Source of the DNA: a virus | Length of the DNA: 64,000 nucleotides | Virus record (IMG/VR): IMGVR_UViG_3300035670_000035 | Coordinates: 1-64,000 of that record | Reading direction: 5' to 3' (one strand) | Made by a program: the position numbers and the translations under genes | Part shown: positions 1 to 64,000 of the stretch, one piece after another | Position numbering within the stretch: the stretch's first letter is position 1 | How the letters are laid out: each line of letters starts with the position of its first letter | The notes under the pieces: model-generated | Told to the model about the DNA's origin: nothing | What the model saw: the letters and a program-made list of their open reading frames with translations, nothing else | Database searches by the model: none

Positions 1-284
1 AACCAATCTTGCATCGAAGGAATACGACCCAAATCTTCTAGCACATGCTGTTCGCCAATCCAGCGAGTAGGAATCTTTTTGCCGTTGGTAGATAATTTGA
101 TCGTGTGACCAAATATCCTCTCACACATAAAGATGCCCTCTGCATGGTGACGCAACGCACGATGGCGAAAGTCTGCCATCATCATCTTGCTCTCATCAAA
201 CCAATCGTGAATCTTCTGATAATCAGATGGGACTCCTCCCCATTTCTTAACAGAAGATAATGAGTGATGGTAAGGATTAGCCAT
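1..284 (-). CDS. DUF6915-like protein, 3' end outside window
   Basis: The gene starts at 284 and runs off the left edge, leaving about 94 codons. The visible part contains MANPYHHS near the start, then WGG, IHDWFDESK, DFRHRALRHHAEGIF and RWIGEQHVLEDLGRIP. I recall this pattern from the DUF6915 family of mobile-element proteins of unknown function. Its ATG overlaps the stop of the upstream DUF6878-like gene as TAATG, so the two are translationally coupled. The assignment is by remembered motifs only. Confidence 0.75.
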   Translation of the reverse strand, partial: MANPYHHSLSSVKKWGGVPSDYQKIHDWFDESKMMMADFRHRALRHHAEGIFMCERIFGHTIKLSTNGKKIPTRWIGEQHVLEDLGRIPSMQDW

Positions 285-784
285 TAGAATATCTCCTCGG
301 TAGTATTCACGCTTTCGACACGCTCATTAAACTCAAGACTAATCTTGCGATTAAGAACATCAAAGCTGAATGTGCCGTAAGAACCTTCGTTAATTTCCCA
401 ACCCAGATGTTTAGAGGCTAACTTATCATAGCATATCTGGCTAACAAGTTCCTCAACACATCCTTGGCGAGCAGGGAGTTCTTCTAACTTTTTAGTCTTT
501 TCATTCCAGTGATGGCCTGCTTCTAGGCGAGAATTAGGAACTTTGCCAATAGGAGTAGCCACATCTTTGCCCCTATGGTCGAGATATTCTACATCGTTAA
601 TCTGTCCACTATCGCCACAACCATCAAATGTCACATTGATAGTATTGATTCTTGATTCTTGCAAGAAATCAAATAATGCTTTTGCATTACTCTTGACTGC
701 TTCTGCTTTAGTTAAACAATCTTGGGCGATTTGCTGATAGATGTCATCCATCTTCGGCATTTTGATTTTTTTGGTTTTGCTCAT
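284..784 (-). CDS. DUF6878-like protein
   Basis: 166 aa. The features are a central VTFDGCGDSGQI segment and a C-terminal WEIN-G-YGTFSFDV block ending in acidic residues, which resembles DUF6878. DUF6878 and DUF6915 are often neighbours, as here. Function is unknown. A TTGACA/TATGCT promoter ends 6 nt before the ATG, so the mRNA is probably leaderless. Confidence 0.75.
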   Translation of the reverse strand: MSKTKKIKMPKMDDIYQQIAQDCLTKAEAVKSNAKALFDFLQESRINTINVTFDGCGDSGQINDVEYLDHRGKDVATPIGKVPNSRLEAGHHWNEKTKKLEELPARQGCVEELVSQICYDKLASKHLGWEINEGSYGTFSFDVLNRKISLEFNERVESVNTTEEIF

Positions 785-790
785 AATAAG

Positions 791-818
791 AGCATACCAT
801 AAGCTAGATTATTGTCAA
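791..818 (-). promoter_or_regulatory. leaderless-type promoter for the gene starting at 784
   Basis: On the minus strand: TTGACA, N16, TATGCT, N6, ATG. The -10 to ATG distance puts the predicted +1 at the start codon. Confidence 0.6.
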
Positions 819-832
819 GACCCACGCCTATT

Positions 833-1498
833 TTATATTATGAATTTTTCTCCGTAAAATTTTAAAAATTCATCTGTCAATGGGTTAGTTGGAACCTTTG
901 TCATGTCATGAGTAGAGTACACGCACAACCAAACACTTCTTTCTTGTTCGGAATCGTTTTTGCTTGACATGTGAGGAGTATTGCCGTCCCAAACCATCAA
1001 TGAAGATTTTTTAGGTAATGGAATATCCCAATTTCCAGTTTTTTTATTTAATATTGAAATCGGACCATTTTCTGGTGTGAAATCATCTAATACTAAACAA
1101 CATGTGATGGTCTTGAATACTCCTTCTATTGCCAATTGATTATTTGGACCGAATTGATTATCTGTATGAGCGTCAAAATGAAAATCTTCTTTTGGTAATT
1201 TTACCACAATTTGGTCATTGAAAATATAAATGTCTTTGGTTCCTAATAATTGAGTCGCCATATCATACATTTTTTTTGATGTATAATATTGAAATAATAT
1301 TGGAGATTGGGTACTTGCCATTTCAAGTCCTCTCCAATAAGTTGGTAATCCGAAGTTTTTTGATTTACCTATTAAATCATTATCAATTAATTCTTTCTTA
1401 AAATTATAACAAATATCTTTTATTGTTTTTGTATCTTCTTGAGATAAAAAATCTTCAATAACAATATATCCAGTATCATTAAACAAGTCTACATTCAT
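833..1498 (-). CDS. PhyH-like Fe(II)/2-oxoglutarate dioxygenase
   Basis: 221 aa, the normal size for a phytanoyl-CoA dioxygenase-type (PhyH) double-stranded beta-helix oxygenase. The metal site is visible as HTD in FHFDAHTDNQFG (about residues 107-118), with a distal His in TPHMSSKN (about residue 176) and a following Arg (ERSVW) that would bind 2-oxoglutarate. Substrate is unknown; phage members may modify bases, sugars or small molecules. The start overlaps the stop of the upstream 55-aa gene as ATGA. Confidence 0.75.
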   Translation of the reverse strand: MNVDLFNDTGYIVIEDFLSQEDTKTIKDICYNFKKELIDNDLIGKSKNFGLPTYWRGLEMASTQSPILFQYYTSKKMYDMATQLLGTKDIYIFNDQIVVKLPKEDFHFDAHTDNQFGPNNQLAIEGVFKTITCCLVLDDFTPENGPISILNKKTGNWDIPLPKKSSLMVWDGNTPHMSSKNDSEQERSVWLCVYSTHDMTKVPTNPLTDEFLKFYGEKFII

Positions 1499-1662
1499 TT
1501 CTTTCGTTTTTTATTTCGGCGACCAAAGATATCACACTTATAATCAAACAACTTACCACATACCCAATAAGTGCTATACATCGATATCCAAAGTACAATT
1601 GCTAATCCTATCATTCTTATTTGAGGCATTTCAATTAAATTTTCAGTTACAATAGATAACAT
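1495..1662 (-). CDS. small membrane protein, 55 aa
   Basis: Read in the gap between two larger genes. One hydrophobic segment (IGLAIVLWISMYSTYWV, residues 18-35) is followed by a Cys-containing stretch and a basic tail RRNKKRKK. AAAGGA lies upstream of the ATG. The TGA overlaps the ATG of the PhyH-like gene. No function recognised. Confidence 0.6.
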   Translation of the reverse strand: MLSIVTENLIEMPQIRMIGLAIVLWISMYSTYWVCGKLFDYKCDIFGRRNKKRKK

Positions 1663-1681
1663 ATATTTTATAATCCTTTAT

Positions 1682-1888
1682 TTACAAATATCTAGATAGT
1701 GCTTTGGTACTAACTTTATTTAAAACTTTTTCTAATTGATAAACAACATTTTCATAACCATAGCTTTGTCTGTGCTTTACCTCTGAGATTTTATCTACAA
1801 GACAATCTTGAATTAATCGCCAATCATCTAGAGTAACATCGCTAGACCAGTTATTTGGGAGAATTCCAGAAGCGTTTATTTGGTTCAT
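1682..1888 (-). CDS. hypothetical protein, 68 aa
   Basis: Soluble, no family recognised; LDDWRLIQDCLVDKI in the middle looks helical. Its support is mainly positional: a leaderless-type promoter stops exactly 6 nt upstream of the ATG, and the 55-aa membrane gene follows closely. Confidence 0.6.
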   Translation of the reverse strand: MNQINASGILPNNWSSDVTLDDWRLIQDCLVDKISEVKHRQSYGYENVVYQLEKVLNKVSTKALSRYL

Positions 1889-1894
1889 AGGCTT

Positions 1895-1923
1895 AGTTTA
1901 TTTTATTTATTTAGTTTAGTCAA
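1895..1923 (-). promoter_or_regulatory. leaderless-type promoter for the gene starting at 1888
   Basis: TTGACT, N17, TAAACT, N6, ATG on the minus strand. The -35 lies inside the 3' end of the upstream 53-aa gene. Confidence 0.6.
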
Positions 1924-2064
1924 TTTGTTTTTTAGTTCTGTTAAATCATTATATGTTAATGGGAATTCGTGAGAGTCTACCATATCAACGGCACATTGAA
2001 TTGCATATATATACTTATTTAAATCTTGTTTATTTAACTTAAGCTCTGCTGTATTTTTTGCCAT
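1903..2064 (-). CDS. hypothetical protein, 53 aa
   Basis: Begins MAKNTAELKLNKQDL and ends in a Lys/Leu-rich helix. It overlaps the 3' end of the upstream membrane-protein gene by 26 nt in another frame, and its own 3' end carries the next promoter. Not recognised. Confidence 0.55.
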   Translation of the reverse strand: MAKNTAELKLNKQDLNKYIYAIQCAVDMVDSHEFPLTYNDLTELKNKLTKLNK

Positions 2065-2281
2065 AAGAATAGTATCTGCTAATTTTAGAAGTAGTCAAGT
2101 GCTTTTTATTTCGCTTCTTAAAAGTCTTATATCTTTTATTTATTTTTTGTTTCTTATTTAGCCAATAATGAATAGGCTTTGTATCAATATAATAATATTT
2201 GGATCTAATGTATCCAATAATAGGAATAGCCGCCGATACTAGCAAGCTCAACACAAACAAATAAGCATATAGTTGATTCAT
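2039..2281 (-). CDS. membrane-anchored basic protein, 80 aa
   Basis: The N-terminal hydrophobic helix (AYLFVLSLLVSAAIPIIGYI, residues 5-24) is followed by a strongly basic tail rich in Lys, Arg and Tyr. This suggests a small inner-membrane protein with a nucleic-acid- or lipid-facing tail. It follows the 78-aa gene by 2 nt. Unknown function. Confidence 0.6.
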   Translation of the reverse strand: MNQLYAYLFVLSLLVSAAIPIIGYIRSKYYYIDTKPIHYWLNKKQKINKRYKTFKKRNKKHLTTSKISRYYSYGKKYSRA

Positions 2282-2283
2282 AT

Positions 2284-2520
2284 TTAATAATATTGCTCTA
2301 GTTTATTTAGTATGTCAAGTGTTATATTTTTATATTCGTCTTTTAAATTGGCACTATGTTTATTTAAGATAGCTTGAATACTATTATTTTTGAAACATTT
2401 CATAGCATTTAAGTTCATTTCATATGGCATATTTTTACTATCCCATTCACTATTACAACAATAAAACAAATAAGCTAATTCATCTTCGGTCAATGCTTTT
2501 ATTTGATTGTTATTAATCAT
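2284..2520 (-). CDS. hypothetical protein, 78 aa
   Basis: Mostly helical and acidic/Asn-rich, with two adjacent Cys in YLFYCCNSEW. No family recognised. It is preceded by a long, GC-richer leader with a good TTGATT/TATAAT promoter, unlike its neighbours. No Shine-Dalgarno is visible before the ATG. Confidence 0.65.
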   Translation of the reverse strand: MINNNQIKALTEDELAYLFYCCNSEWDSKNMPYEMNLNAMKCFKNNSIQAILNKHSANLKDEYKNITLDILNKLEQYY

Positions 2521-2598
2521 TATTTAAGAAGGTGGTTTTCGCAATCTGGAAGGGGTCTAACAGATAGCAGGTTCACCACAAACCTTGGGTTTCACGGT
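2521..2598 (-). promoter_or_regulatory. candidate structured 5' leader
   Basis: About 78 nt between the predicted +1 and the ATG at 2520. As RNA, AAACC can pair with GGUUU early in the leader, AUCUG with CAGAU in the middle, and the late AACCACCUU can instead pair with AAGGU and GUGGU. The pairings are mutually exclusive, as in a switch. I do not recognise a known riboswitch class. Confidence 0.35.
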
Positions 2599-2604
2599 TT
2601 AATT

Positions 2605-2633
2605 ATTATATTCTAAATTATTTATTTAATCAA
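2605..2633 (-). promoter_or_regulatory. sigma-70-type promoter with long leader
   Basis: TTGATT, N17, TATAAT on the minus strand. The start codon is about 80 nt downstream, in contrast to the leaderless promoters elsewhere. Confidence 0.6.
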
Positions 2634-2671
2634 CAAAAAGTCGCAAATAAAGCTAAAATAAATTAAACAGT

Positions 2672-3118
2672 TCAAAAGTAATCATTACAAGACTTAATAT
2701 TATTTAGTGCTTTGCGAGTAATCTTCCATCCTAAAACGGATAATACATCCTCGAATTTGGGTAATTGTTTATTTTCTTCTAAATCTTTAGTTTTTACTAT
2801 TGCCATAAGTATCATAGGATTCAATATAGTGCCATATTCAGTATCAGATATATTAATTGTTATAAAGTTGCAGTTATATTTAATAGTTATAAACTTATCA
2901 CAAGTATCGGCGTATATTATTATTTGTTTATTAATTATTATTTCATTCTTATCTAGCAATTTACTATTATAAGAATAATAATCGGCACTAGTTAATTTAA
3001 TGTTCTTATATTTATCAAATGATTTTTGATTTACTATAACCCAACCTTTTCTTATATTTTTACTTACTTTATATTCTTTATAGAAAGAGTCTATATTTTC
3101 TATACCTTCAAATGACAT
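2672..3118 (-). CDS. hypothetical protein, 148 aa
   Basis: Mixed alpha/beta composition with many Ile, Lys and Asn residues and no transmembrane helix. The C-terminus contains a VLGWKITRKALNNI helix. Not recognised. TATAAT lies 5 nt before the ATG but has no matching -35, so its promoter is uncertain. Confidence 0.65.
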   Translation of the reverse strand: MSFEGIENIDSFYKEYKVSKNIRKGWVIVNQKSFDKYKNIKLTSADYYSYNSKLLDKNEIIINKQIIIYADTCDKFITIKYNCNFITINISDTEYGTILNPMILMAIVKTKDLEENKQLPKFEDVLSVLGWKITRKALNNIKSCNDYF

Positions 3119-3135
3119 ATCTTATTATAATAGTA

Positions 3136-3267
3136 TTACTTCATTATTGCGACTAATTCTGTTAGTATTTCTATACCTATTAATATCCATAGTATATAAA
3201 GACTTCTTTTTAGCCATTTTTCTGTTCTTTTATCTAGATATTTTAGTTTCTTTGCTATGTATTCCAC
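3136..3267 (-). CDS. small membrane protein, about 43 aa
   Basis: GTG is the best start I see. A basic amphipathic first half (KKLKYLDKRTEKWLKR) precedes one hydrophobic helix (SLYILWILIGIEILTELVAI). The open frame continues upstream as FILFLSCVAYN without an ATG, so the true start may differ. Confidence 0.4.
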   Translation of the reverse strand: MEYIAKKLKYLDKRTEKWLKRSLYILWILIGIEILTELVAIMK

Positions 3268-3345
3268 ATTATAAGCTACACAAGATAAGAATAATATAAA
3301 TTATTTAAAATTTGCTATTGACTTATTTGGAAATATAAATTATAG

Positions 3346-3570
3346 TCAAACCCCTTTAACACCCTTATATTTAGTATATTTATTGTTCTTCTTTATATCA
3401 TTCCAGCTATTTACTAGAGTAGATTTCATATATAGATAACTATAAACTAATAGGAGAGGAATACTTAATCCTATAAAGAGTAATACTCCCAATAATAGCA
3501 TAATAGGCTTAAATTCATAGTTTCCTATGCTCATTTCACTACCTAACAAAGACCTAATCTTATCTTTCAT
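3346..3570 (-). CDS. small membrane protein, 74 aa
   Basis: A central hydrophobic segment (IMLLLGVLLFIGLSIPLLLV, residues 24-43) and a basic C-terminus (KYTKYKGVKGV). AAAGGA precedes the ATG at proper spacing. It is the last gene of a run of small membrane genes coming from 4.5 kb. Unknown function. Confidence 0.65.
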   Translation of the reverse strand: MKDKIRSLLGSEMSIGNYEFKPIMLLLGVLLFIGLSIPLLLVYSYLYMKSTLVNSWNDIKKNNKYTKYKGVKGV

Positions 3571-3595
3571 AGTCCTTTATAATATATCCTTTCTT

Positions 3596-3757
3596 TTATT
3601 TATCGCCTCTACGCTTAATATACATCTTAATCTTATTTAAAACAAGCAGAATATATGCACTTAGCCCCAAGATACCTACTACTAGTGCAGTAAGGGCTAT
3701 TGAAGCTATTAACAGGATAATCGTGCCTTCTATACTAGAACCAAAGTAAATATACAT
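3596..3757 (-). CDS. single-pass membrane protein, 53 aa
   Basis: Starts MYIYFGSSIEG, then a long hydrophobic helix (about residues 12-40) and a basic KIKMYIKRRGDK tail, a type III-like topology. Its ATG is one base after the stop of the 32-aa gene, which supports both being translated. Confidence 0.6.
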   Translation of the reverse strand: MYIYFGSSIEGTIILLIASIALTALVVGILGLSAYILLVLNKIKMYIKRRGDK

Positions 3758-3758
3758 A

Positions 3759-3857
3759 TTATTTTTTATCCCTTTTAAAAAGAGCAGTTATAACCCCACA
3801 TATAAAATTAATAAAACCTATATAAACATCAAGTAATAAGGTAAATAAGAAGTTCAT
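3759..3857 (-). CDS. membrane micropeptide, 32 aa
   Basis: MNFLFTLLLDVYIG at the start, hydrophobic through residue 26, and a KRDKK end. Coupled on both sides: ATGA with the upstream 25-aa gene, and TAATATG to the downstream 53-aa gene. Confidence 0.5.
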   Translation of the reverse strand: MNFLFTLLLDVYIGFINFICGVITALFKRDKK

Positions 3858-3931
3858 CTTTTAAACTCTATAAGAAAACATATAATAAACATAACCGCAA
3901 AAGCTCCTATTATAAATTGAATACTATTCAT
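3854..3931 (-). CDS. membrane micropeptide, 25 aa
   Basis: Almost entirely one hydrophobic helix ending IEFKR. ATGA overlaps at both ends place it in the same coupled chain as its neighbours. Confidence 0.45.
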   Translation of the reverse strand: MNSIQFIIGAFAVMFIICFLIEFKR

Positions 3932-4059
3932 ATCTTTTTTAGAATATCCTTTATATCCTTTTTTGAAAAGCCAAATTGTAAGATTTTAGTCAATACTGCC
4001 ACAAGATAGTGCTTCTCAGACTTCTTCAATTTCTTGGCCTTTTTCTTAAATTTAGCCAT
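3928..4059 (-). CDS. basic protein, 43 aa
   Basis: Very Lys-rich N-terminus (FKKKAKKLKKSEK) followed by an amphipathic region. GAGG sits before the ATG and the stop overlaps the next start as ATGA. It could bind nucleic acid; not recognised. Confidence 0.55.
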   Translation of the reverse strand: MAKFKKKAKKLKKSEKHYLVAVLTKILQFGFSKKDIKDILKKI

Positions 4060-4084
4060 TTTTTACCTCGCCCAAGCCTTATAT

Positions 4085-4306
4085 TTATTCATACCCCGCT
4101 TTTCTATCATTTTCTTCTTCTTCTGCAATTTCACGCCTATAATCTTCAATTTCTGTGATAGTATCATCTGCTGGCATATATTCAAATAACAAATCTACTA
4201 GATCGCTTACAGAGCTATGATAGTATAAGCTATAAATATACTCTTGCTCATCTTCATTAAGAGTTTGCATATATTCTTTTAGATTCTTGAATTTATTTTT
4301 GCTCAT
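4085..4306 (-). CDS. acidic hypothetical protein, 73 aa
   Basis: Helical and strongly acidic, with EEEENDRK near the end. The start lies inside the 3' end of the upstream 51-aa gene. No family recognised. Confidence 0.65.
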   Translation of the reverse strand: MSKNKFKNLKEYMQTLNEDEQEYIYSLYYHSSVSDLVDLLFEYMPADDTITEIEDYRREIAEEEENDRKAGYE

Positions 4307-4448
4307 AAGGTATAGTATCTACCAATTTTATTACTTGGTCAATCTCTTTTGCAAAATTTTCTGATGGGTGATTATGGTAATAGTCTTTTAATGCTCTAAA
4401 AACTATGTTAAATTGTTCTTCATTTAGAATAAATGTTTTAGTTTTCAC
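4293..4448 (-). CDS. hypothetical protein, 51 aa
   Basis: GTG start. The sequence contains FILNEEQFNIVFRALKDYY, which suggests an amphipathic helical protein. Overlaps the next gene by 14 nt and the preceding micropeptide by 11 nt in other frames. Confidence 0.5.
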   Translation of the reverse strand: MKTKTFILNEEQFNIVFRALKDYYHNHPSENFAKEIDQVIKLVDTIPYEQK

Positions 4449-4518
4449 TATTATTTGATATAAGATAAACAAACCAAAAGAAAAATGCTGTGATAGCTAA
4501 TGGAACGATCAATCCCAT
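4438..4518 (-). CDS. membrane micropeptide, 26 aa
   Basis: MGLIVPLAITAFFFWFVYL is a single hydrophobic helix with a short polar tail. Its ATG follows the stop of the 83-aa gene by 1 nt (TAATATG). Confidence 0.5.
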   Translation of the reverse strand: MGLIVPLAITAFFFWFVYLISNNSEN

Positions 4519-4519
4519 A

Positions 4520-4771
4520 TTAGTAGATATTTTCTACAAAATGGATAGCTTCTTCTCTAACATACCATTCCCAATTTTCTCCTACCACAAGACAATAATG
4601 TTCAGAGTTCGGAACACTACTAATCTTACCATAGAATTGAGTGCCTTGAATTTGAAACATAACTTCCTTACCAATATTCTTTTCCATTATTTCAATTTTG
4701 GCCTTGTCGTTCACAGAATTATCCGCAGTTTGAGGATATTTCGCATCGTAGTTTAATGGGTTTGCGTTCAT
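4520..4771 (-). CDS. hypothetical protein, 83 aa
   Basis: The C-terminal half (VMFQIQGTQFYGKISSVP...HYCLVVGENWEWYV) looks like a small all-beta, Sm/SH3-like fold. The gene overlaps the MazG-like gene as ATGA. Function unknown. Confidence 0.65.
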   Translation of the reverse strand: MNANPLNYDAKYPQTADNSVNDKAKIEIMEKNIGKEVMFQIQGTQFYGKISSVPNSEHYCLVVGENWEWYVREEAIHFVENIY

Positions 4772-5103
4772 CGGTTGTCTCCACTTCCTTTTATTTTACC
4801 TCTATTCATACGATCTTGCAATTTAATTAAATTAGATTTTGCAACATCTCCTAAATTAACTCCTAGTTCGTCAGCTATATTAGCACAATACCAAAGAACA
4901 TCGCCAAGTTCAGAGTAAATGTCCGCTTTAGCTTCTTTGGATAATTTTCCATCGTTGTCTCGCATTATTTTCTTTACTTTATTAGCAATCTCACCAGCTT
5001 CGCCAACAAGACCTAAAGTAGTATAATATAATCCTTGGTTCTTAAAGATTCTAGGATAAAAAGCTGTTCTACTAGCATTAGTCTGATAGTTATTAAAGGT
5101 CAT
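4768..5103 (-). CDS. MazG-like nucleoside triphosphate pyrophosphohydrolase
   Basis: 111 aa, single MazG-like domain. The Mg-binding pattern is visible as EAGEIANKVKK (about residues 36-46) and ELGDVLWYCANIADELG (about 65-81), the EExxE...ExxD arrangement. The C-terminus RGKIKGSGDNR is typical of phage members. Expected activity is hydrolysis of an NTP or dNTP to the monophosphate plus PPi, either pool cleansing or alarmone interference; substrate cannot be read from sequence. Confidence 0.85.
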   Translation of the reverse strand: MTFNNYQTNASRTAFYPRIFKNQGLYYTTLGLVGEAGEIANKVKKIMRDNDGKLSKEAKADIYSELGDVLWYCANIADELGVNLGDVAKSNLIKLQDRMNRGKIKGSGDNR

Positions 5104-5336
5104 TTCTTTTTCTTATTTTTATTCTTTTCGGCAATTTCTTTCGCAAGCTCTAATCCTTTAATTAGTGCATAATTAAATCCAATATTAATAAACTGGTCAT
5201 CGGTAATAACTTGCTTGCCAAGATCAAGAAAATAATCTCTATTGTGTTCGCTCATATCTACATCAACATCATAAACATTCTTTTTCTTAAACTTACCGAT
5301 TTTAAGATAACTAGGGTCTTTAATTTTTGCTTTCAT
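5100..5336 (-). CDS. hypothetical protein, 78 aa
   Basis: Contains DVDVDMSEHNRDYFLDLGKQVI and ends in KNKNKKKK. ATGA coupling with the MazG-like gene downstream. A possible RNA/DNA-associated accessory, but no domain recognised. Confidence 0.6.
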   Translation of the reverse strand: MKAKIKDPSYLKIGKFKKKNVYDVDVDMSEHNRDYFLDLGKQVITDDQFINIGFNYALIKGLELAKEIAEKNKNKKKK

Positions 5337-5514
5337 AGTTTTCCTCCTCTGTAAATGCTTCTACTCTATCTAAATGAAAACCGCATCCACGAAGAAAGTC
5401 TGTAAATCTCTCACAAATATCTTTAAGAACAAAGTCATTAGTTTCAAGAGTATTATTGATCTCTTTACCATTTGCATCTTTAAATGTATGCGAAAATGTA
5501 AATTTTTGGTTCAC
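5320..5514 (-). CDS. conserved phage protein, 64 aa
   Basis: FTFSHTFKDANGKE then FLRGCGFHLDRVE near the end. I recall small phage and cyanobacterial proteins with the same FLRGxGFxxD ending; function unknown. Overlaps the next gene by 17 nt. Confidence 0.65.
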   Translation of the reverse strand: MNQKFTFSHTFKDANGKEINNTLETNDFVLKDICERFTDFLRGCGFHLDRVEAFTEEENYESKN

Positions 5515-5696
5515 ACTTTTATCTTCCTATTTTTTCCATCTTTTGTCAATAGTAATTTACTACGCATCTTTTCAAATTTTTTAATTACAATAGGATTATC
5601 TACATTTCTTAATGCCATATCAATAGCGTAAATCAATGATATTTTATCATCAGAACCCAACTGATGAAGTTCTGGAGTTATTCGCAAGCTACTCAT
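5511..5696 (-). CDS. hypothetical protein, 61 aa
   Basis: Helical, with a basic C-terminal stretch KDGKNRKIKV. ATGA overlaps join it to both neighbours in the 4.4-6.3 kb operon. No family recognised. Confidence 0.6.
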   Translation of the reverse strand: MSSLRITPELHQLGSDDKISLIYAIDMALRNVDNPIVIKKFEKMRSKLLLTKDGKNRKIKV

Positions 5697-5890
5697 TCTG
5701 AATTGCCTTTACTTTTAAAACAAAAGATTTTGCTAGTCCAATCAAAGTTTTTGGCTGGATAACCTTTTATATTTAATTTTGGAAGTGGCTTTTCCATCAT
5801 AGCAAGCATTTGATCTAGTTTCTTTTCCATACGATCTAGAATTTGATTAATTTCTTCAAATTGTTTTAATTGTTCTTTTGTATATTTCAT
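5693..5890 (-). CDS. coiled-coil hypothetical protein, 65 aa
   Basis: Residues 3-36 form a heptad-like helix (EQLKQFEEINQILDRMEKKL). The rest is a short Trp/Phe-containing tail. The start is joined to the preceding lipoprotein gene by TAATATG. Confidence 0.6.
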   Translation of the reverse strand: MKYTKEQLKQFEEINQILDRMEKKLDQMLAMMEKPLPKLNIKGYPAKNFDWTSKIFCFKSKGNSE

Positions 5891-5891
5891 A

Positions 5892-6128
5892 TTAATATTT
5901 TGTGTTGAATACCTTTATATTCATATTAGGGTCTTTTTGGCCGTTGTCAAGTGTGTTATACTTGGAGTTATAAAAACTCTGACTATCCTCATCCATACCA
6001 ACAGGAAACCAACCTTCTTTTTCTTGAACCTTATCTACATTCGCACAACCAATAAAAAAAAATGTAAGAAGAATCCAAGCAATAACTACCATAACAAAAG
6101 CAACTGCTCTACGAAAATTAAACGCCAT
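5892..6128 (-). CDS. predicted lipoprotein, 78 aa
   Basis: Signal sequence with a positive N-region (FNFRR), a hydrophobic core (VAFVMVVIAWILLTFFF) and a lipobox-like FIGC at about residues 26-29, followed by a polar mature part. If processed it would be a small cell-envelope lipoprotein; such phage proteins can be lysis spanins or superinfection-exclusion factors, but nothing here distinguishes them. Confidence 0.6.
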   Translation of the reverse strand: MAFNFRRAVAFVMVVIAWILLTFFFIGCANVDKVQEKEGWFPVGMDEDSQSFYNSKYNTLDNGQKDPNMNIKVFNTKY

Positions 6129-6264
6129 CTCTTAATCCAATCGTTTGAGAGATTATTTTATTTTCTTTTGCTTCAATAATTTCTACTACATTTAATCTTG
6201 CCTCTTGGCAAGGAGAGAAATTACAGAACCAAGCTATGAAAAATATATCTATTGGCGACCACAT
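6118..6264 (-). CDS. hypothetical protein, 48 aa
   Basis: MWSPIDIFFIAWFCNFSPC at the start is hydrophobic, then a polar helix. The 3' end overlaps the lipoprotein start. A leaderless-type promoter ends 6 nt before the ATG, which supports this start. Confidence 0.55.
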   Translation of the reverse strand: MWSPIDIFFIAWFCNFSPCQEARLNVVEIIEAKENKIISQTIGLRDGV

Positions 6265-6270
6265 AAATCT

Positions 6271-6299
6271 ACTTTATATTAAATTTAAATTTGTGGCAA
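6271..6299 (-). promoter_or_regulatory. leaderless-type promoter for the gene starting at 6264
   Basis: TTGCCA, N17, TAAAGT, N6, ATG on the minus strand. It probably drives the whole 3.3-6.3 kb chain. Confidence 0.5.
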
Positions 6300-6300
6300 A

Positions 6301-6516
6301 TTATTTTTTAAACTTTTTCTTAAACGCTTCTTTTCTTTCGTGTCTACTTACTTTATCTTCCTTGATGGTCTTACCATTAATAAGATTATTTAACCAACGC
6401 ATTGTGGGTAAAGACTTTGCGTATGCTTCTCCAACAAGCGGAAGTAGTCTATCATACGCTTCTTTTGCGGTAATCTTTTTTGTTCTAACAGATTGTTTTG
6501 TTTGTAATGTTGTCAT
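6301..6516 (-). CDS. basic hypothetical protein, 71 aa
   Basis: Helical, with a Lys-rich tail (RHERKEAFKKKFKK). It sits between the terminator at 6531 and the next promoter, so it may be a single-gene unit. Not recognised. Confidence 0.6.
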   Translation of the reverse strand: MTTLQTKQSVRTKKITAKEAYDRLLPLVGEAYAKSLPTMRWLNNLINGKTIKEDKVSRHERKEAFKKKFKK

Positions 6517-6530
6517 AGTTTAAAAATATA

Positions 6531-6564
6531 AATAGGGCATCGGGGATTAGCCCAATGCCCTATT
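6531..6564 (-). terminator. rho-independent terminator
   Basis: A 10-bp perfect stem (AATAGGGCAT with ATGCCCTATT) and 14-nt loop, followed on the minus strand by TATATTTTT. It lies directly downstream of the 53-aa gene ending at 6570. Confidence 0.7.
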
Positions 6565-6569
6565 ATTAA

Positions 6570-6731
6570 CTACTTGGTCGAGACAGAAACTACTTGACCA
6601 CCAGTTTTATTAGCGAAACGCTTGCTGGCAATCTTCGCACCACGAAGGGTAGGATAGCTCTTTGGAGCTACAACTACTTGTCCGTTGGTAGCTTTTACTG
6701 ACCAAGTGTATTGGGTTTGAGTTGTATTCAT
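6570..6731 (-). CDS. hypothetical protein, 53 aa, single-gene transcript
   Basis: Basic, beta-rich composition (YTWSVKATNGQVVVAPKSYP, then an Arg/Lys helix and GGQVVSVSTK). It has its own leaderless promoter and its own terminator, and is GC-richer than its neighbours, which suggests strong independent expression. No family recognised; it may bind nucleic acid. Confidence 0.65.
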   Translation of the reverse strand: MNTTQTQYTWSVKATNGQVVVAPKSYPTLRGAKIASKRFANKTGGQVVSVSTK

Positions 6732-6737
6732 ATTAAT

Positions 6738-6766
6738 ATACTAATAGATATTTATAATAATGTCAA
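6738..6766 (-). promoter_or_regulatory. leaderless-type promoter for the gene starting at 6731
   Basis: TTGACA, N17, TAGTAT, N6, ATG on the minus strand. Confidence 0.65.
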
Positions 6767-6776
6767 TATATATTTA

Positions 6777-6974
6777 TTATTTTTTCTTAAATTTTTCTTC
6801 TTTTAGTTCTTCAGTAGCATCTTCTTTATTAAAGATTCTACTCTTTACAGATTTAAGCCTCTTTCCTGTGATATCTTCTCCACGCTTTAAGTTTCCCCAA
6901 GGATTCATACCAGAGTTTTTAAGATTATTCTGAAACATCCTTATCGCTTTTAATTCTTGTTTTGTTAGTGCCAT
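6777..6974 (-). CDS. hypothetical protein, 65 aa
   Basis: Basic, helical, with MNPWGNLKRGEDITGKR in the middle. AAGGA precedes the ATG. Unknown function. Confidence 0.6.
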   Translation of the reverse strand: MALTKQELKAIRMFQNNLKNSGMNPWGNLKRGEDITGKRLKSVKSRIFNKEDATEELKEEKFKKK

Positions 6975-6984
6975 AATTTTTCCT

Positions 6985-7053
6985 TTATACGAAGTTTTTT
7001 ACAAAACTGCAAATAAAAATTAATGTTATTATCAGTATTATAAATTCTTCCAT
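6985..7053 (-). CDS. membrane micropeptide, 22 aa
   Basis: One hydrophobic helix (FIILIITLIFICSF) between short charged ends. TTGCAC, N17, TATAAT ends 8 nt before the ATG, a near-leaderless arrangement. A very short frame, so only moderate support. Confidence 0.4.
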   Translation of the reverse strand: MEEFIILIITLIFICSFVKNFV

Positions 7054-7093
7054 TTCAAGCTATTATACATCATCTTAAATTCCTGTGCAAGAG

Positions 7094-7264
7094 TTATTTG
7101 CGTTTCTTTTTATTTTTCTTTTTCTTTTCTTGTTCCTCTTGCCATTTCTTAAATTGCTCTAATCGGACTTCTAATCTTCCAACAGAAAACCAGTCGTTTT
7201 GACTCTTGGCTTCTTCAATATAAGCCTCGATTTCTTCTACCGAATTGTATTGCCCAAACATCAT
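7094..7264 (-). CDS. hypothetical protein, 56 aa
   Basis: Acidic helix followed by a Lys-rich tail (KKKKNKKKRK). The first of two adjacent ATGs is chosen because the promoter ends 6 nt before it. Not recognised. Confidence 0.6.
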   Translation of the reverse strand: MMFGQYNSVEEIEAYIEEAKSQNDWFSVGRLEVRLEQFKKWQEEQEKKKKNKKKRK

Positions 7265-7270
7265 TATTTA

Positions 7271-7299
7271 AATTTAATTTAAATTCTTTTTTGTGTCAA
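7271..7299 (-). promoter_or_regulatory. leaderless-type promoter for the gene starting at 7264
   Basis: TTGACA, N17, TAAATT, N6, ATG on the minus strand. The -10 region lies in an AATTTAAATTAAATTT tract seen at several promoters here. Confidence 0.7.
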
Positions 7300-7302
7300 A
7301 TA

Positions 7303-7389
7303 TTATTTTTTACAACGACAACCAGAACAACCACACCCTAGCTTAACACCAAACAACAACTTAAACGCTTTTTTTAGTTTTTTTAGCAC
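7303..7389 (-). CDS. possible Cys-rich basic peptide, 28 aa (or -1 frameshift tail)
   Basis: The frame starts with GTG at 7389 inside the end of the 77-aa gene and ends GCGCSGCRCKK, with four Cys in eight residues. It is in the -1 frame of the 77-aa gene, and two runs of seven A occur just before that gene's stop. It could be an independent peptide or the tail of a frameshifted 77-aa protein; the cysteines could bind metal. Confidence 0.3.
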   Translation of the reverse strand: MLKKLKKAFKLLFGVKLGCGCSGCRCKK

Positions 7390-7594
7390 TTTTCTTTTTG
7401 GCTTTCTTTTTCTTTGGTTTGATTTCAACTTCTTCTAATTCTACTTCTTCTTTAGAAATTTCACGATCTAGTTTCCACATAGCAATCTTATCTTGAACAT
7501 CCCAAATTGCATTTTTTACGCTAAACTTAACAGAATCAATAGAATCCACGATTTTATATTTAATATCATCAATAAGATCAATTAGCCAGTTCAT
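7361..7594 (-). CDS. hypothetical protein, 77 aa
   Basis: An amphipathic helical body (LIDLIDDIKYKIVDSI) followed by a Glu-rich then Lys-rich tail (KPKKKKAKKKSAKKTKK), reminiscent of a histone-like tail. The 3' end holds two A7 tracts. It overlaps the 21-aa peptide upstream as ATGA. Confidence 0.6.
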   Translation of the reverse strand: MNWLIDLIDDIKYKIVDSIDSVKFSVKNAIWDVQDKIAMWKLDREISKEEVELEEVEIKPKKKKAKKKSAKKTKKSV

Positions 7595-7656
7595 ACGAAC
7601 CTAACTCCAAAAATGCTACCGAGGATAAAACAAGCGGAAATAATTAAAAGTTCCAT
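7591..7656 (-). CDS. membrane micropeptide, 21 aa
   Basis: MELLIISACFILGSIFGVRFV, one hydrophobic helix. AAGGA lies 5 nt before this ATG; an in-frame ATG six codons upstream is a weaker alternative. ATGA coupling to the 77-aa gene. Confidence 0.45.
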   Translation of the reverse strand: MELLIISACFILGSIFGVRFV

Positions 7657-7679
7657 AAGTTCCTTACTTACCATTACAC

Positions 7680-7883
7680 CTAATTTTTAGCCTTTTCCTT
7701 GAATTTTTTATTATGCTCTAGAACATCATCTAGATATTTGTTAATCATATTTTTAATGGTGCGTTCTTTTTCGTGATCTTTATGAAAATAAGTTTTATCT
7801 AATTTTAATAGCTCATCTCGCCAATGATTTAAACTAGCGATATGCTCTGATAGGAATTGAATTTTAGGCTTCTTGGATGGCAT
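7680..7883 (-). CDS. hypothetical protein, 67 aa
   Basis: Charged helical protein (SEHIASLNHWRDELLKLDK) with basic ends. It overlaps the preceding gene by 20 nt in another frame. Not recognised. Confidence 0.6.
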   Translation of the reverse strand: MPSKKPKIQFLSEHIASLNHWRDELLKLDKTYFHKDHEKERTIKNMINKYLDDVLEHNKKFKEKAKN

Positions 7884-8247
7884 TTTTTACCTCTGTTTTC
7901 CATATTTTAACAATATTTTCTGTATCTGCAACATCATAATATTTATTACTTCTTAAAAGATAAAATGTTTTTTCTGATGATTCTATCCTATTAGAGATTT
8001 TCTTGAATCCTTCTTTTAATTCTTCTTTATTTCTATAATAATAGCTCTGCATATAAGGATTTTGGCTTTGATCGGTCATTATACTTTGAGTTAAAAGATA
8101 ACCATTATGTTCATCTTTTTGACACAAAAGAACATTCTTATATTTTTCTTTAGAGTAAATATCAGAAAATTCCTTTGATAGATTTAAATGAAAAACACAA
8201 TTATGATAATATACGCCAAAGAAACTGACGCTATCATCAATAATCAT
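7864..8247 (-). CDS. hypothetical protein, 127 aa
   Basis: Mixed alpha/beta, no membrane helix, aromatic-rich centre (NPYMQSYYYRNKEEL). Starts 3 nt after the stop of the 3D-domain gene, so it is probably cotranscribed. No family recognised. Confidence 0.65.
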   Translation of the reverse strand: MIIDDSVSFFGVYYHNCVFHLNLSKEFSDIYSKEKYKNVLLCQKDEHNGYLLTQSIMTDQSQNPYMQSYYYRNKEELKEGFKKISNRIESSEKTFYLLRSNKYYDVADTENIVKIWKTEVKNAIQEA

Positions 8248-8250
8248 ATA

Positions 8251-8730
8251 CTATATTCTATCAAAAACTTTTACTTTTACAATCTTTGGATTATTATTAG
8301 CAAATCTTTCGGCATCTTTTTTATGCAAAAAGAAAATATCAATAACAGGATATTTGCCTTTGCTTGCTTTCTTTTGTATAACCGCTGTTCCAGTATCGTG
8401 AGCATACCTAAATCCAACATTAGGAATATAAACTCTACTAAAATAAGGGATAACTCTTGGGTCTACGGCAACTGAAACATTAGGTTTAAGTCTAACTCCA
8501 GTAGAGCTTTGACGCTTTGCACTCCAACTATCAGTATCGCCACCTTTTGCCCAATAAGTAGTAAGACGAACCTTGATTTCTTTTTTAGGTATAATAGATT
8601 TTACAAAGCGTTCAGCCTTAACGCATCTTTCAGCAACTTCTTTATAAGGAGTTGATGGTGCTTTGATTTCGTTATGGAATAGTCCCAACGAAAGAACGCT
8701 AATCAGTATTAATCTGCATAGTATTTGCAT
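8251..8730 (-). CDS. 3D-domain (MltA/RlpA-like) secreted protein, putative lytic enzyme
   Basis: 159 aa. Residues 1-20 form a signal-like helix. The C-terminal domain shows VAVDP--IPYFSRVYIPN, then AHDTG and VIDIFF, the three-Asp (3D) signature of double-psi beta-barrel peptidoglycan-active proteins. In this family the aspartates support lytic transglycosylase activity, so an exported role in cell-wall cleavage or lysis is likely. A GGAGG Shine-Dalgarno sits about 6 nt before the ATG; the promoter leaves a short leader. Confidence 0.8.
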   Translation of the reverse strand: MQILCRLILISVLSLGLFHNEIKAPSTPYKEVAERCVKAERFVKSIIPKKEIKVRLTTYWAKGGDTDSWSAKRQSSTGVRLKPNVSVAVDPRVIPYFSRVYIPNVGFRYAHDTGTAVIQKKASKGKYPVIDIFFLHKKDAERFANNNPKIVKVKVFDRI

Positions 8731-8750
8731 AACTTGTCCTCCTAGAATTA

Positions 8751-8779
8751 AATTTAATTTAAATTAAAAAAAATGTCAA
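8751..8779 (-). promoter_or_regulatory. promoter of the 3D-domain gene
   Basis: TTGACA, N17, TAAATT on the minus strand, with predicted +1 near 8743. The roughly 14-nt leader carries GGAGG. This is the same promoter class as the leaderless ones but shifted upstream to make room for a ribosome-binding site. Confidence 0.65.
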
Positions 8780-8899
8780 GCCAGATTAACTTCTTCTGGC
8801 GACTAAGAAACTCCTATTATAATTATTAGACTTCATAACAAATAGATTACACCCATAACTCGGTATTTCTACCAAATTAAGGGTGGAATCGTATGATAC

Positions 8900-9076
8900 T
8901 TATTTCGTGACGAGGACTGAATTACGGAGCTTGCTGGTTAGCTTACGCTTGTCAAAGGAACGCCAATGACGAGCGTGTTGATTAACCTTGTCAAGAACCT
9001 TGCTCTCGCTGATGGTAAATGTGCCATCAGTATTATCAGTCATCTTAACGAAGTATGTTTTGGGTCTAATTGCCAT
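8900..9076 (-). CDS. basic hypothetical protein, 58 aa
   Basis: KTYFVKMTDNTDGTFTISE then a basic helix (HARHWRSFDKRKLTSKLRN). GC-richer than its neighbours, like the 53-aa gene at 6570, with its own leaderless promoter. The frame stays open for 33 codons after the TAA (containing VEIPSYGCNLF), an oddity noted under findings. Confidence 0.6.
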   Translation of the reverse strand: MAIRPKTYFVKMTDNTDGTFTISESKVLDKVNQHARHWRSFDKRKLTSKLRNSVLVTK

Positions 9077-9083
9077 AATGATT

Positions 9084-9112
9084 ATATTAATTGATATTTA
9101 ATGATTTGTCAA
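9084..9112 (-). promoter_or_regulatory. leaderless-type promoter for the gene starting at 9076
   Basis: TTGACA, N17, TAATAT, N7, ATG on the minus strand. Confidence 0.65.
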
Positions 9113-9511
9113 ATTTAATTTATCAAATTTACCCATAGCATTACTAAAATATACATTTCTAAAATTTAATTGCTTAACCATATCACAGCATCCATTACAA
9201 GGAGCAGAAAAATCTAGCATATTATTTCTATTAATCCTTGTATTTACGAGAGTTAAGCCAGAACAATCTTCTTCACCGAGTTTAATTACTGCACTTAATT
9301 CACTATGAGTTCCAACAATATCTGAAATCTTTTCGTTATTTTTATTAACATAATTATATTTAAGATTAAGAGGATGAGTTTTCGGTGAGTTTAATCCGAT
9401 GCTAATAATACGATTCCTGTCTAGAATAAAACTAAAATGACGACAACGAAGATCAGCATTATGCTTATTAATTAGAGCATAGCTTACCTCAATTATTTTA
9501 TTAAAGTTCAC
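9098..9511 (-). CDS. cytidine/deoxycytidylate deaminase-like zinc enzyme
   Basis: 137 aa with the deaminase zinc signature: HSE (about residue 69) supplies the His ligand and catalytic Glu, and PCNGC (about residues 104-108) the two Cys. The fold is the CDD superfamily; substrate could be a nucleoside, nucleotide or tRNA base. It is distinct from the dCMP deaminase at 37609. GTG is the start; a promoter ends 6 nt before it, so GTG would be the first codon of the mRNA. Confidence 0.7.
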   Translation of the reverse strand: MNFNKIIEVSYALINKHNADLRCRHFSFILDRNRIISIGLNSPKTHPLNLKYNYVNKNNEKISDIVGTHSELSAVIKLGEEDCSGLTLVNTRINRNNMLDFSAPCNGCCDMVKQLNFRNVYFSNAMGKFDKLNLTNH

Positions 9512-9517
9512 GATCTA

Positions 9518-9546
9518 AATTTAATTTAAATTTATAACTTACGCAA
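9518..9546 (-). promoter_or_regulatory. leaderless-type promoter for the gene starting at 9511
   Basis: TTGCGT, N17, TAAATT, N6, GTG on the minus strand. Confidence 0.55.
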
Positions 9547-9630
9547 GTCTAAATAAAATAAATAACAAATTCCACCTATAATTGTATTAATTATAATACC
9601 TATTGTTAATCCAATCGCTAAATCAACCAT
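9532..9630 (-). CDS. membrane micropeptide, 32 aa
   Basis: LAIGLTIGIIINTIIGGICYLFY is one glycine-containing hydrophobic helix, followed by LDLRKL. It overlaps the promoter of the deaminase gene. Not recognised. Confidence 0.45.
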   Translation of the reverse strand: MVDLAIGLTIGIIINTIIGGICYLFYLDLRKL

Positions 9631-9648
9631 ATATAAAATATGATATAA

Positions 9649-9843
9649 TTATAATTGGATTTTTTCTAAATCTTGTTTTATGCTATCGTATGGTGTTTTA
9701 TTTAAACTATTTAATTGATCTAAAATTTGTCCCCATCTTTTCATACTTTTATAAGACTCAATCGTGCGGTCTAAATTCTTTCCAACCATAAAGCCGAAAG
9801 CAAAAACGAGACAAAATACTATGATAGTTTTATTCTTTGTCAT
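9649..9843 (-). CDS. membrane-anchored protein, 64 aa
   Basis: Start taken at MTKNKTII because it overlaps the previous stop. The N-terminal helix IIVFCLVFAFGFMVG is followed by a polar helical domain, predicted periplasmic or cytoplasmic. Unknown. Confidence 0.55.
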   Translation of the reverse strand: MTKNKTIIVFCLVFAFGFMVGKNLDRTIESYKSMKRWGQILDQLNSLNKTPYDSIKQDLEKIQL

Positions 9844-10168
9844 CCTTTCTTTTGTCCATATTTTCGTATTCTTGTTCAATATTTTTTGCTTCTTTATCTA
9901 ATTGGTCTTGAAAGTCTTTTAAATATTCATCAATCTTATCTAAATCTGGTGCTTTTGGACTATATATATTGCTTACATAATTTGTGTTGCTATTGCCAAA
10001 AAGAATACGAATGATAGTATAACCACCAAGTATTTGAAGGAATGAAAAATTCAAATCATAAAATGGAGCAAAAAGAAAATTCCAAATAAGCCAAATAACA
10101 CCGCTATAAACAAATCCAAAGAAAAGATAAGTGGTAGCTAAATTAAACCAATCTATTTTATATTTCAT
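9830..10168 (-). CDS. two-helix membrane protein, 112 aa
   Basis: Two hydrophobic segments (about residues 9-33 and 40-57) and an acidic coiled-coil-like C-terminus (LKDFQDQLDKEAKNIEQEYE). Its start follows the upstream stop directly as TAAATG. Not recognised. Confidence 0.6.
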   Translation of the reverse strand: MKYKIDWFNLATTYLFFGFVYSGVIWLIWNFLFAPFYDLNFSFLQILGGYTIIRILFGNSNTNYVSNIYSPKAPDLDKIDEYLKDFQDQLDKEAKNIEQEYENMDKRKDDKE

Positions 10169-10507
10169 TTAAATTGTATGGATAAACATTGGGGTAAATT
10201 CGCCAACATAAGAACCACGAACATTAAACTCAAAGTAATCAATAGCATCAGTTTCGGGGTCGTCTTGATCGCTGAATTGATCTGCGAGAATATCCAAGCA
10301 TTTTTCGATAGAATATACTGCAACAGGATTACCATTCTCATTCTCGCCAACGCCTATAAAAGCGTCATCAAATCCATCTGCAAGAAGAATCTTGTCAGTA
10401 TAATCGGGGAAAGATGTTTCAATAAAGTCTGTGATATTTTTCTTATGTTTGCTTAATTTCATAATTGCTAATGTATATGGTGTTCTCTTAACCTTATTTA
10501 TACTCAC
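10169..10507 (-). CDS. hypothetical protein, 112 aa
   Basis: GTG start. Basic first third, then acidic (FSDQDDPETDAIDYFEF). It resembles small phage proteins I have seen annotated only as hypothetical. TAAATT lies 5 nt before the GTG, with a weak -35 (TTAACT) at 17 nt. Confidence 0.65.
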   Translation of the reverse strand: MSINKVKRTPYTLAIMKLSKHKKNITDFIETSFPDYTDKILLADGFDDAFIGVGENENGNPVAVYSIEKCLDILADQFSDQDDPETDAIDYFEFNVRGSYVGEFTPMFIHTI

Positions 10508-10533
10508 ATTTTAATTTACACGCAAGTATTTTT

Positions 10534-10830
10534 TTAGTTAATCCAAAGTCTATTGATAATCTCCTCTGATTTTTTATTAAATACTTTTGACAAACAAAAA
10601 AGAAACTTGCTAATACTCAAACAGATAGAAGCAAAAGCTGATAAAGCTATTTGATAAAAGAAAAGCAATATAAGAGACACATCAGCTAAAATCTCTGATG
10701 TTAAAGGTCTTGCAAAAGAAAATAAACCTTTGACACTTTTCCATAGTTCTGATATGACATAACTTAGCGTCATCAAACCTACAAAAATGAAACTAAAAAA
10801 AGTATTAATGAAATCCGAAGCAAATCTCAT
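10534..10830 (-). CDS. membrane protein, 98 aa
   Basis: Three hydrophobic stretches (about 10-28, 47-65 and 68-82) with a polar C-terminus. ATGA coupling with the upstream 60-aa gene. Holin-like in size and hydrophobicity but lacks any specific signature. Confidence 0.55.
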   Translation of the reverse strand: MRFASDFINTFFSFIFVGLMTLSYVISELWKSVKGLFSFARPLTSEILADVSLILLFFYQIALSAFASICLSISKFLFCLSKVFNKKSEEIINRLWIN

Positions 10831-11009
10831 TTTTTGAAATGTTTTTTAAGTTTCTTTACGAGTCCTTCTACTTTATCTAGTTCTTTCCAATTAACACCAG
10901 CGATATTCTTTTGATTTTCTTCGTGCCATTTGATTAAACCTTTTATATCATCTTCTAGTTCAACAAGGTCTTTATTTAAGTGTGATACTAATGTTTTTGC
11001 GTTTTCCAT
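10827..11009 (-). CDS. hypothetical protein, 60 aa
   Basis: Charged helical protein ending VKKLKKHFKK. AGGA before the ATG comes from the 3' end of the preceding gene, so the two are coupled. Not recognised. Confidence 0.6.
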   Translation of the reverse strand: MENAKTLVSHLNKDLVELEDDIKGLIKWHEENQKNIAGVNWKELDKVEGLVKKLKKHFKK

Positions 11010-11013
11010 AAAT

Positions 11014-11181
11014 TTATCCTAAAAGTTTTCTCATATATTCATTCATTTCTTCTTCTTGCTCTACAATATATTTAAATTTAACATAAAATTCGTGGAGTTT
11101 ATCGGTTGGCATTTCTTCTCTATTTTCATACCAAGATATAAATTCTCGCATAGTGCGAAGTGCTTTGACTTCTTCTTCCAT
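11014..11181 (-). CDS. acidic helical protein, 55 aa
   Basis: MEEEVKALRTMREFISWYE and EQEEEMNEYM are acidic helices. A leaderless-type promoter ends 7 nt before the ATG. First gene of a three-gene unit (this, 60 aa, 98 aa). Confidence 0.55.
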   Translation of the reverse strand: MEEEVKALRTMREFISWYENREEMPTDKLHEFYVKFKYIVEQEEEMNEYMRKLLG

Positions 11182-11188
11182 ACAATAG

Positions 11189-11217
11189 ATAATACCGCAG
11201 ATTTATTTTTTCTTCAA
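11189..11217 (-). promoter_or_regulatory. leaderless-type promoter for the gene starting at 11181
   Basis: TTGAAG, N17, TATTAT, N7, ATG on the minus strand; the -35 overlaps the end of the upstream gene. Confidence 0.5.
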
Positions 11218-11412
11218 CTTTAATTTTGCGTGATCTGCGAATAATTTTGGGTCGTCTTTGTAAAGTTTTTCAAGACAATCTTTTGTAAATTCTCTTAAAG
11301 TTTTTTCGTCTTTTATAGCATCAACAATCTTCTTAGACATAGCTGAAAAAGTCTTTTCTTCTTTTTCTATTTCTTTTACTATTCTTGGTTTTTCTACTTT
11401 CTTCCTTGCCAT
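11203..11412 (-). CDS. basic hypothetical protein, 69 aa
   Basis: Lys/Glu-rich helical protein with basic ends (MARKKVEKPR, KLKLKKK). Not recognised; follows the 63-aa gene by 15 nt. Confidence 0.6.
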   Translation of the reverse strand: MARKKVEKPRIVKEIEKEEKTFSAMSKKIVDAIKDEKTLREFTKDCLEKLYKDDPKLFADHAKLKLKKK

Positions 11413-11427
11413 ACTTCTAATTACACA

Positions 11428-11619
11428 TTAGAAATTAAATTCAAACTGCTCTGCTATATATTTTGGATTTGTCTCATACTTTTCTGCATATCTTTGACAA
11501 AGCTCGTAATCCGAAAAGTGAAAGTAAAAATCCATAAGTTTATCTACAAGAATCTCTTTATCTTCTTTTAGATATGCTTCTTTTAATTTATTTAAAATCA
11601 TATCTCTAGGATTATTCAT
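11428..11619 (-). CDS. hypothetical protein, 63 aa
   Basis: Helical, no membrane segment (KLMDFYFHFSDYELCQRYAEKY). Overlaps the upstream gene by 8 nt. Not recognised. Confidence 0.6.
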   Translation of the reverse strand: MNNPRDMILNKLKEAYLKEDKEILVDKLMDFYFHFSDYELCQRYAEKYETNPKYIAEQFEFNF

Positions 11620-11821
11620 TTTCTTTCTCCAATAAAAATTCTGGAATCATATCTTCTTTTGCGTTCTTGTCCTCGATAACATCAATCCAATTACCGATAT
11701 TACCATACTTAACGCCCTGCATCAAATCTTCATATAAACATTCGTAGGCTCGCTCAACCATTTCTTGATTGTCCATATCTACGATATAGTTTAAGTCCAA
11801 ACAAACTCGTCCTAGTTTCAT
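11612..11821 (-). CDS. hypothetical protein, 69 aa
   Basis: Begins MKLGRVCLDLNYIVDMDN; the C-terminus is acidic. I recall similar short phage proteins starting with a conserved LDLNYVVD strand, without known function. ATGA coupling upstream. Confidence 0.6.
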   Translation of the reverse strand: MKLGRVCLDLNYIVDMDNQEMVERAYECLYEDLMQGVKYGNIGNWIDVIEDKNAKEDMIPEFLLEKENE

Positions 11822-11973
11822 TTTGAGTTTTTATACTCCTTTACAAATTCGCTTGCTTCAAGCAAAATGTCTGTAAAATGTCTAGAACGACATTCTACTG
11901 GACAATCTTCATCAGCTTGAAATATAAGCTCGTCTAGTAGTTGAATTGCTTTCTCCATATCTTTATTTTGCAT
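11818..11973 (-). CDS. hypothetical protein, 51 aa
   Basis: Helical and acidic with CPVEC in the middle, a possible metal or disulfide pair. Its ATGA overlap with the next start and its overlap with the previous stop place it in this operon. Confidence 0.55.
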   Translation of the reverse strand: MQNKDMEKAIQLLDELIFQADEDCPVECRSRHFTDILLEASEFVKEYKNSK

Positions 11974-12193
11974 CTTTTTCATTTGATGGCAAGCCAAATC
12001 CTAGCTTTGGTCTTTCATTTTCTTTAAACAATTCTATGATACGAATGTTATCAATCAAATGCCAATCAGAATTAATTTTAATACATTTTTTGGCGGGAGA
12101 AATCTCTGATACTTTTCCTTCTTGAATTGCATATTTATTAATAGGATAATTAAGATAAAGAATCTTACGATCAATTAAATCTTCTAGTTTCAT
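11963..12193 (-). CDS. hypothetical protein, 76 aa
   Basis: Beta-rich (GKVSEISPAKKCIKINSDWHLIDNIRIIEL), suggesting a small barrel. Coupled to the 61-aa gene as ATGA. Unknown. Confidence 0.6.
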   Translation of the reverse strand: MKLEDLIDRKILYLNYPINKYAIQEGKVSEISPAKKCIKINSDWHLIDNIRIIELFKENERPKLGFGLPSNEKDAK

Positions 12194-12375
12194 TCATTCT
12201 CCAAATTCATATCATTAAAATAAACATCTATCTTTTCTACCAATTTATAATACTTATCAGTAGCATCGTGAGCTATTGAAACTTCATCTAGAAACTCTTT
12301 GTTGGTCAATAAATCACCAAGAATACCCATAGCCAATTCAATTTCACCATCAGTAAAATAAGATGACGCTTTCAT
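12190..12375 (-). CDS. hypothetical protein, 61 aa
   Basis: Helical, acidic (GEIELAMGILGDLLTNKEF). First gene of a unit with a clear leaderless-type promoter. Not recognised. Confidence 0.6.
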   Translation of the reverse strand: MKASSYFTDGEIELAMGILGDLLTNKEFLDEVSIAHDATDKYYKLVEKIDVYFNDMNLENE

Positions 12376-12378
12376 TAT

Positions 12379-12600
12379 TTAATTTATATGATGTTTGTTG
12401 TATATTGTCAATTCAAATATTGTCCAGTTTAAAACTATGAGAGAGAAGTTCAACTTTGGGTTATGATCTGCCTCATAATAATCTGTATTAACATTTAAGT
12501 CAAAGAAAGTTATACCATCTTTGGCTTTCCTTATTTGATAAAAAACGCAAAAGTCTATTGCGTAATTCTTTGATACCGAAAAGCTAACACAAGGTATCAT
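12379..12600 (-). CDS. hypothetical protein, 73 aa
   Basis: Start at MI PCVSF overlaps the TGA of the glycosylase-like gene (ATGA). The C-terminal DHNPKLNFSLIVLNWTIFEL segment resembles a DHAPG-type motif I recall from phage proteins of unknown function; the proteins at 14493 and 18329 may be distant relatives. Confidence 0.55.
   Translation of the reverse strand: MIPCVSFSVSKNYAIDFCVFYQIRKAKDGITFFDLNVNTDYYEADHNPKLNFSLIVLNWTIFELTIYNKHHIN
12383..12411 (-). promoter_or_regulatory. leaderless-type promoter for the gene starting at 12375
   Basis: TTGACA, N17, TATAAA, N7, ATG on the minus strand, lying inside the end of the 73-aa gene. Confidence 0.6.
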
Positions 12601-13277
12601 CAAAAAGGTTTTAGAACATAACCCCAATAATCACTATCGGGCTGTTTCTGAATTTCGTCCCACATAATGCACCTAGCGATATAAGATGGAACATTTAGTC
12701 TTTGACAATTTTCAATCCAATGTTGCTCCATAGCTTTATACTTTGCAACGCCAACTTTTGATTTTGTATATTTTAAATCTGGCATACCATAGAATCGAAG
12801 TTGGTGAACATCACCACATAAAACCCTAGCAAAAAGTGGGTCAATCATCTCAAAGCTAAAACTGACCTTGGCATAACTAAGTCCACGAATACGCTCTACA
12901 AGATTATCACGAACAGAAACATATCGGTTTCTCTTTTGTGGGCAAGAAAAGTCTTTAGGATTCTGCCAGAAATCTTTTGAGAAATCCCAAATATAATCGG
13001 TGCGTTCTTTCTGACAACCAACGCCAGAACGAGTAAGACGCTTTAGAAGTTCTTTGCGATTATGCTTCCAATAAACAAAGTCACGAATCGCAAGGTAGCC
13101 ATTGATATTACCTTTCCAAGTGGTATGAACAGAACAAAAGGCAAACAGCCAACGCCTAAAAATATCCTCATCGGTTTTAGGTCTGACACTATCCCAATAC
13201 TGCTTATAAGGTTCGACCTTATGACGATGAAGTTCGTCAAAGGTGGCAAAAAATTGATCTGGTTTAGTTGTATCCAT
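12600..13277 (-). CDS. putative HhH-type DNA glycosylase-like protein
   Basis: 225 aa. Residues about 136-168 read IRGLSYAKVSFSFEMI...VLCGDVHQLRFYGM. This resembles the helix-hairpin-helix plus catalytic Asp pattern (GLG-AKASF...CLDxHxLR) of phage DNA glycosylase-like proteins, which suggests base excision or cleavage of modified DNA. The match is from memory and the N-terminal half is not recognised. Its promoter ends 6 nt before the ATG. Confidence 0.5.
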   Translation of the reverse strand: MDTTKPDQFFATFDELHRHKVEPYKQYWDSVRPKTDEDIFRRWLFAFCSVHTTWKGNINGYLAIRDFVYWKHNRKELLKRLTRSGVGCQKERTDYIWDFSKDFWQNPKDFSCPQKRNRYVSVRDNLVERIRGLSYAKVSFSFEMIDPLFARVLCGDVHQLRFYGMPDLKYTKSKVGVAKYKAMEQHWIENCQRLNVPSYIARCIMWDEIQKQPDSDYWGYVLKPF

Positions 13278-13283
13278 AGATCA

Positions 13284-13311
13284 AATATAATTTAAATTTA
13301 AATTAAGTCAA
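13284..13311 (-). promoter_or_regulatory. leaderless-type promoter for the gene starting at 13277
   Basis: TTGACT, N16, TATATT, N6, ATG on the minus strand. Confidence 0.5.
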
Positions 13312-13317
13312 AGAAAA

Positions 13318-13533
13318 TTATTGTAGCACCCACACAATTTCGTCAAAGTGTTTGCTGTCAGCGTCTAACACTTCCTCTAAATCACCATAATACCAAGCTG
13401 TATTCGCTGTTTTAATAATTTTTACTTTTCTTAATACTTGAGCGTAATCAAATCCATCCTCATATCCTTTCACAGCTATACGAGTTTCGGGCGGTAAAGT
13501 TTTAAGATGATTGATAAGCTCTTTTGCCGTCAT
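13318..13533 (-). CDS. conserved phage protein, 71 aa
   Basis: MTAKELINHLKTLPPETRIAV followed by GYEDGFD is a pattern I recall in many phage and bacterial hypothetical proteins; function unknown. Its start overlaps the end of the next paralogue gene upstream. Confidence 0.7.
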   Translation of the reverse strand: MTAKELINHLKTLPPETRIAVKGYEDGFDYAQVLRKVKIIKTANTAWYYGDLEEVLDADSKHFDEIVWVLQ

Positions 13534-13705
13534 TTTCCATCCAATTCCTTGCGTGATGAGGAGTTGAGAAAGTTTTTACGATTTTTGCGTCTGGAAAAAC
13601 CCAATTACCTTTTTGTGTGATAGTTTCCTCGTAGACAGCCCATTTATTTAGAGGCTTGCCAAACTCATCTTCAAGCTCTTTAATATAACGAATTATTTTA
13701 TTCAT
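13502..13705 (-). CDS. hypothetical protein, 67 aa (tandem paralogue 1)
   Basis: Start taken at MNKIIRYI, which overlaps the upstream stop. It shares K--YG--L--W-VYE-TIT, then I-K-F and a following Ala-containing helix, with the next gene upstream, so the pair looks like a tandem duplication. Function unknown. Confidence 0.6.
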   Translation of the reverse strand: MNKIIRYIKELEDEFGKPLNKWAVYEETITQKGNWVFPDAKIVKTFSTPHHARNWMENDGKRAYQSS

Positions 13706-13898
13706 TGATTCCAAGTAGTTTATCGAGATGCTTCTGTGCATCTTTTACTGATTCAAATTGTTTTAATATTTTAACAATCATCTTTGGCTTTTCACCAACA
13801 CTCTCTAAGGTAATTGTCTTTTCATAAATTCCCCAAGAAGAAAGAAGATTGCCGTATTGATCTTTAATTTGATCTAGATAATGATAGGTTGTTTTCAT
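13698..13898 (-). CDS. hypothetical protein, 66 aa (tandem paralogue 2)
   Basis: MKTTYHYLDQIKDQYGNLLSSW then GIYEKTITLE, matching the preceding paralogue along its length. TAAATG joins it to the upstream gene. No family recognised. Confidence 0.6.
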   Translation of the reverse strand: MKTTYHYLDQIKDQYGNLLSSWGIYEKTITLESVGEKPKMIVKILKQFESVKDAQKHLDKLLGINE

Positions 13899-14177
13899 TT
13901 ATACTATGATATTAATTTTGGCGTTAAGTTTATAAACTAAATTGCCTCTTTGCTCATCGGGGTCGCTAATTGTGATACGCTTTTTATCGGTAAAGTTAAA
14001 TACTCTGCCATCGTCAAGATTGACAATATTATTTGAACCATTCTTAATTTTCATAAAAATAGAATGATTGCCTCTTTGGACTGATTCGGGGTCAAAGAAA
14101 GAAAAAACTTCTCCTTCTTTAATTGAATCAAATTCTACCATAGCTTCTTTGTCTCTTGATGTTATTGTATATTTCAT
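13899..14177 (-). CDS. hypothetical protein, 92 aa
   Basis: Beta-rich (GEVFSFFDPESVQRG, IVNLDDGRVFNF), compatible with a small barrel. Unknown function. Confidence 0.6.
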   Translation of the reverse strand: MKYTITSRDKEAMVEFDSIKEGEVFSFFDPESVQRGNHSIFMKIKNGSNNIVNLDDGRVFNFTDKKRITISDPDEQRGNLVYKLNAKINIIV

Positions 14178-14181
14178 AAAT

Positions 14182-14505
14182 TTAAAATGGTCTAAAGTTA
14201 TACATCCTTTCTGCTATCTTAACGAAAGTATCGCTATTTGTAAAGCTGAATTTATACTTTTTCTTAAATTTTTCTAGTTTCTTTTTATTGATATTTTTCT
14301 TACCAAAATCAGCTATTTTAGACTCATCAGAAAGAAAAACCTCATCATAATCGAAAGAAAATAAATCCAATAACTCGGTTATTTGGTCTTTATATTTCTC
14401 AACAAGGGTACTATCGGCAAACTCTATAAGTTCGCCATCCATTGAAATTAATTTAGCCTTAGACTCATCAAAATCTGCAAACTTAATTCTTTTTATCGGC
14501 TCCAT
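14182..14505 (-). CDS. hypothetical protein, 107 aa
   Basis: The N-terminus looks beta-rich (KAKLISMDGELIEFAD) and the C-terminal half is basic and helical (KKNINKKKLEKFKKKYKF). Not recognised. Overlaps the preceding gene by 13 nt. Confidence 0.6.
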   Translation of the reverse strand: MEPIKRIKFADFDESKAKLISMDGELIEFADSTLVEKYKDQITELLDLFSFDYDEVFLSDESKIADFGKKNINKKKLEKFKKKYKFSFTNSDTFVKIAERMYNFRPF

Positions 14506-14669
14506 ATAAATATTAAATTTACTCCTAAATAATTCATAGTTAATTCAAATTTAGTATATTTACTGCTAAAACTAAAGAATCTAGGATGCCAAAGAGTTCT
14601 AAGAGATTTTGTAATAAAAAAATCAAATTTGCCTATCCCATAATGAAAAATAGTATAAGATTGATTCAT
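14493..14669 (-). CDS. hypothetical protein, 58 aa
   Basis: Start at MNQSYTIF overlaps the TGA of the 51-aa gene (ATGA). Aromatic-rich, with KFELTMNYLGVNLIFIW at the end that could align with the 73-aa protein at 12379. Unknown. Confidence 0.55.
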   Translation of the reverse strand: MNQSYTIFHYGIGKFDFFITKSLRTLWHPRFFSFSSKYTKFELTMNYLGVNLIFIWSR

Positions 14670-14821
14670 TTTTTTTCCCAAGATATTTTTTCTTTTTCAT
14701 TCTCTTTTATAATTTGTTTTGTTAATTTATCAAAGTTTTCAGCAAGACTATATAATGATTGATCTATATTTTGCAAAATACCTTTAATCTGTGATAGTGT
14801 TCTTGTGTATTCTCCGTTCAT
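14666..14821 (-). CDS. helical hypothetical protein, 51 aa
   Basis: Likely a coiled coil (LSQIKGILQNIDQSLYSL) with a Glu/Lys-rich tail. ATGA overlaps at both ends confirm it belongs to this operon. Confidence 0.6.
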   Translation of the reverse strand: MNGEYTRTLSQIKGILQNIDQSLYSLAENFDKLTKQIIKENEKEKISWEKK

Positions 14822-14967
14822 TTTGTTCTTTCTATTAGATGATCTAATTTAAACATTAATGATTCATAATCAAAGTGAGATGGGTCTTGATCTTTAAGAT
14901 GATGTAAAGCCTCATCCAGCTTCATTAATTCTTCTTTTGTGAACCAAACATCGTATAAATCATTCAT
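14818..14967 (-). CDS. helical hypothetical protein, 49 aa
   Basis: MNDLYDVWFTKEEL then LHHLKDQDPSHFDYE. ATGA overlap with the next gene; begins 3 nt after the upstream stop. Not recognised. Confidence 0.6.
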   Translation of the reverse strand: MNDLYDVWFTKEELMKLDEALHHLKDQDPSHFDYESLMFKLDHLIERTK

Positions 14968-14970
14968 AAT

Positions 14971-15645
14971 TTAATCCCATAAATCTCTAAAATAAAGTCC
15001 GAGCAAAAGAAAACCATTTCTTTGACGCTCAAAGGCTTTATTTAATTTTGTGTAATCTGGTTTAATATTATCTTTTGATTCAAACTCAACAGAATAATTA
15101 CCATCAGATTCTTTTGTTAAGAACATTTTATTATCACGAATAGGGTCAAAACCTTCTGGATAAACTTCATAGAGTTTATCAATCTGTGCTTTAGAGTCAT
15201 CTTCAAGCAAAAGAAATTCAAGAGCAAAAATAATCTCATCCAATACATTTTCATATTCTTCTTTGGAAAGAGAGATATTTTTATTAATTGATTTGTCAAT
15301 GAAATCGCCTTGTTCTTCGCTATATTCTAGATTCTTTTCATCTGCAACATAAGGAACAATTTTATCATCTATAACGAGATGATGACGATTAGAAAGACTA
15401 TTAAACTTATTACGAAGATGTTTGATTCTTGGTAAAATAAATTTTGCGGTAGCTTGTGGAAGATTCCAACAATCGCTATCAGAATAGCCACGAATTAAGT
15501 TTTGTAATTTATTTTTTAATCCCCACTTAACATTAAGATAGGTATAAGAAAAATAATTAACTTCACTATAAATCCAATTTAAAATAGGATTCTTGTGAAA
15601 CTTAAAAGACCGCATCAACTCGTCTAATGTATGTCTTTCGTTCAT
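14971..15645 (-). CDS. hypothetical protein, 224 aa
   Basis: Helix-rich, with NLPQATAKFILPRIKHLR (about residues 60-77) and a long acidic middle. I recall phage proteins with a WNLPxxxAxFILPRLKxFR motif that are of unknown function. ATGA coupling to the upstream gene. Confidence 0.65.
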   Translation of the reverse strand: MNERHTLDELMRSFKFHKNPILNWIYSEVNYFSYTYLNVKWGLKNKLQNLIRGYSDSDCWNLPQATAKFILPRIKHLRNKFNSLSNRHHLVIDDKIVPYVADEKNLEYSEEQGDFIDKSINKNISLSKEEYENVLDEIIFALEFLLLEDDSKAQIDKLYEVYPEGFDPIRDNKMFLTKESDGNYSVEFESKDNIKPDYTKLNKAFERQRNGFLLLGLYFRDLWD

Positions 15646-16019
15646 AGTTTATTCAGAATCTCCTTACAATATGATACTGCATCAGCGACATCTTGTAAAG
15701 AATAAGTTTCAGAAAGGCCACCATTAAAAACAAATTCGTCTTTACCTTTATAAAAGGAAACCATTAACTTGCAATCTGCATAGTCATAGTTATAATTACC
15801 AGAAAAACTATTTCCTCCAGTATATGTTTTTATCTTGCCATAAAAATATGCGGTTCCACTTATATTTTGTTTGCTAGTATTATGCAAACGAATAGTAATC
15901 TTACCAGCGGGAAAATCTGCTGTTGAAGATTTCTTAATAATTTTAGATGGATTAATTAGTCCAGAGTTCTTGACTCTTGAATTATTTTCCCAAACAATGT
16001 TATCTACAACTTGATTCAT
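15642..16019 (-). CDS. hypothetical protein, 125 aa
   Basis: Start chosen at MNQVVDNIVWE because AAGGAGG lies 3-4 nt upstream. Beta-rich (KITIRLHNTSKQNISGTAYFYGKI) with a final helix. Not recognised. Confidence 0.65.
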   Translation of the reverse strand: MNQVVDNIVWENNSRVKNSGLINPSKIIKKSSTADFPAGKITIRLHNTSKQNISGTAYFYGKIKTYTGGNSFSGNYNYDYADCKLMVSFYKGKDEFVFNGGLSETYSLQDVADAVSYCKEILNKL

Positions 16020-16348
16020 AATCCTTCCTCCTTGCATTTATCCTCGTATGCTTTTACTTCGTTAAATTCTTCCCAACGACCAGCGTTAGCAAGAACATTA
16101 CTTGTTAAAAGAACTCGGTGTTCATCTTCATTTTTAATATTCTTTTCGTCCCAAGTCAAGAGAATAACTCCTAAACCAAAATTATCATAGTCATCAATCT
16201 TTAATTCAACGCCTTCTTTTTCTTCTTGATCTAAAACGCTTTCGACTGCTCTTGTGCAAGCCTCACTATACCAATTAGATTTATCTAGTTTTTTGGTATC
16301 AATATCTACTTTCGCAGACCAATTATATCCACTTACATAAATATTCAT
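16016..16348 (-). CDS. hypothetical protein, 110 aa
   Basis: Start taken at MNIYVSGYNWSAK, one base after the upstream stop (TAATATG). The phrase LGVILLTWDEKN ... VLLTSNVLANAG suggests a mixed fold. Unknown function. Confidence 0.6.
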   Translation of the reverse strand: MNIYVSGYNWSAKVDIDTKKLDKSNWYSEACTRAVESVLDQEEKEGVELKIDDYDNFGLGVILLTWDEKNIKNEDEHRVLLTSNVLANAGRWEEFNEVKAYEDKCKEEGL

Positions 16349-16349
16349 A

Positions 16350-16619
16350 TTAGAATGGTAAATCATCTCCTTCATCTTCGCTCTCATCAATAAAATCTAA
16401 AACTCTTTCGTTTTCTTCGTGAGAACGAAACCATAAAATTGTATTGTCGCCAACCCTTTGAGCATCTTGATATTCCAAAGGACATTTAGCCAAACGCTCT
16501 TTGACAATATCTACAAAACGATTTGAAAGACGAATGAATAAACTTTCATCGCTCTCAATCCACTCATAAGATTCAGCAAACTCATCACAAATCATTTTTA
16601 CTTTAGGGTGTAGTTTCAT
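16350..16619 (-). CDS. hypothetical protein, 89 aa
   Basis: Contains FIRLSNRFVDIVKERLAKCP and an acidic C-terminus (DESEDEGDDLPF). ATGA coupling to the 64-aa gene. Not recognised. Confidence 0.6.
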   Translation of the reverse strand: MKLHPKVKMICDEFAESYEWIESDESLFIRLSNRFVDIVKERLAKCPLEYQDAQRVGDNTILWFRSHEENERVLDFIDESEDEGDDLPF

Positions 16620-16810
16620 AGATCGTTTAAATCAACTTTATCTGGTTCGCCTTCTTGACAAAGTAATTGACCTTTAAGGTGCATCAAAGTTTCAACAGCA
16701 GAATCTAAATCGTATTCTGATGTATCACTTGTATCAAAATCAATAGACTCTTGAAGATCAAGAATGTCTTGAATAATTAAATCAATTTTATCAATTTGCT
16801 TTTTTCTCAT
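16616..16810 (-). CDS. acidic helical protein, 64 aa
   Basis: DLIIQDILDLQESIDFDTSD shows the acidic character. Overlaps the upstream gene by 20 nt. Not recognised. Confidence 0.55.
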   Translation of the reverse strand: MRKKQIDKIDLIIQDILDLQESIDFDTSDTSEYDLDSAVETLMHLKGQLLCQEGEPDKVDLNDL

Positions 16811-16988
16811 TTGTCATCTCCTCTTTAAGAGTATCTAGCCTTTTTGCGTCAATGTCAAGAGCAGAAGGATGAATACTCAAAGTCATATCTAGATGAGGAA
16901 TAAAGCAATAGAATAGTTTTGCAGTAGAATCGTATGATACGATTTCCATTGGAGTTCCACGCTTGCTTTTTACTTTAATTCTTTTCAA
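16791..16988 (-). CDS. hypothetical protein, 65 aa, TTG start
   Basis: The start codon is TTG with AAGGAG 5 nt upstream, within the 3' end of the RuvB-like gene. The protein begins KRIKVKSKRGTPME and is probably a small beta fold. Unknown function. Confidence 0.6.
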   Translation of the reverse strand: MKRIKVKSKRGTPMEIVSYDSTAKLFYCFIPHLDMTLSIHPSALDIDAKRLDTLKEEMTNEKKAN

Positions 16989-17910
16989 GATGCTCCTTAT
17001 GATATTCGTGTCCTTTTTTAGTCAAAGCACGACCACTAGGTTTAATTTCAATAAGATGATTTCTCATTAAATATAGCTCAACATTTTTCTGCAACATATC
17101 TTTTGTAAGATTTGTTTTAGCAGAAAGATTAGTAAGTCTCAACTCACCATATTCCTTGAGCAATTTAATTACATTAAGTTCGATTTCTGTAAGGCCAAGA
17201 GGGTAGATAGACAATCTATCTTTAATCTCTAGCCAGCCAGTTTTATCTAGTTCTTTGGAATTTTTAGATGCCAAATAGGACGAAACTTGATTTGCCATAG
17301 ATTGAGCTTGTCTGGCATTACCACGACAAACACTAGCAACCTCATTTAAAACTTCTTCCTTTACAGATTGATTTTTAATTTTAAGATTGCCATTAATAAT
17401 CTTGCCAAGATCAATATAAGAATAATCTTCAAGATCAATTCTATAAAGACGATCAAGAAGTGCGTGAAACATTTTCTGTGCTTCGGTTGTGCAAAAGATA
17501 AAACTATTTTGATTAAATCTAAAAGTATATGTGCCATCTTCAAAAGTAAATTCATTACTATTACTATTATTTGGATTAAGAATAGTAAGAAGTGCCATAG
17601 TCACATCTCTAGGAAGTTCACTTGCTTCATCAAATATAATTGTGACATCTTTATCATAAACATAAGGCAACATAATTTGATTAAAGAAACTTTTTACATT
17701 TTTGATTGTAGAGCAATTAATGATAATAGTCTTTTCTCGCTTCATTAAATCTGCTGTCTTTTGGGCGATGAAAGTTTTTCCGCAACCTCTAGGTGCAACA
17801 AAAAGAAGATGAGGAATAATTTTAGTTTTGTTAAAGCCCTCAAGAAGAAAGTTCATTTTCTTCTTTACCTTATCTTGACCTATAACTTCGGAGTAGTTTT
17901 CTTGCGACAT
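16975..17910 (-). CDS. RuvB-like AAA+ ATPase (branch-migration helicase family)
   Basis: 311 aa. Walker A is APRGCGKT (about residues 39-46), Walker B is VTIIFDEAS (about 88-96), sensor 1 is FCTTE (about 132-136), and an arginine-finger region is near LLDRLYRIDL. The C-terminal 70 residues (GLTEIELNVIKLLKEYGE...LIEIKPSGRALTKKG) match the winged-helix domain that RuvB uses to grip Holliday junctions. Likely role: branch migration in phage recombination. RuvA is not seen here. Leaderless-type promoter. Confidence 0.8.
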   Translation of the reverse strand: MSQENYSEVIGQDKVKKKMNFLLEGFNKTKIIPHLLFVAPRGCGKTFIAQKTADLMKREKTIIINCSTIKNVKSFFNQIMLPYVYDKDVTIIFDEASELPRDVTMALLTILNPNNSNSNEFTFEDGTYTFRFNQNSFIFCTTEAQKMFHALLDRLYRIDLEDYSYIDLGKIINGNLKIKNQSVKEEVLNEVASVCRGNARQAQSMANQVSSYLASKNSKELDKTGWLEIKDRLSIYPLGLTEIELNVIKLLKEYGELRLTNLSAKTNLTKDMLQKNVELYLMRNHLIEIKPSGRALTKKGHEYHKEHLEKN

Positions 17911-17916
17911 AGTGTG

Positions 17917-17945
17917 TTTATATACTAGTTTAAAAGTAAGATCAA
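17917..17945 (-). promoter_or_regulatory. leaderless-type promoter for the RuvB-like gene
   Basis: TTGATC, N17, TATAAA, N6, ATG on the minus strand. Confidence 0.6.
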
Positions 17946-17947
17946 GT

Positions 17948-18160
17948 TTAATTTACTTGAAACTCAATTTGTTCTTCTAAACTCTGATATGTTTTAGTAT
18001 TGACTTCTTTTTCTATTCCTCTTATATTTAAATTGTCGAGGAATTTCTTTGATACGATAACAACAGCATCTTGCTTCAATACTTTGTTAAGTTCACTTAA
18101 CGGAACCATTGAAAAACAAAACGAACCTTTTTTTCTACCACGATTAGATTTCATCTTCAT
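17948..18160 (-). CDS. conserved phage protein, 70 aa
   Basis: Begins MKMKSNRGRKKGSFCFSMV, then PLSELNKVL. I recall phage proteins that start with an RGRPKGSFxF motif; they may bind nucleic acid, but function is unknown. Overlaps the upstream gene by 17 nt. Confidence 0.6.
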   Translation of the reverse strand: MKMKSNRGRKKGSFCFSMVPLSELNKVLKQDAVVIVSKKFLDNLNIRGIEKEVNTKTYQSLEEQIEFQVN

Positions 18161-18332
18161 TCTCCTCTGCTACTTTTTCCATAGCTTTTAATAAATCAAA
18201 CTTCAAAGATTCTAATACGCCAATAACTTGATAAGCGGTCATATCGCTTTCGTGGGCATATCTTACAATATCCTTGTATAAGATTTGCCTCAACTGATTA
18301 CCAGCTTGACAATTAAAATTTTCTTCGCTCAT
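18144..18332 (-). CDS. hypothetical protein, 62 aa
   Basis: Helical: LRQILYKDIVRYAHESDMTA, then YQVIGVLESLKFDLL. Overlaps the upstream 98-aa gene by 4 nt. Unknown. Confidence 0.6.
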   Translation of the reverse strand: MSEENFNCQAGNQLRQILYKDIVRYAHESDMTAYQVIGVLESLKFDLLKAMEKVAEENEDEI

Positions 18333-18625
18333 AGTTTTATTTCATTTATAAATGGATTCATTTGTATATTGTATTTAGTTATTCTAAATCCTAAACCAAG
18401 TATAGCAAATGTAAAGATTTTTCCATATTCGTATGATTCAAATGAAATGTTGGTCAATAAATTTAATTTAAATCCATACCAATTAGAATCATTATCCCAA
18501 GATGCTGTAAGACGATCTATATATTCACAATAACCAAGAGAAGTGGCAGGTAAGATTACTCCTATTGTAGTTTGCTTACCCAACCACCACTCTTTGCTTT
18601 GTGGAATATGTATTCCAAATTTCAT
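18329..18625 (-). CDS. hypothetical protein, 98 aa
   Basis: Beta-rich and Trp-containing (KEWWLGKQTTIG, FTFAILGLGFRITKYNI). Follows rIIB as TAAATG. It may be distantly related to the proteins at 12379 and 14493. Unknown. Confidence 0.6.
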   Translation of the reverse strand: MKFGIHIPQSKEWWLGKQTTIGVILPATSLGYCEYIDRLTASWDNDSNWYGFKLNLLTNISFESYEYGKIFTFAILGLGFRITKYNIQMNPFINEIKL

Positions 18626-19540
18626 TTAGCTCTTAATGAATCTCCCTGTTTTTGGGTCACGCTTGCTGTGATAATTAACAGAGGATTGCAAAGTGCCATC
18701 ATTGGCATAATCATTATCATCTTCATCATCCTCGTAATCATCTTCGTCATCATATCCAAACATCTCATTCATCGCTTCTTGAGCTTCTGGACGATAAGGG
18801 TGAATATAATTATCATAAACTTTGTCATAAAGTTCTTTATCTAGGGCTTTACGATACAAAGCTACTACCTCTAAACGAGATGCACGAAGTTTCTGACATT
18901 CACAATCTGTTGGAACAGATACAACATCAGCGGGATTAATCTTAACAATCACAAGATTACCACCACCATTGAAACTTTTTGCATATTCTTCTGAACCAGC
19001 GTGATAACCAGCAGAGCAACCAACATCTGCATTATCGCAAACTTGATTGCGAGCCATCTCACGAACCTGTCCGATTGAAAAATCGTGTTCGCCACTATAC
19101 CAATCTTTAAAGTCTGCACGAACACTCTTGTATGCAAGAAAATCTCCATCGGGAGTAAGGGGCATCTTCTTATGCTCCAAGAATTTATACAATTCATTTA
19201 CTGCCCTGCGAGAAGGATTTTGCATTAGCTTGTCAAGAAACTTAACAAGAGGCTCATAAGGCAAACCATTCTTAATAAAGTTTAAGATGCGATCTACAAC
19301 GATATTATGAATTTCCTCGCCAGCATAAGTCACAAGACCATCACGAACCTCGATCTTGCCGTGAGAGAATCGTGCAATAGCTTTGCTCTTGTCTAGTAGG
19401 TCTGGAAGGTCATCAAATCTGCCTTCACGAATTGCGGTGATAGCGTCATTCCAAACTGGATTTTCGCTAGTGATAGTCTTTGGCTCATCGTTAAGAACGA
19501 TGGTAAGACTACGATCAGTTAATATATATGGTATCTTCAT
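18626..19540 (-). CDS. rIIB: rIIB-like protein
   Basis: 304 aa, the expected size for phage T4 rIIB relatives. The central block FLEHKKMPLTPDGDFLAYKSV ... DNADVGCSAGYHAGS is the signature I associate with rIIB-like proteins, and the C-terminus is a very acidic stretch (about residues 255-280) before a basic end. It lies directly downstream of rIIA as in T4. T4 rII proteins counter prophage-mediated exclusion of superinfection; mechanism is not established. AAGGAG lies about 13 nt before the ATG. Confidence 0.85.
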   Translation of the reverse strand: MKIPYILTDRSLTIVLNDEPKTITSENPVWNDAITAIREGRFDDLPDLLDKSKAIARFSHGKIEVRDGLVTYAGEEIHNIVVDRILNFIKNGLPYEPLVKFLDKLMQNPSRRAVNELYKFLEHKKMPLTPDGDFLAYKSVRADFKDWYSGEHDFSIGQVREMARNQVCDNADVGCSAGYHAGSEEYAKSFNGGGNLVIVKINPADVVSVPTDCECQKLRASRLEVVALYRKALDKELYDKVYDNYIHPYRPEAQEAMNEMFGYDDEDDYEDDEDDNDYANDGTLQSSVNYHSKRDPKTGRFIKS

Positions 19541-19561
19541 ATTTATAGTTTTACTCCTTTT

Positions 19562-21769
19562 TTAGTTTTTGTCAATAAGATTTATATATTCGGCAATCTT
19601 TTCAATTTTGGGTTTTGATTCAATTTGCCAAACATTAACGCAAGGTAGAAAGATATTCAACATAGAATACTTTTCTTTCACAGCTTTAACAAGTTTCTGT
19701 AAATCATAAGTTGGCTGGACATCTTTGAATTTAATATCAAACTCTGCATTTTTCAAAAACTCCAAAACTTCATTTACTTTCTTAAAGTTAGACTTTTTAT
19801 AGAACATAACCGCACTCAAATACTGAGCAAACTCACTATTGTTATTAGAGATAGAGCTATGTTTATTGATTCTTTCTGCAAGATCAGAAAACTCATCGCC
19901 ATCATCTTCTTTGATATGATTTTGCCAATGTTTTGAATCTATAACGAGTTGAGCAGTTTTATCAAACTCCTCACGAAGATTCTCCTCCATATACTCCCAT
20001 AGATTAACAAGATTTTTATTCTTGGAGATTACTTTCTTTTTGCTTTCAAAAGTCTTGGATTTAATTCCATAGATTTCTGTAATCTTGTCGCCAGTAAGTT
20101 CCTCATACTTTTCTAGCGTATCTTTGAATGAACCATTACCGATTAAGGTTGTTCCATTCTTTGCTACTGCTTGGAATGTATTGAGTTCTACATAGATAGC
20201 TTTATCGTTAGCAAGATCAATACTCATCGTTTCCCAATGAGAGGATTTAGTTCCCCAATTACGAGCATCATCACGCTTAAACTTAAAGATTTGAGAAGAA
20301 TGTTTCGGATTCTTTGGTGCTACGGATGAAGAACCAGAGCTAACTTGCTGAATACTAATCTTTTCGTAATCAGAAAGTTTAAGGTAATTCTTTTCTACAA
20401 GACCAAGTTCTTTATCAAATGTTTTTTTATCAGCATCAGTCTTAGGTGTGACAACATAAGCACCATCAATCTCATCACCTAGTTGATTCCAAAGTGTTGC
20501 CAAACGAAAAGTCACGCCTTGGTTAGAACCAGTATCATTAATAAGAATCTTGTGAGATTTTTCGCAAACAAATCTGGAGTTTTCTGCTTCTGAAACTAAC
20601 TTACTGCTTCTGCGAGACTTTTGATAAAATCTTACTACAATATCACCTGCCTCAATCTTTTTCATAATAGTTTGATTGAAAGGAAGCACTTGGTCATTAA
20701 TAACTTTGCCGTTCCATTGAATTTTATTATTTAAAGAGCTACGAACAATATAGCCAAGACTACCATAAGTTCCAAAAACTTCGTGATATAATGCTTTTAC
20801 ATCATAGATATTATCAGAGTTTTTGAATTGATTTGAGATTGATTCTGCAATTTCTTGTCTTACTTTCTTGAATTTAGCTTTGATAGCCTTCTTGGTCTTA
20901 TCGGTATATTCAAGACTCTCACGGCTTGCAGTAATATCGAGTTCACCTAGCTCAAAGTCTACTTCAAAACCTTGATTACAAAGACTTTCTAGTTCATCGT
21001 CCTTAAAATCTACATCGCTAGTATCAATACCATAACCAACACCCATAACTGCGACAGAATTAGAGCGACTATAATAGTCACTTTTCTCGCTATAATAACG
21101 CCAAGTTTTACCTTCAAATACAGGCTTGCGATCATAGACTTTTGCTAGTTCGTCTTTGCTTGCACCTTTGATAACTGGCTTATTCTTAAAGTGTTTGAAT
21201 AAATTAATAGCAGTATTCAAAAAGGTTTGAGTATCATCTTCACGAATCGGAACAGAAATCATAACGCCAGAAGGCTCGGAAGATTTTTCTTCTTTGAGCT
21301 TTACAATCTTACCGATTTTAGTCTCATCAATAAAAGCGTTGTAGGTAGTTTTCTTACCAGCGTGATAAGAAATCAAAACAAAGTTATCACCATAGCTGAA
21401 TGGTGCAAACTTACCAATGCCGTAATAGCCAATAGCGGAATTATTATTACGCTTTGTGGATTCACCATAAAAACAATAAAGATTCTTAATATCATCAGAT
21501 GAAAGACCATTACCAAAATCTCTGATAGTTAAGGTAGGGTCGAGCTTTGTAGGAAGTTTAACTTCGATGGAACGCTTGCTATTTGCTTCGATATTAGCGT
21601 CTTGTGCATTACAAGCGATCTCACGCAAAACTGCGAGAGGCTTGTTGGAATACAACTGATTGCGAAGGATGTTAAAGATATAAGGAAGTCCAGATTGCTT
21701 GATTCCAAAGCTAACAGAATCAAACTTATCAGACTCTACAACATTGATGGGTTTTTCGATTAATTTCAT
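19562..21769 (-). CDS. rIIA: rIIA-like GHKL ATPase
   Basis: 735 aa, near the T4 rIIA length. The N-terminal ATPase motifs of the Hsp90/GyrB/MutL type are visible: REIACNAQDAN (residues about 45-55), IRDFGNGLS (about 78-86) and YGIGKFAPFS (about 114-123). It pairs with rIIB downstream. The T4 homologue is membrane-associated and required on lambda lysogens. A strong leaderless-type promoter precedes it and probably drives rIIA-rIIB. Confidence 0.9.
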   Translation of the reverse strand: MKLIEKPINVVESDKFDSVSFGIKQSGLPYIFNILRNQLYSNKPLAVLREIACNAQDANIEANSKRSIEVKLPTKLDPTLTIRDFGNGLSSDDIKNLYCFYGESTKRNNNSAIGYYGIGKFAPFSYGDNFVLISYHAGKKTTYNAFIDETKIGKIVKLKEEKSSEPSGVMISVPIREDDTQTFLNTAINLFKHFKNKPVIKGASKDELAKVYDRKPVFEGKTWRYYSEKSDYYSRSNSVAVMGVGYGIDTSDVDFKDDELESLCNQGFEVDFELGELDITASRESLEYTDKTKKAIKAKFKKVRQEIAESISNQFKNSDNIYDVKALYHEVFGTYGSLGYIVRSSLNNKIQWNGKVINDQVLPFNQTIMKKIEAGDIVVRFYQKSRRSSKLVSEAENSRFVCEKSHKILINDTGSNQGVTFRLATLWNQLGDEIDGAYVVTPKTDADKKTFDKELGLVEKNYLKLSDYEKISIQQVSSGSSSVAPKNPKHSSQIFKFKRDDARNWGTKSSHWETMSIDLANDKAIYVELNTFQAVAKNGTTLIGNGSFKDTLEKYEELTGDKITEIYGIKSKTFESKKKVISKNKNLVNLWEYMEENLREEFDKTAQLVIDSKHWQNHIKEDDGDEFSDLAERINKHSSISNNNSEFAQYLSAVMFYKKSNFKKVNEVLEFLKNAEFDIKFKDVQPTYDLQKLVKAVKEKYSMLNIFLPCVNVWQIESKPKIEKIAEYINLIDKN

Positions 21770-21775
21770 ATATTG

Positions 21776-21804
21776 AATTTAAATTAATTTTTAATTCGGG
21801 TCAA
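21776..21804 (-). promoter_or_regulatory. leaderless-type promoter for rIIA
   Basis: TTGACC, N17, TAAATT, N6, ATG on the minus strand. Confidence 0.65.
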
Positions 21805-21820
21805 GGTTTTTTTATTAAAT

Positions 21821-22063
21821 TTATTCAAACTTTCTACATCCTTGATGCTCAAAGGTTAATAACCCGCATCTATGACTTTCTGGATTAGAGCATACTCCCC
21901 AATCAGCACCTAGTTCGCCGTCTAGTTTATTAAAGTATTTGCAACCCATAGAGCAATCTGGATAATTTTCATTTTGATTTTGCCAGCGAATTACATTACC
22001 AAATGGCTTATAATCTTCTTCTTTTTTTATTACTATTTTAAGTAGGTGATCGTGATTATTCAT
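21821..22063 (-). CDS. conserved Cys-rich phage protein, 80 aa
   Basis: Start chosen at MNNHDHLL, overlapping the ligase stop. YPDCSMGCKYF-LDGELGADWGVC-NP then GLLTFEHQGC gives four or more conserved cysteines, probably a zinc-binding knuckle. I recall the same layout in many bacterial and phage hypothetical proteins; function unknown. Confidence 0.7.
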   Translation of the reverse strand: MNNHDHLLKIVIKKEEDYKPFGNVIRWQNQNENYPDCSMGCKYFNKLDGELGADWGVCSNPESHRCGLLTFEHQGCRKFE

Positions 22064-23171
22064 AGCTATCTCTATCAATAGCAACCACATAAGGAAATCT
22101 TGGCACATCATCGGGCGTATAATTGAAAAACTTTATGGTAGCTTTTTTGCCAACAAGTTTATTTTTATCTTTAAGAAGTTTAGCTAGATAAGCAAAATCA
22201 CCTTTGATATTACTCTTAAATGCTCTGCCGTGTTTATTTTTAAATACCATATAGCCAGCAGTTCCTTTTCTATTACCTTCGCCTTCAACAACTTGTTGAA
22301 TAACAAACTCCTCATCCATAAAATCTTTTCTTTTAAGAAGATATTTACTACGCTTATTTTCGTAAGGGCGATTTAATCTAACCATTTGACCTTCATAGCC
22401 TTGGCTCATATACATTTCGTATGCTTGGTCAAGTTCTTCTTGAGTATTAACTTTGAGAGTTAAAACAACTTTAATCTTTTTGTATTGATTATTTTTTTCT
22501 AGGGCATCTTGGATTAAATCATATCTTTCATAAAAAGAATCTGTTTGAGAGCTTGAGCCAATTTTAGGTGCGTCATACACCCAATACTCAATAGTCTCTG
22601 CACTTTCTTCTAATTCTTCATCGGTAGGTTTTGTTCTTTTAACAAGTGAACAAATTTTATTAAAATCATTTGCTAACTTGTCACAATATAGTTCTCCATC
22701 GAGAATAGCGTTAGGGTATTTTTTGAAAAATAAATCTAAATTATCTCTAATATGAGGAGCAGAAATAATAGCCTTACCATTTCTGCTAAACATACCATCT
22801 TTGGTTGTGATGCAACGAATACCATCTAGTTTAGGTTGAGAATAAACAGGAAAATTAATGTCATAATCTTCATATTTGTGAGCCAGCATAGGCTCAAAAT
22901 ATTGAGTTTTATTAATATCTTTGATAGATTCAAAATAACCAGACTCTAATTTTTTCTTACGCTTTGCTTCTGCTTCTTTGATAGCTTGTTCTTCTGGAGT
23001 AGTAGAGTTGGAGCGACCAGCGTTCTTTACATCGCAATCTGTCCACTCATTAACAATCTTTTCGCCATCAGTATGCCCAGAAATTGTGCGGTATTGATTT
23101 CCTTTGACTTCAATAGTCCACTCTTGGACTTTACCAGTCTTTGTCTTTTTATAAATTGTAGGTAGCTTCAT
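22056..23171 (-). CDS. ATP-dependent DNA ligase
   Basis: 371 aa. An N-terminal domain (residues about 1-60, with KTGKVQEWTIEVKGNQYRTI) common in phage ligases of this type precedes the nucleotidyltransferase domain. Motif I is QPKLDGIRC (Lys nucleophile, about residue 114); later motifs include DGELYCD, YDAP, EGQMVRL and LLKRKDF. It seals nicks using ATP through an AMP-lysine intermediate in phage replication and repair. Leaderless-type promoter. Confidence 0.9.
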   Translation of the reverse strand: MKLPTIYKKTKTGKVQEWTIEVKGNQYRTISGHTDGEKIVNEWTDCDVKNAGRSNSTTPEEQAIKEAEAKRKKKLESGYFESIKDINKTQYFEPMLAHKYEDYDINFPVYSQPKLDGIRCITTKDGMFSRNGKAIISAPHIRDNLDLFFKKYPNAILDGELYCDKLANDFNKICSLVKRTKPTDEELEESAETIEYWVYDAPKIGSSSQTDSFYERYDLIQDALEKNNQYKKIKVVLTLKVNTQEELDQAYEMYMSQGYEGQMVRLNRPYENKRSKYLLKRKDFMDEEFVIQQVVEGEGNRKGTAGYMVFKNKHGRAFKSNIKGDFAYLAKLLKDKNKLVGKKATIKFFNYTPDDVPRFPYVVAIDRDSYE

Positions 23172-23177
23172 AATGAA

Positions 23178-23206
23178 AGATTAAATTTAAATTAAAATAA
23201 AGTCAA
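23178..23206 (-). promoter_or_regulatory. leaderless-type promoter for DNA ligase
   Basis: TTGACT, N17, TAATCT, N6, ATG on the minus strand. Confidence 0.65.
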
Positions 23207-24021
23207 GACTTATTTAATATACGCTCAACTCTAATATAATTTCTAGATTCTTCAAGAATTTTGTATTCTGATGGAACCCAAAGCTCATCTCTTTTACCGA
23301 TTTCTTTATTAACCATCGCTAGAGTCCACATTTTAGTTATATCAAAACCTTTGCCTAATACATATTCTGATAATTGTAAATTTTCAACTCTTTGCTTAAA
23401 TGAATGAGGAATATGATAAATATATTCTGCCATATTAAAAAATATAATTCTTTTTAATCCTTCCCATCCTTTGTGAACTTCTACACGATCTTTCCAATCT
23501 GAAACAAATTGTTTTTCTATTCTTTTTATTATTTCTTCATCTTCAAAACCCCATACTGGCTTAAAATTCTCATTATATCCAAGGCCAAAATCTTTTTTAT
23601 TTACTAGCAAAAATCCAAGTGAGTATGGCATAAATTGATATGAACCAGTAATAAAATAATCATTTAAATAAAAATTATTATCTTTACTCTGGAATAAGAA
23701 TAAAGAATCCATCCATCTGTGGGCTAAATTAAAATAATCAACATCTAATTTTAGAAGTATTTTATTCTTTTCATCTGTATATTTTCGTGCAAGATTCCAC
23801 GCTTGACAACGATAAAAGTATTTTTCATTTTCAACTCTAACTATTTTTATATTTTCAAATCTATTAAGTTGTTCAAGAACAATCTTATTTTCTATAATAG
23901 GTTTTTTTGAACTCCAATCTACTACAACAAAATCTTTTATTCTTTCAACTTTTGTCCAAGATGGAAGCATTTTTTCTAACGCTTCCTCTCTATTCATTAA
24001 TCCTATGATACAGGAGATCAT
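23203..24021 (-). CDS. family 2-like glycosyltransferase
   Basis: 272 aa, GT-A fold. MISCIIGLMNREEAL starts the nucleotide-binding strand, LLKLDVDYF (about residues 89-97) holds the metal-binding DxD, and GFEDEEIIKR (about 168-177) is the usual late acidic motif. It should transfer a sugar from a nucleotide donor; acceptor (glucosylated DNA, tail protein or host glycan) unknown. Isolated from the other sugar genes at 35 and 50 kb. Confidence 0.75.
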   Translation of the reverse strand: MISCIIGLMNREEALEKMLPSWTKVERIKDFVVVDWSSKKPIIENKIVLEQLNRFENIKIVRVENEKYFYRCQAWNLARKYTDEKNKILLKLDVDYFNLAHRWMDSLFLFQSKDNNFYLNDYFITGSYQFMPYSLGFLLVNKKDFGLGYNENFKPVWGFEDEEIIKRIEKQFVSDWKDRVEVHKGWEGLKRIIFFNMAEYIYHIPHSFKQRVENLQLSEYVLGKGFDITKMWTLAMVNKEIGKRDELWVPSEYKILEESRNYIRVERILNKS

Positions 24022-24031
24022 TTACAATTCT

Positions 24032-24060
24032 AGTCTATACTGGATTAACCAACTTGTCAA
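24032..24060 (-). promoter_or_regulatory. promoter of the glycosyltransferase gene at 24021
   Basis: TTGACA, N17, TAGACT on the minus strand, then 10 nt to the ATG, predicting a leader of only 3-4 nt. Confidence 0.5.
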
Positions 24061-24245
24061 ATTTTGTTTTTTTTTGATTTATAAGGAGTTGCAATTTTAA
24101 GCAAGCTCCAAGTGCCATCTTTATTATCGTGCCAATCTATCGTATCACCAGTTTTCCAGCCCATTTTCTTCATTAAAGAATTAGGCAATTCAACATACAA
24201 ATAACCATCTTTCTCTTTAACCTCAAGAATATGAGGATTTTTCAT
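24057..24245 (-). CDS. AbrB/SpoVT-like DNA-binding protein, 62 aa
   Basis: LYVELPNSLMKKMGWKTGD then TIDWHDNKDGTWSL matches the swapped-hairpin AbrB fold used by small transcription regulators and antitoxins (hydrophobic strand, PxxLxxxxGW-xGD). A basic tail KSKKNK follows. It may regulate phage or host genes. ATGA coupling to the 32-aa gene. Confidence 0.7.
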   Translation of the reverse strand: MKNPHILEVKEKDGYLYVELPNSLMKKMGWKTGDTIDWHDNKDGTWSLLKIATPYKSKKNKI

Positions 24246-24340
24246 TTTAAATCTGCCATTCGTGGAAGATTCTTAAATAAGTGTGCTATTTTTTTAATAT
24301 CTTCTGATGGTTCGTCAAATTCAAAATTAATTCTATTCAT
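24242..24340 (-). CDS. hypothetical peptide, 32 aa
   Basis: MNRINFEFDEPSEDIKKIA then a basic helix. ATGA overlaps with both neighbours, so it lies between the 222-aa gene and the AbrB-like gene in one operon. It could be a small partner of the AbrB-like protein. Confidence 0.5.
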   Translation of the reverse strand: MNRINFEFDEPSEDIKKIAHLFKNLPRMADLK

Positions 24341-25005
24341 TTAGGAGTCAAGACTTTGACAACAAATCTAATGCCTTTCCAATTAAGCCAATTTAAACCA
24401 TTAATTAGTCTTGTGCAAACTTTTGATACTCTCCAGCCAAGATTTTCTACAACACGCACATAATAATTAAAATAAAATCTATAAACTGGACAACGCATCT
24501 TCTTTTCGTGAAGCATAGTCTCTGCTTCCCATTTTAATTGAGATTCAATTCTGTCTTTGCTGGAATATTTATTATATTCTGGAAGAATTGTAAGAGTTTT
24601 TACTACACCATCAACCACAACAGCTTTCCAATCTGGATAAAAGTCTAACCCATCAATACTATCTCCATATACAACACAACCAAAAACAAAAGTGCCAGTA
24701 TAATCATCACGAAACTTCTCGTATTTTTTATCTACTACCCACTTTTGTTTATGAAGCGAAGGAAGTCTAATCCATCCATTATATTTTTTATTATCTTCTT
24801 CGATTTCTTCTTTGGTCTTATCTTCATAATGACCTTCAATTACTTCTTCATATAATTTATTATCTTTTAATACATAAGTAGAAAGACAGCTATCTTCAAG
24901 CTCTTTTGTTTGAAATTCCTCATCACGCCAATTACGATTTAGCGTCTTTAATGTAGCGTCAAGAGGAAGCTCTTGTTCTACTCGTACATAATTAAATAGT
25001 CCCAT
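24337..25005 (-). CDS. conserved phage protein, 222 aa
   Basis: Begins MGLFNYVRVEQELPL, a pattern found at the start of many phage hypothetical proteins (GLFDYVRCExPLP), followed by EFQTKELE. The C-terminus is basic and hydrophobic. Function unknown. Confidence 0.65.
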   Translation of the reverse strand: MGLFNYVRVEQELPLDATLKTLNRNWRDEEFQTKELEDSCLSTYVLKDNKLYEEVIEGHYEDKTKEEIEEDNKKYNGWIRLPSLHKQKWVVDKKYEKFRDDYTGTFVFGCVVYGDSIDGLDFYPDWKAVVVDGVVKTLTILPEYNKYSSKDRIESQLKWEAETMLHEKKMRCPVYRFYFNYYVRVVENLGWRVSKVCTRLINGLNWLNWKGIRFVVKVLTPK

Positions 25006-25027
25006 ATTATAATATATTATATAGTAA

Positions 25028-25924
25028 TTATATTAATTTGGCAAATGATTTTTCTTTCATTTTTAATTCAAAATCTACATCTACATTTAATCCGTATGAA
25101 TCTGGTATGCGAGTTGCGTAATCAGCGTGTTTGCGTGGATTTTTGTGTCCTTCAATACTTTCTGAATAATGAAACAATGGAGTAGTATTCCAAGTAGAAT
25201 AAGCTAACTCAAAGGCTTGCTTCTCGGTTAATCCATCTGGATGACACTTGTGATGAAGATAATCAAAAGTAATTGGTATAGCTGTGACAGAATGAAAATG
25301 TCTCATAAGTTTTTTGATAGACCAGCAACTATCTTTGTCATCGTTTTCTATAACTAATCTGGTCTTAACATCCTCTGATAGTTTATCAAAGTTGCTCATA
25401 AACTTTTTGACTATGCTATTTAGATCGCCCTTGGAATTGTGTATGTGCATATTCATAGGCGAGTTATAGTTTAGTGGGCAACCAATCTGAGTCATAAACC
25501 AACCATAGAAATTTAATTCTTTGATTGTTTTATCTACTGCATTTTGATTGTCACTAGCAAGAACATTAAATTCACTAGGATGACAAGAAACTCTTACATT
25601 GGTAGATTGAATTAAAGATTTGATCTTATTGAATTGATCTAGTATTAGATTATAGTCTGGTAAATCTTGTAATGATACATTTGCCTTATCATAAGTAATA
25701 AGAGGAAATAGATCAGAAGATAATCTGTATGCGTGTCCATTATCTGCACAATATTTAATAGCGTGATAAGTCACATCCATATTGTTAAGAATACGAGAGG
25801 ACAACTCTCTCAACGCTTCTTCTCTAGGAAGTTGAGAGAATCTTTTATATGTCATTGTCTTAAACTTCTTGGGAGCATCTTGCTCCTCTAGAGTTAAGAC
25901 GATACAGCATACTCCTTTTTTCAT
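25028..25924 (-). CDS. uvsE: UV damage endonuclease (UvsE/UVDE)
   Basis: 298 aa TIM-barrel enzyme. Recognisable blocks: YRLSSDLFPL (about 66-75), VSCHPSEFNVL (about 112-122), MNMHIHNSKGD (about 157-167), RLVIENDD (about 188-195) and ITFDYLHHKCHP (about 218-229), with His, Glu and Asp metal ligands. UVDE nicks 5' to UV photoproducts and some other lesions, starting excision repair. Probably protects the phage genome from sunlight damage. Confidence 0.9.
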   Translation of the reverse strand: MKKGVCCIVLTLEEQDAPKKFKTMTYKRFSQLPREEALRELSSRILNNMDVTYHAIKYCADNGHAYRLSSDLFPLITYDKANVSLQDLPDYNLILDQFNKIKSLIQSTNVRVSCHPSEFNVLASDNQNAVDKTIKELNFYGWFMTQIGCPLNYNSPMNMHIHNSKGDLNSIVKKFMSNFDKLSEDVKTRLVIENDDKDSCWSIKKLMRHFHSVTAIPITFDYLHHKCHPDGLTEKQAFELAYSTWNTTPLFHYSESIEGHKNPRKHADYATRIPDSYGLNVDVDFELKMKEKSFAKLI

Positions 25925-25936
25925 TATCTAAATATA

Positions 25937-26338
25937 CTAAACATTGTCAATCTTGTCAATATCTACTTTCTCGAAGAATCCAAAGCTATTCATCCTAGTT
26001 GTGCCGTGGAACTTATATTTGATAGTAAATCTTTCTGGCTCAATAATAGACAAGAATCTTCTGCCTTCTTCTGTCTCATATAAATAATAATCTTGACCTA
26101 TAATACATTCTATTCTGCACTCAAAAGTATCCACAAAACTATTCCATTCGTGTAAAGAAACCAACGCATCATATTCTGCTTTAATCTCTTGTAATCTAGT
26201 CTCTATTTTTTTATTAAGATTTAAATGTCTAGTTTGTTGTAGCTTATCAAGATTCGCAAGCTCAATCTTTGGAGCAGAGTATTCCGCTATATAAGAAGAA
26301 CTTGCACGATTCTCTAAAACTCTTTTGAAATCGGTCAT
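25937..26338 (-). CDS. DUF2452-like protein, 133 aa
   Basis: SAPKIELANLDKL (residues about 21-33), then a long helix, then a C-terminal block with GQDYYLYETEEGRRFLSII and FHGTTRMNSFGFFEKV. This is the layout I know from DUF2452 proteins of bacteria, whose function is unknown. Confidence 0.65.
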   Translation of the reverse strand: MTDFKRVLENRASSSYIAEYSAPKIELANLDKLQQTRHLNLNKKIETRLQEIKAEYDALVSLHEWNSFVDTFECRIECIIGQDYYLYETEEGRRFLSIIEPERFTIKYKFHGTTRMNSFGFFEKVDIDKIDNV

Positions 26339-26511
26339 TTGTAAATATATGTAGATGAGCCGTTTTGTTTTTTTAATTCTTTTTTAATCAATGACTTATT
26401 GTTATTCTCTAACCATTTTATGCTATCATAGTTATTTTTAAAACTATGAGAGAAACAATTTCTTGGCTTGTCGCCTTTACCTGCTCCTTTATTTGGCATT
26501 TTTTCGTTCAT
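26335..26511 (-). CDS. hypothetical protein, 58 aa
   Basis: MPNKGAGKGDKPRNCFS then FKNNYDSIKWLE; I recall GKGDKPR-type N-termini from small phage proteins. Start could be MNEK (26511) or MPNK (26499). ATGA coupling with the DUF2452-like gene. The start lies inside the first copy of the 29-bp repeat. Confidence 0.65.
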   Translation of the reverse strand: MNEKMPNKGAGKGDKPRNCFSHSFKNNYDSIKWLENNNKSLIKKELKKQNGSSTYIYK

Positions 26512-26629
26512 AAATATGACTTTTATTTATTTGGCATTTTTTGGTTAGCAAATATAGCTTTCTACTTATTTGGCAAAATATCATTAGCAAATATCATTGT
26601 TTATTTGGTATTTTCTTGTTCGCAAATTG
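26489..26629. repeat. four 29-bp imperfect dyad repeats
   Basis: Copies at 26489-26517, 26527-26555, 26566-26594 and 26601-26629, with ends TTATTTGG and AAATAT or AAATTG and an AT-rich middle. ATTTGGC near the left end faces GCAAAT near the right, a partial dyad. A fifth copy of equal length lies at 28135-28163. Read on the minus strand, copies 1 and 2 contain ATGCCAAATAAA, the start region of the 58-aa gene. Confidence 0.7.
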
Positions 26630-26630
26630 A

Positions 26631-27245
26631 TTATTTTAACCAGACAGATGTTGGATTGTAAGCCTCTGTATCTAAATAGTCCCAAACTTTCCAATCTTTA
26701 TTTCCATTAGAATATTCAATAATATTCGATAAGAAAGCGTGAAGATCTTCTATATGCCAAACATCATCTAAAAGTTTTTTACCCATAAATCTAGATTGAT
26801 GAGCTACATGATCTGCATAACTATATGCAAAAGCGGAAAAAGGTGGTAATACGCATCCCATAGAACAAAGAACTCCTTGCATACGAGAAGCTACTTCTTT
26901 TCCTCCAACAGAATGCATAGTTACAATTACTCCAGCTGGCTTACCAAGCAGATGTTTCTTACCCTCGATTTCTGTCATTTTTTCAAAAAGTTGTTGCATA
27001 CTTGAACCCCAGCTATCCCAGTAAGTTCCTGTGCAAAAAATAAGAGCATCGCTTTCTTTGATGATGTGCCTAACTTTAGGCCAATAAAAATCTTTATGAA
27101 GATGTAAAATTTTAATTGCTATATTTGCGTCAATTTTGTTAATTTTTTTTCTTATTTTCTTTATAAGAGATCCAGTATTTCCATTCTTACCACCAATGGA
27201 ACCATTAATTATAGTAAGAGTTATTTTCTTTTCTGGCGACTTCAT
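26631..27245 (-). CDS. NADPH-dependent FMN reductase-like flavoprotein
   Basis: 204 aa flavodoxin-like fold. The FMN phosphate loop reads INGSIGGKNGNTGSL (about 13-27); GTYWDSWGSSMQQLFE (about 73-88) and later MHSVGGKEVASRMQG match the isoalloxazine-binding region of NADPH-dependent FMN reductases. Role in a phage is unclear: redox support for the ribonucleotide reductase is one possibility. Confidence 0.8.
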   Translation of the reverse strand: MKSPEKKITLTIINGSIGGKNGNTGSLIKKIRKKINKIDANIAIKILHLHKDFYWPKVRHIIKESDALIFCTGTYWDSWGSSMQQLFEKMTEIEGKKHLLGKPAGVIVTMHSVGGKEVASRMQGVLCSMGCVLPPFSAFAYSYADHVAHQSRFMGKKLLDDVWHIEDLHAFLSNIIEYSNGNKDWKVWDYLDTEAYNPTSVWLK

Positions 27246-27498
27246 TTATGTAATCCTTTATTATGTTATATAATCTTATTTCTTCTGGATTAGCTTCTCT
27301 TTCTACTTCAGAGAGATCATAGAATATATACTCTTTTAATTGATGATGTTTAAATCTATGTAAGCCCTTTTTGTCGTCTCCATAAACATATATGTATCTA
27401 AATGGCAGCGGTTCATTTTTTAACTTATATAAGCTTCCATATTTGGGAGAAAATGATTCACTTTTATCAAGAAAATTTAATATCTTCTTAAATATCAT
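27205..27498 (-). CDS. hypothetical protein, 97 aa
   Basis: Basic and aromatic (YIYVYGDDKKGLHRFKHHQL). Overlaps the flavoprotein start by 41 nt and the upstream gene by 4 nt. Not recognised. Confidence 0.6.
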   Translation of the reverse strand: MIFKKILNFLDKSESFSPKYGSLYKLKNEPLPFRYIYVYGDDKKGLHRFKHHQLKEYIFYDLSEVEREANPEEIRLYNIIKDYINEVARKENNSYYN

Positions 27499-27698
27499 AA
27501 TACTCCAAAAACTTTTAACATAACAATAGAAGAAACAATTGCACCAATCAAACTGCTACAAGTTCTGATAATTTCTAATTTATGATTATGATGATCCACC
27601 CATATTTCGAAGGGATCTCTTAGCTTTCCTTTTGCTAAAAGTTTTCTTCTTTGTTTTTTACTTAATTTTAAGTTTGATATATCTTTTAGAGTTATCAT
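27495..27698 (-). CDS. membrane protein, 67 aa
   Basis: Start at MITLKDIS overlaps the previous TGA as ATGA, better than an upstream in-frame ATG. Basic N-terminal half (KKQRRKLLAKGK), then one hydrophobic helix (LIGAIVSSIVMLKVFGVL) at the C-terminus. Confidence 0.6.
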   Translation of the reverse strand: MITLKDISNLKLSKKQRRKLLAKGKLRDPFEIWVDHHNHKLEIIRTCSSLIGAIVSSIVMLKVFGVL

Positions 27699-27874
27699 TT
27701 TCTTTTTCTTATTGATTTTACAGGCTTCCAAATTTTATGTTCAGTATCTAAATTAACACTCCAATTCATGACTTTACTATATAAAGAATACCCTACGCCA
27801 TGACCCCAACGCATCGTTGTTCGGCTTATGATATCTCCTATAATATATAGTATATAAGATAATATATATCTCAT
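27695..27874 (-). CDS. conserved small protein, 59 aa
   Basis: MRYILSYILYIIGDIISRTT then MRWGHGVGYSLYSKVMNWS and a basic tail. I recall the DIxSRxTMRWGHGxGY motif in small phage proteins; function unknown. One N-terminal hydrophobic helix. Coupled to the next gene as ATGA. Confidence 0.65.
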   Translation of the reverse strand: MRYILSYILYIIGDIISRTTMRWGHGVGYSLYSKVMNWSVNLDTEHKIWKPVKSIRKRK

Positions 27875-27882
27875 CTATATTA

Positions 27883-28116
27883 TTATAGATCTTCGTTGAA
27901 ATTTTTTCTATTATTTGGTATGAAATTAATTAATGCTTCATCGCCATATACTTTATATGATTTTAACTTATAGGCTTTTCTTTCTAGCATATTTTTTAAT
28001 TCGTTAATATATTCACTTTTCATATAAACAACTAATGTTTGACCATCTTCAATATCTATCCCATATTCATCCGCAAATTCAGAACAAATCGCCAATGCTT
28101 CATTTTGATTGTTCAT
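27883..28116 (-). CDS. hypothetical protein, 77 aa
   Basis: ALAICSEFADEYGIDIEDG then TLVVYMKSEYINELKNML; mixed alpha/beta. The fifth 29-bp repeat copy lies about 19 nt upstream of its ATG, so it may share control with the 58-aa gene at 26511. Unknown. Confidence 0.6.
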   Translation of the reverse strand: MNNQNEALAICSEFADEYGIDIEDGQTLVVYMKSEYINELKNMLERKAYKLKSYKVYGDEALINFIPNNRKNFNEDL

Positions 28117-28134
28117 AAAATAGATTACACTTCT

Positions 28135-28163
28135 ATATTTGACATTTTCTTATTAGCAAATAT
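28135..28163. repeat. fifth copy of the 29-bp repeat
   Basis: Same length and ends (ATATTTGACATTTT ... TTAGCAAATAT) as the cluster at 26489-26629, placed between the tRNA and the start of the 77-aa gene. Confidence 0.6.
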
Positions 28164-28171
28164 GATAAAAT

Positions 28172-28259
28172 CGGAACGAGTAGGATTCGAACCTACGGAT
28201 GATATCGAACCATCGGAAGTTTAGTAAACTTCTGCTTTAGACCACTCAGCCATCGTTCC
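28172..28259 (-). tRNA. tRNA-Ser, anticodon ACU
   Basis: 88 nt on the minus strand. Acceptor GGAACGA/UCGUUCC, D-arm GCU/AGC, anticodon stem GAAGU/ACUUC with loop UUACUAA (anticodon ACU), long variable arm with a GAUG/CAUC stem, T-arm GUAGG-UUCGAAU-CCUAC, discriminator G. The long variable arm and G73 indicate serine. CCA is not encoded. A34 in a Ser AGU/AGC tRNA is very unusual; bacteria normally use GCU. Confidence 0.85.
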
Positions 28260-28272
28260 AATTAATATTATA

Positions 28273-28869
28273 TTATTCTTTTATTTTTTGAATACACCAA
28301 CTCGTATCAGTAAAATATTTTAAATCTTTATAAGAATCTTTATTGTTATCTATAAAAGTATCTATAGCTTTTCTTACTGAAAGCCATTCTGTTGGATTAT
28401 AATCATGTCCACATAAAAATCCATTTAAATTAACTAAATTTTTAAATAAGTCTAAGTTAGACGCATCTGTTAATAACTCTGGAATATCTATATATACTAT
28501 ATCAAATTTTTTATCTTTAACTGCTGAATATATTTCATTCATAGGTCTATTTAAAATTAATAACCTTTTCTTAAGAAAATAATTAGCAATTCTTTTTAAG
28601 AAAAATCTTTTAGTCTCTTTATTTTTAAAATCATCAATACAATGCATTTTTGTTATAAATGGAAAACCTAAAAATATATTTGTTGCTTCCCCAATATTTA
28701 CTCCTACTTCTAGTAAAGAAGCAATATTTGGATTTTTTTTATACATATAAAAAATTAAATTAATTAATCCCTCTACTTGATTTGTATCATGAGATGTCCA
28801 TTTAGGAAAAAATCTAACAGATTCTTTTATTTCTTCAAAATTTATTATTTCTGGGTCTGGTTCGTTCAT
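28273..28869 (-). CDS. class I SAM-dependent methyltransferase (Methyltransf_24-like)
   Basis: 198 aa. The SAM-binding strand and loop are visible as LLEVGVNIGEATNIF (about 51-65), the acidic end of strand 2 as HCIDDF, motif VYIDIPEL (about 126-133), and GFLCGHDY (about 152-159). This matches the methyltransferases often found in glycan clusters. Substrate unknown; ATP- or metal-independent. Confidence 0.7.
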   Translation of the reverse strand: MNEPDPEIINFEEIKESVRFFPKWTSHDTNQVEGLINLIFYMYKKNPNIASLLEVGVNIGEATNIFLGFPFITKMHCIDDFKNKETKRFFLKRIANYFLKKRLLILNRPMNEIYSAVKDKKFDIVYIDIPELLTDASNLDLFKNLVNLNGFLCGHDYNPTEWLSVRKAIDTFIDNNKDSYKDLKYFTDTSWCIQKIKE

Positions 28870-28873
28870 AAAT

Positions 28874-29035
28874 TCAACTTTTCTTTATATAAAAAGAATT
28901 ATTTTTATCTGAAATTTTTTTTAAATATTCTTTAGCTTTTAATTTACCCTCCTCGGATAAAGGGAATACTCCATGAAGAAAATTATCATTTTTAGAATAT
29001 ATTGCATAATATTTCTGTTTTTTAACTTTTGGCAT
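28874..29035 (-). CDS. hypothetical protein, 53 aa
   Basis: Basic (MPKVKKQKYYAIYSKNDNFL, KLKAKEYLKK). GGG-rich site (AGGGATAAAA) precedes the ATG. Overlaps the preceding 58-aa gene by 14 nt. Not recognised. Confidence 0.55.
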   Translation of the reverse strand: MPKVKKQKYYAIYSKNDNFLHGVFPLSEEGKLKAKEYLKKISDKNNSFYIKKS

Positions 29036-29198
29036 TTTTATCCCTTTCATAATCTTCTATGAGAGTTTTCAATAATTTAAGATGATGAACGTCCCAATTA
29101 TCGCCAGAGTCATTTTTAGTCTTATTTAAATTATCATAATATACATTCTTTTCTATAATTTGCTCTAATAAAGAAATAATCTGATTATATTTATCCAT
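29022..29198 (-). CDS. hypothetical protein, 58 aa
   Basis: Helical (MDKYNQIISLLEQIIEKN) with a polar Asn/Asp-rich loop. TATAAT ends 5 nt before the ATG, without a clear -35. Not recognised. Confidence 0.5.
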   Translation of the reverse strand: MDKYNQIISLLEQIIEKNVYYDNLNKTKNDSGDNWDVHHLKLLKTLIEDYERDKNAKS

Positions 29199-29269
29199 AT
29201 ATAATTATACATATAACTTGAAGAAATTTCAAAAATCGTGTACAATATAATATAAGTTCTTTCTAATTG

Positions 29270-29656
29270 GGCGCGTACTGGTTTCGATTTTAGGAATCGG
29301 AATTAAGATGCAAGTAGAGGTTTAGGTGGGTCTCTTTAAAAAGCCTTAAAAGTATTAACTGCCAAAACAGCCAAATACAAAGGTCATATCTCTGCTAGAG
29401 TTTCTCTAGTTGAGGAGACCGCTTCTGTAGCCTAAGTTCTACAGCGTGATTACCATGACACATCTAGTGGATAATTGCGTATTTAGATGTCTTTATTTAT
29501 AAAGTTTTTCTATTCTTTATAGGTTTAGTATTCAAAATAAAATCGCTGAGTATGTTTGTTCTTTTTCTATACAAAGCTAAAAATAAAAAGAACTAAACTT
29601 GTAGTATTTTAATTTAAGTTCACTAAAAGACAGAGGTTCAACTCCTCTCGCGTCCA
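29270..29656 (+). ncRNA. ssrA: tmRNA (SsrA)
   Basis: About 387 nt. The ends pair as a 7-bp acceptor stem (GGGCGCG with CGCGUCC) followed by a discriminator A. The 5' part matches the tmRNA pattern CUGGUUUCGA...AAGAUGCAAG...UUUAAAAAGCC, and the 3' part has a T-arm AGAGG-UUCAACU-CCUCU. The tag frame runs 29361-29435: 24 codons, beginning AKTAKYKGHISA and ending VEETASVA, with the UAA in the loop of a CUGUAG/CUACAG hairpin as in helix 5 of known tmRNAs. CCA is not encoded. A promoter TTGAAG, N17, TACAAT lies just upstream. It would rescue stalled ribosomes and tag nascent chains. Confidence 0.9.
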
Positions 29657-29724
29657 AGTTAAAACGATTCCCCCTGCCTACAAAAAACTTTAGACTATTT
29701 AAAATAAAATTTATATTATATTTT

Positions 29725-30324
29725 ATGCAAATTAAAAAAGTAAAAATAATATGTTCTGAATGTGGATCAACGCATGAAATAAGAAAAGGCGATTATGATA
29801 GAAAAATAAGAAATGGACAAGATAGATTTTATTGTAGTTTAAAATGCTCTGGTAAAGCAGATTATAAAAATAATCCTAAAAAATTAGAAAAAAATAAAGG
29901 TAATATATCTTTATTAAAGGGATATGAAGCAAATAGATTGGATAAATATAGTCCATTTAAATATTCATTAAATAAAGCTAAATCCAGAAGTAAACAAAGA
30001 GGCGAGGAGACAGATTTGACTTTAGAATATTTAAAAGAAATTTATGATAAACAAAAAGGTCTGTGTGCATATACTAATATAAAAATGGAAATTCCTAGAT
30101 CTTCTCAAGATGAAGATATTAAAAAAAGCCCAAAAAAATTAAGCTTAGATAGAATTCATTCTCATACTGGTTATATTAAAGGAAATGTAGAATTTGTATG
30201 TTATTGTATTAATGTTATGAAAAATGATTTCACTAAGAAAGAAACTTTAAATTTTATAAATGAAATTAAAATTACTTCTTGCCAAAGCCAAATGGACACT
30301 TCAAATTTCTTTGATGATCTTTAA
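29725..30324 (+). CDS. HNH endonuclease
   Basis: 199 aa. An N-terminal zinc-finger-like region (CSECGS ... YCSLKCSG, about 11-42) is followed by the HNH core: LCAYTNIKME (about 114-123), LSLDRIHSHTGYIKGNVEFV (about 141-160) and a late NVMKNDF. Typical of free-standing homing endonucleases that invade phage genomes. It sits 69 bp after tmRNA on the same strand, against the flow of the surrounding genes, and overlaps the end of the next gene by 53 nt. Confidence 0.8.
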   Translation: MQIKKVKIICSECGSTHEIRKGDYDRKIRNGQDRFYCSLKCSGKADYKNNPKKLEKNKGNISLLKGYEANRLDKYSPFKYSLNKAKSRSKQRGEETDLTLEYLKEIYDKQKGLCAYTNIKMEIPRSSQDEDIKKSPKKLSLDRIHSHTGYIKGNVEFVCYCINVMKNDFTKKETLNFINEIKITSCQSQMDTSNFFDDL

Positions 30325-31066
30325 ATTTATTTCCGTATATATCAATACCATCCATATATCTTTTTCCTACTCCTCTTTTATTTGAGTATGGGTCCACCCC
30401 TTCTCTTTCTTTTCCAAAAAACTCACCTGTTTTTCTTTCGTTTTCAATTATCTGTTTAGATATAACTTCTTCATCCACTTTTAATTGATATTTATCTATA
30501 AAATGTCTTGGATATGGTAACATATAACCAATAGGTGTACCTTTTTTAATTTCTATTAGAAAATTTGGTCTAGTTATTTTTAAATTGAAAGTAAAATTTC
30601 TTCTTAGATTATCCGTTTCTACGCATGCAGACATATGTATTATGCCATCTATGTAATAATTTGGAGGATTCATTATTAATGTATTAACGCCTTTAGGAGT
30701 TCGAATTGACCAAGGAGTTTCTATTGTAAATGTTCCCATACCGAAATGAGAAGATATTTTTTGATGGTTAGTATCTTTTTCATTGTGATAAACTTTTACG
30801 TCTTGATTACTCTCTCCACCGTTCCATATCACACTAAAATCATATGCAGCTAATAAAATAAAACCATGTTGATTTGCCATAGTTAAAGGTAAACAAAAAT
30901 AAGCATGATCAACAAACCAATCTCTTTTTTTATTCCCATTTAAATTAACTATTAAGTTTTTAGGCCATTCTTTATATAAATCATGCCATGTTATCGCTAA
31001 TAAAACTCCTTCTGGAACTTCTACTAAATCTGGAATATTTTCTGTTATTTTTAATTTTTGATTCAT
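30272..31066 (-). CDS. DUF6065-like protein A
   Basis: 264 aa. Blocks FCLPLTMANQHGF, FSVIWNG, GMGTFTIETPWSIRTPKG and KKGTPIGYMLPYPRHF follow the DUF6065 layout I recall, a family of unknown function with a probable beta-sandwich core. It shares this layout with the next gene. The C-terminal tail is basic and Cys-containing (LKCPFGFGKK). Confidence 0.65.
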   Translation of the reverse strand: MNQKLKITENIPDLVEVPEGVLLAITWHDLYKEWPKNLIVNLNGNKKRDWFVDHAYFCLPLTMANQHGFILLAAYDFSVIWNGGESNQDVKVYHNEKDTNHQKISSHFGMGTFTIETPWSIRTPKGVNTLIMNPPNYYIDGIIHMSACVETDNLRRNFTFNLKITRPNFLIEIKKGTPIGYMLPYPRHFIDKYQLKVDEEVISKQIIENERKTGEFFGKEREGVDPYSNKRGVGKRYMDGIDIYGNKFKDHQRNLKCPFGFGKK

Positions 31067-31818
31067 TTGTAGTCAGATGGTTTAAAATGATGATTAGTCT
31101 TTTTTCCATTAGGAAAAAGACCTTTAAAATAATCTAATACATGTTTAGTTTGTTTTTCTCTTTTAGAAACAAATTCTTGTCTTTGATAAATTTCAAATTC
31201 ATTATCTTTTATTATCAAATTTGTTTTTATATATTTTTCGTTAAGAAATAACATTCTTGCTATTGGTTCTCCTTTTTCAATTTTAAATTTACCAGCATGA
31301 TTACATAAACATACAATTCCAAAATTAGCTGGGTTCCACCATGTTTCTATTAATCCTTCCATTACAGAAAAAGGTCTACGTAAATTAGGTATACCCTTAA
31401 TAAGGGTAAAACATCCTTCTTCTGTTTTTGGAATAAAATGAGCTTGTATCGTAAAGCTTCCGCATGCAGAATGACTATCTACTACTGCATGAGATGTAGA
31501 CTCTAAAATTTTTATTTCAGCATCATGATTTTCATCTCCATCCCATTCGATTTCAAATGTAGCTGGAGATAATATATCATATCCTAATCCATTTGCCATT
31601 AAAAGTGGAAGACAAAATCTAGCGTGATTTTTAGTTTTTTCATCTTCTTCCCACCATTTTTTATATATATCTGGTTTTTTAGGTAGTAAAGATTTGTCAT
31701 AATTTTGCATTAAATATAATTCTATATTTTTTTCTTCTAATTTTATTTGAGAAGAAGAGGAGGAAGAGCTAATTCTTAAATTAGATACATTAAATTTATT
31801 TAAAAATGGACAACTCAT
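31063..31818 (-). CDS. DUF6065-like protein B
   Basis: 251 aa, paralogue of the neighbouring gene: ARFCLPLLMANGLGYDILSP, FEIEWDG, ACGSFTIQ and EKGEPIARMLFL align with it. An N-terminal Ser-rich stretch (about 17-24) follows MSCPFLNKF. ATGA overlaps join it to both the paralogue and the PurA-family gene, implying linked function. Confidence 0.65.
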   Translation of the reverse strand: MSCPFLNKFNVSNLRISSSSSSSQIKLEEKNIELYLMQNYDKSLLPKKPDIYKKWWEEDEKTKNHARFCLPLLMANGLGYDILSPATFEIEWDGDENHDAEIKILESTSHAVVDSHSACGSFTIQAHFIPKTEEGCFTLIKGIPNLRRPFSVMEGLIETWWNPANFGIVCLCNHAGKFKIEKGEPIARMLFLNEKYIKTNLIIKDNEFEIYQRQEFVSKREKQTKHVLDYFKGLFPNGKKTNHHFKPSDYK

Positions 31819-32807
31819 ATAGACTCTTTATTTCCAGAAAAAATTATATCAATTGGTTCTTCTAAAACATGATTTATTTGAGATTTAATAAAAGATTCCA
31901 TTGCTCGTAAAGTATTAAATTTATAAAGATTATTATTTTGAAAAAGTTTATATGTATGAATCTTTTCAAGAATATCGCATTTATTAATAATAAGCTGTGT
32001 AACTCCAGAAATTTTAATTGCGTCAATTAATTTATTTAAGTTTAACCAGTTCGCAATCCTTTTCCTGCCAGTAGTTGAACCGAATTCCTGACCAGCTTCA
32101 ATCAGCATACTTAATTCTGAATCTTCCCAAAGACTTTCTGGGAATAAAGGATCTACTCCACTTTTAGTATCATATATCTTTGCTACTCCAATAATGTCTC
32201 TAATCTTTTTAGGGGAAAAACCTAAAGAGCAAGCAGAATAAGGTAAAGTCTCACTACTTGTAACGTATGGATAATCGCCATAATTTATATCAAGCCAAAA
32301 ACTTTGCGCTCCTTCACATAAAATGTTACCATAAAGCTCACCATCCCAAAGATATTGTTTATCAATATAATCTCTAGCGAGTTTGCCTACTCTTAGCATC
32401 TTATCTCCATAAGCAGGAGCAATACCTTGACCAGTTGTTCCTAATTTCTTTTTAAGAACTTGAAGATCATATTGAATGTGTTTCTCTGTAATGATATGAG
32501 CTTTTGGACTAATTTTAATTAGAGATGTGTCAAAACCTTCTTTTTTAAGATAGTCTATTTCATCAAAAAATTTATCAACATTAACAACGCAATTAGGACC
32601 AATTAGACTAAGTTTATTTTTAAATACTCCGCATGGTATAATATGAGTTTTATATTTTTTATCATTTATATAAACTGTGTGTCCAGCATTAGGTCCACCA
32701 TTCCAACGACAAACAATATCATAGTTTTTAGCTATAGCATTACTAATCTTGCCTTTTCCTTCATCTCCCCAAGCTAAACCGAAAATAATATCTATGTAAT
32801 TAACCAT
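31815..32807 (-). CDS. short adenylosuccinate synthetase-family enzyme (PurA/PurZ family)
   Basis: 330 aa, about 100 residues shorter than bacterial PurA. The IMP/GTP site motif LAWGDEGKGK (about 11-20) and GGPNAGHT (about 37-44) keep the catalytic Asp and His of PurA; TTGQGIAPAY, CEGAQSFWLDI, YPYVTSSETLPYSACSLGF and TTGRKR are also present. PurA joins IMP and Asp with GTP. The phage paralogue PurZ uses dGMP for 2-aminoadenine DNA; classical PurZ replaces the Asp of this loop, which is retained here. Substrate is open. Confidence 0.8.
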   Translation of the reverse strand: MVNYIDIIFGLAWGDEGKGKISNAIAKNYDIVCRWNGGPNAGHTVYINDKKYKTHIIPCGVFKNKLSLIGPNCVVNVDKFFDEIDYLKKEGFDTSLIKISPKAHIITEKHIQYDLQVLKKKLGTTGQGIAPAYGDKMLRVGKLARDYIDKQYLWDGELYGNILCEGAQSFWLDINYGDYPYVTSSETLPYSACSLGFSPKKIRDIIGVAKIYDTKSGVDPLFPESLWEDSELSMLIEAGQEFGSTTGRKRIANWLNLNKLIDAIKISGVTQLIINKCDILEKIHTYKLFQNNNLYKFNTLRAMESFIKSQINHVLEEPIDIIFSGNKESI

Positions 32808-33051
32808 TTTTAGTTTTATAGGCTTCTTCTAAATAATTAACTAATAATTTTTTACAAAAATTATAACCATCTTTACCGCAACAATGTTTAAATTTTTTTC
32901 CTTCTATTGAACAAATATCATTTCTACCAATTTTTGGTGCCATTCTATGGATTGGCGCTCCAACATAAGCTCTTACATATGGATTTTCTATTTGATTAAA
33001 ATCAAATTTAACTTCTGGTGCTTGTCCAGATACTTGTTCATTATTTTCCAT
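32800..33051 (-). CDS. SEC-C motif-like zinc-binding protein, 83 aa
   Basis: The C-terminal part IGRNDICSIEGKKFKHCCG resembles the SEC-C zinc motif (xCxC-GKKxKxCC), though the first CxC is here CS. It overlaps the start of the PurA-family gene by 8 nt. Such domains mediate protein contacts; role unknown. Confidence 0.6.
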   Translation of the reverse strand: MENNEQVSGQAPEVKFDFNQIENPYVRAYVGAPIHRMAPKIGRNDICSIEGKKFKHCCGKDGYNFCKKLLVNYLEEAYKTKNG

Positions 33052-33052
33052 A

Positions 33053-33265
33053 TTATGGATACTCTATTGATGGAGACCTAAGATCGAAAATTGAAACATC
33101 TTTGGTTTCTCCATTAACTGATTTAATTTTTACATTACTATCATCAATTACAGACTCAACAAGTCCATAATAATATTCATTTTTAATATAATCCGTTATT
33201 ACAACCATTTTTCTACCTATAATTCTCTTAAGAATATTTAATTTAAGTGGATTTTGTTTCTTCAT
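33053..33265 (-). CDS. hypothetical protein, 70 aa
   Basis: Beta-rich (IGRKMVVITDY...YYGLVESVIDDSNVKIKSV), compatible with an Sm/SH3-like barrel. First gene of the nucleotide-linked unit, with a leaderless-type promoter. Not recognised. Confidence 0.6.
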   Translation of the reverse strand: MKKQNPLKLNILKRIIGRKMVVITDYIKNEYYYGLVESVIDDSNVKIKSVNGETKDVSIFDLRSPSIEYP

Positions 33266-33272
33266 TATTAAT

Positions 33273-33301
33273 ATGATATCTGATATTTAGATTATCGTCA
33301 A
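33273..33301 (-). promoter_or_regulatory. leaderless-type promoter for the gene starting at 33265
   Basis: TTGACG, N17, TATCAT, N7, ATG on the minus strand. Confidence 0.55.
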
Positions 33302-33972
33302 TCTATTTTATGTAATTTAATATTATTTTTTAGGTCTATGGTGATAAAGGTGGCCTCTTTCTCACAGAAGCTTCCAGTATTTATGTATTTATCACTAAAA
33401 TCTGATATGTGAGTATGTCCACATATAATCTTATCATATCCATTTAAGTCTATATATTTAATGGCATTTATCTTTATATCAGAGCTTTTTTCTATAAAAT
33501 CATTTGTCCTGTGTTTAAAGAACTTAAAGAATTCATTACTATATGGAGTATAATGTCTTAAAATGTAATAACATTTAATGATAAGATTAGTTATCCATTT
33601 GAATTTTGTAAAATAGATATCAAAAATATCTCCATGAACAACTAATATCTTATCATCGTTTATATTGATAACAAATTCGTCTTTACAATCAAATCCTAAA
33701 AGGATACTCATAAATTCCGCCTTAAGAAAACAATGATTGCCAATCAGATATATTACTTTATGTTTTTTTGAGAGCTTTCTGAATTTAGATAAAACTTTCC
33801 AATGAACCTTATTTAGGCGATTTAAATTGTGGTGATCAAAAAGATCACCAGCAATAATTAATGTTTTTGCTTTATATTTTTTTAAAACTTTTAATAAGGT
33901 ATCAGCCTTGCAATCTTTATCGCCAAGATGAATATCAGAAACTATTAAATATTTGTAAACATCTTTAGCCAT
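33298..33972 (-). CDS. calcineurin-like phosphoesterase (LpxH-like)
   Basis: 224 aa. Metal-binding motifs in order: SDIHLGD (about 12-18), GDLFDHH (about 41-47), GNHC (about 77-80), VVHGDIFD (about 110-117) and GHTH (about 186-189). The order and size resemble UDP-2,3-diacylglucosamine hydrolase (LpxH) relatives. The usual GNHD/E has Cys here. Substrate unknown: a nucleotide-sugar or lipid A precursor is possible. Confidence 0.75.
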   Translation of the reverse strand: MAKDVYKYLIVSDIHLGDKDCKADTLLKVLKKYKAKTLIIAGDLFDHHNLNRLNKVHWKVLSKFRKLSKKHKVIYLIGNHCFLKAEFMSILLGFDCKDEFVININDDKILVVHGDIFDIYFTKFKWITNLIIKCYYILRHYTPYSNEFFKFFKHRTNDFIEKSSDIKINAIKYIDLNGYDKIICGHTHISDFSDKYINTGSFCEKEATFITIDLKNNIKLHKID

Positions 33973-35078
33973 TATTTTCCATGAGCAAAACTCTCATACA
34001 TGTTATTTGCGGTTGTTCTGACAGCGATTATTTTACCAGTCCATAAACCGCCACGCATTTCTTCAATAGATCTAAAACCAAGATAACTCATAGCGCTTCT
34101 TAAACCATTGGTAAAATCGTAAACAACATCTTCTATTGATTTGTCTTGAATTAAAGGTATCATAGTCTTATCTCCCTCTACGAAAAGATTCTTTTTGCTT
34201 CCATCGTAGAGTTCATAATCTTCAACTACATCTTTACTAGCCATACCTCTATATACAGCAAATAGTTTTCCATCTTTTTCTACTATGTTTTCTTCATCAA
34301 CTACATCGCTTAGTCCAGCGAATATTCTGCCACAAATAACTCCGTCTGCTCCACTAGCGATAGCTTTAGCCAAATCTCTTGGATTTCTAATTCCACCATC
34401 GGCTAGTATACTTGGCCTATTTTCTTCTCTTGGATTTTCTTGTCTGAAATGATCTAAATTTCCTAGTTGATAGTTCCTGACCGCATTCCAAGCATAAGAT
34501 AAACCAGTGACACTTGGGCATCCAATTCCAGTTTTAATTTGTGTCAAACACATACTGCCTGGACCTATAAGGTGTCTAAAACCATCTGCTCTTAGATTAG
34601 CTAATCTATGAACGCTCGCTTTTGTTAGTGTATTGCCAACTATGATATCTTGTTTATATTTTGATTGTTTATACCAAATCAAAAAATCTTCAACACTCTT
34701 GGCTAATCCATTTGCTGTATCTAAGAAAAATATATCAGTATACTTTGAAAGACCTTCGATTCTTTCTGAAGCATCCTTTAGTCCTATTGCAGATATTGAT
34801 CTTCCACTTTCATCCTTAATCTTTTTTGCTTTTAAAGCTTGTTCTTCTATTGACATAAATCTATGAAGAACACCAGCGCAACCAATTTTATTTACTTTTA
34901 TGCATGACTTTACAGAAGAGACAGTATCCATAGGAGATAGCACTATGGGTATATCAATATAGTTATTTTTAGAAATCTTTGCTCTAGTGCTTACTTCTTT
35001 TCTTGAATTTATATTTGAAAAATTAGGAAGTAAGGATATATCATCGTAACCGATAGCTTCTTTAAGAATAATCTGCAT
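33972..35078 (-). CDS. IMP dehydrogenase/GMP reductase-family enzyme
   Basis: 368 aa TIM barrel with no CBS insert, so closer to GMP reductase in length. FDDISLLP-type start (GYDDISLLP), NKIGCAGVLHRFMS, the catalytic loop LIGPGSMCLTQIKTGIGCP (Cys about 186), ILADGGIRNPRDLAKAIASGADGV, and a flap region with GMAS are visible. The loop has CLT where family members usually have C-T/I-T. It would interconvert IMP with XMP or GMP, and so belongs with the PurA-family gene. Leaderless-type promoter. Confidence 0.85.
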   Translation of the reverse strand: MQIILKEAIGYDDISLLPNFSNINSRKEVSTRAKISKNNYIDIPIVLSPMDTVSSVKSCIKVNKIGCAGVLHRFMSIEEQALKAKKIKDESGRSISAIGLKDASERIEGLSKYTDIFFLDTANGLAKSVEDFLIWYKQSKYKQDIIVGNTLTKASVHRLANLRADGFRHLIGPGSMCLTQIKTGIGCPSVTGLSYAWNAVRNYQLGNLDHFRQENPREENRPSILADGGIRNPRDLAKAIASGADGVICGRIFAGLSDVVDEENIVEKDGKLFAVYRGMASKDVVEDYELYDGSKKNLFVEGDKTMIPLIQDKSIEDVVYDFTNGLRSAMSYLGFRSIEEMRGGLWTGKIIAVRTTANNMYESFAHGK

Positions 35079-35084
35079 TCTAAT

Positions 35085-35113
35085 ATACTAAAACAAATCT
35101 ATTAATTAGTCAA
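35085..35113 (-). promoter_or_regulatory. leaderless-type promoter for the IMPDH/GMPR-family gene
   Basis: TTGACT, N17, TAGTAT, N6, ATG on the minus strand. Confidence 0.65.
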
Positions 35114-35893
35114 GATATTTTTACCATTTTGTATTAGAGCATTTTTACTTCTCATAGCGTGAACTATTGCTGGGTTTATCATAATCTTTTCGAGTGTCAT
35201 GTATGAGACCCATTCCCAATATCTATCTTGAGGAATTATTTCATTAAAATTATTAGTCCAATCAGATGCCCAATAATTAAAATATTTTTCTGCAAATCTA
35301 TTTGATATATTTTTACTAACTAGATGAGATATATATCCTATTGATATTTCGTCTGGAGCAATATGATTTTTTGATTTTAAAAAATTATGAGATTCAAAAG
35401 CTAATTCAAAAGCCTTTGTAGCAAAATCTTTTTTGCAAATCCAAAATCCACCGTTAGTATTTCTTATTTCTTCAGATTTAACTCCTAATTCTCTAAAATA
35501 TTTTATTAGATCTTGATTCTTTATACCCCACCAATCTTGTCGTAGAGTTTTAAAAGAATTAATTGGACTTTCTAAAAATGAATGCCAATCATCTCCATTT
35601 AAAATTTCTTCTATACTTAAATCTGGCTTTCTTATAAAGAAATGATCTGCGTCAATAAAAACAAACGTATCGTAATCTAATTTAGATATCTCTTTCAAAT
35701 AGTAAAATTTAAAAAACCAGAGCCTATCTAATTCTATAGAATTAATAAGATCATGATTTTGCGCGTACTTAAGTTTTATATCTGAAAATACATGAAAATC
35801 ATCTGTCATTCCAACATCATTAAAAGATTTTAATAAAGATTGAAGTATATAGCTATATCTGCCCCAAGCTACAGACCAATAACAAACTTTCAT
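35102..35893 (-). CDS. GT-A glycosyltransferase (GT8-like)
   Basis: 263 aa. FVFIDADHFFIRKP (about 77-90) contains the DxD metal site, and RNTNGGFWICKKDF (about 144-157) is the acceptor-side motif seen in GT8-like enzymes. Begins CYWSVAWGRYSYILQ. Overlapping neighbours suggest it works with the GT4-like gene upstream. Acceptor unknown. Confidence 0.7.
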   Translation of the reverse strand: MKVCYWSVAWGRYSYILQSLLKSFNDVGMTDDFHVFSDIKLKYAQNHDLINSIELDRLWFFKFYYLKEISKLDYDTFVFIDADHFFIRKPDLSIEEILNGDDWHSFLESPINSFKTLRQDWWGIKNQDLIKYFRELGVKSEEIRNTNGGFWICKKDFATKAFELAFESHNFLKSKNHIAPDEISIGYISHLVSKNISNRFAEKYFNYWASDWTNNFNEIIPQDRYWEWVSYMTLEKIMINPAIVHAMRSKNALIQNGKNILTN

Positions 35894-35896
35894 GAA

Positions 35897-36925
35897 TTAG
35901 ATCACTTTATCAAAAATATTTTCTAAGATTGATAATTGTTTACTTGCATCACACCATTTTTCTTTAGTTATCTCGCTCGCTTTTTTTCCCATCTCTTTTC
36001 TTAACAAGAAATTTTGTTCTAATTCTCTTGCATAATATTCAAGTTCTTCTTTAGTATTCCATAAAAACCCTGTTTCTTTATCTAAGATTTGGTTTGGAAA
36101 ATTATATTTATTTGGGGCAATAACTGGAAGGCCACTTAATAGAGCTTCTATGATAGCTCTGCTTTGATTTTCTACGAATGATTCATGGCTATTATAGACA
36201 TAGGCATCTAAAGAGTTTAAAAAATTAGAAGTTGGTTCTTCGTTAGGTTCTAATAATTCCCATTTTTCATTAAAATCAAACCATTTAAATCTACTTTTAA
36301 ATAGTCTATCTATTCCCATTACTTTATAATTTGGATTTTTTAAATTTAAATTAGTATAAAATAACGGAAAATCATCAGAAAATTTTAATGGATCAGGTCT
36401 ACTATGTTTACCAATGGTAAAAGTTTCTTTTTTTTGCCTTTCAAAGAAATTATAAGAATCTGGATCAAAGTAATTTGGAATTATAAATTCTTTTGTGTTT
36501 TTACGTATACTTTTTGATGATAATTTAGATTTATGAAATTCACTTGTATATAGATATGCATCAACCATTTTTTCTTCAACATTCTTAATTTCTGCTTCAG
36601 AGTTCCAAGTCATATCATTTGACCAAACAAATTTTAATCCCATGTCTTTTATCTTTTTTATTCTCCAATCTTCTGAGAATAGTCTAAAATTACAGAACGC
36701 TAATGCTATACCTTCGGCTTTTTTAGGCAAGCATTTCCAACTAGTATAATCTATATTATTTTCATGTAAAAATTCTATATTTTTTTTCTCTAAAAATCTT
36801 ATGTCGTCATTAGGTATACAGCGTACATTATATTTTTTATTTTTACCTAATAATTTAAGTAAATCTTTTAATCTTGTGTCTGCGCCTCCAAGATCAGAAA
36901 TCCATTGAAATACGTATATATTCAT
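35897..36925 (-). CDS. GT4-like glycosyltransferase
   Basis: 342 aa GT-B fold. LGGADTRLKDLLKLL near the N-terminus and the C-terminal EALLSGLPVIAPNKYNFP ... ETGFLW region match the donor-binding half of GT4 enzymes (Glu ahead of GLPV). Reads with the GT8-like gene downstream (3-nt gap). Transfers an unidentified sugar. Confidence 0.8.
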   Translation of the reverse strand: MNIYVFQWISDLGGADTRLKDLLKLLGKNKKYNVRCIPNDDIRFLEKKNIEFLHENNIDYTSWKCLPKKAEGIALAFCNFRLFSEDWRIKKIKDMGLKFVWSNDMTWNSEAEIKNVEEKMVDAYLYTSEFHKSKLSSKSIRKNTKEFIIPNYFDPDSYNFFERQKKETFTIGKHSRPDPLKFSDDFPLFYTNLNLKNPNYKVMGIDRLFKSRFKWFDFNEKWELLEPNEEPTSNFLNSLDAYVYNSHESFVENQSRAIIEALLSGLPVIAPNKYNFPNQILDKETGFLWNTKEELEYYARELEQNFLLRKEMGKKASEITKEKWCDASKQLSILENIFDKVI

Positions 36926-37215
36926 TAAATTGTAAACAAATGTTTATTATCTTGAAAAAACAATAGATATTTAGCTCCTAAAACTGCTTTTAATTCATTT
37001 ATAACATTTATATTAACTTTTTGATTCAATATTTTATATACTTCAAAAGCCTTATCTTCATTTTGTCTTCTTCTGCAAGAACATCCAGTATATGCTGCGT
37101 CAAGATAATCTTTAATAATTGCCATAGCTGAATCTTTGTATATTATATCTTGATTTGCACTAAGTATATCATAAAAGTGATTCATGTGTGGAATTAATAC
37201 AGTTTTTTCATTCAT
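36925..37215 (-). CDS. hypothetical protein, 96 aa
   Basis: Helical, with DAAYTGCSCRRRQNEDKAF in the centre; the CSCRRR motif may bind metal. Shares one base with the next start. Not recognised. Confidence 0.6.
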   Translation of the reverse strand: MNEKTVLIPHMNHFYDILSANQDIIYKDSAMAIIKDYLDAAYTGCSCRRRQNEDKAFEVYKILNQKVNINVINELKAVLGAKYLLFFQDNKHLFTI

Positions 37216-37567
37216 AAATGTACCTCTTTAATACAATATATATTACAATCGAAAACATATAAATTAAAGGAAATATTAGAAAATTTTTAAAAATAAAACA
37301 AGAAAAAAGAGTTAACCAAAAATTTAAGCAATAAGGACAAGAGAAAAGTTTAGTTAAAAAATTAGGATTTTTTATAGTTATAAAATCTATATAAGATATA
37401 TCTGGATTAATTTTTTTGTATTCGTAATATTTATCTATTCTAAATAAAAACCCTAGTCTAAAAAGTTTAAAATATTCTAAAAAAGCATCAGTATGGAACC
37501 ACACTAAAAGTATAAAATTTATCAAAGATATTTGATTTGTAAAATTAATAAAGGTATTGACATCCAT
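37208..37567 (-). CDS. membrane protein, 119 aa (DUF1360-like)
   Basis: Three hydrophobic segments (about 15-35, 86-103 and 102-117) around LFSCPYCLNFWLTLFSC, a CPxC-FW motif typical of DUF1360-like membrane proteins. Function unknown. First gene of the minus block; its 5' end overlaps the divergent plus-strand promoter. Confidence 0.6.
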   Translation of the reverse strand: MDVNTFINFTNQISLINFILLVWFHTDAFLEYFKLFRLGFLFRIDKYYEYKKINPDISYIDFITIKNPNFLTKLFSCPYCLNFWLTLFSCFIFKNFLIFPLIYMFSIVIYIVLKRYIYE

Positions 37568-37585
37568 ACATATATATTATATAAT
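37557..37585 (+). promoter_or_regulatory. consensus sigma-70 promoter for the dCMP deaminase operon
   Basis: TTGACA, N17, TATAAT, a perfect consensus match. Predicted +1 near 37592, so the mRNA has a short leader to the ATG at 37609. Confidence 0.75.
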
Positions 37586-37590
37586 CTACA

Positions 37591-37606
37591 AATAGAATAT
37601 TCTATT
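37591..37606. promoter_or_regulatory. 16-bp perfect palindrome, candidate operator
   Basis: AATAGAATATTCTATT is a perfect inverted repeat covering the predicted +1 of the plus-strand promoter, at the divergence point between the two transcription blocks. It could bind a dimeric repressor or activator. Confidence 0.45.
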
Positions 37607-37608
37607 TA

Positions 37609-38016
37609 ATGAAAGATAAATTTATATTAATGGCTAAAAATATAGCCAATCAAGTATATAAAACATCAGAAGATCCGTATACGAAGGTAAGTGCTGTAGT
37701 ATTAAATAATGAAGGAAGAATATTATCAATAGGATACAATGGCTTGGCTCCTAAGAAAACTGTGAATAGTAAATTTTGGTTAGATCGAGACTATAGAAGA
37801 AAATTCATGATTCATGCAGAAATGAATGCTTTATCCTGTATAAATAGATACGATAATCCTCATGCGATATATATAAATGTATCTCCTTGTAGTTATTGTT
37901 CTAATTTAATTGTCGCCCATAATATTAAAGAAGTATATTATAGTAAAGAATATCCATTAGATACAAACGCTAAAGAGATATTTAAGTTTTATAATATTAA
38001 ATTTATTAAAATATGA
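37609..38016 (+). CDS. deoxycytidylate (dCMP) deaminase
   Basis: 135 aa. Zinc signature HAEMNAL (His, catalytic Glu, about 70-76) and PCSYCSNLI (about 94-102), plus the N-terminal VSAVVLNNEGRILSIGYNG strand-turn of dCMP deaminases. Converts dCMP to dUMP, the thymidylate precursor, in the same operon as the dNMP kinase. Stop overlaps the next ATG (ATGA). Confidence 0.9.
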   Translation: MKDKFILMAKNIANQVYKTSEDPYTKVSAVVLNNEGRILSIGYNGLAPKKTVNSKFWLDRDYRRKFMIHAEMNALSCINRYDNPHAIYINVSPCSYCSNLIVAHNIKEVYYSKEYPLDTNAKEIFKFYNIKFIKI

Positions 38017-38594
38017 AAATTATAGGCATTTCTGGCGTGGCGACATCTGGCAAAGATACTCTATGTAGTCTTATATCTAGATATTTATCAGAAAAAAATA
38101 TAATAACTAAAAGAGTCGCCTTAGCCGATAAATTAAAAGAAGATCTTAGACCTTTCTTAATAGAAAAGTTTCATGTTGATATAATGAAACCAACAGTAGA
38201 AGAAAAAACTTTAGTAAGGCCAATTTTAGTTTCATATGGAAAAGTAAAAAGAAGTCTAACAAAAGGTAGATATTGGACATCTAAAGTAGATGAGACTATA
38301 CAAAATATGTTAAATAACAAAATTTTACCAATAATTACTGATATAAGATACCACGAATATCCAGAAGATGAATTTTACTGGTTAAAAAATAAAGGTGGAA
38401 TTTTAATACATATATCTAGAGTTGGAATTGATGATAAAATTATACCTCCAGCAAATACCGAAGAAAAAGAAAACGATAAAAGAATAAAAGAAAATGCAGA
38501 CTTTACTTATACTTGGAAAACTCAAGATGATCTAGATTCACTATACTATGAACATATAAAATTTTTGGAGGAAATATATGAAAGAATTAATTGA
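38013..38594 (+). CDS. deoxynucleoside monophosphate kinase (T4 gp1-like)
   Basis: 193 aa. P-loop GVATSGKDT (about 8-16), then VALADKLKEDLRPF (about 39-52), SKVDET, ITDIRYHEYPEDE (about 109-121) and ISRVG (about 133-137), the layout of phage T4 gene 1 kinase. Phosphorylates dNMPs released from host DNA or made by dCMP deaminase. Followed by the sigma factor with a 17-nt overlap. Confidence 0.85.
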   Translation: MKIIGISGVATSGKDTLCSLISRYLSEKNIITKRVALADKLKEDLRPFLIEKFHVDIMKPTVEEKTLVRPILVSYGKVKRSLTKGRYWTSKVDETIQNMLNNKILPIITDIRYHEYPEDEFYWLKNKGGILIHISRVGIDDKIIPPANTEEKENDKRIKENADFTYTWKTQDDLDSLYYEHIKFLEEIYERIN

Positions 38595-39195
38595 TTATCA
38601 ATATCTAAGTGACACAGATTTAATAAAAAATATTAAATGTAAAAATTGTAATGATTCTATGAAAGAACTTGAAGATAGGCATAGTGGCATTTGTTATAGT
38701 ATGATTAAGAAATATTATAATACTATGAGTTCTATTGGTATTGATCCAAACGAGATAGCCAAAGAAAAAGATTATATAATATATAAATCCGCTTTAAATT
38801 TTAATCCAAGTAAAAATATTAAATTTTCTACTTGGGTTGGTAATCAAATGAGATTCCATTGTTTAAATTCTATGAATAAAAATAATAATTTAATATCTAT
38901 GGAAACCGATGTTATTAAAAATGTTATAGAAAAAAAACAATTCGAAGTAAGCGATCATTTATTTTCTAATAAAGAGAAAATGGAATTTATTTTTAATCTT
39001 TTAAAACAATTAAAAGATTCTAGAGTAGAGAAAATATTTAGATTAAGATACTTTTCTGAAAGAAAAAATATGTCTTGGAGTAAAATAGGTAAAAAGTTGA
39101 ATATAAGTACCCAGACGGTAATTAATATTCATAATAAAACTATTAACTTTTTAAAAAATAAATTAGAAAGTGATAGTCTTCAAGATACTATATAA
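38578..39195 (+). CDS. RNA polymerase sigma factor, sigma-70-like
   Basis: 205 aa. Region 2 is suggested by ICYSMIKKYYNTM and KFSTWVGNQMRFHCLN (about 83-98), region 4 by FRLRYFSERKNMSWSKIGKK, followed by LNISTQTVINIHNKTI (helix-turn-helix, about 165-190). No region 1 or 3.2 is obvious. A GGAGG site lies just before the ATG. Likely directs host polymerase to a later gene class, as T4 gp55 does, but its -10 preference is unknown. Confidence 0.8.
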   Translation: MKELIDYQYLSDTDLIKNIKCKNCNDSMKELEDRHSGICYSMIKKYYNTMSSIGIDPNEIAKEKDYIIYKSALNFNPSKNIKFSTWVGNQMRFHCLNSMNKNNNLISMETDVIKNVIEKKQFEVSDHLFSNKEKMEFIFNLLKQLKDSRVEKIFRLRYFSERKNMSWSKIGKKLNISTQTVINIHNKTINFLKNKLESDSLQDTI

Positions 39196-39211
39196 TAAGG
39201 AGAAATAAATA

Positions 39212-39517
39212 ATGAGTGAAAAACAAAATAATGAATGGGCTAAAAGAGATATTGGAGCCCTATGGAAAAAAGAAGGAAAAAGTCAAAAATTTCTTTCTGG
39301 ATATATTAAAGATGAAACTGGTATGCAAACAGAGGTAGTTATTTTTGCTAATAAGTATAAGCAAGATAATCCTAAAGCTCCAGACTATAGAATATATCTT
39401 TCTACAAAAACAGAACCCGCAACAAAATCTGAAGTAAAAGCTGTAGCAAAAAATACAGTTAAACCTTCTGTAAAGAAAGTAGTTGAAGTAGCACAAGAAG
39501 AAGAAGATCTATTGTGA
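39212..39517 (+). CDS. conserved phage protein, 101 aa (DUF736-like)
   Basis: EWAKRDIGALWKKEGKSQKF then LSGYI resembles DUF736-type proteins with an N-terminal KRDIGALW strand; the second half is a low-complexity Lys/Ala/Val/Glu tail ending EEEDLL. The acidic end is reminiscent of single-strand-binding proteins; unproven. AAGGAG precedes the ATG. Confidence 0.65.
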   Translation: MSEKQNNEWAKRDIGALWKKEGKSQKFLSGYIKDETGMQTEVVIFANKYKQDNPKAPDYRIYLSTKTEPATKSEVKAVAKNTVKPSVKKVVEVAQEEEDLL

Positions 39518-40608
39518 AGTTAGCTCTTCAGCTACCAGTAAATTCTGTAAGTTTTGGTCAAATTTCGACCATTCTTCTTAGAGAGTTTTTCTCTCAAAAG
39601 AAAATAAATACATCGTTATTTTTAATAGGTAATAATATTGATTTATCTTCTCAGAAGAACATAACTCAGGAATTTGTTGATTGGTTGAATAGTCAATTAA
39701 AAGATACTCTAGCTACTCATAAAAGAACAGATAATGTATTTAAATTGTGGCATTTAAATGGATCATTTGAAAGTATTTCAAATAATCAAACGTTACTTTC
39801 TTTCTATGAATTAGATTCTCCAACAAGAGAAGAAATTAATATTGCAAGGAATCAAAAAAACTTAATTTTTACATCAACATATACCGCGGATGTATTTAAA
39901 CAAAGTGGTTGTGATAATGTAAAATTTGTGCCACTTCCTTTTGATAAATATAATTTTAATGTTACTAATAAAAACTATCACACTGATGATAGGATTGTTT
40001 TTAATCTTTGTGGTAAACTAGAAAAAAGAAAACATCATAAAAAAGTAATAAGAGCATGGGCTAAAAAATATGGAAATAATTCTAAATATTTCTTACAATG
40101 TGCAATATATAATCCATTTATAAAACCAGAAGATCAGCAAAAACTTATTTTTGATATGTTAGAGGGAAATAATTATTTTAATATATCATTTTTAGGTCAA
40201 ATGCAGAAAAATGAATTGTATAATGATTATCTAAATAGTTCAAATATCATAATCGGAATGAGTGGTGGTGAAGGTTGGGGTTTACCAGAATTTCAATCCG
40301 TTGCTTTAGGAAAATATGGAGTTATTTTAAATGCTCATGCGTACAAAGACTGGGCAAATAAAGATAATTCTATATTAGTAAATCCATCTGGTAAGATAGA
40401 AGCATATGATAATATGTTCTTTCAAAAAGGATCAATTTTTAATCAAGGTAATATTTTTGATTTTAATGAAGATGATTTTATTTCTGCTTGTGAAATTGCT
40501 TGTGAAAAGGTGAGATTAAATAAGATTAATCAAAGTGGGTTGAAATTGCAAGAAAAATTTACAACAGAAAAGTTCATTAGTGATGTACTAAATATAGTAA
40601 ACGAATAA
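39514..40608 (+). CDS. GT4-like glycosyltransferase
   Basis: 364 aa GT-B fold, GTG start (GTGA overlap with the upstream stop). FVPLPFDKYNF, NLCGKLEKRKHHKKVIRAW (about 166-184) and MSGGEGWGLPEFQSVALGK (about 249-267) match the C-terminal donor domain of GT4 enzymes. Sits in the sigma-factor operon rather than in the sugar cluster. Donor and acceptor unknown. Confidence 0.8.
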   Translation: MKLALQLPVNSVSFGQISTILLREFFSQKKINTSLFLIGNNIDLSSQKNITQEFVDWLNSQLKDTLATHKRTDNVFKLWHLNGSFESISNNQTLLSFYELDSPTREEINIARNQKNLIFTSTYTADVFKQSGCDNVKFVPLPFDKYNFNVTNKNYHTDDRIVFNLCGKLEKRKHHKKVIRAWAKKYGNNSKYFLQCAIYNPFIKPEDQQKLIFDMLEGNNYFNISFLGQMQKNELYNDYLNSSNIIIGMSGGEGWGLPEFQSVALGKYGVILNAHAYKDWANKDNSILVNPSGKIEAYDNMFFQKGSIFNQGNIFDFNEDDFISACEIACEKVRLNKINQSGLKLQEKFTTEKFISDVLNIVNE

Positions 40609-40609
40609 A

Positions 40610-40957
40610 ATGCCAGAATATCTCTACGAACATCCTAAAAATGGTAAAGTTATAAGTATAATCCAAAGTATTCACGACAAACATGAATATGTAGATGAGT
40701 CTGGTTTAAAATGGAATAGGGTATTTACTGCTCCAGAATTGAATACTGAAGGAACATTAAAAGCTGATTGTACTTCTCAACAATTTAGTGAGTATACTGG
40801 AAAAAAGAAAGGTACAATTGGAGATTTATTTGACAGAAGCGCAGAGCTTTCAGAAAAAAGAAAAAAAATTCTTGGTAAAGATCCTCTAAAAGAAAAATAT
40901 TTTAAAAGTTGGAGCAAGAAAAGAAAAGGCAAAAGACATCCTTTAGATAGAGATTAA
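40610..40957 (+). CDS. FmdB-like conserved protein, 115 aa
   Basis: Starts MPEYLYEHPKNGKVISII and contains KWNRVFTAPE; phage proteins with this FmdB-like beginning (Y-Y-HP-G) are common, but the zinc-ribbon cysteines are absent. A basic, Lys-rich C-terminus follows. Overlaps the convergent minus-strand gene by 4 nt, so there is no room for a separate terminator. Confidence 0.6.
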   Translation: MPEYLYEHPKNGKVISIIQSIHDKHEYVDESGLKWNRVFTAPELNTEGTLKADCTSQQFSEYTGKKKGTIGDLFDRSAELSEKRKKILGKDPLKEKYFKSWSKKRKGKRHPLDRD

Positions 40958-41469
40958 TACCAAACTTCATTGTGTATTCTTCTTAATACTTTTATCCAAT
41001 CTTTTAAATGATACGAAACTTCATCTTTCTGAGCAACTTCAAAACCATTCTTGGCTATATTATAATAAACAGTTTCGGATGGATACGATCTTCTTATTTT
41101 TTCTAAACTTTTATAAAAAAATCCTAAAAATACAAGAACAGATTTAGCTGTATCTTCGTTATGTTCTAAAGTAAAAAAATATTTATTTTGTAAAGGCGTT
41201 TCTATTAAATCGTAAAATTTTGATCCTACTGCTTCTGATATATATTCTTTTTCTTCAAATGAACATTTTATATCTTTACTATATTTAATTATGGTAAGTT
41301 CTGCAAATACTGGAAAGCTAATATCTACAATTCCATTAATATCTTCTTCTGATATTTTATTTAAAATTTCTGGTAAACAATCTGGATCTTGTATAAGTAA
41401 GAAGGTTTTCTCTGGCGATAAACCTAATTTTTTTGCGAAAAAATCTATATCTCTTTCCGAAACCCTCAC
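40954..41469 (-). CDS. hypothetical protein, 171 aa
   Basis: GTG start. Helical throughout, with ISEEDINGIVDISFPVFAELT (about 38-58); no domain recognised. Last gene of the RNR-containing minus operon, convergent with the plus block. Confidence 0.65.
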   Translation of the reverse strand: MRVSERDIDFFAKKLGLSPEKTFLLIQDPDCLPEILNKISEEDINGIVDISFPVFAELTIIKYSKDIKCSFEEKEYISEAVGSKFYDLIETPLQNKYFFTLEHNEDTAKSVLVFLGFFYKSLEKIRRSYPSETVYYNIAKNGFEVAQKDEVSYHLKDWIKVLRRIHNEVWY

Positions 41470-41483
41470 ATTAGTTATTACAA

Positions 41484-41822
41484 CTAATTTTTATTTTTAT
41501 TCATTAAATATTGTTGAATTGTTTCAAAGTTACGATCGAGTTTAGCTTCTAATCTATCAAAATAAGCTTCAAAAGATTCTTTTGTGACATAAGTAGTGCT
41601 TACTTTTAGTGCTAAATCCGCTATCTCTTGCTGATGTTTACGGCTTTCTAATTCTACTTCTTTTCTTAAAGCTATAAAATCACTAAAGGTTTTATCATTT
41701 AAATCTTTAATAAGTCTCTCTTGACGATCAGATATGGAGAATACTCTAGTAAAAAGCCATCCACCAAGAAATGATAGAGCCCCTAGAACAAGGTTAAATA
41801 CTGTTACTATATCTAAATTCAC
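41484..41822 (-). CDS. membrane-anchored coiled-coil protein, 112 aa
   Basis: GTG start. One N-terminal hydrophobic helix (VFNLVLGALSFLGGWLF, about 8-24) followed by a long coiled coil (RQERLIKDLN...). This is the layout of small phage proteins found near tail or lysis genes, but here it lies beside nrdB. Unknown function. Confidence 0.65.
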   Translation of the reverse strand: MNLDIVTVFNLVLGALSFLGGWLFTRVFSISDRQERLIKDLNDKTFSDFIALRKEVELESRKHQQEIADLALKVSTTYVTKESFEAYFDRLEAKLDRNFETIQQYLMNKNKN

Positions 41823-41851
41823 ACATATATTTACACTTTAAATATTAGATA

Positions 41852-42916
41852 TTATAGTTTAAAATCACCAAAATCATCATCAGAGATATCGGTTTTCCTT
41901 GCTCCGATTTTATATGCAGAAATCTCTGTTTCTTGTGGAGCAACTTGAACTTTACTGCTATCAAGATAACTATCTAACCATCCAGCAATAGGATTATCCT
42001 TTTGATTGAATATCTTTTTGTATCCTAAAGATCTTAAACGAGCATCACAAAGCCATTTAGAATATCCGCCTAAAACTTCAGCATTTAAACCTAATAAGGA
42101 ACCTTTGCTAAATAGATATTCAGCCCATTCAATTTCATTTTTGGCGGCTTGCTCGTAGAATGCATATACCTTATCTTCGCTCTTTTTAGCTATAGATGTA
42201 AAACCTTCCTTTTCTTCTTCTTTTAAAATTTTAAGTAAATTTTGAGTTGTAGCGAAATGTAAAGCTTCATCTCTTTGAATAAATTTAATAATTTTAGCAT
42301 TACCTTCCATTTTTCCACGATATCCAAAATAGAATGAACAAGCAAAGGAGACATAAAATACAAGGCCTTCCATAACATTTACGGAAAGTACGCAATCAAA
42401 TATCTTTTGCTTTAAATCTTTCTTATCGTCACCGCCAAGAATTTTATCAAAATTATTTCTAATAAGTTCGGCGCGAGATACAATCTCTTTATCCTCCATG
42501 ATACTATCAAAGAATTTACTGGCATCTGGATGAACATTATTAAGTAAATATGAATAAGAATAGCTATGGATTCCTTCAAATCTTTGCCAAGTATTCATAC
42601 ATATCTCAAGTTCTGGATTACTTACATAATCTTTTAAAGAATGAATGCTTCTCGAAAGCATACTATCTCCAAGAGTTTGAAATTTTAAATTAGTATCAAA
42701 TACAAATCTTTCTTGTCCAGCTAGATCTTTATAATCGCTACGATCTTTATTCAGGGCTATCTCATGTGGCCACCAGAAAAATTCTTCTTGCTTTTTGAAA
42801 AGCTCAAAAAATATAGGATATTTAAAACGATCATATCTTTGAAGATTAAGATCCTCTCCAAAAAATAATGGTTGTTTTGTATGATCTATATTTTTTAAAT
42901 TTAGAACACTTTTCAT
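41852..42916 (-). CDS. nrdB: ribonucleotide reductase class Ia beta subunit
   Basis: 354 aa. Diiron and radical residues can be followed: FQTLGDS (Asp), FEGIHSYSYSY (Glu, His, radical Tyr), NVMEGLVFYVSFAC (Glu), and RDEALH (Glu, His). The C-terminal DDDFGDFKL is the tail that binds the alpha subunit. Generates the tyrosyl radical for ribonucleotide reduction. Follows nrdA by 3 nt. Confidence 0.95.
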   Translation of the reverse strand: MKSVLNLKNIDHTKQPLFFGEDLNLQRYDRFKYPIFFELFKKQEEFFWWPHEIALNKDRSDYKDLAGQERFVFDTNLKFQTLGDSMLSRSIHSLKDYVSNPELEICMNTWQRFEGIHSYSYSYLLNNVHPDASKFFDSIMEDKEIVSRAELIRNNFDKILGGDDKKDLKQKIFDCVLSVNVMEGLVFYVSFACSFYFGYRGKMEGNAKIIKFIQRDEALHFATTQNLLKILKEEEKEGFTSIAKKSEDKVYAFYEQAAKNEIEWAEYLFSKGSLLGLNAEVLGGYSKWLCDARLRSLGYKKIFNQKDNPIAGWLDSYLDSSKVQVAPQETEISAYKIGARKTDISDDDFGDFKL

Positions 42917-42919
42917 AGA

Positions 42920-45172
42920 TTACAATTTACACGCGCCAGACGAGCAATCGCGATCTTCTTTTTGATTCATTAGTTGCTCTTTATCTCCATCGTCTGTATT
43001 ATTATAATAAAGACTTATTAACCCTAAAGAATAAGCATTCATAATCTCTTTCATCACTTTAGCGTCAGGAAGAACATTGTTTTCATAGTGAGAATAGTTA
43101 TAGTATACATTAGTTGATATTGCCATGTCAATATATTTTTGGATAATTGCATTTATTTTTAATAAACCAGAATTGTCTTTAAAATTATAAGCTAATTCAT
43201 AGTTGTCATCATACTTGCCAACTCCAGGAACTAGTACTGGTAGTTTACCCATCTTACTCATCTTATAAGTAATCAAACTGCGAATTGGTTCTACGCCATT
43301 TGTTGAAGATTGAATTACAGAGCTACTCTCACATGGCATGCAAGATGATAGTGTAGAATGTCTTAAACCAAACTCTTTGATTTCTTTTCTTAATTTTTCC
43401 CAGTCAAGAGATAGTTTTCTTTTACACAATTCATCCACCTTGTCTTTATAAGTATCAATAGGAAGAATTCCTTTGGAATATTTAGTTCTATCAAATTTTT
43501 CACACTTACCTTTTTCTTTAGCAAGTTCTAGACTTGATTTTAGAAGATAGTATTGAAAATGTTCCATCCATTCGTCAAGAATTGGAAGTGTCTTATCGGA
43601 TGTATATTTTAATTCATTCTTAGCAAGATAAGCTGCTAAATTAGTTATACCTACTCCAAGACTACGACGTTTTTTTGCAAAATTTTCAGCAGCAATATTG
43701 AAGTAATCTTGAATTTCAATGATTTCATCAAGAAATCTCACGATAAGATCGCAAGTCTTTTCAAGATCCTGCCAGTTTTTAATTTCTAGCATATTTACTG
43801 CCGAAAGAATACACATGCCAATCTCGCCATTTTTATCGTGATAATCATTTAATGGTATAGTAGGATGAATAACTTCTGTACAAAGATTACTCATTGTTAC
43901 TTTGTCTAACCAAGCTCCGTGATTATTGGCATGATCTACATTAAGAATATAAATTCTACCAGTTTCAACTCTTTCCTTAATAATCAAAGAAAATAATTTA
44001 CGAGCTGAAACTTTCTTTTTGATCTTTAGCTTCTTAGACTCACACTCTTTATAAACTTTATCAAAATCTTTAGTACCCCAAGCTTCATATAATTCTGGAA
44101 CTTCAGCTGTATTAAATAAAGTTATCTCTTCATCTTTTAATACTCTATCATAGAATAATTTACTCATACCAACTGTATAATCTAGTTTACGAACACGATT
44201 ATCGTCTGTACCAGCGTTATTTTTTAATACAACAATATCTTCTATTTCATAATGCCACCATTGAATATTACAAGTAGCACTTCCACCACGAAGACCATTT
44301 TGTTGCCATGCTTTAACGCTACTTTCATAGATTTTAAGAAATGGTATTAATCCAGTATGAACAACTTCTCCATTTTTAATTGGTGATCCTATTGCTCTAA
44401 TTTTAGATACATCAATTCCAATACCACATCTATTTGCTGTCGCCATACTTACGGCAGTAGCACTTGCAGTAATACTTTCGCGACTATCATCAATACCAAT
44501 CAAACAGCAACTAGCATAATTTTTACTAGGAGTTCTAACTCCAGCCATTACTGGTGTTGGTAGATTAATCTTATGCTTACTAATAGTATCATAGAATTTT
44601 CTTACATAATTTAATCTTGTTTCTTTTGGATAATGAATAAATCCATAAGCAGCTATCAATATATAAGCAAACTGTGGCGTTTCAAATATATTGCCGTTAG
44701 TTCTATTTTTAATTAAATACTTATCACATAACTGTTTAATACCAGCATATGTAAAATTATAATCTCTTTCATGATCAATGAATTCTCCCATTTTATTGAT
44801 CTCATCTTCAGAGTATTTCTCTAAAATAATAGGATCGTAAATTTTATTTTTAATTCCTTGAGATAAAAACTCTAATAGTCTTGGAGCATGCTTACCTTTC
44901 CATACGTCTTTTCTTAATTGATAATTTAAAAGTCTTCCTGCAACATATTGATAATTTGGTTTTTCTACTGAAATTAAATTTGCAGCAGATTCAATTAACA
45001 ATCCATGAATTTCTTTCGTTGTTACTCCATCATGAATATTTATTTTAGCATTAATTTCTATATCAGTTACAGTTACGTTAGCTAAATCTTTAACAGCCCA
45101 ATTTATAACCTTATGAATTTTTTCTATGTTAAATTTTTCAGTAGCTCCATTTCGTTTCTTTACATGTATCAT
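42920..45172 (-). CDS. nrdA: ribonucleotide reductase class Ia alpha subunit
   Basis: 750 aa. N-terminal ATP-cone (VKKRNGATEKFNIEKI, residues 4-19), active-site MSNLCTEVIHPT (Asn, Cys, Glu, about 431-442), CCLIGIDDSRES (the first redox Cys), the radical-transfer YYNYSHYE region, and the redox-active C-terminal tail CSSGACKL. Reduces NDPs to dNDPs with NrdB. AAAGG precedes the ATG, with an unusually long leader upstream. Confidence 0.95.
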   Translation of the reverse strand: MIHVKKRNGATEKFNIEKIHKVINWAVKDLANVTVTDIEINAKINIHDGVTTKEIHGLLIESAANLISVEKPNYQYVAGRLLNYQLRKDVWKGKHAPRLLEFLSQGIKNKIYDPIILEKYSEDEINKMGEFIDHERDYNFTYAGIKQLCDKYLIKNRTNGNIFETPQFAYILIAAYGFIHYPKETRLNYVRKFYDTISKHKINLPTPVMAGVRTPSKNYASCCLIGIDDSRESITASATAVSMATANRCGIGIDVSKIRAIGSPIKNGEVVHTGLIPFLKIYESSVKAWQQNGLRGGSATCNIQWWHYEIEDIVVLKNNAGTDDNRVRKLDYTVGMSKLFYDRVLKDEEITLFNTAEVPELYEAWGTKDFDKVYKECESKKLKIKKKVSARKLFSLIIKERVETGRIYILNVDHANNHGAWLDKVTMSNLCTEVIHPTIPLNDYHDKNGEIGMCILSAVNMLEIKNWQDLEKTCDLIVRFLDEIIEIQDYFNIAAENFAKKRRSLGVGITNLAAYLAKNELKYTSDKTLPILDEWMEHFQYYLLKSSLELAKEKGKCEKFDRTKYSKGILPIDTYKDKVDELCKRKLSLDWEKLRKEIKEFGLRHSTLSSCMPCESSSVIQSSTNGVEPIRSLITYKMSKMGKLPVLVPGVGKYDDNYELAYNFKDNSGLLKINAIIQKYIDMAISTNVYYNYSHYENNVLPDAKVMKEIMNAYSLGLISLYYNNTDDGDKEQLMNQKEDRDCSSGACKL

Positions 45173-45324
45173 TATAAAACCTTTCTTATCGATTAGATAC
45201 TAATGTTACAGCATTTTTAAAAAATAAAAAAGAAAAATAAACTATTTTATTAACAATTCTTAAAAAAGATTAATCAAGTGTACGAAATCAATGTCTTATG
45301 AAAAATATTAACTTTTCTTTGATA

Positions 45325-45615
45325 TCCTAACAGGCTTTACCTCGTAAAAATATATTTCACAAGGTTTTGTATAATATCCCGCCAACTTTTCTTTTGACTC
45401 CTATATCCTCGGCATTTCTTCCAAGGATGGCTATGGCATTTATAGGAACGCGGTAGGTTATTCCTTTGCATTTTGCCACACCTTACACCTACATTTCATC
45501 ACAAGCTTTTTAAACAAGTGACTTTTTAATGGTCGTCAGCCTGATAGACGTTGCCATCGCAAGGCTAAGATATTAGAGGATTTATTTGACTATCCACAAA
45601 ACTGCTTTATTAGGA
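45325..45615 (-). ncRNA. candidate structured RNA in the nrdAB leader
   Basis: About 500 bp without a convincing gene separates nrdA from the divergent gene. On the minus strand UCCUAAUA (45608-45615) can pair with UGUUAGGA (45325-45332), enclosing a 7-bp stem UUAGCCU/AGGCUGA that holds GAUG-GCAA-CGUC (a GNRA tetraloop), GUCAC/GUGAU, GUAGGU/ACCUAC, and an 8-bp AUCCUUGG/CCGAGGAU hairpin. It is GC-richer than the surroundings. Could be a riboswitch-like leader of nrdAB or a separate ncRNA; no known class recognised. A 40-codon GTG frame inside (45357-45479) is a weaker alternative. Confidence 0.4.
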
Positions 45616-45629
45616 AGCTATGTGTTATA

Positions 45630-45658
45630 ATACTAACTTTTTATTGTAGTTTTGTCAA
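45630..45658 (-). promoter_or_regulatory. promoter of the nrdAB leader
   Basis: TTGACA, N17, TAGTAT on the minus strand. Its -35 overlaps a TTGTCA -35-like element for the divergent gene starting at 45686 (TTGTCA, N17, TATCAA, N5, ATG). No start codon follows closely, so the transcript begins with a roughly 450-nt leader. Confidence 0.6.
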
Positions 45659-45685
45659 ATAAAAAGTGTAAATATATCAAATATT

Positions 45686-46717
45686 ATGGAAATAGATTTT
45701 ACCGAACAATTAAAAGCAGCAAAAAAAGGCAAAGCTCCACTTAATAAGCCATTTCGTTTACCTTCTGGTAGTAAGAAGAAATTTGGAGTTTATGTAAAGA
45801 ATGATAAAGGCAACATTGTAATGGTCAAGTTTGGTGACCCAAATATGTCTATTAAAAGAGATAATCCAGCTAGACGCAAAGCATTTCGTTCTCGCCATTC
45901 TTGTGATGATAATCCTGGCCCAAAATGGAAAGCAAGATATTGGAGTTGCAGAATGTGGGAAGCTAAGAAATCAGTAACAGATTATACAAAAGGTAGTGAA
46001 GAAGAGATTACTTTAGAAGCCGAAATTCAAGCTAAAGGTAAAGGCCTCTGGTACAATATTCAACAAAAGAAAAAAAGAATGGGCAAGAATTATCGTCCAG
46101 CACCAGAAGGTTCTAAAGATCGCCCAACCCAAGAAGCTCTTAAAAAAGCTCAAGCTAATGATTATTTAAATGAAGAATATGAATGGGATGGAGAAACAGA
46201 ATTTGATCAAATTGTATTTTTAGAAGATAAATCATTGGCTCAAGTTGAAGAAGTAGAAGATGTCGAAGATGAATTTGAAGATTATAAAGAAGATTTTTAT
46301 GGAATGATAGTTGGCTCAATTAATTCTATATACCAACATTCAAAAAATATAATAGAAAAATTAGATGACCCAATGGTAAAAGAAAATCTTACAGAACCAT
46401 TCTTACAGCAAATGGCGATTCTCGCAGAAGATTATATGATTACAATTCATAATTTTGTAATGTTTAATAAAGAAAATGAAGAGCCAGAAGAAATGGAAGA
46501 GAGCGAAGCGTCTGCTATGTTTAAGGTTGGAGATAAAGTACGTAATATAAATGCAAATTGCAAACATTATGGTAGCGAAGGCGTAGTAAAAGAGATTCGT
46601 GAACTTCCAGAGGATATGGGATACGCAGTAGTCTATGAATGCACAAATGAAGGAGTGAATTGGAAAATGGGCGATACGCTGGGCAAAACAGAAGTACAAT
46701 TAAAGAAAATAAATTGA
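45686..46717 (+). CDS. conserved phage protein with His/Cys-rich N-terminal domain, 343 aa
   Basis: Residues 20-95 hold LPSGSKKKFGVYVKN, MVKFGDPNMSIKRDNPARR, FRSRHSCDDNPGP and RYWSCRMWE, a widespread phage block with conserved Cys and His that may bind metal; I know it from proteins next to or fused with head genes. The middle is acidic (EVEDVEDEFEDYKED) and the C-terminus a small FKVGDKVRNI-type beta domain. Function unknown. Confidence 0.65.
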   Translation: MEIDFTEQLKAAKKGKAPLNKPFRLPSGSKKKFGVYVKNDKGNIVMVKFGDPNMSIKRDNPARRKAFRSRHSCDDNPGPKWKARYWSCRMWEAKKSVTDYTKGSEEEITLEAEIQAKGKGLWYNIQQKKKRMGKNYRPAPEGSKDRPTQEALKKAQANDYLNEEYEWDGETEFDQIVFLEDKSLAQVEEVEDVEDEFEDYKEDFYGMIVGSINSIYQHSKNIIEKLDDPMVKENLTEPFLQQMAILAEDYMITIHNFVMFNKENEEPEEMEESEASAMFKVGDKVRNINANCKHYGSEGVVKEIRELPEDMGYAVVYECTNEGVNWKMGDTLGKTEVQLKKIN

Positions 46718-46750
46718 ACAATATCTCCTACGTGTAATCTATAGGAGAAG

Positions 46751-47281
46751 GTGAATATTAAAAGATTCTTTGCTTGGTTTGGATGGAAAAGCAAACTAAC
46801 ATTAGTGCTTTTAATAAATGGGGCGATAGCTTATTACTCTCTTAATATAGGATTTAATTTAGCAAAAAATCACAGTATATCAAAATTGCCTAATTCTTGC
46901 TTTGTTGATTCTGTGGTCTTTGCTTCTAATGCTAATTATCTATTATCTCAAGAAAATACATGGGCGCAAATCTTCGCTTTTCAATTTCACTATACAGATG
47001 AATTAAATAATGTTTCAGTTATTTTTGATAAGACTTTAATAGAGTATAAAGTTTCTATACCTCGACACAGAGGGCATGCAATTTGTGTTTTTGAGCATAA
47101 AGGTATGCTTTGGGTTTATGATAGTAATTATGGCACAATGCCAGTTGGTCTTGCTGGCAATAGATCAGAATATCAAATAAGAATCACTAAATGGATAGAA
47201 GATAAATACAAAGCTATAGTTTTCAATAGCATACTGATAGATGATGATGCAGAAAGAACTAAAGCATGGATAAGAGAATAA
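46751..47281 (+). CDS. membrane-anchored papain-like/C39-like protein, 176 aa
   Basis: GTG start with AGGAG upstream. An N-terminal transmembrane helix (LTLVLLINGAIAYYSL, about 16-31) is followed by NSCFVDSVVFASN (Cys about 51) and RGHAICVFEHKGMLWVYDSNYG (His about 117, Asp about 132), in the Cys...His...Asp order of bacteriocin-processing or transglutaminase-like peptidases. It may process a protein at the membrane; no substrate peptide identified. Confidence 0.5.
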   Translation: MNIKRFFAWFGWKSKLTLVLLINGAIAYYSLNIGFNLAKNHSISKLPNSCFVDSVVFASNANYLLSQENTWAQIFAFQFHYTDELNNVSVIFDKTLIEYKVSIPRHRGHAICVFEHKGMLWVYDSNYGTMPVGLAGNRSEYQIRITKWIEDKYKAIVFNSILIDDDAERTKAWIRE

Positions 47282-47454
47282 TAAATCAATTAATAAGAGA
47301 TATTAAATTAATACCGCCTTCTCCTAATAATACCGAACAATTTATAGCTGAGTTCTGGGAATTTCATAAAAGAAAGAATAAAAAAAGAAACATTCTCTGG
47401 TTCTCAGTCTTGGCTGTAATCTTCTTTATATGTTGGATTTTATCAAAAAATTAA
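47266..47454 (+). CDS. small membrane protein, 62 aa
   Basis: Basic N-terminal half, then KKRNILWFSVLAVIFFICWIL helix and a short tail. Overlaps the peptidase-like gene by 16 nt and the next gene by 25 nt, so it is part of that unit. Not recognised. Confidence 0.6.
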   Translation: MDKRIINQLIRDIKLIPPSPNNTEQFIAEFWEFHKRKNKKRNILWFSVLAVIFFICWILSKN

Positions 47455-47705
47455 AAGATTGGTGGCAGAATCTTGAATATTACGAGAAGTTCTTTTTTAT
47501 TGTTTTTATTCCAGCTATTTTGTTTACAATTTACGGACTCAGCGATCTTTACCTTAATCATTTTGATCTTCTGTCTAAAGAGCACCATTTGGGATTTTTT
47601 CTTAGGATCTTTTTTCCGATCTCTTTAGCTCTCTATGTTACTGCCTTAGAGCGCAGAAGAAGAAAGAAATTAATAAAAGATATTAAAAATTATTTAGATA
47701 AATAA
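47430..47705 (+). CDS. membrane protein, 91 aa
   Basis: Two hydrophobic helices (FFFIVFIPAILFTIYGL, about 21-37; LGFFLRIFFPISLALYV, about 54-70) and a strongly basic tail (LERRRRKKLIKDIK). Could be a holin-like or accessory membrane protein; no family recognised. Confidence 0.6.
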   Translation: MLDFIKKLKDWWQNLEYYEKFFFIVFIPAILFTIYGLSDLYLNHFDLLSKEHHLGFFLRIFFPISLALYVTALERRRRKKLIKDIKNYLDK

Positions 47706-47780
47706 TTATTTAATTCTTTCTTTTAAATAAAGAACGTAAATTAAAACTGCGCCACAGATTAACCAAGAGGCAATACTCAT
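47706..47780 (-). CDS. possible membrane micropeptide, 24 aa
   Basis: MSIASWLICGAVLIYVLYLKERIK is one helix. It lies on the minus strand downstream of hsp20, past the hairpin at 47796. Weak support. Confidence 0.3.
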   Translation of the reverse strand: MSIASWLICGAVLIYVLYLKERIK

Positions 47781-47795
47781 ATAAAAAGTATTACA

Positions 47796-47826
47796 CTTAG
47801 CGCCAAGAATTGAACTTGACGCTAAG
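47796..47826. terminator. bidirectional terminator-like hairpin
   Basis: A 12-bp stem (CTTAGCGCCAAG with CTTGACGCTAAG, one GU pair) and 7-nt loop between convergent genes. U-tracts are poor on both sides, so termination is plausible rather than certain. Confidence 0.5.
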
Positions 47827-47833
47827 ATTATTA

Positions 47834-48190
47834 TTAGTCTATTTTGATTTTATTTTGTAGTTTTTTATTTTCTTTACCAAAGGTAATTGAGAGCAAACCA
47901 TCTTCATGCTTTGCTTTTACCTCCGAAAGATCTACTTTTCTTGGCAAGTAAAAAGACTTCTCATATTTTACTTTGCCTTCTTTTCTTGTAGCCCTAACTG
48001 TTAGATATTCTTGATTTGTAGTAACATCAATATTTTCCTTTTTAAATCCTGCAAGAGGAATTTCAAGAGAATATTGATCATTTTCTAAAGCAAAGTCAGA
48101 ATATCCTTTATCATAATTAAATATAGAATCATTAAATATATTTTCAAATACATCTAATGGTCTACTTCCATTTCTTAATGTTAATAGCAT
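47834..48190 (-). CDS. Hsp20/alpha-crystallin small heat shock protein
   Basis: 118 aa. The alpha-crystallin core is clear: SLEIPLAGFKKENIDVTTNQ (about 48-67), LTVRATRKEG, EKSFYLPRKVDLSEVKAK and GLLSITFGK near the end. ATP-independent holdase, probably protecting proteins during infection. AAAGGAGG precedes the ATG. It is preceded by a sigma-54-type site rather than the usual sigma-70 promoter. Confidence 0.9.
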   Translation of the reverse strand: MLLTLRNGSRPLDVFENIFNDSIFNYDKGYSDFALENDQYSLEIPLAGFKKENIDVTTNQEYLTVRATRKEGKVKYEKSFYLPRKVDLSEVKAKHEDGLLSITFGKENKKLQNKIKID

Positions 48191-48218
48191 ATTTTATGCC
48201 TCCTTTGCTTTATTTATT

Positions 48219-48235
48219 TGCAAGATCTATGCCAA
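48219..48235 (-). promoter_or_regulatory. sigma-54 (RpoN)-type promoter upstream of hsp20
   Basis: TTGGCATAGATCTTGCA on the minus strand: GG at -24 and GC at -12 separated by 10 nt, matching TGGCAY-N5-TTGCA. Predicted +1 near 48208, 18 nt before the ATG, with the Shine-Dalgarno inside the leader. No competing sigma-70 promoter is apparent here. Confidence 0.6.
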
Positions 48236-48265
48236 CTCTCTACAGAGACAAAGAGATTAATTAGA

Positions 48266-48311
48266 GACAAAATGACATAATATCATAATTTATGAAGCTG
48301 ACAAAATGACA
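48266..48311. promoter_or_regulatory. candidate activator sites upstream of hsp20
   Basis: GACAAAATGACA occurs at 48266-48277 and exactly again at 48300-48311, 34 bp apart, flanking the palindrome TCATAATTTATGA. The positions are about 30-80 bp upstream of the sigma-54-type site, where an enhancer-binding ATPase would bind. They also lie between the two divergent promoters. Confidence 0.45.
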
Positions 48312-48323
48312 CTTTATAAAACT

Positions 48324-48352
48324 TTGATATTAATTTTATTTATAATTATAAT
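48324..48352 (+). promoter_or_regulatory. leaderless-type promoter for the gene starting at 48359
   Basis: TTGATA, N17, TATAAT, N6, ATG on the plus strand. Confidence 0.65.
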
Positions 48353-48358
48353 AATTAT

Positions 48359-48916
48359 ATGGAGATATTTTTTTTAATATTTAAAATATTTTTTATATCT
48401 TTTAATTTACTTTCTATAGTTTTTATGCAAGAAGAAATAATTTCACCATTTCAAATATTTAAATTAAATAAAAAAACTAAGGCTTATTATAATAAAATAT
48501 ATAAAATATTATCTTTTATGAAAATTTATTATAATTGGGATATGTTTACAACGCATACCGAGAATTTTTATGATATCAAAATAACAGCAGAAACAGCAAG
48601 CGGTAAAAAAGACGTATGGTATTTAAATAAAGACAAACAAATAGGATTATTTAAAATAAATTCTAAAATGAGTATGAATTTTTTCTCTTTTAATTATCCA
48701 GGATGTGTAAAAAATTTTTTTAAAGATTATTTAATAGAAAGTTTAAAAAAATTTTATAAAGATAAAAATGAGATATTCTTATATCTAAAAATTGAAATGA
48801 TTTTGTATTCCTCTTTTGAAGATAAAGAGACTATTGAACTAAGATTAAAGCCTATAAAAACAGAAATAGATTTTGAATGGTTTGGAGTATATAATGTCAA
48901 TACAGGATATTTATAA
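48359..48916 (+). CDS. HTTM-partner protein, SdpA/DUF5819-like, 185 aa
   Basis: An N-terminal transmembrane helix (FFLIFKIFFISFNLLSIVFM, about 4-23), then a soluble domain with NWDMFTTHTENFYDIKI (about 59-75). The WxMF opening followed by beta strands is the pattern of small proteins that accompany HTTM-domain membrane proteins, such as SdpA beside SdpB. Assigned mainly by its neighbour. Confidence 0.5.
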   Translation: MEIFFLIFKIFFISFNLLSIVFMQEEIISPFQIFKLNKKTKAYYNKIYKILSFMKIYYNWDMFTTHTENFYDIKITAETASGKKDVWYLNKDKQIGLFKINSKMSMNFFSFNYPGCVKNFFKDYLIESLKKFYKDKNEIFLYLKIEMILYSSFEDKETIELRLKPIKTEIDFEWFGVYNVNTGYL

Positions 48917-49754
48917 TTTCTTTTTTGAGTATAAGATACAAGCTTCTTTTGCTGCAGTTTTAAGAATTCTATATTGCTCTTTTCCTATGTTATGGTTTCT
49001 ATCTATAATTAAAGATTGTTGGGAATTTTCAAAACCAGATGGAATTTTTAATGCAAAAAAATATTCAGAATTATCAATGCAGTTTTCATTATTTGATCCA
49101 TTTTTATTTTCTAAATTTTTTCATAAATTAATTTTCATTTTATTTTTTATTTTTGGAGTAACTTCTATAATAGGATTATTTACCAATATTTCATTAATAA
49201 TATTTTTTATTGCTTTCGCATCAATACAATCTAGAATATTTCCTATAATTGCCACAGGAGGAGATTCGATAATTAGGATGATGTTAATTTCATTGATGTT
49301 TATAGATTGTGGAGCAAAATATTCAATAGATAATCTTTTAGGATTTAGTTCTAATTCAGAGATAATAGATGGCTGGACTTTAAGATTGCTTCAATTGAAT
49401 TTATGTATAATATATTTATTATCTGCAATAGTTAAATTAAAAGATCAAGAATGGATAAATGGTAATGTAGTTAAATATTCAATTTTTTGTGCTAGATGGG
49501 GAAGGAAAATAGTATTTAAACTACCATTAAATAAAAATTTAGAATTAATATTTAAATTATTAACTTGGTCCGTAATACTTTACGAATATTTTTCTTTCCC
49601 TTTATTCTTTATATCAGAATTAAGACCTTTTGCTATTATTTTTGGTATATTTTTTCATTTAGGAACAATATTATTTATGAGAATAGGCGCTTTTGGACCA
49701 ATAATGGTATTGGCTTTGTTAAGTTTTGCTAATCAATATTTCGCTAATTTATAA
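48894..49754 (+). CDS. HTTM-domain membrane protein (SdpB-like)
   Basis: 286 aa with about six hydrophobic segments. Start at MSIQDIYNF is preferred because GGAG lies 7 nt upstream. AAVLRILYCSFPMLW, SRIFPIIATGGDSIIRMMLIS, LLQLNLCIIYLLSAIVKLKD and FHLGTILFMRIGAFGP match the horizontally transferred transmembrane (HTTM) domain shared by vitamin K carboxylase-like proteins and SdpB. In SdpABC, SdpA and SdpB mature a toxin peptide. No toxin gene is seen beside this pair. Confidence 0.7.
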   Translation: MSIQDIYNFFFEYKIQASFAAVLRILYCSFPMLWFLSIIKDCWEFSKPDGIFNAKKYSELSMQFSLFDPFLFSKFFHKLIFILFFIFGVTSIIGLFTNISLIIFFIAFASIQSRIFPIIATGGDSIIRMMLISLMFIDCGAKYSIDNLLGFSSNSEIIDGWTLRLLQLNLCIIYLLSAIVKLKDQEWINGNVVKYSIFCARWGRKIVFKLPLNKNLELIFKLLTWSVILYEYFSFPLFFISELRPFAIIFGIFFHLGTILFMRIGAFGPIMVLALLSFANQYFANL

Positions 49755-49776
49755 AATTTTTGTGTAATATTTATGT

Positions 49777-50274
49777 ATGCCAATGCCTCAACCAAAAAAG
49801 AACGAAAAACAAAATGATTATATGGGTCGTTGCATGGAATTCATGAAAGACGAGAAATATCCACAAAAACAAAAAGTCGCAATTTGTTTAAATACTTTTC
49901 GTGGTCCTCAAAAGAAAGCTAAAGCAGAGATTGAGCTAGATATCAAAAACCCAGATTTAAACATACAAAATAATTCCAATAAACAAGAAATTCTTGAGGT
50001 TGATATTTCAGAGACCGAAGCCTATCAAAAAACATACAAGGGTAAAAAAAGAAGCGAACTAAAAGATAGCGATTTTCTTTTTCCAGAAACTAGAACTTTT
50101 CCTATAACAACACCACAAGACATACGTGATGCTATTAGTAATTTTGGCCGTATGAAGGGCGACATGACTTATGATGCTTTTATTAAAAAACTTTACAAAA
50201 AAGCCAAAAGCAAAGGCACTGATTTTGTAGCTGCTATTCCAGAAAAAACTAAAAAAGAACATAATCTTTCTTGA
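49777..50274 (+). CDS. conserved phage protein, 165 aa
   Basis: Begins MPMPQPKKNEKQNDYMGRCME, then KQKVAICLNTFRGPQKK, followed by a linker and KDSDFLFPETRTFPITTPQDI with DAISNFGRMKGDMTYDAFI. Both blocks are familiar from phage head-region proteins and small DUF-type C-termini; function unknown. Confidence 0.65.
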   Translation: MPMPQPKKNEKQNDYMGRCMEFMKDEKYPQKQKVAICLNTFRGPQKKAKAEIELDIKNPDLNIQNNSNKQEILEVDISETEAYQKTYKGKKRSELKDSDFLFPETRTFPITTPQDIRDAISNFGRMKGDMTYDAFIKKLYKKAKSKGTDFVAAIPEKTKKEHNLS

Positions 50275-50299
50275 CTATAATACTTATTTAAGATAAAAT
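50271..50299 (+). promoter_or_regulatory. leaderless-type promoter for the gene starting at 50307
   Basis: TTGACT, N17, TAAAAT, N7, then TTG, on the plus strand. Confidence 0.6.
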
Positions 50300-50306
50300 A
50301 TTTATC

Positions 50307-51224
50307 TTGAATAATGTAAAAGATTATATTGTCTCCTATTACTCTAATAAGGTTTCTAATAAAAAACCTATAGAAGATATATTAAGTAATTCTACTCAAA
50401 AGAATATAGTAAATTATAACCAAGGCATTGGTGATGCTGTAGTTTTAAATAATCTATTATTTAAAGACGAAAATACAAGAAGCGATCTAAATATATTTAG
50501 TCTGTCCAAGCATTTCTCTGATGTGTTATACTTTAATAAGTTTAAAGATTCGAATCATATCAATAGTAATTCATTTTTTAGAGTAGAGATGCTTGAATTT
50601 CATAACGCTGGTAGCGGACATCTTATACAAAAGATGCGTAGATTTTTAAATCTTCCTGTTCATCAAAAACCTAAATCATATCTAGTCACAAATAAACAAA
50701 AAATTAGAAACAAAGTAGGAATCCATCTTACTACTGGATCAAGTGCATTTTTATTAAATATTCACAAGAACCCAAGGCAGATTTATAAAGAAAATATTAA
50801 AGTTATTAACGATTTTATTATTAGCAATCCACAATATTCATTCGTAGAGTTTGGAGGTCAATCAGTTGGACTAGAAAACTGTCATAACTTTTGCGGTAAA
50901 TCTATTATAGAATCTATAGAAGAATTATCTACATGTGAATATTTCATAGGATTAAATAGCAGCTTTATGAACCTAGCAGCTTGTTTTGATATTAAGTCTG
51001 TAATCATTATAAATATTCCAATAAAAGCCTCAGACGTTGTTCTTCCAGTACTAAAGGATATCGCAGTATCCGATATGAACTGGTTATATCCACAGAATAT
51101 TCATCTACATCAAGACTATGAATCTGAACTAGTCCCAAGATTCTCGATTGATAATCTTAAAAAGGCTTTTAATGGTGAAATTTATCCATTCTGGAAAGAA
51201 GATTATTTGGATTTAATATTTTAA
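50307..51224 (+). CDS. GT9-like (heptosyltransferase-like) glycosyltransferase
   Basis: 305 aa. TTG is the start: no upstream ATG is in frame and the promoter ends 7 nt before it. NQGIGDAVVLNNLLFKDE (about 38-55), KVGIHLTTGSSAFLLNIH (about 136-153), FVEFGGQS, and FIGLNSSFMNLAACFDI (about 212-228) follow the GT9 layout of ADP-heptose:LPS transferases. First gene of the 50-64 kb glycan region. Confidence 0.7.
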   Translation: MNNVKDYIVSYYSNKVSNKKPIEDILSNSTQKNIVNYNQGIGDAVVLNNLLFKDENTRSDLNIFSLSKHFSDVLYFNKFKDSNHINSNSFFRVEMLEFHNAGSGHLIQKMRRFLNLPVHQKPKSYLVTNKQKIRNKVGIHLTTGSSAFLLNIHKNPRQIYKENIKVINDFIISNPQYSFVEFGGQSVGLENCHNFCGKSIIESIEELSTCEYFIGLNSSFMNLAACFDIKSVIIINIPIKASDVVLPVLKDIAVSDMNWLYPQNIHLHQDYESELVPRFSIDNLKKAFNGEIYPFWKEDYLDLIF

Positions 51225-51241
51225 ATTTATTATCATTAATA

Positions 51242-51580
51242 ATGATAGACCTATTAGTTGACGAAGCTTATGCTTTTGATTATTTAAGTATATTGCATGT
51301 CAAGAAAACAATTAATGAAAATATAGAGCCTATATGGAAAGAATGCTTCTTTTACATACAGAGACAAATAGGCGATAAATCAATGCAAGAAATAATACAT
51401 TCCACAGAATACAAGAACATGATTGAAGCTAATCAAATCACTTTTGATGCAGTTGAAAAAGCTAGATATGGATCAATTACCGCCAAAGAGGTAGACGAAG
51501 CTAATATGTTAAGATATAAAAGAAAATGCGAATTGCAAAATAAATTCTTTTCAGAAAAAATCAAAGAGATAAAAACATGA
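51242..51580 (+). CDS. hypothetical protein, 112 aa
   Basis: Helical, beginning MIDLLVDEAYAFDYLSILHVKK. The sequence suggests a small sugar-cluster accessory. ATGA coupling to the next gene. Not recognised. Confidence 0.6.
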   Translation: MIDLLVDEAYAFDYLSILHVKKTINENIEPIWKECFFYIQRQIGDKSMQEIIHSTEYKNMIEANQITFDAVEKARYGSITAKEVDEANMLRYKRKCELQNKFFSEKIKEIKT

Positions 51581-52296
51581 GAGTTATAGTTTTTACATTA
51601 TGGACTGGAAATTATGGCCCACTAGCACAAATAACTTCTAAAAATAAACAAGAATACTGTGATATTCAAAAATACCGCTTCGTAGAAAAAACTTCAGATT
51701 TTAAATTTCAACATACTGGTTTTGAAAAAATATATCAGACTCTACAACTATTAAAAAATAATGAATGCGATTTATTGTTTTGGTGTGGAACGGACACGTT
51801 AATTACAAACTATACCCTAAGACTACAAGACATGACAGATGAAAAACATGATTTTTTTATCACCACAGACGCCAATGATATTAATTCTGACGTATTTTTA
51901 ATTAAAAATAATTCAAGATCTATTGAGTTTTTTAGTGAAATTATAGATCTTTATGGAAAATACATAAGACATCCTTGGGCTGAACAACAAGCCATTATAG
52001 AAATGGTAAGATTGTGTCATGACGAAAACTTCGCTCCATGTAAAGATAATTGTCCAAAACCTAAATATTCAGATATAACTAAAATTGTACCACAAAAAAC
52101 TTTTAATTCTTATAATTATTTAATGTATCCAGATCATAACTTTGGTAGCGCAATAGAAAGATTTAGAAAGCAGCAAGATTTCTATGGAAATTATGGACAA
52201 TGGGAGCAAGGAGATTTTATGATCCATTGGCCAGGAAAATCTCTAGGCGAAAGAATATATTTAGCCAATCATTATAGTCAATATATAGTTAAATAA
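51577..52296 (+). CDS. GT34-like (GMA12/MNN10-type) galactosyltransferase
   Basis: 239 aa. LLFWCGTDTLI (about 65-75) carries the metal-binding DxD-type acidic motif, FFITTDANDINSDVFLIKNN (about 92-111) the strand-turn, HPWAEQQAI (about 130-138) and GDFMIHWPG (about 216-224) complete the pattern of the galactosyl transferase GMA12/MNN10 family. Donor unproven. Confidence 0.65.
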   Translation: MRVIVFTLWTGNYGPLAQITSKNKQEYCDIQKYRFVEKTSDFKFQHTGFEKIYQTLQLLKNNECDLLFWCGTDTLITNYTLRLQDMTDEKHDFFITTDANDINSDVFLIKNNSRSIEFFSEIIDLYGKYIRHPWAEQQAIIEMVRLCHDENFAPCKDNCPKPKYSDITKIVPQKTFNSYNYLMYPDHNFGSAIERFRKQQDFYGNYGQWEQGDFMIHWPGKSLGERIYLANHYSQYIVK

Positions 52297-52299
52297 AAC

Positions 52300-52328
52300 T
52301 TGATTATCTTATAAATCTATAATAGAAT
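52300..52328 (+). promoter_or_regulatory. leaderless-type promoter of the sugar-nucleotide operon
   Basis: TTGATT, N17, TAGAAT, N7, ATG on the plus strand. Genes from 52336 to 62259 and beyond follow with overlaps or gaps under 30 nt, so this may drive the whole block. Confidence 0.6.
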
Positions 52329-52335
52329 CATACTA

Positions 52336-53658
52336 ATGGACTCTAAACTAATAAAGATTTTATCTGATATTTCAGAATATCTATCAGAGAAAAAGCTAAA
52401 TAAAGTTTGGGAAGCTGGAAAAGATTGGGTACAATATGCTGGACCACACTTCTCAAATGAAGAATATCTTTCTGCGATAGAAAGTCTTTTAAACGGCTGG
52501 CTAGTTCTTGGTGAGAAAGGTATATCTTTCGAAAATCAATTTCCAAAACTCTTAAATAAAGAATATGGAATATTGACAAATAGCGGAAGTAGTTCTAATT
52601 TAATTATGATGTCAGCTATGACATCTAAAAGATTATATAATTTTCCTAAGAACACAAAAGTAATTACTCCAATAGCAGGATTTCCAACAACTATAAATCC
52701 TATATTTCAAGTTGGTTTTATTCCAGCTTTTGTAGACATTGATTTAGATACTCTTAATCTTAATTTAGATCAAGTAGAAGAAGAGGCCAAAAAAGGTGCA
52801 AAAATCATAACCTTTGCTCATGTTCTTGGTAATCCTCCAAATATGCGAAGACTACAAGAAATTATCAAACAATATAACTTAATTCTTTTAGAAGATTGTT
52901 GTGACGCTTTAGGATCAACATTTGATAATAAACCTCTTGGAAGTTTTGGTGAATTTGCAAGTTGCTCTTTTTATCCTGCCCATCATATGACAATGGGAGA
53001 AGGTGGATTTGTCGCTTGTAATACACATCAACAAGAAATAGTCGCAAGAAGTTTTAGAGAATGGGGACGAGGATGTTATTGCGTAGGTAAAAAAGCTAAT
53101 CTATTAAAGAATGGAACTTGTAAAAGTAGATTTTCTAATTGGCTTCCTTCTTTACCAAATGAAGTTTTTGATCATAAATATGTTTATGATGAAATAGGTT
53201 ATAACTTGAAGCCTATTGAGTTACAAGCCGCTATAGGATTGATTCAAATGAATAAATTGCCAGAGATCCATACAAGAAGAAAATTAAATCATTCTAGACT
53301 TACTAATATTTTTTATAAATTCAAAGAACACTTCATATTACCACGAGCAACTGATTGGGCAGACCCAAGTTGGTTTGCATTTGCTTTAACTATTAAAGAC
53401 AACGCTCCTTTTAAAAGAAAAGATATAGTAAATTTTATTGAAGATAGAAAAATACAAACAAGACCTTATTTTGCTGGTAATATAATGTTACAACCAGCAT
53501 ACTCTGGAATGATTAATCATGAAGAAGTCATAAATAAATATCCAATAGCAAGAAAAGTAACAACAGATACATTTTTTCTTGGTACAAGTCCAGTAATAAC
53601 AAACGAGCAACTAGATTATGTAGAGGAAGTCGTAAATGACTTTTTTAAAACAATATGA
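52336..53658 (+). CDS. rfbH: RfbH-like (E1) CDP-4-keto-6-deoxyglucose 3-dehydrase
   Basis: 440 aa, DegT/DnrJ fold. The PLP Lys of aminotransferases is replaced by His in SFYPAHHMTMGEGG (about 215-228), the hallmark of RfbH/E1 dehydrases. GCYC (about 250-253) and a later GTC supply Cys residues for the iron-sulfur cluster. E1 removes the 3-hydroxyl of CDP-4-keto-6-deoxyglucose using PMP, with an E3 reductase, to give 3,6-dideoxy sugars. No E3 or CDP-glucose synthetase is identified in this window. Confidence 0.8.
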   Translation: MDSKLIKILSDISEYLSEKKLNKVWEAGKDWVQYAGPHFSNEEYLSAIESLLNGWLVLGEKGISFENQFPKLLNKEYGILTNSGSSSNLIMMSAMTSKRLYNFPKNTKVITPIAGFPTTINPIFQVGFIPAFVDIDLDTLNLNLDQVEEEAKKGAKIITFAHVLGNPPNMRRLQEIIKQYNLILLEDCCDALGSTFDNKPLGSFGEFASCSFYPAHHMTMGEGGFVACNTHQQEIVARSFREWGRGCYCVGKKANLLKNGTCKSRFSNWLPSLPNEVFDHKYVYDEIGYNLKPIELQAAIGLIQMNKLPEIHTRRKLNHSRLTNIFYKFKEHFILPRATDWADPSWFAFALTIKDNAPFKRKDIVNFIEDRKIQTRPYFAGNIMLQPAYSGMINHEEVINKYPIARKVTTDTFFLGTSPVITNEQLDYVEEVVNDFFKTI

Positions 53659-54608
53659 AAATCGTCTACATAACTGGATGTCTTGGATTTATAGGTTCAT
53701 ATGTCACTAGACTTTGCCTTGATAAAGGTTGGTATGTAAAAGGTGTTGATAAAATTACTTATGCAGCAAATAAAAATCTCTTAGATGAATTTCAAAAATA
53801 TAAAAACTTTTCTTTTGTACATTGTGATATAAATGATTTAAAATTTTTATATGATTGTGATTATGTTATTAATACCGCAGCTGAAACTCATGTAGGTAAT
53901 TCTATTAGCAATAGTGATGATTTTATTTCATCAAATATTGACGGAGTTCATAATATATTAAATTTAATAAAAAACTATAGACAAGAATCAAATAAAAAAC
54001 CAATACTTTTACATTTTAGCACAGATGAAGTATATGGCGATATAAATAATGGAATTCATCTAGAAACAGATATTTTAAAACCTTCTAATCCATATTCAGC
54101 AACAAAAGCGGCAGCGGACATGTTAATATTAGCGTGGGCAAGAACCTATGGCATAAATTATGTAATAGTTAGACCAACAAATAATTATGGTATAGGACAA
54201 TATGTTGAAAAATTAATACCCAAAACATGCAAATATTTAAATTTAGGAAGAAAAGTTCCACTTCATAATAATGGAACTCCAATAAGAAATTGGCTACATG
54301 CAGAAGATACTGCAAAAGCGATAATTAAAATTATAGAAAAAGGAGTAAAAAACGATATTTATAATATCTCAGGAGGATTTGAGCAATCAAATTTAGAAAC
54401 AGTAAATAAGATAATATCCATTTTTTTAAATAATAAACCATATGATATTAATGATTATGTAGATTTTTCATTTTCTAGAATTGGCCAAGATATAAGATAT
54501 GCTTTAAATGATAATAAATTAAAACAATTAGATTGGAAAGCAGAAGCAGTTTTTGATAACGAGATAAAAAACATTGTTGAATATTATAAAAATATTTTTA
54601 TTTGGTAA
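53655..54608 (+). CDS. RmlB-like NDP-sugar 4,6-dehydratase (extended SDR)
   Basis: 317 aa. NAD loop TGCLGFIGSYVTR (about 7-19), NTAAETHVG (about 72-80), STDEVYGD (about 121-128), active-site YSATKAAAD (about 146-154) and IRNWLHAEDTAKAI (about 210-223) place it in the dTDP-glucose 4,6-dehydratase group. It could supply the 4-keto-6-deoxy sugar used by the RfbH-like enzyme, though the nucleotide carrier is uncertain. Overlaps rfbH by 4 nt. Confidence 0.75.
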   Translation: MKIVYITGCLGFIGSYVTRLCLDKGWYVKGVDKITYAANKNLLDEFQKYKNFSFVHCDINDLKFLYDCDYVINTAAETHVGNSISNSDDFISSNIDGVHNILNLIKNYRQESNKKPILLHFSTDEVYGDINNGIHLETDILKPSNPYSATKAAADMLILAWARTYGINYVIVRPTNNYGIGQYVEKLIPKTCKYLNLGRKVPLHNNGTPIRNWLHAEDTAKAIIKIIEKGVKNDIYNISGGFEQSNLETVNKIISIFLNNKPYDINDYVDFSFSRIGQDIRYALNDNKLKQLDWKAEAVFDNEIKNIVEYYKNIFIW

Positions 54609-54612
54609 ATAT

Positions 54613-55692
54613 ATGACGCATAAAATATTTGAAAATCTTTTTGTTCTAGAATTAGCAAACAACCATTGGGGATCTGTAGACAGAGGAAAGCAAATTATTA
54701 AACAATTTGCAAAAATTGTAAAAAATAATAAAATAAAAGCGGCTATTAAATTACAATTTAGAGATGTAGATAATTTTATCCATAAGGATTTTATTGAAAA
54801 TAAAAATAATATAAATTTATCAAAACTTACAAAAAGAGATAGATATATTCAAAAAACTTCAAAAACAAAACTATCTTATAAACAATTTAAACAATTAATT
54901 GAATATATAAGAAAACATGATTGTATACCAATGTCAACACCTTTTGATGAAAAGTCCGTAGACTGGTGTGTAGATTTAAAATTACCAATAATAAAAATTG
55001 CAAGTTCAGATATTAATGACTGGATTCTGATTAAGAAGATTGCCAACACAAAAATACCAGTTATATTATCAACAGGAGGAGCAAATGATAAACAAATAGA
55101 TGATGTTGTTAAATTTTTTATAAATAGAAATATACCTTTGGCTTTAAATCATTGCGTATCAAAATATCCAAGTGAAAATTCAGAATTAGAGTTAGATCAA
55201 ATTGATTATTTAAAAAGAAAATATCCAGAATTAATCATAGGATTATCTACTCATGAATATAAGGATTGGCATTCCTCTATGTTGATATCTTATGCAAAAG
55301 GAGCAAGAACATGGGAACGTCATATAGATATACCATATCCGCCAAACCACGAACAAAAAGAAGTATCATCATATTGTACACTTCCTGCTCAAGCAGATGA
55401 ATGGTTTAAGGCTTTTAATAAAGCAGTAGAAATGTGCGGCACTTCATCAAGAGCTAGAAGAATTATAGATCATAAAGAAAAAAAATATTTAGAATCTTTA
55501 TATCGAGGATTGTATCTTAAACAAAATTTAAAAAAAGGAACAAAGATTAAATTAAGTCATTTGTATTCAGCAATACCATATCAAAAAGAAATACGTCAAA
55601 TAACGTCTAGAGATTATTTTGAAAATGATTTTATATTAAATAAAGATATGAAAAAAGATTCCCCCTTAACAACGGATGATATTTTATCATGA
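54613..55692 (+). CDS. NeuB-like sialic acid synthase-family enzyme
   Basis: 359 aa from MTHKIFENLF; the frame opens earlier but this ATG follows the upstream stop closely. FVLELANNHWGSVDRG, MSTPFDEKSVD, IKIASSDIND, ILSTGGAN, LNHCVSKYPS and GLSTHEYKD follow the NeuB barrel, and a C-terminal SAF-like antifreeze domain (KKGTKIKLSHLYSAIP) is present. NeuB condenses PEP with an N-acetylhexosamine to a nonulosonic acid. Its presence suggests a nonulosonate or related 3-deoxy sugar acid. Confidence 0.8.
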   Translation: MTHKIFENLFVLELANNHWGSVDRGKQIIKQFAKIVKNNKIKAAIKLQFRDVDNFIHKDFIENKNNINLSKLTKRDRYIQKTSKTKLSYKQFKQLIEYIRKHDCIPMSTPFDEKSVDWCVDLKLPIIKIASSDINDWILIKKIANTKIPVILSTGGANDKQIDDVVKFFINRNIPLALNHCVSKYPSENSELELDQIDYLKRKYPELIIGLSTHEYKDWHSSMLISYAKGARTWERHIDIPYPPNHEQKEVSSYCTLPAQADEWFKAFNKAVEMCGTSSRARRIIDHKEKKYLESLYRGLYLKQNLKKGTKIKLSHLYSAIPYQKEIRQITSRDYFENDFILNKDMKKDSPLTTDDILS

Positions 55693-57425
55693 AAAAAATT
55701 TCTGATATAATAATAGATTTTTTAGAAAAAAAAGGGATAAATACTACATTTACTGTTTCTGGTGGGGGATGTATACATCTTATTGATTCATTAAGACGAT
55801 CTAAGATGAAAGTAATATGTACTCATCATGAGCAATCAGCACTTATGGCTAGTGAAGGGTATTATAGAATGTGTAATAATATATCATTAAATTTAGTAAC
55901 AACTGGCCCAGGAGGGACAAACACCCTAACTGGATTATTGGGATTATGGTTAGATAGCATACCATCAATTATAATATCTGGACAAGTACAAACAAGTCAA
56001 TTATCAAAAGGAACAGGATGTCGTCAGATTGGAGATCAAGAATTTGATATTATTAAGATAGTTAAGCCTATGACAAAATACGCCAAAATGATAACAGATG
56101 CTAATTGTATTATAGAAGAATTAGAAAAAGCATATAATTTAGCACTAGATGGAAGACCTGGCCCAGTATGGCTTGATATTCCATTAGATATTCAAGCTAC
56201 TATGATTTCGGAAAAGTTAAGTGAAGAAGAGAATAAAAAAATAAATAAAAAAATAAATTTTAAAAAAATAGAATTATTTAGAAAATTACTAGAAACATCA
56301 AAAAGACCATTATTTATAGTTGGAAATGGAATTAGATTATCAAATACATATAATGATCTAAATAATATTTTATCAAATTTAAAAATACCAGTAGTTACTG
56401 GTCCTCATTCAGGAGTAGATGCAGTTGATAATACTTACGAATACTATGCTGGAAGAATTGGTATATTAGGACAACTTACATCAAATAAGATTGTTCAAGA
56501 GGCAGATTTATTGATAATGCTAGGGACTCGACTATCAATGAAAATGACGGGATATAATATAAAAGACTTTTCCCCCAATTCTAAGAAAATTATGATAGAT
56601 ATAGATAGAAATGAAATAAAAAAACATAAATTTAATATTGATTTAAAACTAGCCTGTGATTTGCGCGATTTTTTTAATAATATAAAAAATATTAAATTTA
56701 ATTTGAATACAAATGAATGGAGAAGTAAAGTAAAAGATTATAGAAATAAGCAAATCTATGTTTATCCCAAACATGCAAATTTAAAAGACTACGCTAGTCT
56801 TTATTATTTAATTAATCAAGCTCCTAATATATTTAAAAATACTCCAATAATAACAAGCAATGGCAGCGCTCATGTTGTGACACTTCAAACTTATCAATTA
56901 AAAAAAGATCAAAGATTATTTACAAACGTTGGTTGTGCTAGTATGGGTTATGGATTACCAGCCGCAATAGGCGCCTGTATTGCGAACAATAATAAACCAG
57001 TAATCTGTATAGAAGGAGATGGAAGTTTAATGATGAATTTACAAGAGATAGAAACAATTATAGGTTATAAATTACCATTAAAATTATTAGTGATTAATAA
57101 TAATGGTTATCTTTCTATTAAGCTAACTCAACAATCATTTTTTGAGGGCAAAGAGTTTGCAAGCGGGCCATCTAATGGAGTGACTATTCCAAATTATGAA
57201 AAAATTGCGAATGCTTTTGGAATTAAATATTTTTCCATAAAAAATAATCAAGAAATAAAAAAGAATTTAATTGAAATGATGGAATTTGATGGGGCGTGTT
57301 TTGTAGAAATATTTACTCACCCAAAAGAAAAACACGAACCAAAAGTAACACATAAGGGAATTGGAATAGATGGAAAAATTATTCCTGGATCTCTAATAGA
57401 CATGCATATTTCGGAAAATTTTTAA
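55689..57425 (+). CDS. ThDP-dependent enzyme, acetolactate-synthase-like
   Basis: 578 aa, all three domains. The cofactor-activating Glu is in HHEQSALMA (about 50-58) and the ThDP/Mg motif is GDGSLMMNLQEIE ... NNNGY (about 437-474). In yersiniose synthesis the homologue YerE adds an acetyl unit from pyruvate to C4 of CDP-3,6-dideoxy-4-ketoglucose, the product of an RfbH/E1-type dehydrase; both homologues co-occur here. Other alpha-keto acid reactions are possible. Confidence 0.75.
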   Translation: MKKISDIIIDFLEKKGINTTFTVSGGGCIHLIDSLRRSKMKVICTHHEQSALMASEGYYRMCNNISLNLVTTGPGGTNTLTGLLGLWLDSIPSIIISGQVQTSQLSKGTGCRQIGDQEFDIIKIVKPMTKYAKMITDANCIIEELEKAYNLALDGRPGPVWLDIPLDIQATMISEKLSEEENKKINKKINFKKIELFRKLLETSKRPLFIVGNGIRLSNTYNDLNNILSNLKIPVVTGPHSGVDAVDNTYEYYAGRIGILGQLTSNKIVQEADLLIMLGTRLSMKMTGYNIKDFSPNSKKIMIDIDRNEIKKHKFNIDLKLACDLRDFFNNIKNIKFNLNTNEWRSKVKDYRNKQIYVYPKHANLKDYASLYYLINQAPNIFKNTPIITSNGSAHVVTLQTYQLKKDQRLFTNVGCASMGYGLPAAIGACIANNNKPVICIEGDGSLMMNLQEIETIIGYKLPLKLLVINNNGYLSIKLTQQSFFEGKEFASGPSNGVTIPNYEKIANAFGIKYFSIKNNQEIKKNLIEMMEFDGACFVEIFTHPKEKHEPKVTHKGIGIDGKIIPGSLIDMHISENF

Positions 57426-57426
57426 T

Positions 57427-58059
57427 ATGGTAGTATTTTTAACAGGAGGCAGTGGAGGAATTGGCTCAATTATAAGTTCCGTGCTAAAAACCGAAGGGAT
57501 GGAAGTTATTGAGCCAACCTCTAAAGAGCTAGATTTAACAAGTAATATTAATGTATCAAATATAAAAAAAATAGATGCATTTATACATTGCGCAGGAATA
57601 AATAATCTTGCACATCATAAAGATATAAATAGAAACGAATTATTAAATATATTTAATATAAATACTTTCAGTTTTATTGAATTATGCAATAAATTAAATA
57701 TTAATTATGGCGGAAATATTATTGCCATAGGCTCTATATACGCAACTAAAGCTAAAGAAGAAAGAATGCAATATACAATGTCAAAACACGCTCTGTATGG
57801 ATGTATAAAAACTTTAGCTTTAGAAAAAGCAAAAGATTTAATAAAAGTTAATATGATTTCTCCAGGATTTGTTAATACCCTACTAACAAGGAAAAATAAT
57901 ACTAAAGAAAGAATAGATTTTCTAAATTATAATATTCCATTAGGTATGACAAATCCATATGATATAGCTAATCTTTGTGTTTTTTTAATAAAATATAATA
58001 ATTCAATAACTGGCCAAAATATTGAAGTAGATGGAGGCTATTCATTAAAAGGAATATAA
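57427..58059 (+). CDS. classical short-chain dehydrogenase
   Basis: 210 aa, shorter than most SDRs. TGGSGGIGSI (about 6-15) is the NAD(P) loop, then HCAGINN, the catalytic Ser in IGSIYA, YTMSKHALYG (about 116-125) and SPGFVNT. Probably a reductase for a keto sugar made by the ThDP enzyme just upstream (gap 1 nt). Confidence 0.75.
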   Translation: MVVFLTGGSGGIGSIISSVLKTEGMEVIEPTSKELDLTSNINVSNIKKIDAFIHCAGINNLAHHKDINRNELLNIFNINTFSFIELCNKLNINYGGNIIAIGSIYATKAKEERMQYTMSKHALYGCIKTLALEKAKDLIKVNMISPGFVNTLLTRKNNTKERIDFLNYNIPLGMTNPYDIANLCVFLIKYNNSITGQNIEVDGGYSLKGI

Positions 58060-59093
58060 TGAATACATTCTTAATAAATAATAAAAAATTTATAATAAAT
58101 AATCAAAAAATAAAAGATAGATTATTAATTAAATCTCATCCTAAAGACTATGAAGTAATTTTTGATTCTTTCTTTTCATTATTCTTTTCTTTTAAAGAAG
58201 ACGAAATAGTTCTAATTGATAAAAATATAAGAAAAATATATGATATTAATCATAGTAAATTAATTGAAATAGAAGCCATGGAAGAAAATAAAACTATTGA
58301 AACAGTTCTAAATGTTTGTGAAAAATTATCATCTTTTAATTTTAATAAAGGTAATACATTGATCGTGATTGGTGGAGGAATTCTGCAAGACATTGGGGCT
58401 TTTACAGCAAAAATATATAAAAGAGGAATAAGATGGATATATGTTCCAACTACGCTTCTTTCACAATGCGATAGCTGTATAGGAGGCAAAACGGCATTAA
58501 ATTTTAATAAATATAAAAATCAATTAGCTTTATTTTCTGCCCCAGATAAAGTTATTATTGATACTAATTTTTTGAATACTTTAAGCAATGAAGAGATAAA
58601 ATCTGGATATGGAGAAATTATTAAATTCTTTTTGATCGGTGGAGATTATTATATAAATAATTTTGAAAAATTTGATATTAAAACAAATATTATTCATTCA
58701 TTGAATATCAAAAAAGCAATTATAGAATATGATGAATTTGAAAATGATGAAAGAAAATCGCTAAATTATGGACACTCATTTGGACATGCGATAGAGTCTA
58801 TAACTAATTATAAAATTTGCCATGGCGAAGCAGTAATGCTAGGAATTGAAATTATAAATAAACTTTTTTTAAAATCTTCTCGCATAAGTAAAATTATAAA
58901 TAAATTTACAAATCTAGATAGAATAAAAGATATAAATCTAATAGATTTAATTGAAAGAATAAAAACTGATAAAAAAGTAAATGGAGATATAATAAGCTTA
59001 GTTAGTATTAAAAAATTTGGTGAAACAATTTTCATTAAACAAAAATTAGATAATAGTTTATTAAATAAATTAAATGAAATATTTACTAGTTGA
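58059..59093 (+). CDS. 3-dehydroquinate synthase-like sugar-phosphate cyclase
   Basis: 344 aa. IVIGGGILQDIGAFTAKIY (about 102-120), YVPTTLLSQCDSCIGGKTALN (about 128-148, split by conserved Asp), SGYGEIIKFFLI (about 187-198), NYGHSFGHAIES (about 242-253) and CHGEAVMLGI (about 259-268) give the NAD- and zinc-binding residues of the AroB family. The DSCIGGK block is more AroB-like than EEVS-like. In a glycan cluster it more likely makes a cyclised or 3-deoxy sugar precursor than shikimate. Confidence 0.75.
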   Translation: MNTFLINNKKFIINNQKIKDRLLIKSHPKDYEVIFDSFFSLFFSFKEDEIVLIDKNIRKIYDINHSKLIEIEAMEENKTIETVLNVCEKLSSFNFNKGNTLIVIGGGILQDIGAFTAKIYKRGIRWIYVPTTLLSQCDSCIGGKTALNFNKYKNQLALFSAPDKVIIDTNFLNTLSNEEIKSGYGEIIKFFLIGGDYYINNFEKFDIKTNIIHSLNIKKAIIEYDEFENDERKSLNYGHSFGHAIESITNYKICHGEAVMLGIEIINKLFLKSSRISKIINKFTNLDRIKDINLIDLIERIKTDKKVNGDIISLVSIKKFGETIFIKQKLDNSLLNKLNEIFTS

Positions 59094-60051
59094 TTTTGGC
59101 GCATCGTACATAAAAAATATCGTTTACGATACAGATTCAAAAAATATATTATATTCTAATACAATAGATTCTCCATTTAAAACAAGTAAAAGAATATCTA
59201 GATCAAAATTAAAAAATATTTTAATAAATATTATAGAAAAAACATCTAATATAGATGGAATAATAATATGTACAATCATCGGAGGAGGGTGGATTGATGA
59301 CATTTACTATTCTTGGCAATCAGATAATAAAAATGTAAAAGAACATTGTCTAATAAGTGGGCTTTTTATAAATTCAAGAAACTATCATGTACATGCACAT
59401 CATAAATATAATAGCCTAAGTGAAACCCAAGATAATTTAGAAATTTTAGGCAAAATAAAAAATATTCCGATATATAGTTCTCTAGGAGATACAAATTGTG
59501 TTATTAAATCTCTAGATTTAAAAAATAATGAATATATAATTAATATTGGAACAGGTTCTCAAGTCATATATAAAGATAGAGATAATAAGATTAATATAAA
59601 TAAATATATTCCCGCAGGAAGAGCATTACTTGTTTATGATAATTTTTTTAAAACTTTAGGTTTAAATTTTTTTAAAATGTTAAAAACTATAAAACCAGAA
59701 GATGTATACGCCAGCAATCTTAATATTAATTTAAATCTATTCGAACAAGCATTTGATTATGTTAATGGGGGCAGCATTAGTAATATAAATGAAGATAATC
59801 TCACTATTAATAATTTATTAGGATCAATATTACGTTGCTTAGTTTTACAATACAAACAATTTATAAAAGATAAATCAAAAAATACATTAATATTAACAGG
59901 TGGAATACCCAAGAAATTACCAATATTAAAAAAACTTTTTAAATTTTATTATTCAAATTATAAAATTAAAATTATTTTAAATAATATAGAAGATACTCAT
60001 TTAGGTATGATTAGATATTTGGAAGATAAATTAGAAAATGAACAAAGATAG
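59074..60051 (+). CDS. ASKHA-superfamily sugar kinase
   Basis: 325 aa. LLVDFGASYIKNIVYD (4-19) is the phosphate-1 loop; SLGDTNCVIKS (about 148-158), INIGTGSQV (about 167-175) and LILTGGIPKKLP (about 286-297) match FGGY/BadF-type carbohydrate kinases, possibly sedoheptulokinase-like. Substrate unknown; an AroB-like cyclase next door that uses a sugar phosphate would fit. Overlaps it by 20 nt. Confidence 0.65.
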   Translation: MKYLLVDFGASYIKNIVYDTDSKNILYSNTIDSPFKTSKRISRSKLKNILINIIEKTSNIDGIIICTIIGGGWIDDIYYSWQSDNKNVKEHCLISGLFINSRNYHVHAHHKYNSLSETQDNLEILGKIKNIPIYSSLGDTNCVIKSLDLKNNEYIINIGTGSQVIYKDRDNKININKYIPAGRALLVYDNFFKTLGLNFFKMLKTIKPEDVYASNLNINLNLFEQAFDYVNGGSISNINEDNLTINNLLGSILRCLVLQYKQFIKDKSKNTLILTGGIPKKLPILKKLFKFYYSNYKIKIILNNIEDTHLGMIRYLEDKLENEQR

Positions 60052-60283
60052 AGAAAACGTAATAAAATTATTTGAGATAGGTATATGCGATCAAAGATTC
60101 CCATATGCTTCAACCAAATTATGGCTATCTTATTTTAAAAATATAGATTTATATTGTGCTGATAATTTTTGGGGACATTATCTTGAAGATAAAATTAAAG
60201 ATATTAATAATAATTTTGAATTAATAGAAATGGTATTAGATAAACATAAAATAAATTATTTGGCAGTTTTTAGAAAAAAATGA
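60038..60283 (+). CDS. miniature methyltransferase-like protein, 81 aa
   Basis: LFEIGICDQRFPYASTKLW ... IDLYCADNFW resembles only the first strand, loop and second strand of a SAM-binding methyltransferase, and the rest of that domain is missing. It may be a remnant or a repurposed fragment. Coupled by ATGA to the next gene and overlapping the kinase gene by 14 nt. Confidence 0.45.
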   Translation: MNKDRENVIKLFEIGICDQRFPYASTKLWLSYFKNIDLYCADNFWGHYLEDKIKDINNNFELIEMVLDKHKINYLAVFRKK

Positions 60284-61074
60284 ATATATTAATTACTGGA
60301 GGAAATGGATATATAGCTAAATCATTATCAACACATCTCTCACAATTTTTATTTCTACATAAAATTCATAGTATTACTAGATTAGATTTTGATTTAACTG
60401 ATACAGATGCAACTAATTTTTGGTTTAAAGATAAAAAATTTGACATTGTAATTCATACTGCAATTAAAGGTGGCTCAAGATTAAATATTGAAGATGATTC
60501 AGTATTGGATAATAATTTAAAAATGTTTAATAATCTATTGATTAATAAAAATAAATTTAAAAAATTAATATCTTTTGGTTCTGGCGCAGAGATTTGGAAT
60601 CCAGAAACACCATATGGTAAAAGTAAAAAAATAATAAATGAAATTATAGAAAAAGAAACTAATTTTTATAATATAAGAATTTTCGCTGTTTTTGATGAGA
60701 ATGAATTAGATACTAGATTTATAAAAGCTAATATTTTAAGATATACACAAAAAGAACCAATGTTAATACATGCAAATAAAATAATGGATTTCTTTTATAT
60801 GAAAGATCTTTTAAATTTAGTAGATTATTATATTAATAATGAAAATCCACCTAAACAAATAGATTGTTCTTATAAAAATAAAAAAACTCTTTTAAATATA
60901 GCTAATTTTATTAATACTCTTGCTAATTATAAAGTAGATATTAATATAGAAAAAGACGTTATATTACAAGATTATTGTGGAATAAGTAATTTACCTATAG
61001 AGGTTATAGGTTTAGAAAATGGGATTAAAGAAGTATATAATAAATTATTAGAAATATATGATTCTAAAATTTAA
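60280..61074 (+). CDS. extended SDR, NDP-sugar epimerase/reductase
   Basis: 264 aa. TGGNGYIAKSL (6-16) binds NAD(P); HTAIKGGSRL, FGSGAEIW and YGKSKK (catalytic Tyr/Lys, about 112-117) follow. The short RmlD/WcaG-like form and its position next to GMD suggest a GDP-sugar reductase or epimerase, but it lacks the fucose synthase details needed to say so. Confidence 0.7.
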   Translation: MNILITGGNGYIAKSLSTHLSQFLFLHKIHSITRLDFDLTDTDATNFWFKDKKFDIVIHTAIKGGSRLNIEDDSVLDNNLKMFNNLLINKNKFKKLISFGSGAEIWNPETPYGKSKKIINEIIEKETNFYNIRIFAVFDENELDTRFIKANILRYTQKEPMLIHANKIMDFFYMKDLLNLVDYYINNENPPKQIDCSYKNKKTLLNIANFINTLANYKVDINIEKDVILQDYCGISNLPIEVIGLENGIKEVYNKLLEIYDSKI

Positions 61075-61083
61075 AATCTCTAA

Positions 61084-62259
61084 ATGAGTAACTCTTTAAA
61101 AGAAACATATTATGGTAAAAAGATAGATACTGCAAATATTCTAAATATAGAAGATGCAGTAAAATTAATAAAAGATAAAAAAGTTGTTATTGTTACTGGA
61201 GTTACTGGTCAAGATGGAAGTCATATGGTTGATTTCTTATTAAAGAATACAGACTATACTATTTTTGGTGGAGTCCGAAGATTAAGTGTTTATAACCATA
61301 AAAATATTAATCATATTAATTCTGATAGATTTCATTTAATTAATTTTGATTTAACAGATTCTCATGCAATTGCAAGAATTGTAGAAAAATTACAACCAGA
61401 TTATTTTATTAATTTTGCAGCTCAAAGTTTTGTAGCAAGCAGTTGGGATTTTGCTAGACAAACTTGGGCAGCAAATTCAACTGCTATTTTAGATATTTTA
61501 GAAGCTATTAGATTATATAAACCCAAGTGTAGACTTTATCAAGCAGGATCTAGTGAAGAATTTGGAAATGTTATTTATGCACCTCAAGATGAAAAACATC
61601 CATTAAGACCAAGAAGCCCATATGGAGCTAGTAAGGCCGCTTCAAGGCAACTAATTAAAGTATATAGAGATTCATACAATCTTTATGCGATACAGGGTTG
61701 GTTGTTTAATCACGAGGGAATAAGAAGAGGAGAAGAATTTGTCACAAGAAAAATTACTAAAAATGTTGCTAGAATATATCATGCATTAAAAAATAATGAA
61801 GAATTTAAACCATTAGAATTAGGAAATTTAGATGCAAAAAGAGATTGGAGTGATTCTGAAGATTTTATTGAGGGAGTTTGGATGATGTTGAATCAGGATA
61901 AATATAATCCTAATTATGATGGAAATCCAAAAGAATATGTTTTCTCTTCAAATGAAACACATACTATTAGAGAGTTTGTAGAAAAAGCATTTAAAATTGC
62001 TGGGATAGAGGGTCATTGGATTTATACAAATGATGGCAGACCAGAAGACGAAGGTTTTTATTTAAAAGATGATAAAGGACAATACAAACTTTTAGTTAAA
62101 ATTAATCCAAAATTTTATCGTCCAGCCGAAGTAGAATTATTATTGGGTAACTCTAATAAAGCAAGAGAAGAGCTTGGATGGAAACCAAAAATTTCATTTG
62201 ACAATCTAGTAGAAAAAATGGTAAAATGGGATGTAGAAAAAAATGATATTATTTTTTAA
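61084..62259 (+). CDS. gmd: GDP-mannose 4,6-dehydratase
   Basis: 391 aa. After a ~38-residue N-terminal extension: TGVTGQDGSHMVDFLL, GGVRRLS, FAAQSFVASSWDF, GSSEEFGNV (Ser-Ser-Glu, about 158-166), YGASKAASRQL (about 181-191) and NHEGIRRGEEFVTRKI (about 209-224) are characteristic GMD blocks. Converts GDP-mannose to GDP-4-keto-6-deoxymannose, the precursor of fucose, rhamnose, colitose or perosamine. Confidence 0.9.
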   Translation: MSNSLKETYYGKKIDTANILNIEDAVKLIKDKKVVIVTGVTGQDGSHMVDFLLKNTDYTIFGGVRRLSVYNHKNINHINSDRFHLINFDLTDSHAIARIVEKLQPDYFINFAAQSFVASSWDFARQTWAANSTAILDILEAIRLYKPKCRLYQAGSSEEFGNVIYAPQDEKHPLRPRSPYGASKAASRQLIKVYRDSYNLYAIQGWLFNHEGIRRGEEFVTRKITKNVARIYHALKNNEEFKPLELGNLDAKRDWSDSEDFIEGVWMMLNQDKYNPNYDGNPKEYVFSSNETHTIREFVEKAFKIAGIEGHWIYTNDGRPEDEGFYLKDDKGQYKLLVKINPKFYRPAEVELLLGNSNKAREELGWKPKISFDNLVEKMVKWDVEKNDIIF

Positions 62260-63346
62260 TGTATTCATAACAAATAAAAGAATAAGTGGCCCAAATTCCT
62301 GTGATAGATTAGATTTATTTAAATACTGTTTATCAAGTTATTCATGCATAGATGATATAAAAGATGTTGTTATATATTGCGAATTAGATTCAAATTATAA
62401 AAGCAGGGAAATTGAATTAAAAGATTACATATATACCATTTTTAATGGTAAAAATATACAATATTATAATTATAGTCCATGCAATCAAAAACAATGGCAA
62501 ATAGCTTTACAAGATTCAAATATATTAAATTCATCGGAACCAATATTGTATTCTGGTAACGATGATCATATATTTATTGATTATGATTTAATATCAATTC
62601 GTGAAGGAATAAAACTATTAAAAAATGAATCAAATGAACAAATTAATAGTTTTGCAATAAGTCATTGGCCAGAATCTATTTCTTATGCATACCATTATCC
62701 TTTTGTAGATAGAGGAATATTTTGGGAAAGTGAAATTTTAGCGACCACATCGATAGTCATGGTAAATAATACATTTTTTAAACATTTATTTTTTAATTTA
62801 GAAATGGGAGAAATATTTATAAGAAGAACAGATCCAATTTTAACAAATGTTTATCCATATACTGGAAATTTTGCTTTTCCTTCTAAAAAAACACATCCAA
62901 AAGTAAAAACATTTATTCCATTAAAAGGAGAGATAATTAGACATTTTGATTCATATCCTTACTTTGTTCAAATGCCACTTTCAATTTGTCCTCAATTAAA
63001 AATACCAAATGGATTTTTTGAAAATAATATAAAAATAAATTATTGTGGAAAAGTAAAAAGAGACTTTTACAATGTCAATCCATTGGCTGAAAAATATCTT
63101 TTTGAAGATTATACAAATGGAGTAGATGATAAAAAATTATTAGAAGATTTACCGCTATTTTGGAGAAATAAAATTTCAGAGATAGAAGATCATAGCAATG
63201 AATATTCTCGTCAAGATTTAATTGACGCTAGAAATATCAATCATAAAAATTTAATGACAGTGCCGCATAATAGAATTCACGAAGGAGTTCATTATCATGG
63301 ACCCCTTAATTTAGAAGAAAAATATATTAAATTAGGTTATAGATAA
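62243..63346 (+). CDS. putative glycosyltransferase-like protein, 367 aa
   Basis: ILYSGNDDHIFIDYDL (about 100-115) contains an acidic NDDH motif like the DxD of GT-A enzymes, and ISHWPES, YPYTGNF and HFDSYPYFVQ follow. I recall similar proteins in aquatic phage genomes without known function. Overlaps gmd by 17 nt. Confidence 0.5.
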   Translation: MILFFNVFITNKRISGPNSCDRLDLFKYCLSSYSCIDDIKDVVIYCELDSNYKSREIELKDYIYTIFNGKNIQYYNYSPCNQKQWQIALQDSNILNSSEPILYSGNDDHIFIDYDLISIREGIKLLKNESNEQINSFAISHWPESISYAYHYPFVDRGIFWESEILATTSIVMVNNTFFKHLFFNLEMGEIFIRRTDPILTNVYPYTGNFAFPSKKTHPKVKTFIPLKGEIIRHFDSYPYFVQMPLSICPQLKIPNGFFENNIKINYCGKVKRDFYNVNPLAEKYLFEDYTNGVDDKKLLEDLPLFWRNKISEIEDHSNEYSRQDLIDARNINHKNLMTVPHNRIHEGVHYHGPLNLEEKYIKLGYR

Positions 63347-63360
63347 TTTTAAATTATTAT

Positions 63361-64000
63361 ATGAATATATTAATCCCTATGGCAGGATTAGGAGAAAGAT
63401 TTTCTAAATCTCATCCAAATAAAATTAAACCACTAATAAATGTTTATAATGAACCAATGATACAAAAAGTTCTAAAAAATCTAAATCAACAAGAAGATAT
63501 TAATTTTATTATAATAACATTAAAGATAATATCTGAAAATCAAGAATTTATAAAAATTTTAAAAAATTTAAATATTAAATATACGTTAATAAGTATTGAT
63601 GAAAAAACCGATGGGCCAGCTTGCACATGCTTATTAGCAAAAGAATATATTAAAAACGAACCACTAATTATAATTAATTGCGATCAAATAATTTTAGATT
63701 TTAATTTAAAAAACTTACTTGATTTTAGCAAGTTAAATAATGCGGATGGGGTTATTGGAGTTTTCCATTCAAATTCTAGAAAAAATAGTTATATAAAACT
63801 AGGTGAAGATTTGACCATACAAGAAGTAAAAGAAAAAATCGTTATTAGCAATATAGCTACAAATGGATTACATTTTTGGAAGAACGGAAATGACTTTATA
63901 AGATCAGTAGAAGAGATGATTTCTAAAGATGATAGATATTCAAATGAATTTTATGTTGCGCCAAGTTACAATTATATGATAAAGAATGGCAAAAAGATAC
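63361..64000 (+). CDS. sugar-nucleotidyltransferase-like protein, 3' end outside window
   Basis: About 213 codons visible. ILIPMAGLGERFSKSHP then KIKPLINV (NTP-binding GxGxRx-PKP-type loop), INCDQII (metal-binding Asp) and GVIGVFHSN match glucose-1-phosphate nucleotidyltransferase-like enzymes. It could supply the activated sugar that the cluster needs. Base donor not determined. Confidence 0.75.
   Translation, partial: MNILIPMAGLGERFSKSHPNKIKPLINVYNEPMIQKVLKNLNQQEDINFIIITLKIISENQEFIKILKNLNIKYTLISIDEKTDGPACTCLLAKEYIKNEPLIIINCDQIILDFNLKNLLDFSKLNNADGVIGVFHSNSRKNSYIKLGEDLTIQEVKEKIVISNIATNGLHFWKNGNDFIRSVEEMISKDDRYSNEFYVAPSYNYMIKNGKKI

Follow-up and report, generated by a model that had tools for sequence, protein, structure and literature searches.

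A phage operon that may build a long-branched 3,6-dideoxyhexose from a NeuB-family donor

A virus record from IMG/VR carries an operon predicted to build an NDP-linked, long-branched 3,6-dideoxyhexose, in which a NeuB-family enzyme supplies the donor, a ThDP enzyme couples it to the sugar and the resulting branch is cyclised; we give this reading a probability of about 0.5. It starts from what is observed of gene content, enzyme families, a His-type dehydrase, gene linkage and the behaviour of a gene cassette. In particular, it draws on the closeness of the ThDP enzyme to JanthE, the linkage of NeuB to ThDP genes, the His-type DegT proteins, the lack of NeuA in the viral records searched, the cassette pattern, the gene row of one bacterial locus (L038) and the lack of multi-pass membrane proteins in the viral loci. 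The combination of enzymes is real, widespread in phages and bacteria, and apparently unstudied.

The window analysed here, 64,000 nucleotides long, covers bases 1-64000 of a virus record that measures 136,131 bp in full. Gene calling on this record, done as for a bacterial virus, placed exactly twelve tightly packed plus-strand open reading frames at 52336-64086, with gaps of -20 to +14 bp between adjoining genes, and traced the operon past the window to about 66099 through genes that encode a cupin and two further proteins, one RuBisCO-like and one GDPD-like. An earlier note, made from the window, had described a twelve-gene plus-strand operon of named enzyme families and pointed to its continuation past 64000; the gene calls, family searches and kinase fold bear out that description, and the continuation is the one just given. 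Promoter and terminator scans gave matches at chance level. Upstream on the same strand lie a conserved gene for a possible glycosyltransferase (50307..51224; by inspection, no Pfam match), found at 78-80% in viral loci L026 and L029, and a GT34-like glycosyltransferase gene (51577..52296; PF05637 over cut-off).

In the proposed route, the RmlB-like enzyme would yield an NDP-4-keto-6-deoxyhexose, from which the RfbH-type enzyme would strip the C3 oxygen to leave an NDP-3,6-dideoxyhexos-4-ulose as the ketone acceptor. NeuB would join PEP to some aldehyde, giving a 3-deoxy-2-oxo acid as the donor, and the YerE/ErwE/JanthE-like ThDP enzyme would decarboxylate this donor and put the acyl carbanion on C4, producing a tertiary alcohol that bears a hydroxylated side chain. 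The kinase would phosphorylate the chain end, the AroB-like enzyme would cyclise the chain to a carbocycle with loss of the phosphate, and the SDR would reduce the ketone left after cyclisation, while the epimerase and soluble glycosyltransferases would finish and attach the sugar. We infer every substrate, the joining of the NeuB, ThDP and kinase/AroB/SDR steps into one chain, and the destination of the product.

As to that destination, virion proteins or an existing host glycan seem more likely than a phage-made polymer. Multi-pass membrane proteins account for 0 of 405 genes in viral NeuB loci versus 44 of 1001 in bacterial ones. There is a substantial chance, somewhat short of even, that the sugar enters the host surface polysaccharide during infection and blocks rival phages or grazers; surface-polysaccharide regions of bacteria contain homologues of these genes, and such a use has been proposed for P-SSM2 (PMC2984593) and for jumbo phages (PMC7824862). 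However, the viral NeuB loci hold no flippase or polymerase, though host enzymes could supply these, and the glycosyltransferases nearby are soluble.

The first gene (52336..53658, plus strand, as are all genes of the operon) encodes an RfbH protein that scores 453.9 bits against NF011936 (cut-off 423), and its nearest solved protein is 3bcx, the CDP-4-keto-6-deoxyglucose 3-dehydrase E1 (6e-102). Its H216, which replaces the PLP lysine, aligns within the AHH motif of 3bcx, so that the earlier identification of an E1-type 3-dehydrase with His for Lys holds. By sequence we class RfbH as an E1-type enzyme and not as a complete E1-E3 system: the 136-kb record contains no Fer2 domain, hence no E3-type ferredoxin reductase, and RfbH would therefore have to draw on host electron carriers, a point against the pathway model. 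Bacterial L038 does encode a ferredoxin-reductase gene. A DegT protein occurs in 21 of the 24 viral NeuB loci. These proteins fall into three or more diverged types, and all those found carry His where aminotransferases carry Lys. Counting against the pathway model, RfbH is missing from L026, and none was seen in L022 or L024. Synechococcus phages encode an RfbH about 41% identical. The second gene (53655..54608) encodes an RmlB-like NDP-hexose 4,6-dehydratase (PF16363) that reaches 293 bits with TIGR01181, below its cut-off.

The donor would come from the third gene (54613..55692, with the ATG at 54613 as its probable start), a NeuB-family 3-deoxy-2-oxo acid synthase. The protein passes the PF03102 cut-off, keeps the catalytic motifs (alignment A1) and is matched by profile to PDB 3g8r. 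It fails the equivalog cut-offs for PseI (133 vs 340 bits) and NeuB (118 vs 400 bits). No CMP-sugar synthetase (NeuA) was found over cut-off in 19 viral records, several of which are fragments, and an ordinary nonulosonic acid pathway is disfavoured on this ground. Near viral-type NeuB genes in bacteria, a YerE-like ThDP gene was present in 43 of 50 loci and RfbH in 35 of 50, versus 2 of 20 and 1 of 20, respectively, near sialic-type NeuB controls (Fisher p 3e-9 and 5e-7); the 50 loci were picked for their resemblance to the viral NeuB, and all 20 controls belong to a single order, which counts against the weight of this linkage for the model.

The fourth gene (55689..57425) encodes a YerE/JanthE-like ThDP carboligase with three TPP domains, whose closest solved relative is JanthE (8rph; 3.5e-103, 349 bits), the second-best solved protein reaching 262 bits. 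The motifs HHEQ (E48), GDG at 443 and NN at 470 correspond to the catalytic Glu and the GDG-N cofactor motif; JanthE, however, has CDG where the phage enzyme has GDG, which counts against the pathway model. Published enzymes of the YerE type join 2-oxo acids with 3,6-dideoxy-4-ketohexoses, and ErwE favours long hydroxylated 2-oxo acids (PMC12247030). Since the donor of YerE itself is pyruvate (PMC12247030) and the NeuB catalytic motifs are retained, the operon might instead make two independent sugars, an ordinary nonulosonic-type acid by NeuB and a short yersiniose-type branch from pyruvate by RmlB, RfbH and the ThDP enzyme, and one control locus, L164, does pair a sialic-type NeuB with a YerE-like gene and RfbH. 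We consider this unlikely, given the lack of NeuA in the 19 viral records, the scores of NeuB under both equivalog cut-offs and its linkage to ThDP genes.

The long-branch pathway would further involve an SDR oxidoreductase (57427..58059; PF13561), an AroB-like sugar phosphate cyclase (58059..59093) and a sugar kinase of FGGY fold (59074..60051). The AroB-like protein has DHQ_synthase and DHQS_C domains over cut-off but stays below the equivalogs aroB (237 vs 305) and TIGR04425 (291 vs 400, the best match), as do its bacterial relatives, and its closest solved proteins are true dehydroquinate synthases. Its metal, phosphate and substrate residues, whose roles we assume by equivalence to dehydroquinate synthase, are almost all invariant in alignment A3, with the K197 equivalent becoming R in some rows. 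Among them, K218 and R232 are presumably those that grip the substrate carboxylate in dehydroquinate synthase; a decarboxylated branch would need no such residues, and their retention therefore counts against the pathway model. The phage kinase had no sequence-family match. Its AlphaFold model (pLDDT 88.5) matched FGGY kinases in Foldseek (E 3e-10, TMq about 0.6-0.7) and its bacterial homologues match PF00370 (1/3 below cut-off); judged by the modelled fold, it is a shortened relative of bacterial FGGY kinases.

These three genes behave as a cassette: in the viral loci SDR and AroB co-occur, and the kinase accompanies them in most, the exceptions L026, L028 and L029, with SDR and AroB and no kinase match, counting against the model. 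The ThDP tree separates viral loci with and without AroB perfectly (100/100; 0 of 500 shuffles). The NeuB tree fails to do so (4 changes; 82 of 500 shuffles), though adjacency alone could produce the ThDP-cassette linkage. The shared travel of kinase, AroB and SDR, the nearest solved relatives of AroB and its retained dehydroquinate-synthase residues, the putative carboxylate-binding Lys and Arg included, would also suit a scheme in which the product of NeuB is itself the substrate of the cyclase: NeuB would turn a tetrose into a 3-deoxy-heptulosonate, the kinase and AroB-like enzyme would convert this to a quinate-like acid or ketone, and the ThDP enzyme or SDR would follow. We hold this scheme to be quite improbable, as the cyclase tracks ThDP type and not NeuB, and NeuB and ThDP persist without a cyclase in six viral loci and most bacterial loci, so that supplying the cyclase cannot be the sole role of NeuB.

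The RmlB-NeuB-ThDP combination recurs in about 20 IMG/VR contigs, often with SDR-AroB-kinase. These relatives came from the NeuB scan of viral contigs; a scan with AroB alone found none, its patterns probably having missed them. In bacterial L038, genes for ferredoxin reductase, RfbF, RfbG, RfbH, NeuB, SDR, AroB, kinase and ThDP enzyme stand in a row, and this set includes the full CDP-3,6-dideoxyhexose pathway. L038 and the clusters L090, L096, L116 and L063 (the last without RfbH within the stretch seen) have the gene set in common with the phage operon, but their kinase and AroB are longer, their proteins mostly 25-59% identical and their gene order different, and membrane export genes lie near some of them. 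The viral NeuB proteins form a separate clade, and their identity to the bacterial NeuB proteins found does not exceed about 60%. The operon was therefore not taken up recently from any of the bacteria sampled, and recent acquisition of one host locus is ruled out on this basis. The earlier note had reasoned that an intact identical cluster in a host O-antigen locus, making a known sugar, would reduce the operon to a captured locus. Homologous clusters with the same set do occur in bacterial surface-polysaccharide regions, but no known product can be attached to them. Some phages glycosylate their DNA, and the same note had proposed modification of phage DNA, but this is very improbable here, as close relatives of these genes sit in surface-sugar loci and an unsystematic look brought up no enzyme that hydroxylates or hydroxymethylates bases.

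The predicted pathway shares a 4,6-dehydratase, an E1-type 3-dehydrase and a YerE-like ThDP carboligase with the yersiniose and erwiniose pathways (YerE/ErwE/JanthE), where long hydroxylated donors are known for ErwE (PMC12247030). In contrast to these, the operon is phage-borne, an RmlB-like dehydratase replaces RfbG, the donor probably comes from a PEP-driven synthase of the NeuB family, and the gene set is extended by a kinase and a cyclase. The bradyrhizose operon of photosynthetic Bradyrhizobium (11 genes, a 4,6-dehydratase and a proposed carbocycle-fused sugar) can be compared by its description, the part consulted making no mention of NeuB, ThDP or AroB (PMC4743980). Cyanophage LPS clusters (P-SSM2, S-SSM7) are also large, phage-borne and of unassigned use (PMC3037559, PMC2984593); P-SSM2 has 24 LPS genes (PMC2984593; PMC3037559), which leaves the claim that the present operon far exceeds usual phage sugar genes in size without support. 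Isolated phages, by comparison, showed no close relative of its NeuB, ThDP or AroB protein, and literature searches that paired NeuB with YerE-like enzymes, or that addressed bradyrhizose genes, turned up no match to the phage gene set, in keeping with the proposal of an unusual sugar-nucleotide pathway around an E1 plus YerE-like core. A NeuB-family synthase is thus a candidate donor source for some long-branch YerE-like enzymes; the model predicts a class of undescribed surface sugars in many bacteria, with phages keeping and exchanging the same chemistry as a cassette.

The remaining genes begin with an 81-aa gene (60038..60283) that aligns with an intact 252-aa methyltransferase-like protein of L018 and, by this alignment, is a deletion remnant of such a gene. 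It is followed by an RmlD/epimerase-like SDR (60280..61074; PF01370) that belongs to the recurring frame, a GMD-like dehydratase (61084..62259; family matches), a protein of unassigned family (62243..63346; by inspection a possible glycosyltransferase, no Pfam match) with relatives in L013 and L029, and a sugar-1-phosphate nucleotidyltransferase (63361..64086, running past the window end at 64000; PF00483). The GMD-like gene travels with the replication-gene backbone of the phage lineage and not with the NeuB-ThDP cassette, while the nucleotidyltransferase opens a separate module with the cupin, RuBisCO-like and GDPD genes. GMD and this module probably serve separate sugars, and their independent segregation rules out the single pathway for all twelve genes that had been supposed.

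For the RuBisCO-like protein of this module (record bases 64386-65600), the family match is PF00016 and the fold is that of RuBisCO. At H294, R295, H298 and K334 (spinach numbering), which we take to be needed for carboxylase activity, it carries Q, K, D and Y in the alignment to 8dht, invariant in eight viral sequences (A4), and a true RuBisCO is ruled out on these replacements. A viral RbcL match within a sugar operon thus need not imply carbon fixation. We tentatively suggest an undescribed route to carbocycle-bearing branched sugars, common to phages and bacteria. In it, NeuB would use PEP irreversibly to form the 2-oxo acid donor, which a YerE-like enzyme would place on C4 of a 3,6-dideoxyhexose; a kinase and AroB-like enzyme would cyclise the branch, and the RuBisCO-like protein of the same phage operon would act in sugar-nucleotide synthesis and not in carbon fixation. 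Form IV RuBisCO-like proteins and reported viral RbcL-like genes (PMC12607003, PMC12615777) are alike in PF00016 and fold, whereas the phage gene lies inside a sugar operon and has its carboxylase residues replaced.

All twelve plus-strand genes proposed in the earlier note are present, overlapping or almost touching, and the families it assigned are borne out by profile or fold with two refinements. The kinase is identified from its fold and bacterial homologues only, while the small gene at 60038-60283 (plus strand) is an 81-aa deletion remnant of a methyltransferase-like gene, which L018 and other related viral loci carry intact at 252 aa. The operon continues past position 64000 with cupin, RuBisCO-like and GDPD-like genes, followed by replication genes. 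The virus record, 136,131 bp long with the window as its bases 1-64000, also encodes a tail tape-measure protein, ribonucleotide reductase, UvsX, a DnaB-type helicase and, on inspection of the translations, ThyX. No close relative was found among isolated phages, the top DnaB match being ~25% identical.

A C4-branched sugar is suggested on three grounds. First, the phage ThDP enzyme is nearest to JanthE, whose natural substrates are not established; YerE and ErwE join 2-oxo acids to CDP-3,6-dideoxy-4-ketohexose, the ErwE donors being hydroxylated and longer than C4 (PMC12247030, PMC12188165). Second, the DegT-family proteins found in viral NeuB loci all have His at the Lys position, across at least three diverged types. 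In this family (E1, ColD) such a replacement is the mark of C3 dehydration, not transamination. Third, no NeuB-activating partner was found in the viral records, which would leave the NeuB 2-oxo acid free as a ThDP donor. The chemistry predicted from these genes would be as follows. The RfbH-type (His) enzyme would carry out C3 dehydration, and the YerE-like ThDP enzyme would attach the NeuB 2-oxo acid at C4. The kinase would supply a terminal phosphate required for ring closure by the AroB-like enzyme, with the SDR also acting in these steps, as suggested by family chemistry and by the joint gain or loss of the three genes (viral loci L026, L028 and L029 excepted). That the AroB-like cyclase instead works on the NeuB product itself seems unlikely, though the idea is kept alive by its retention of residues with a putative role in carboxylate binding, as in dehydroquinate synthase.

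The NeuB scan of IMG/VR gave 24 contigs, and the frame RmlB-NeuB-ThDP-(SDR-AroB-kinase)-epimerase recurs in the viral loci, six of which jointly lack SDR, AroB and kinase. The three exceptional loci are syntenic with the window phage at UvsX (~91% identical) and carry a different ThDP-NeuB-SDR-AroB cassette (ThDP 55-57%, NeuB 52-55%, AroB 41-42% identity), without a recognisable kinase, inside a frame of RmlB, epimerase and GMD that is 71-88% identical. AroB-positive and AroB-negative viral loci split perfectly in the ThDP tree but not in the NeuB tree, indicating that a change of cyclase cassette brings a change of ThDP enzyme but not of NeuB. The pattern is consistent with NeuB yielding one shared product and the ThDP enzyme being adapted to the steps downstream; adjacency-driven linkage is an alternative.

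Scanning GTDB genomes for NeuB returned 305 relatives, of which 80 were kept, and genes were counted in 50 bacterial loci of at least 18 kb each. A YerE-like ThDP gene occurs in 43 of these, RfbH in 35 and both in 31, compared with 2/20 and 1/20 respectively for control sialic-type NeuB genes, all 20 from one order. The complete set including SDR, AroB and kinase is found in bacterial loci L038, L090, L096 and L116. L063 (Pelagibacteraceae) has ThDP-SDR-AroB-kinase-NeuB, with no RfbH within the stretch seen, and L084 and L079 have SDR-AroB-kinase close to NeuB with no ThDP match. L038 also contains genes for a glucose-1-phosphate cytidylyltransferase (480 vs 300 bits), a CDP-glucose 4,6-dehydratase (510 vs 278 bits) and a ferredoxin reductase. 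In the tree the viral NeuBs trace to two or more origins; 22 rows, including the window, form one clade (100/100) with Pelagibacteraceae as sister (98/86).

One control locus, L164, carries both a YerE-like ThDP gene and RfbH beside its sialic-type NeuB, so both sugar types can occupy one cluster. Two Pelagibacterales-order surface loci (L182, L183) have a different NeuB (37%) and an SDR adjoining an AroB-like gene (42%), and lack the kinase; they may represent a third version of the cyclase pathway.

As kinds, sugar clusters in phages are already known, as are cores pairing E1 with YerE and counterparts in bacteria. The earlier note knew of no described pathway with such an enzyme combination, and NeuB-YerE coupling with a cyclase cassette seems undescribed in the searchable open literature; we therefore file it as a variant within those kinds.

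By a simple hydropathy count, multi-pass membrane proteins account for 0/405 genes in viral NeuB loci versus 44/1001 in bacterial loci, and the phage encodes soluble glycosyltransferases. This weakly favours virion proteins or an existing host glycan as the target over a phage-made polymer, weakly because, to our knowledge, phages seldom carry membrane proteins of this sort at all.

The RuBisCO-like protein (record bases 64386-65600, just past the window; L002:387-1601 in our handle for that part of the record) is assigned by PF00016 and a RuBisCO fold. It retains K175, K201, D203 and E204, and the carboxylase residues H294, R295, H298 and K334 are replaced by Q, K, D and Y (spinach numbering). 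The nucleotidyltransferase-cupin-RuBisCO-like-GDPD module, complete or partial, is present in eight further viral contigs found. GDPD-nucleotidyltransferase-RuBisCO-like lies in the polysaccharide region of one of 197 Pelagibacterales-order genomes, and at the strict cut-off used no relatives were found in 398 and 292 sampled genomes of two phyla. RbcL-like genes in viruses are already on record (PMC12607003, PMC12615777), so mere presence is not new; the point of this gene lies in its sugar context and residue losses. Viral contig L032 joins the RuBisCO-like module to an RfbH-RmlB-ThDP module: its nucleotidyltransferase, cupin and RuBisCO-like genes stand close in front of RfbH, RmlB and a ThDP gene (36%).

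Elsewhere, the phage encodes a full-length tmRNA at 29269-29657 (Rfam RF00023, 108.6 bits), whose predicted tag is unusual and ends in SVA, with a tRNA-Ser nearby (28172-28259, minus strand). Large proteins in the structural-gene region of the record (L004:1216-4851, L003:11076-13571) contain RCC1-like beta-propeller repeats and are possibly receptor-binding.
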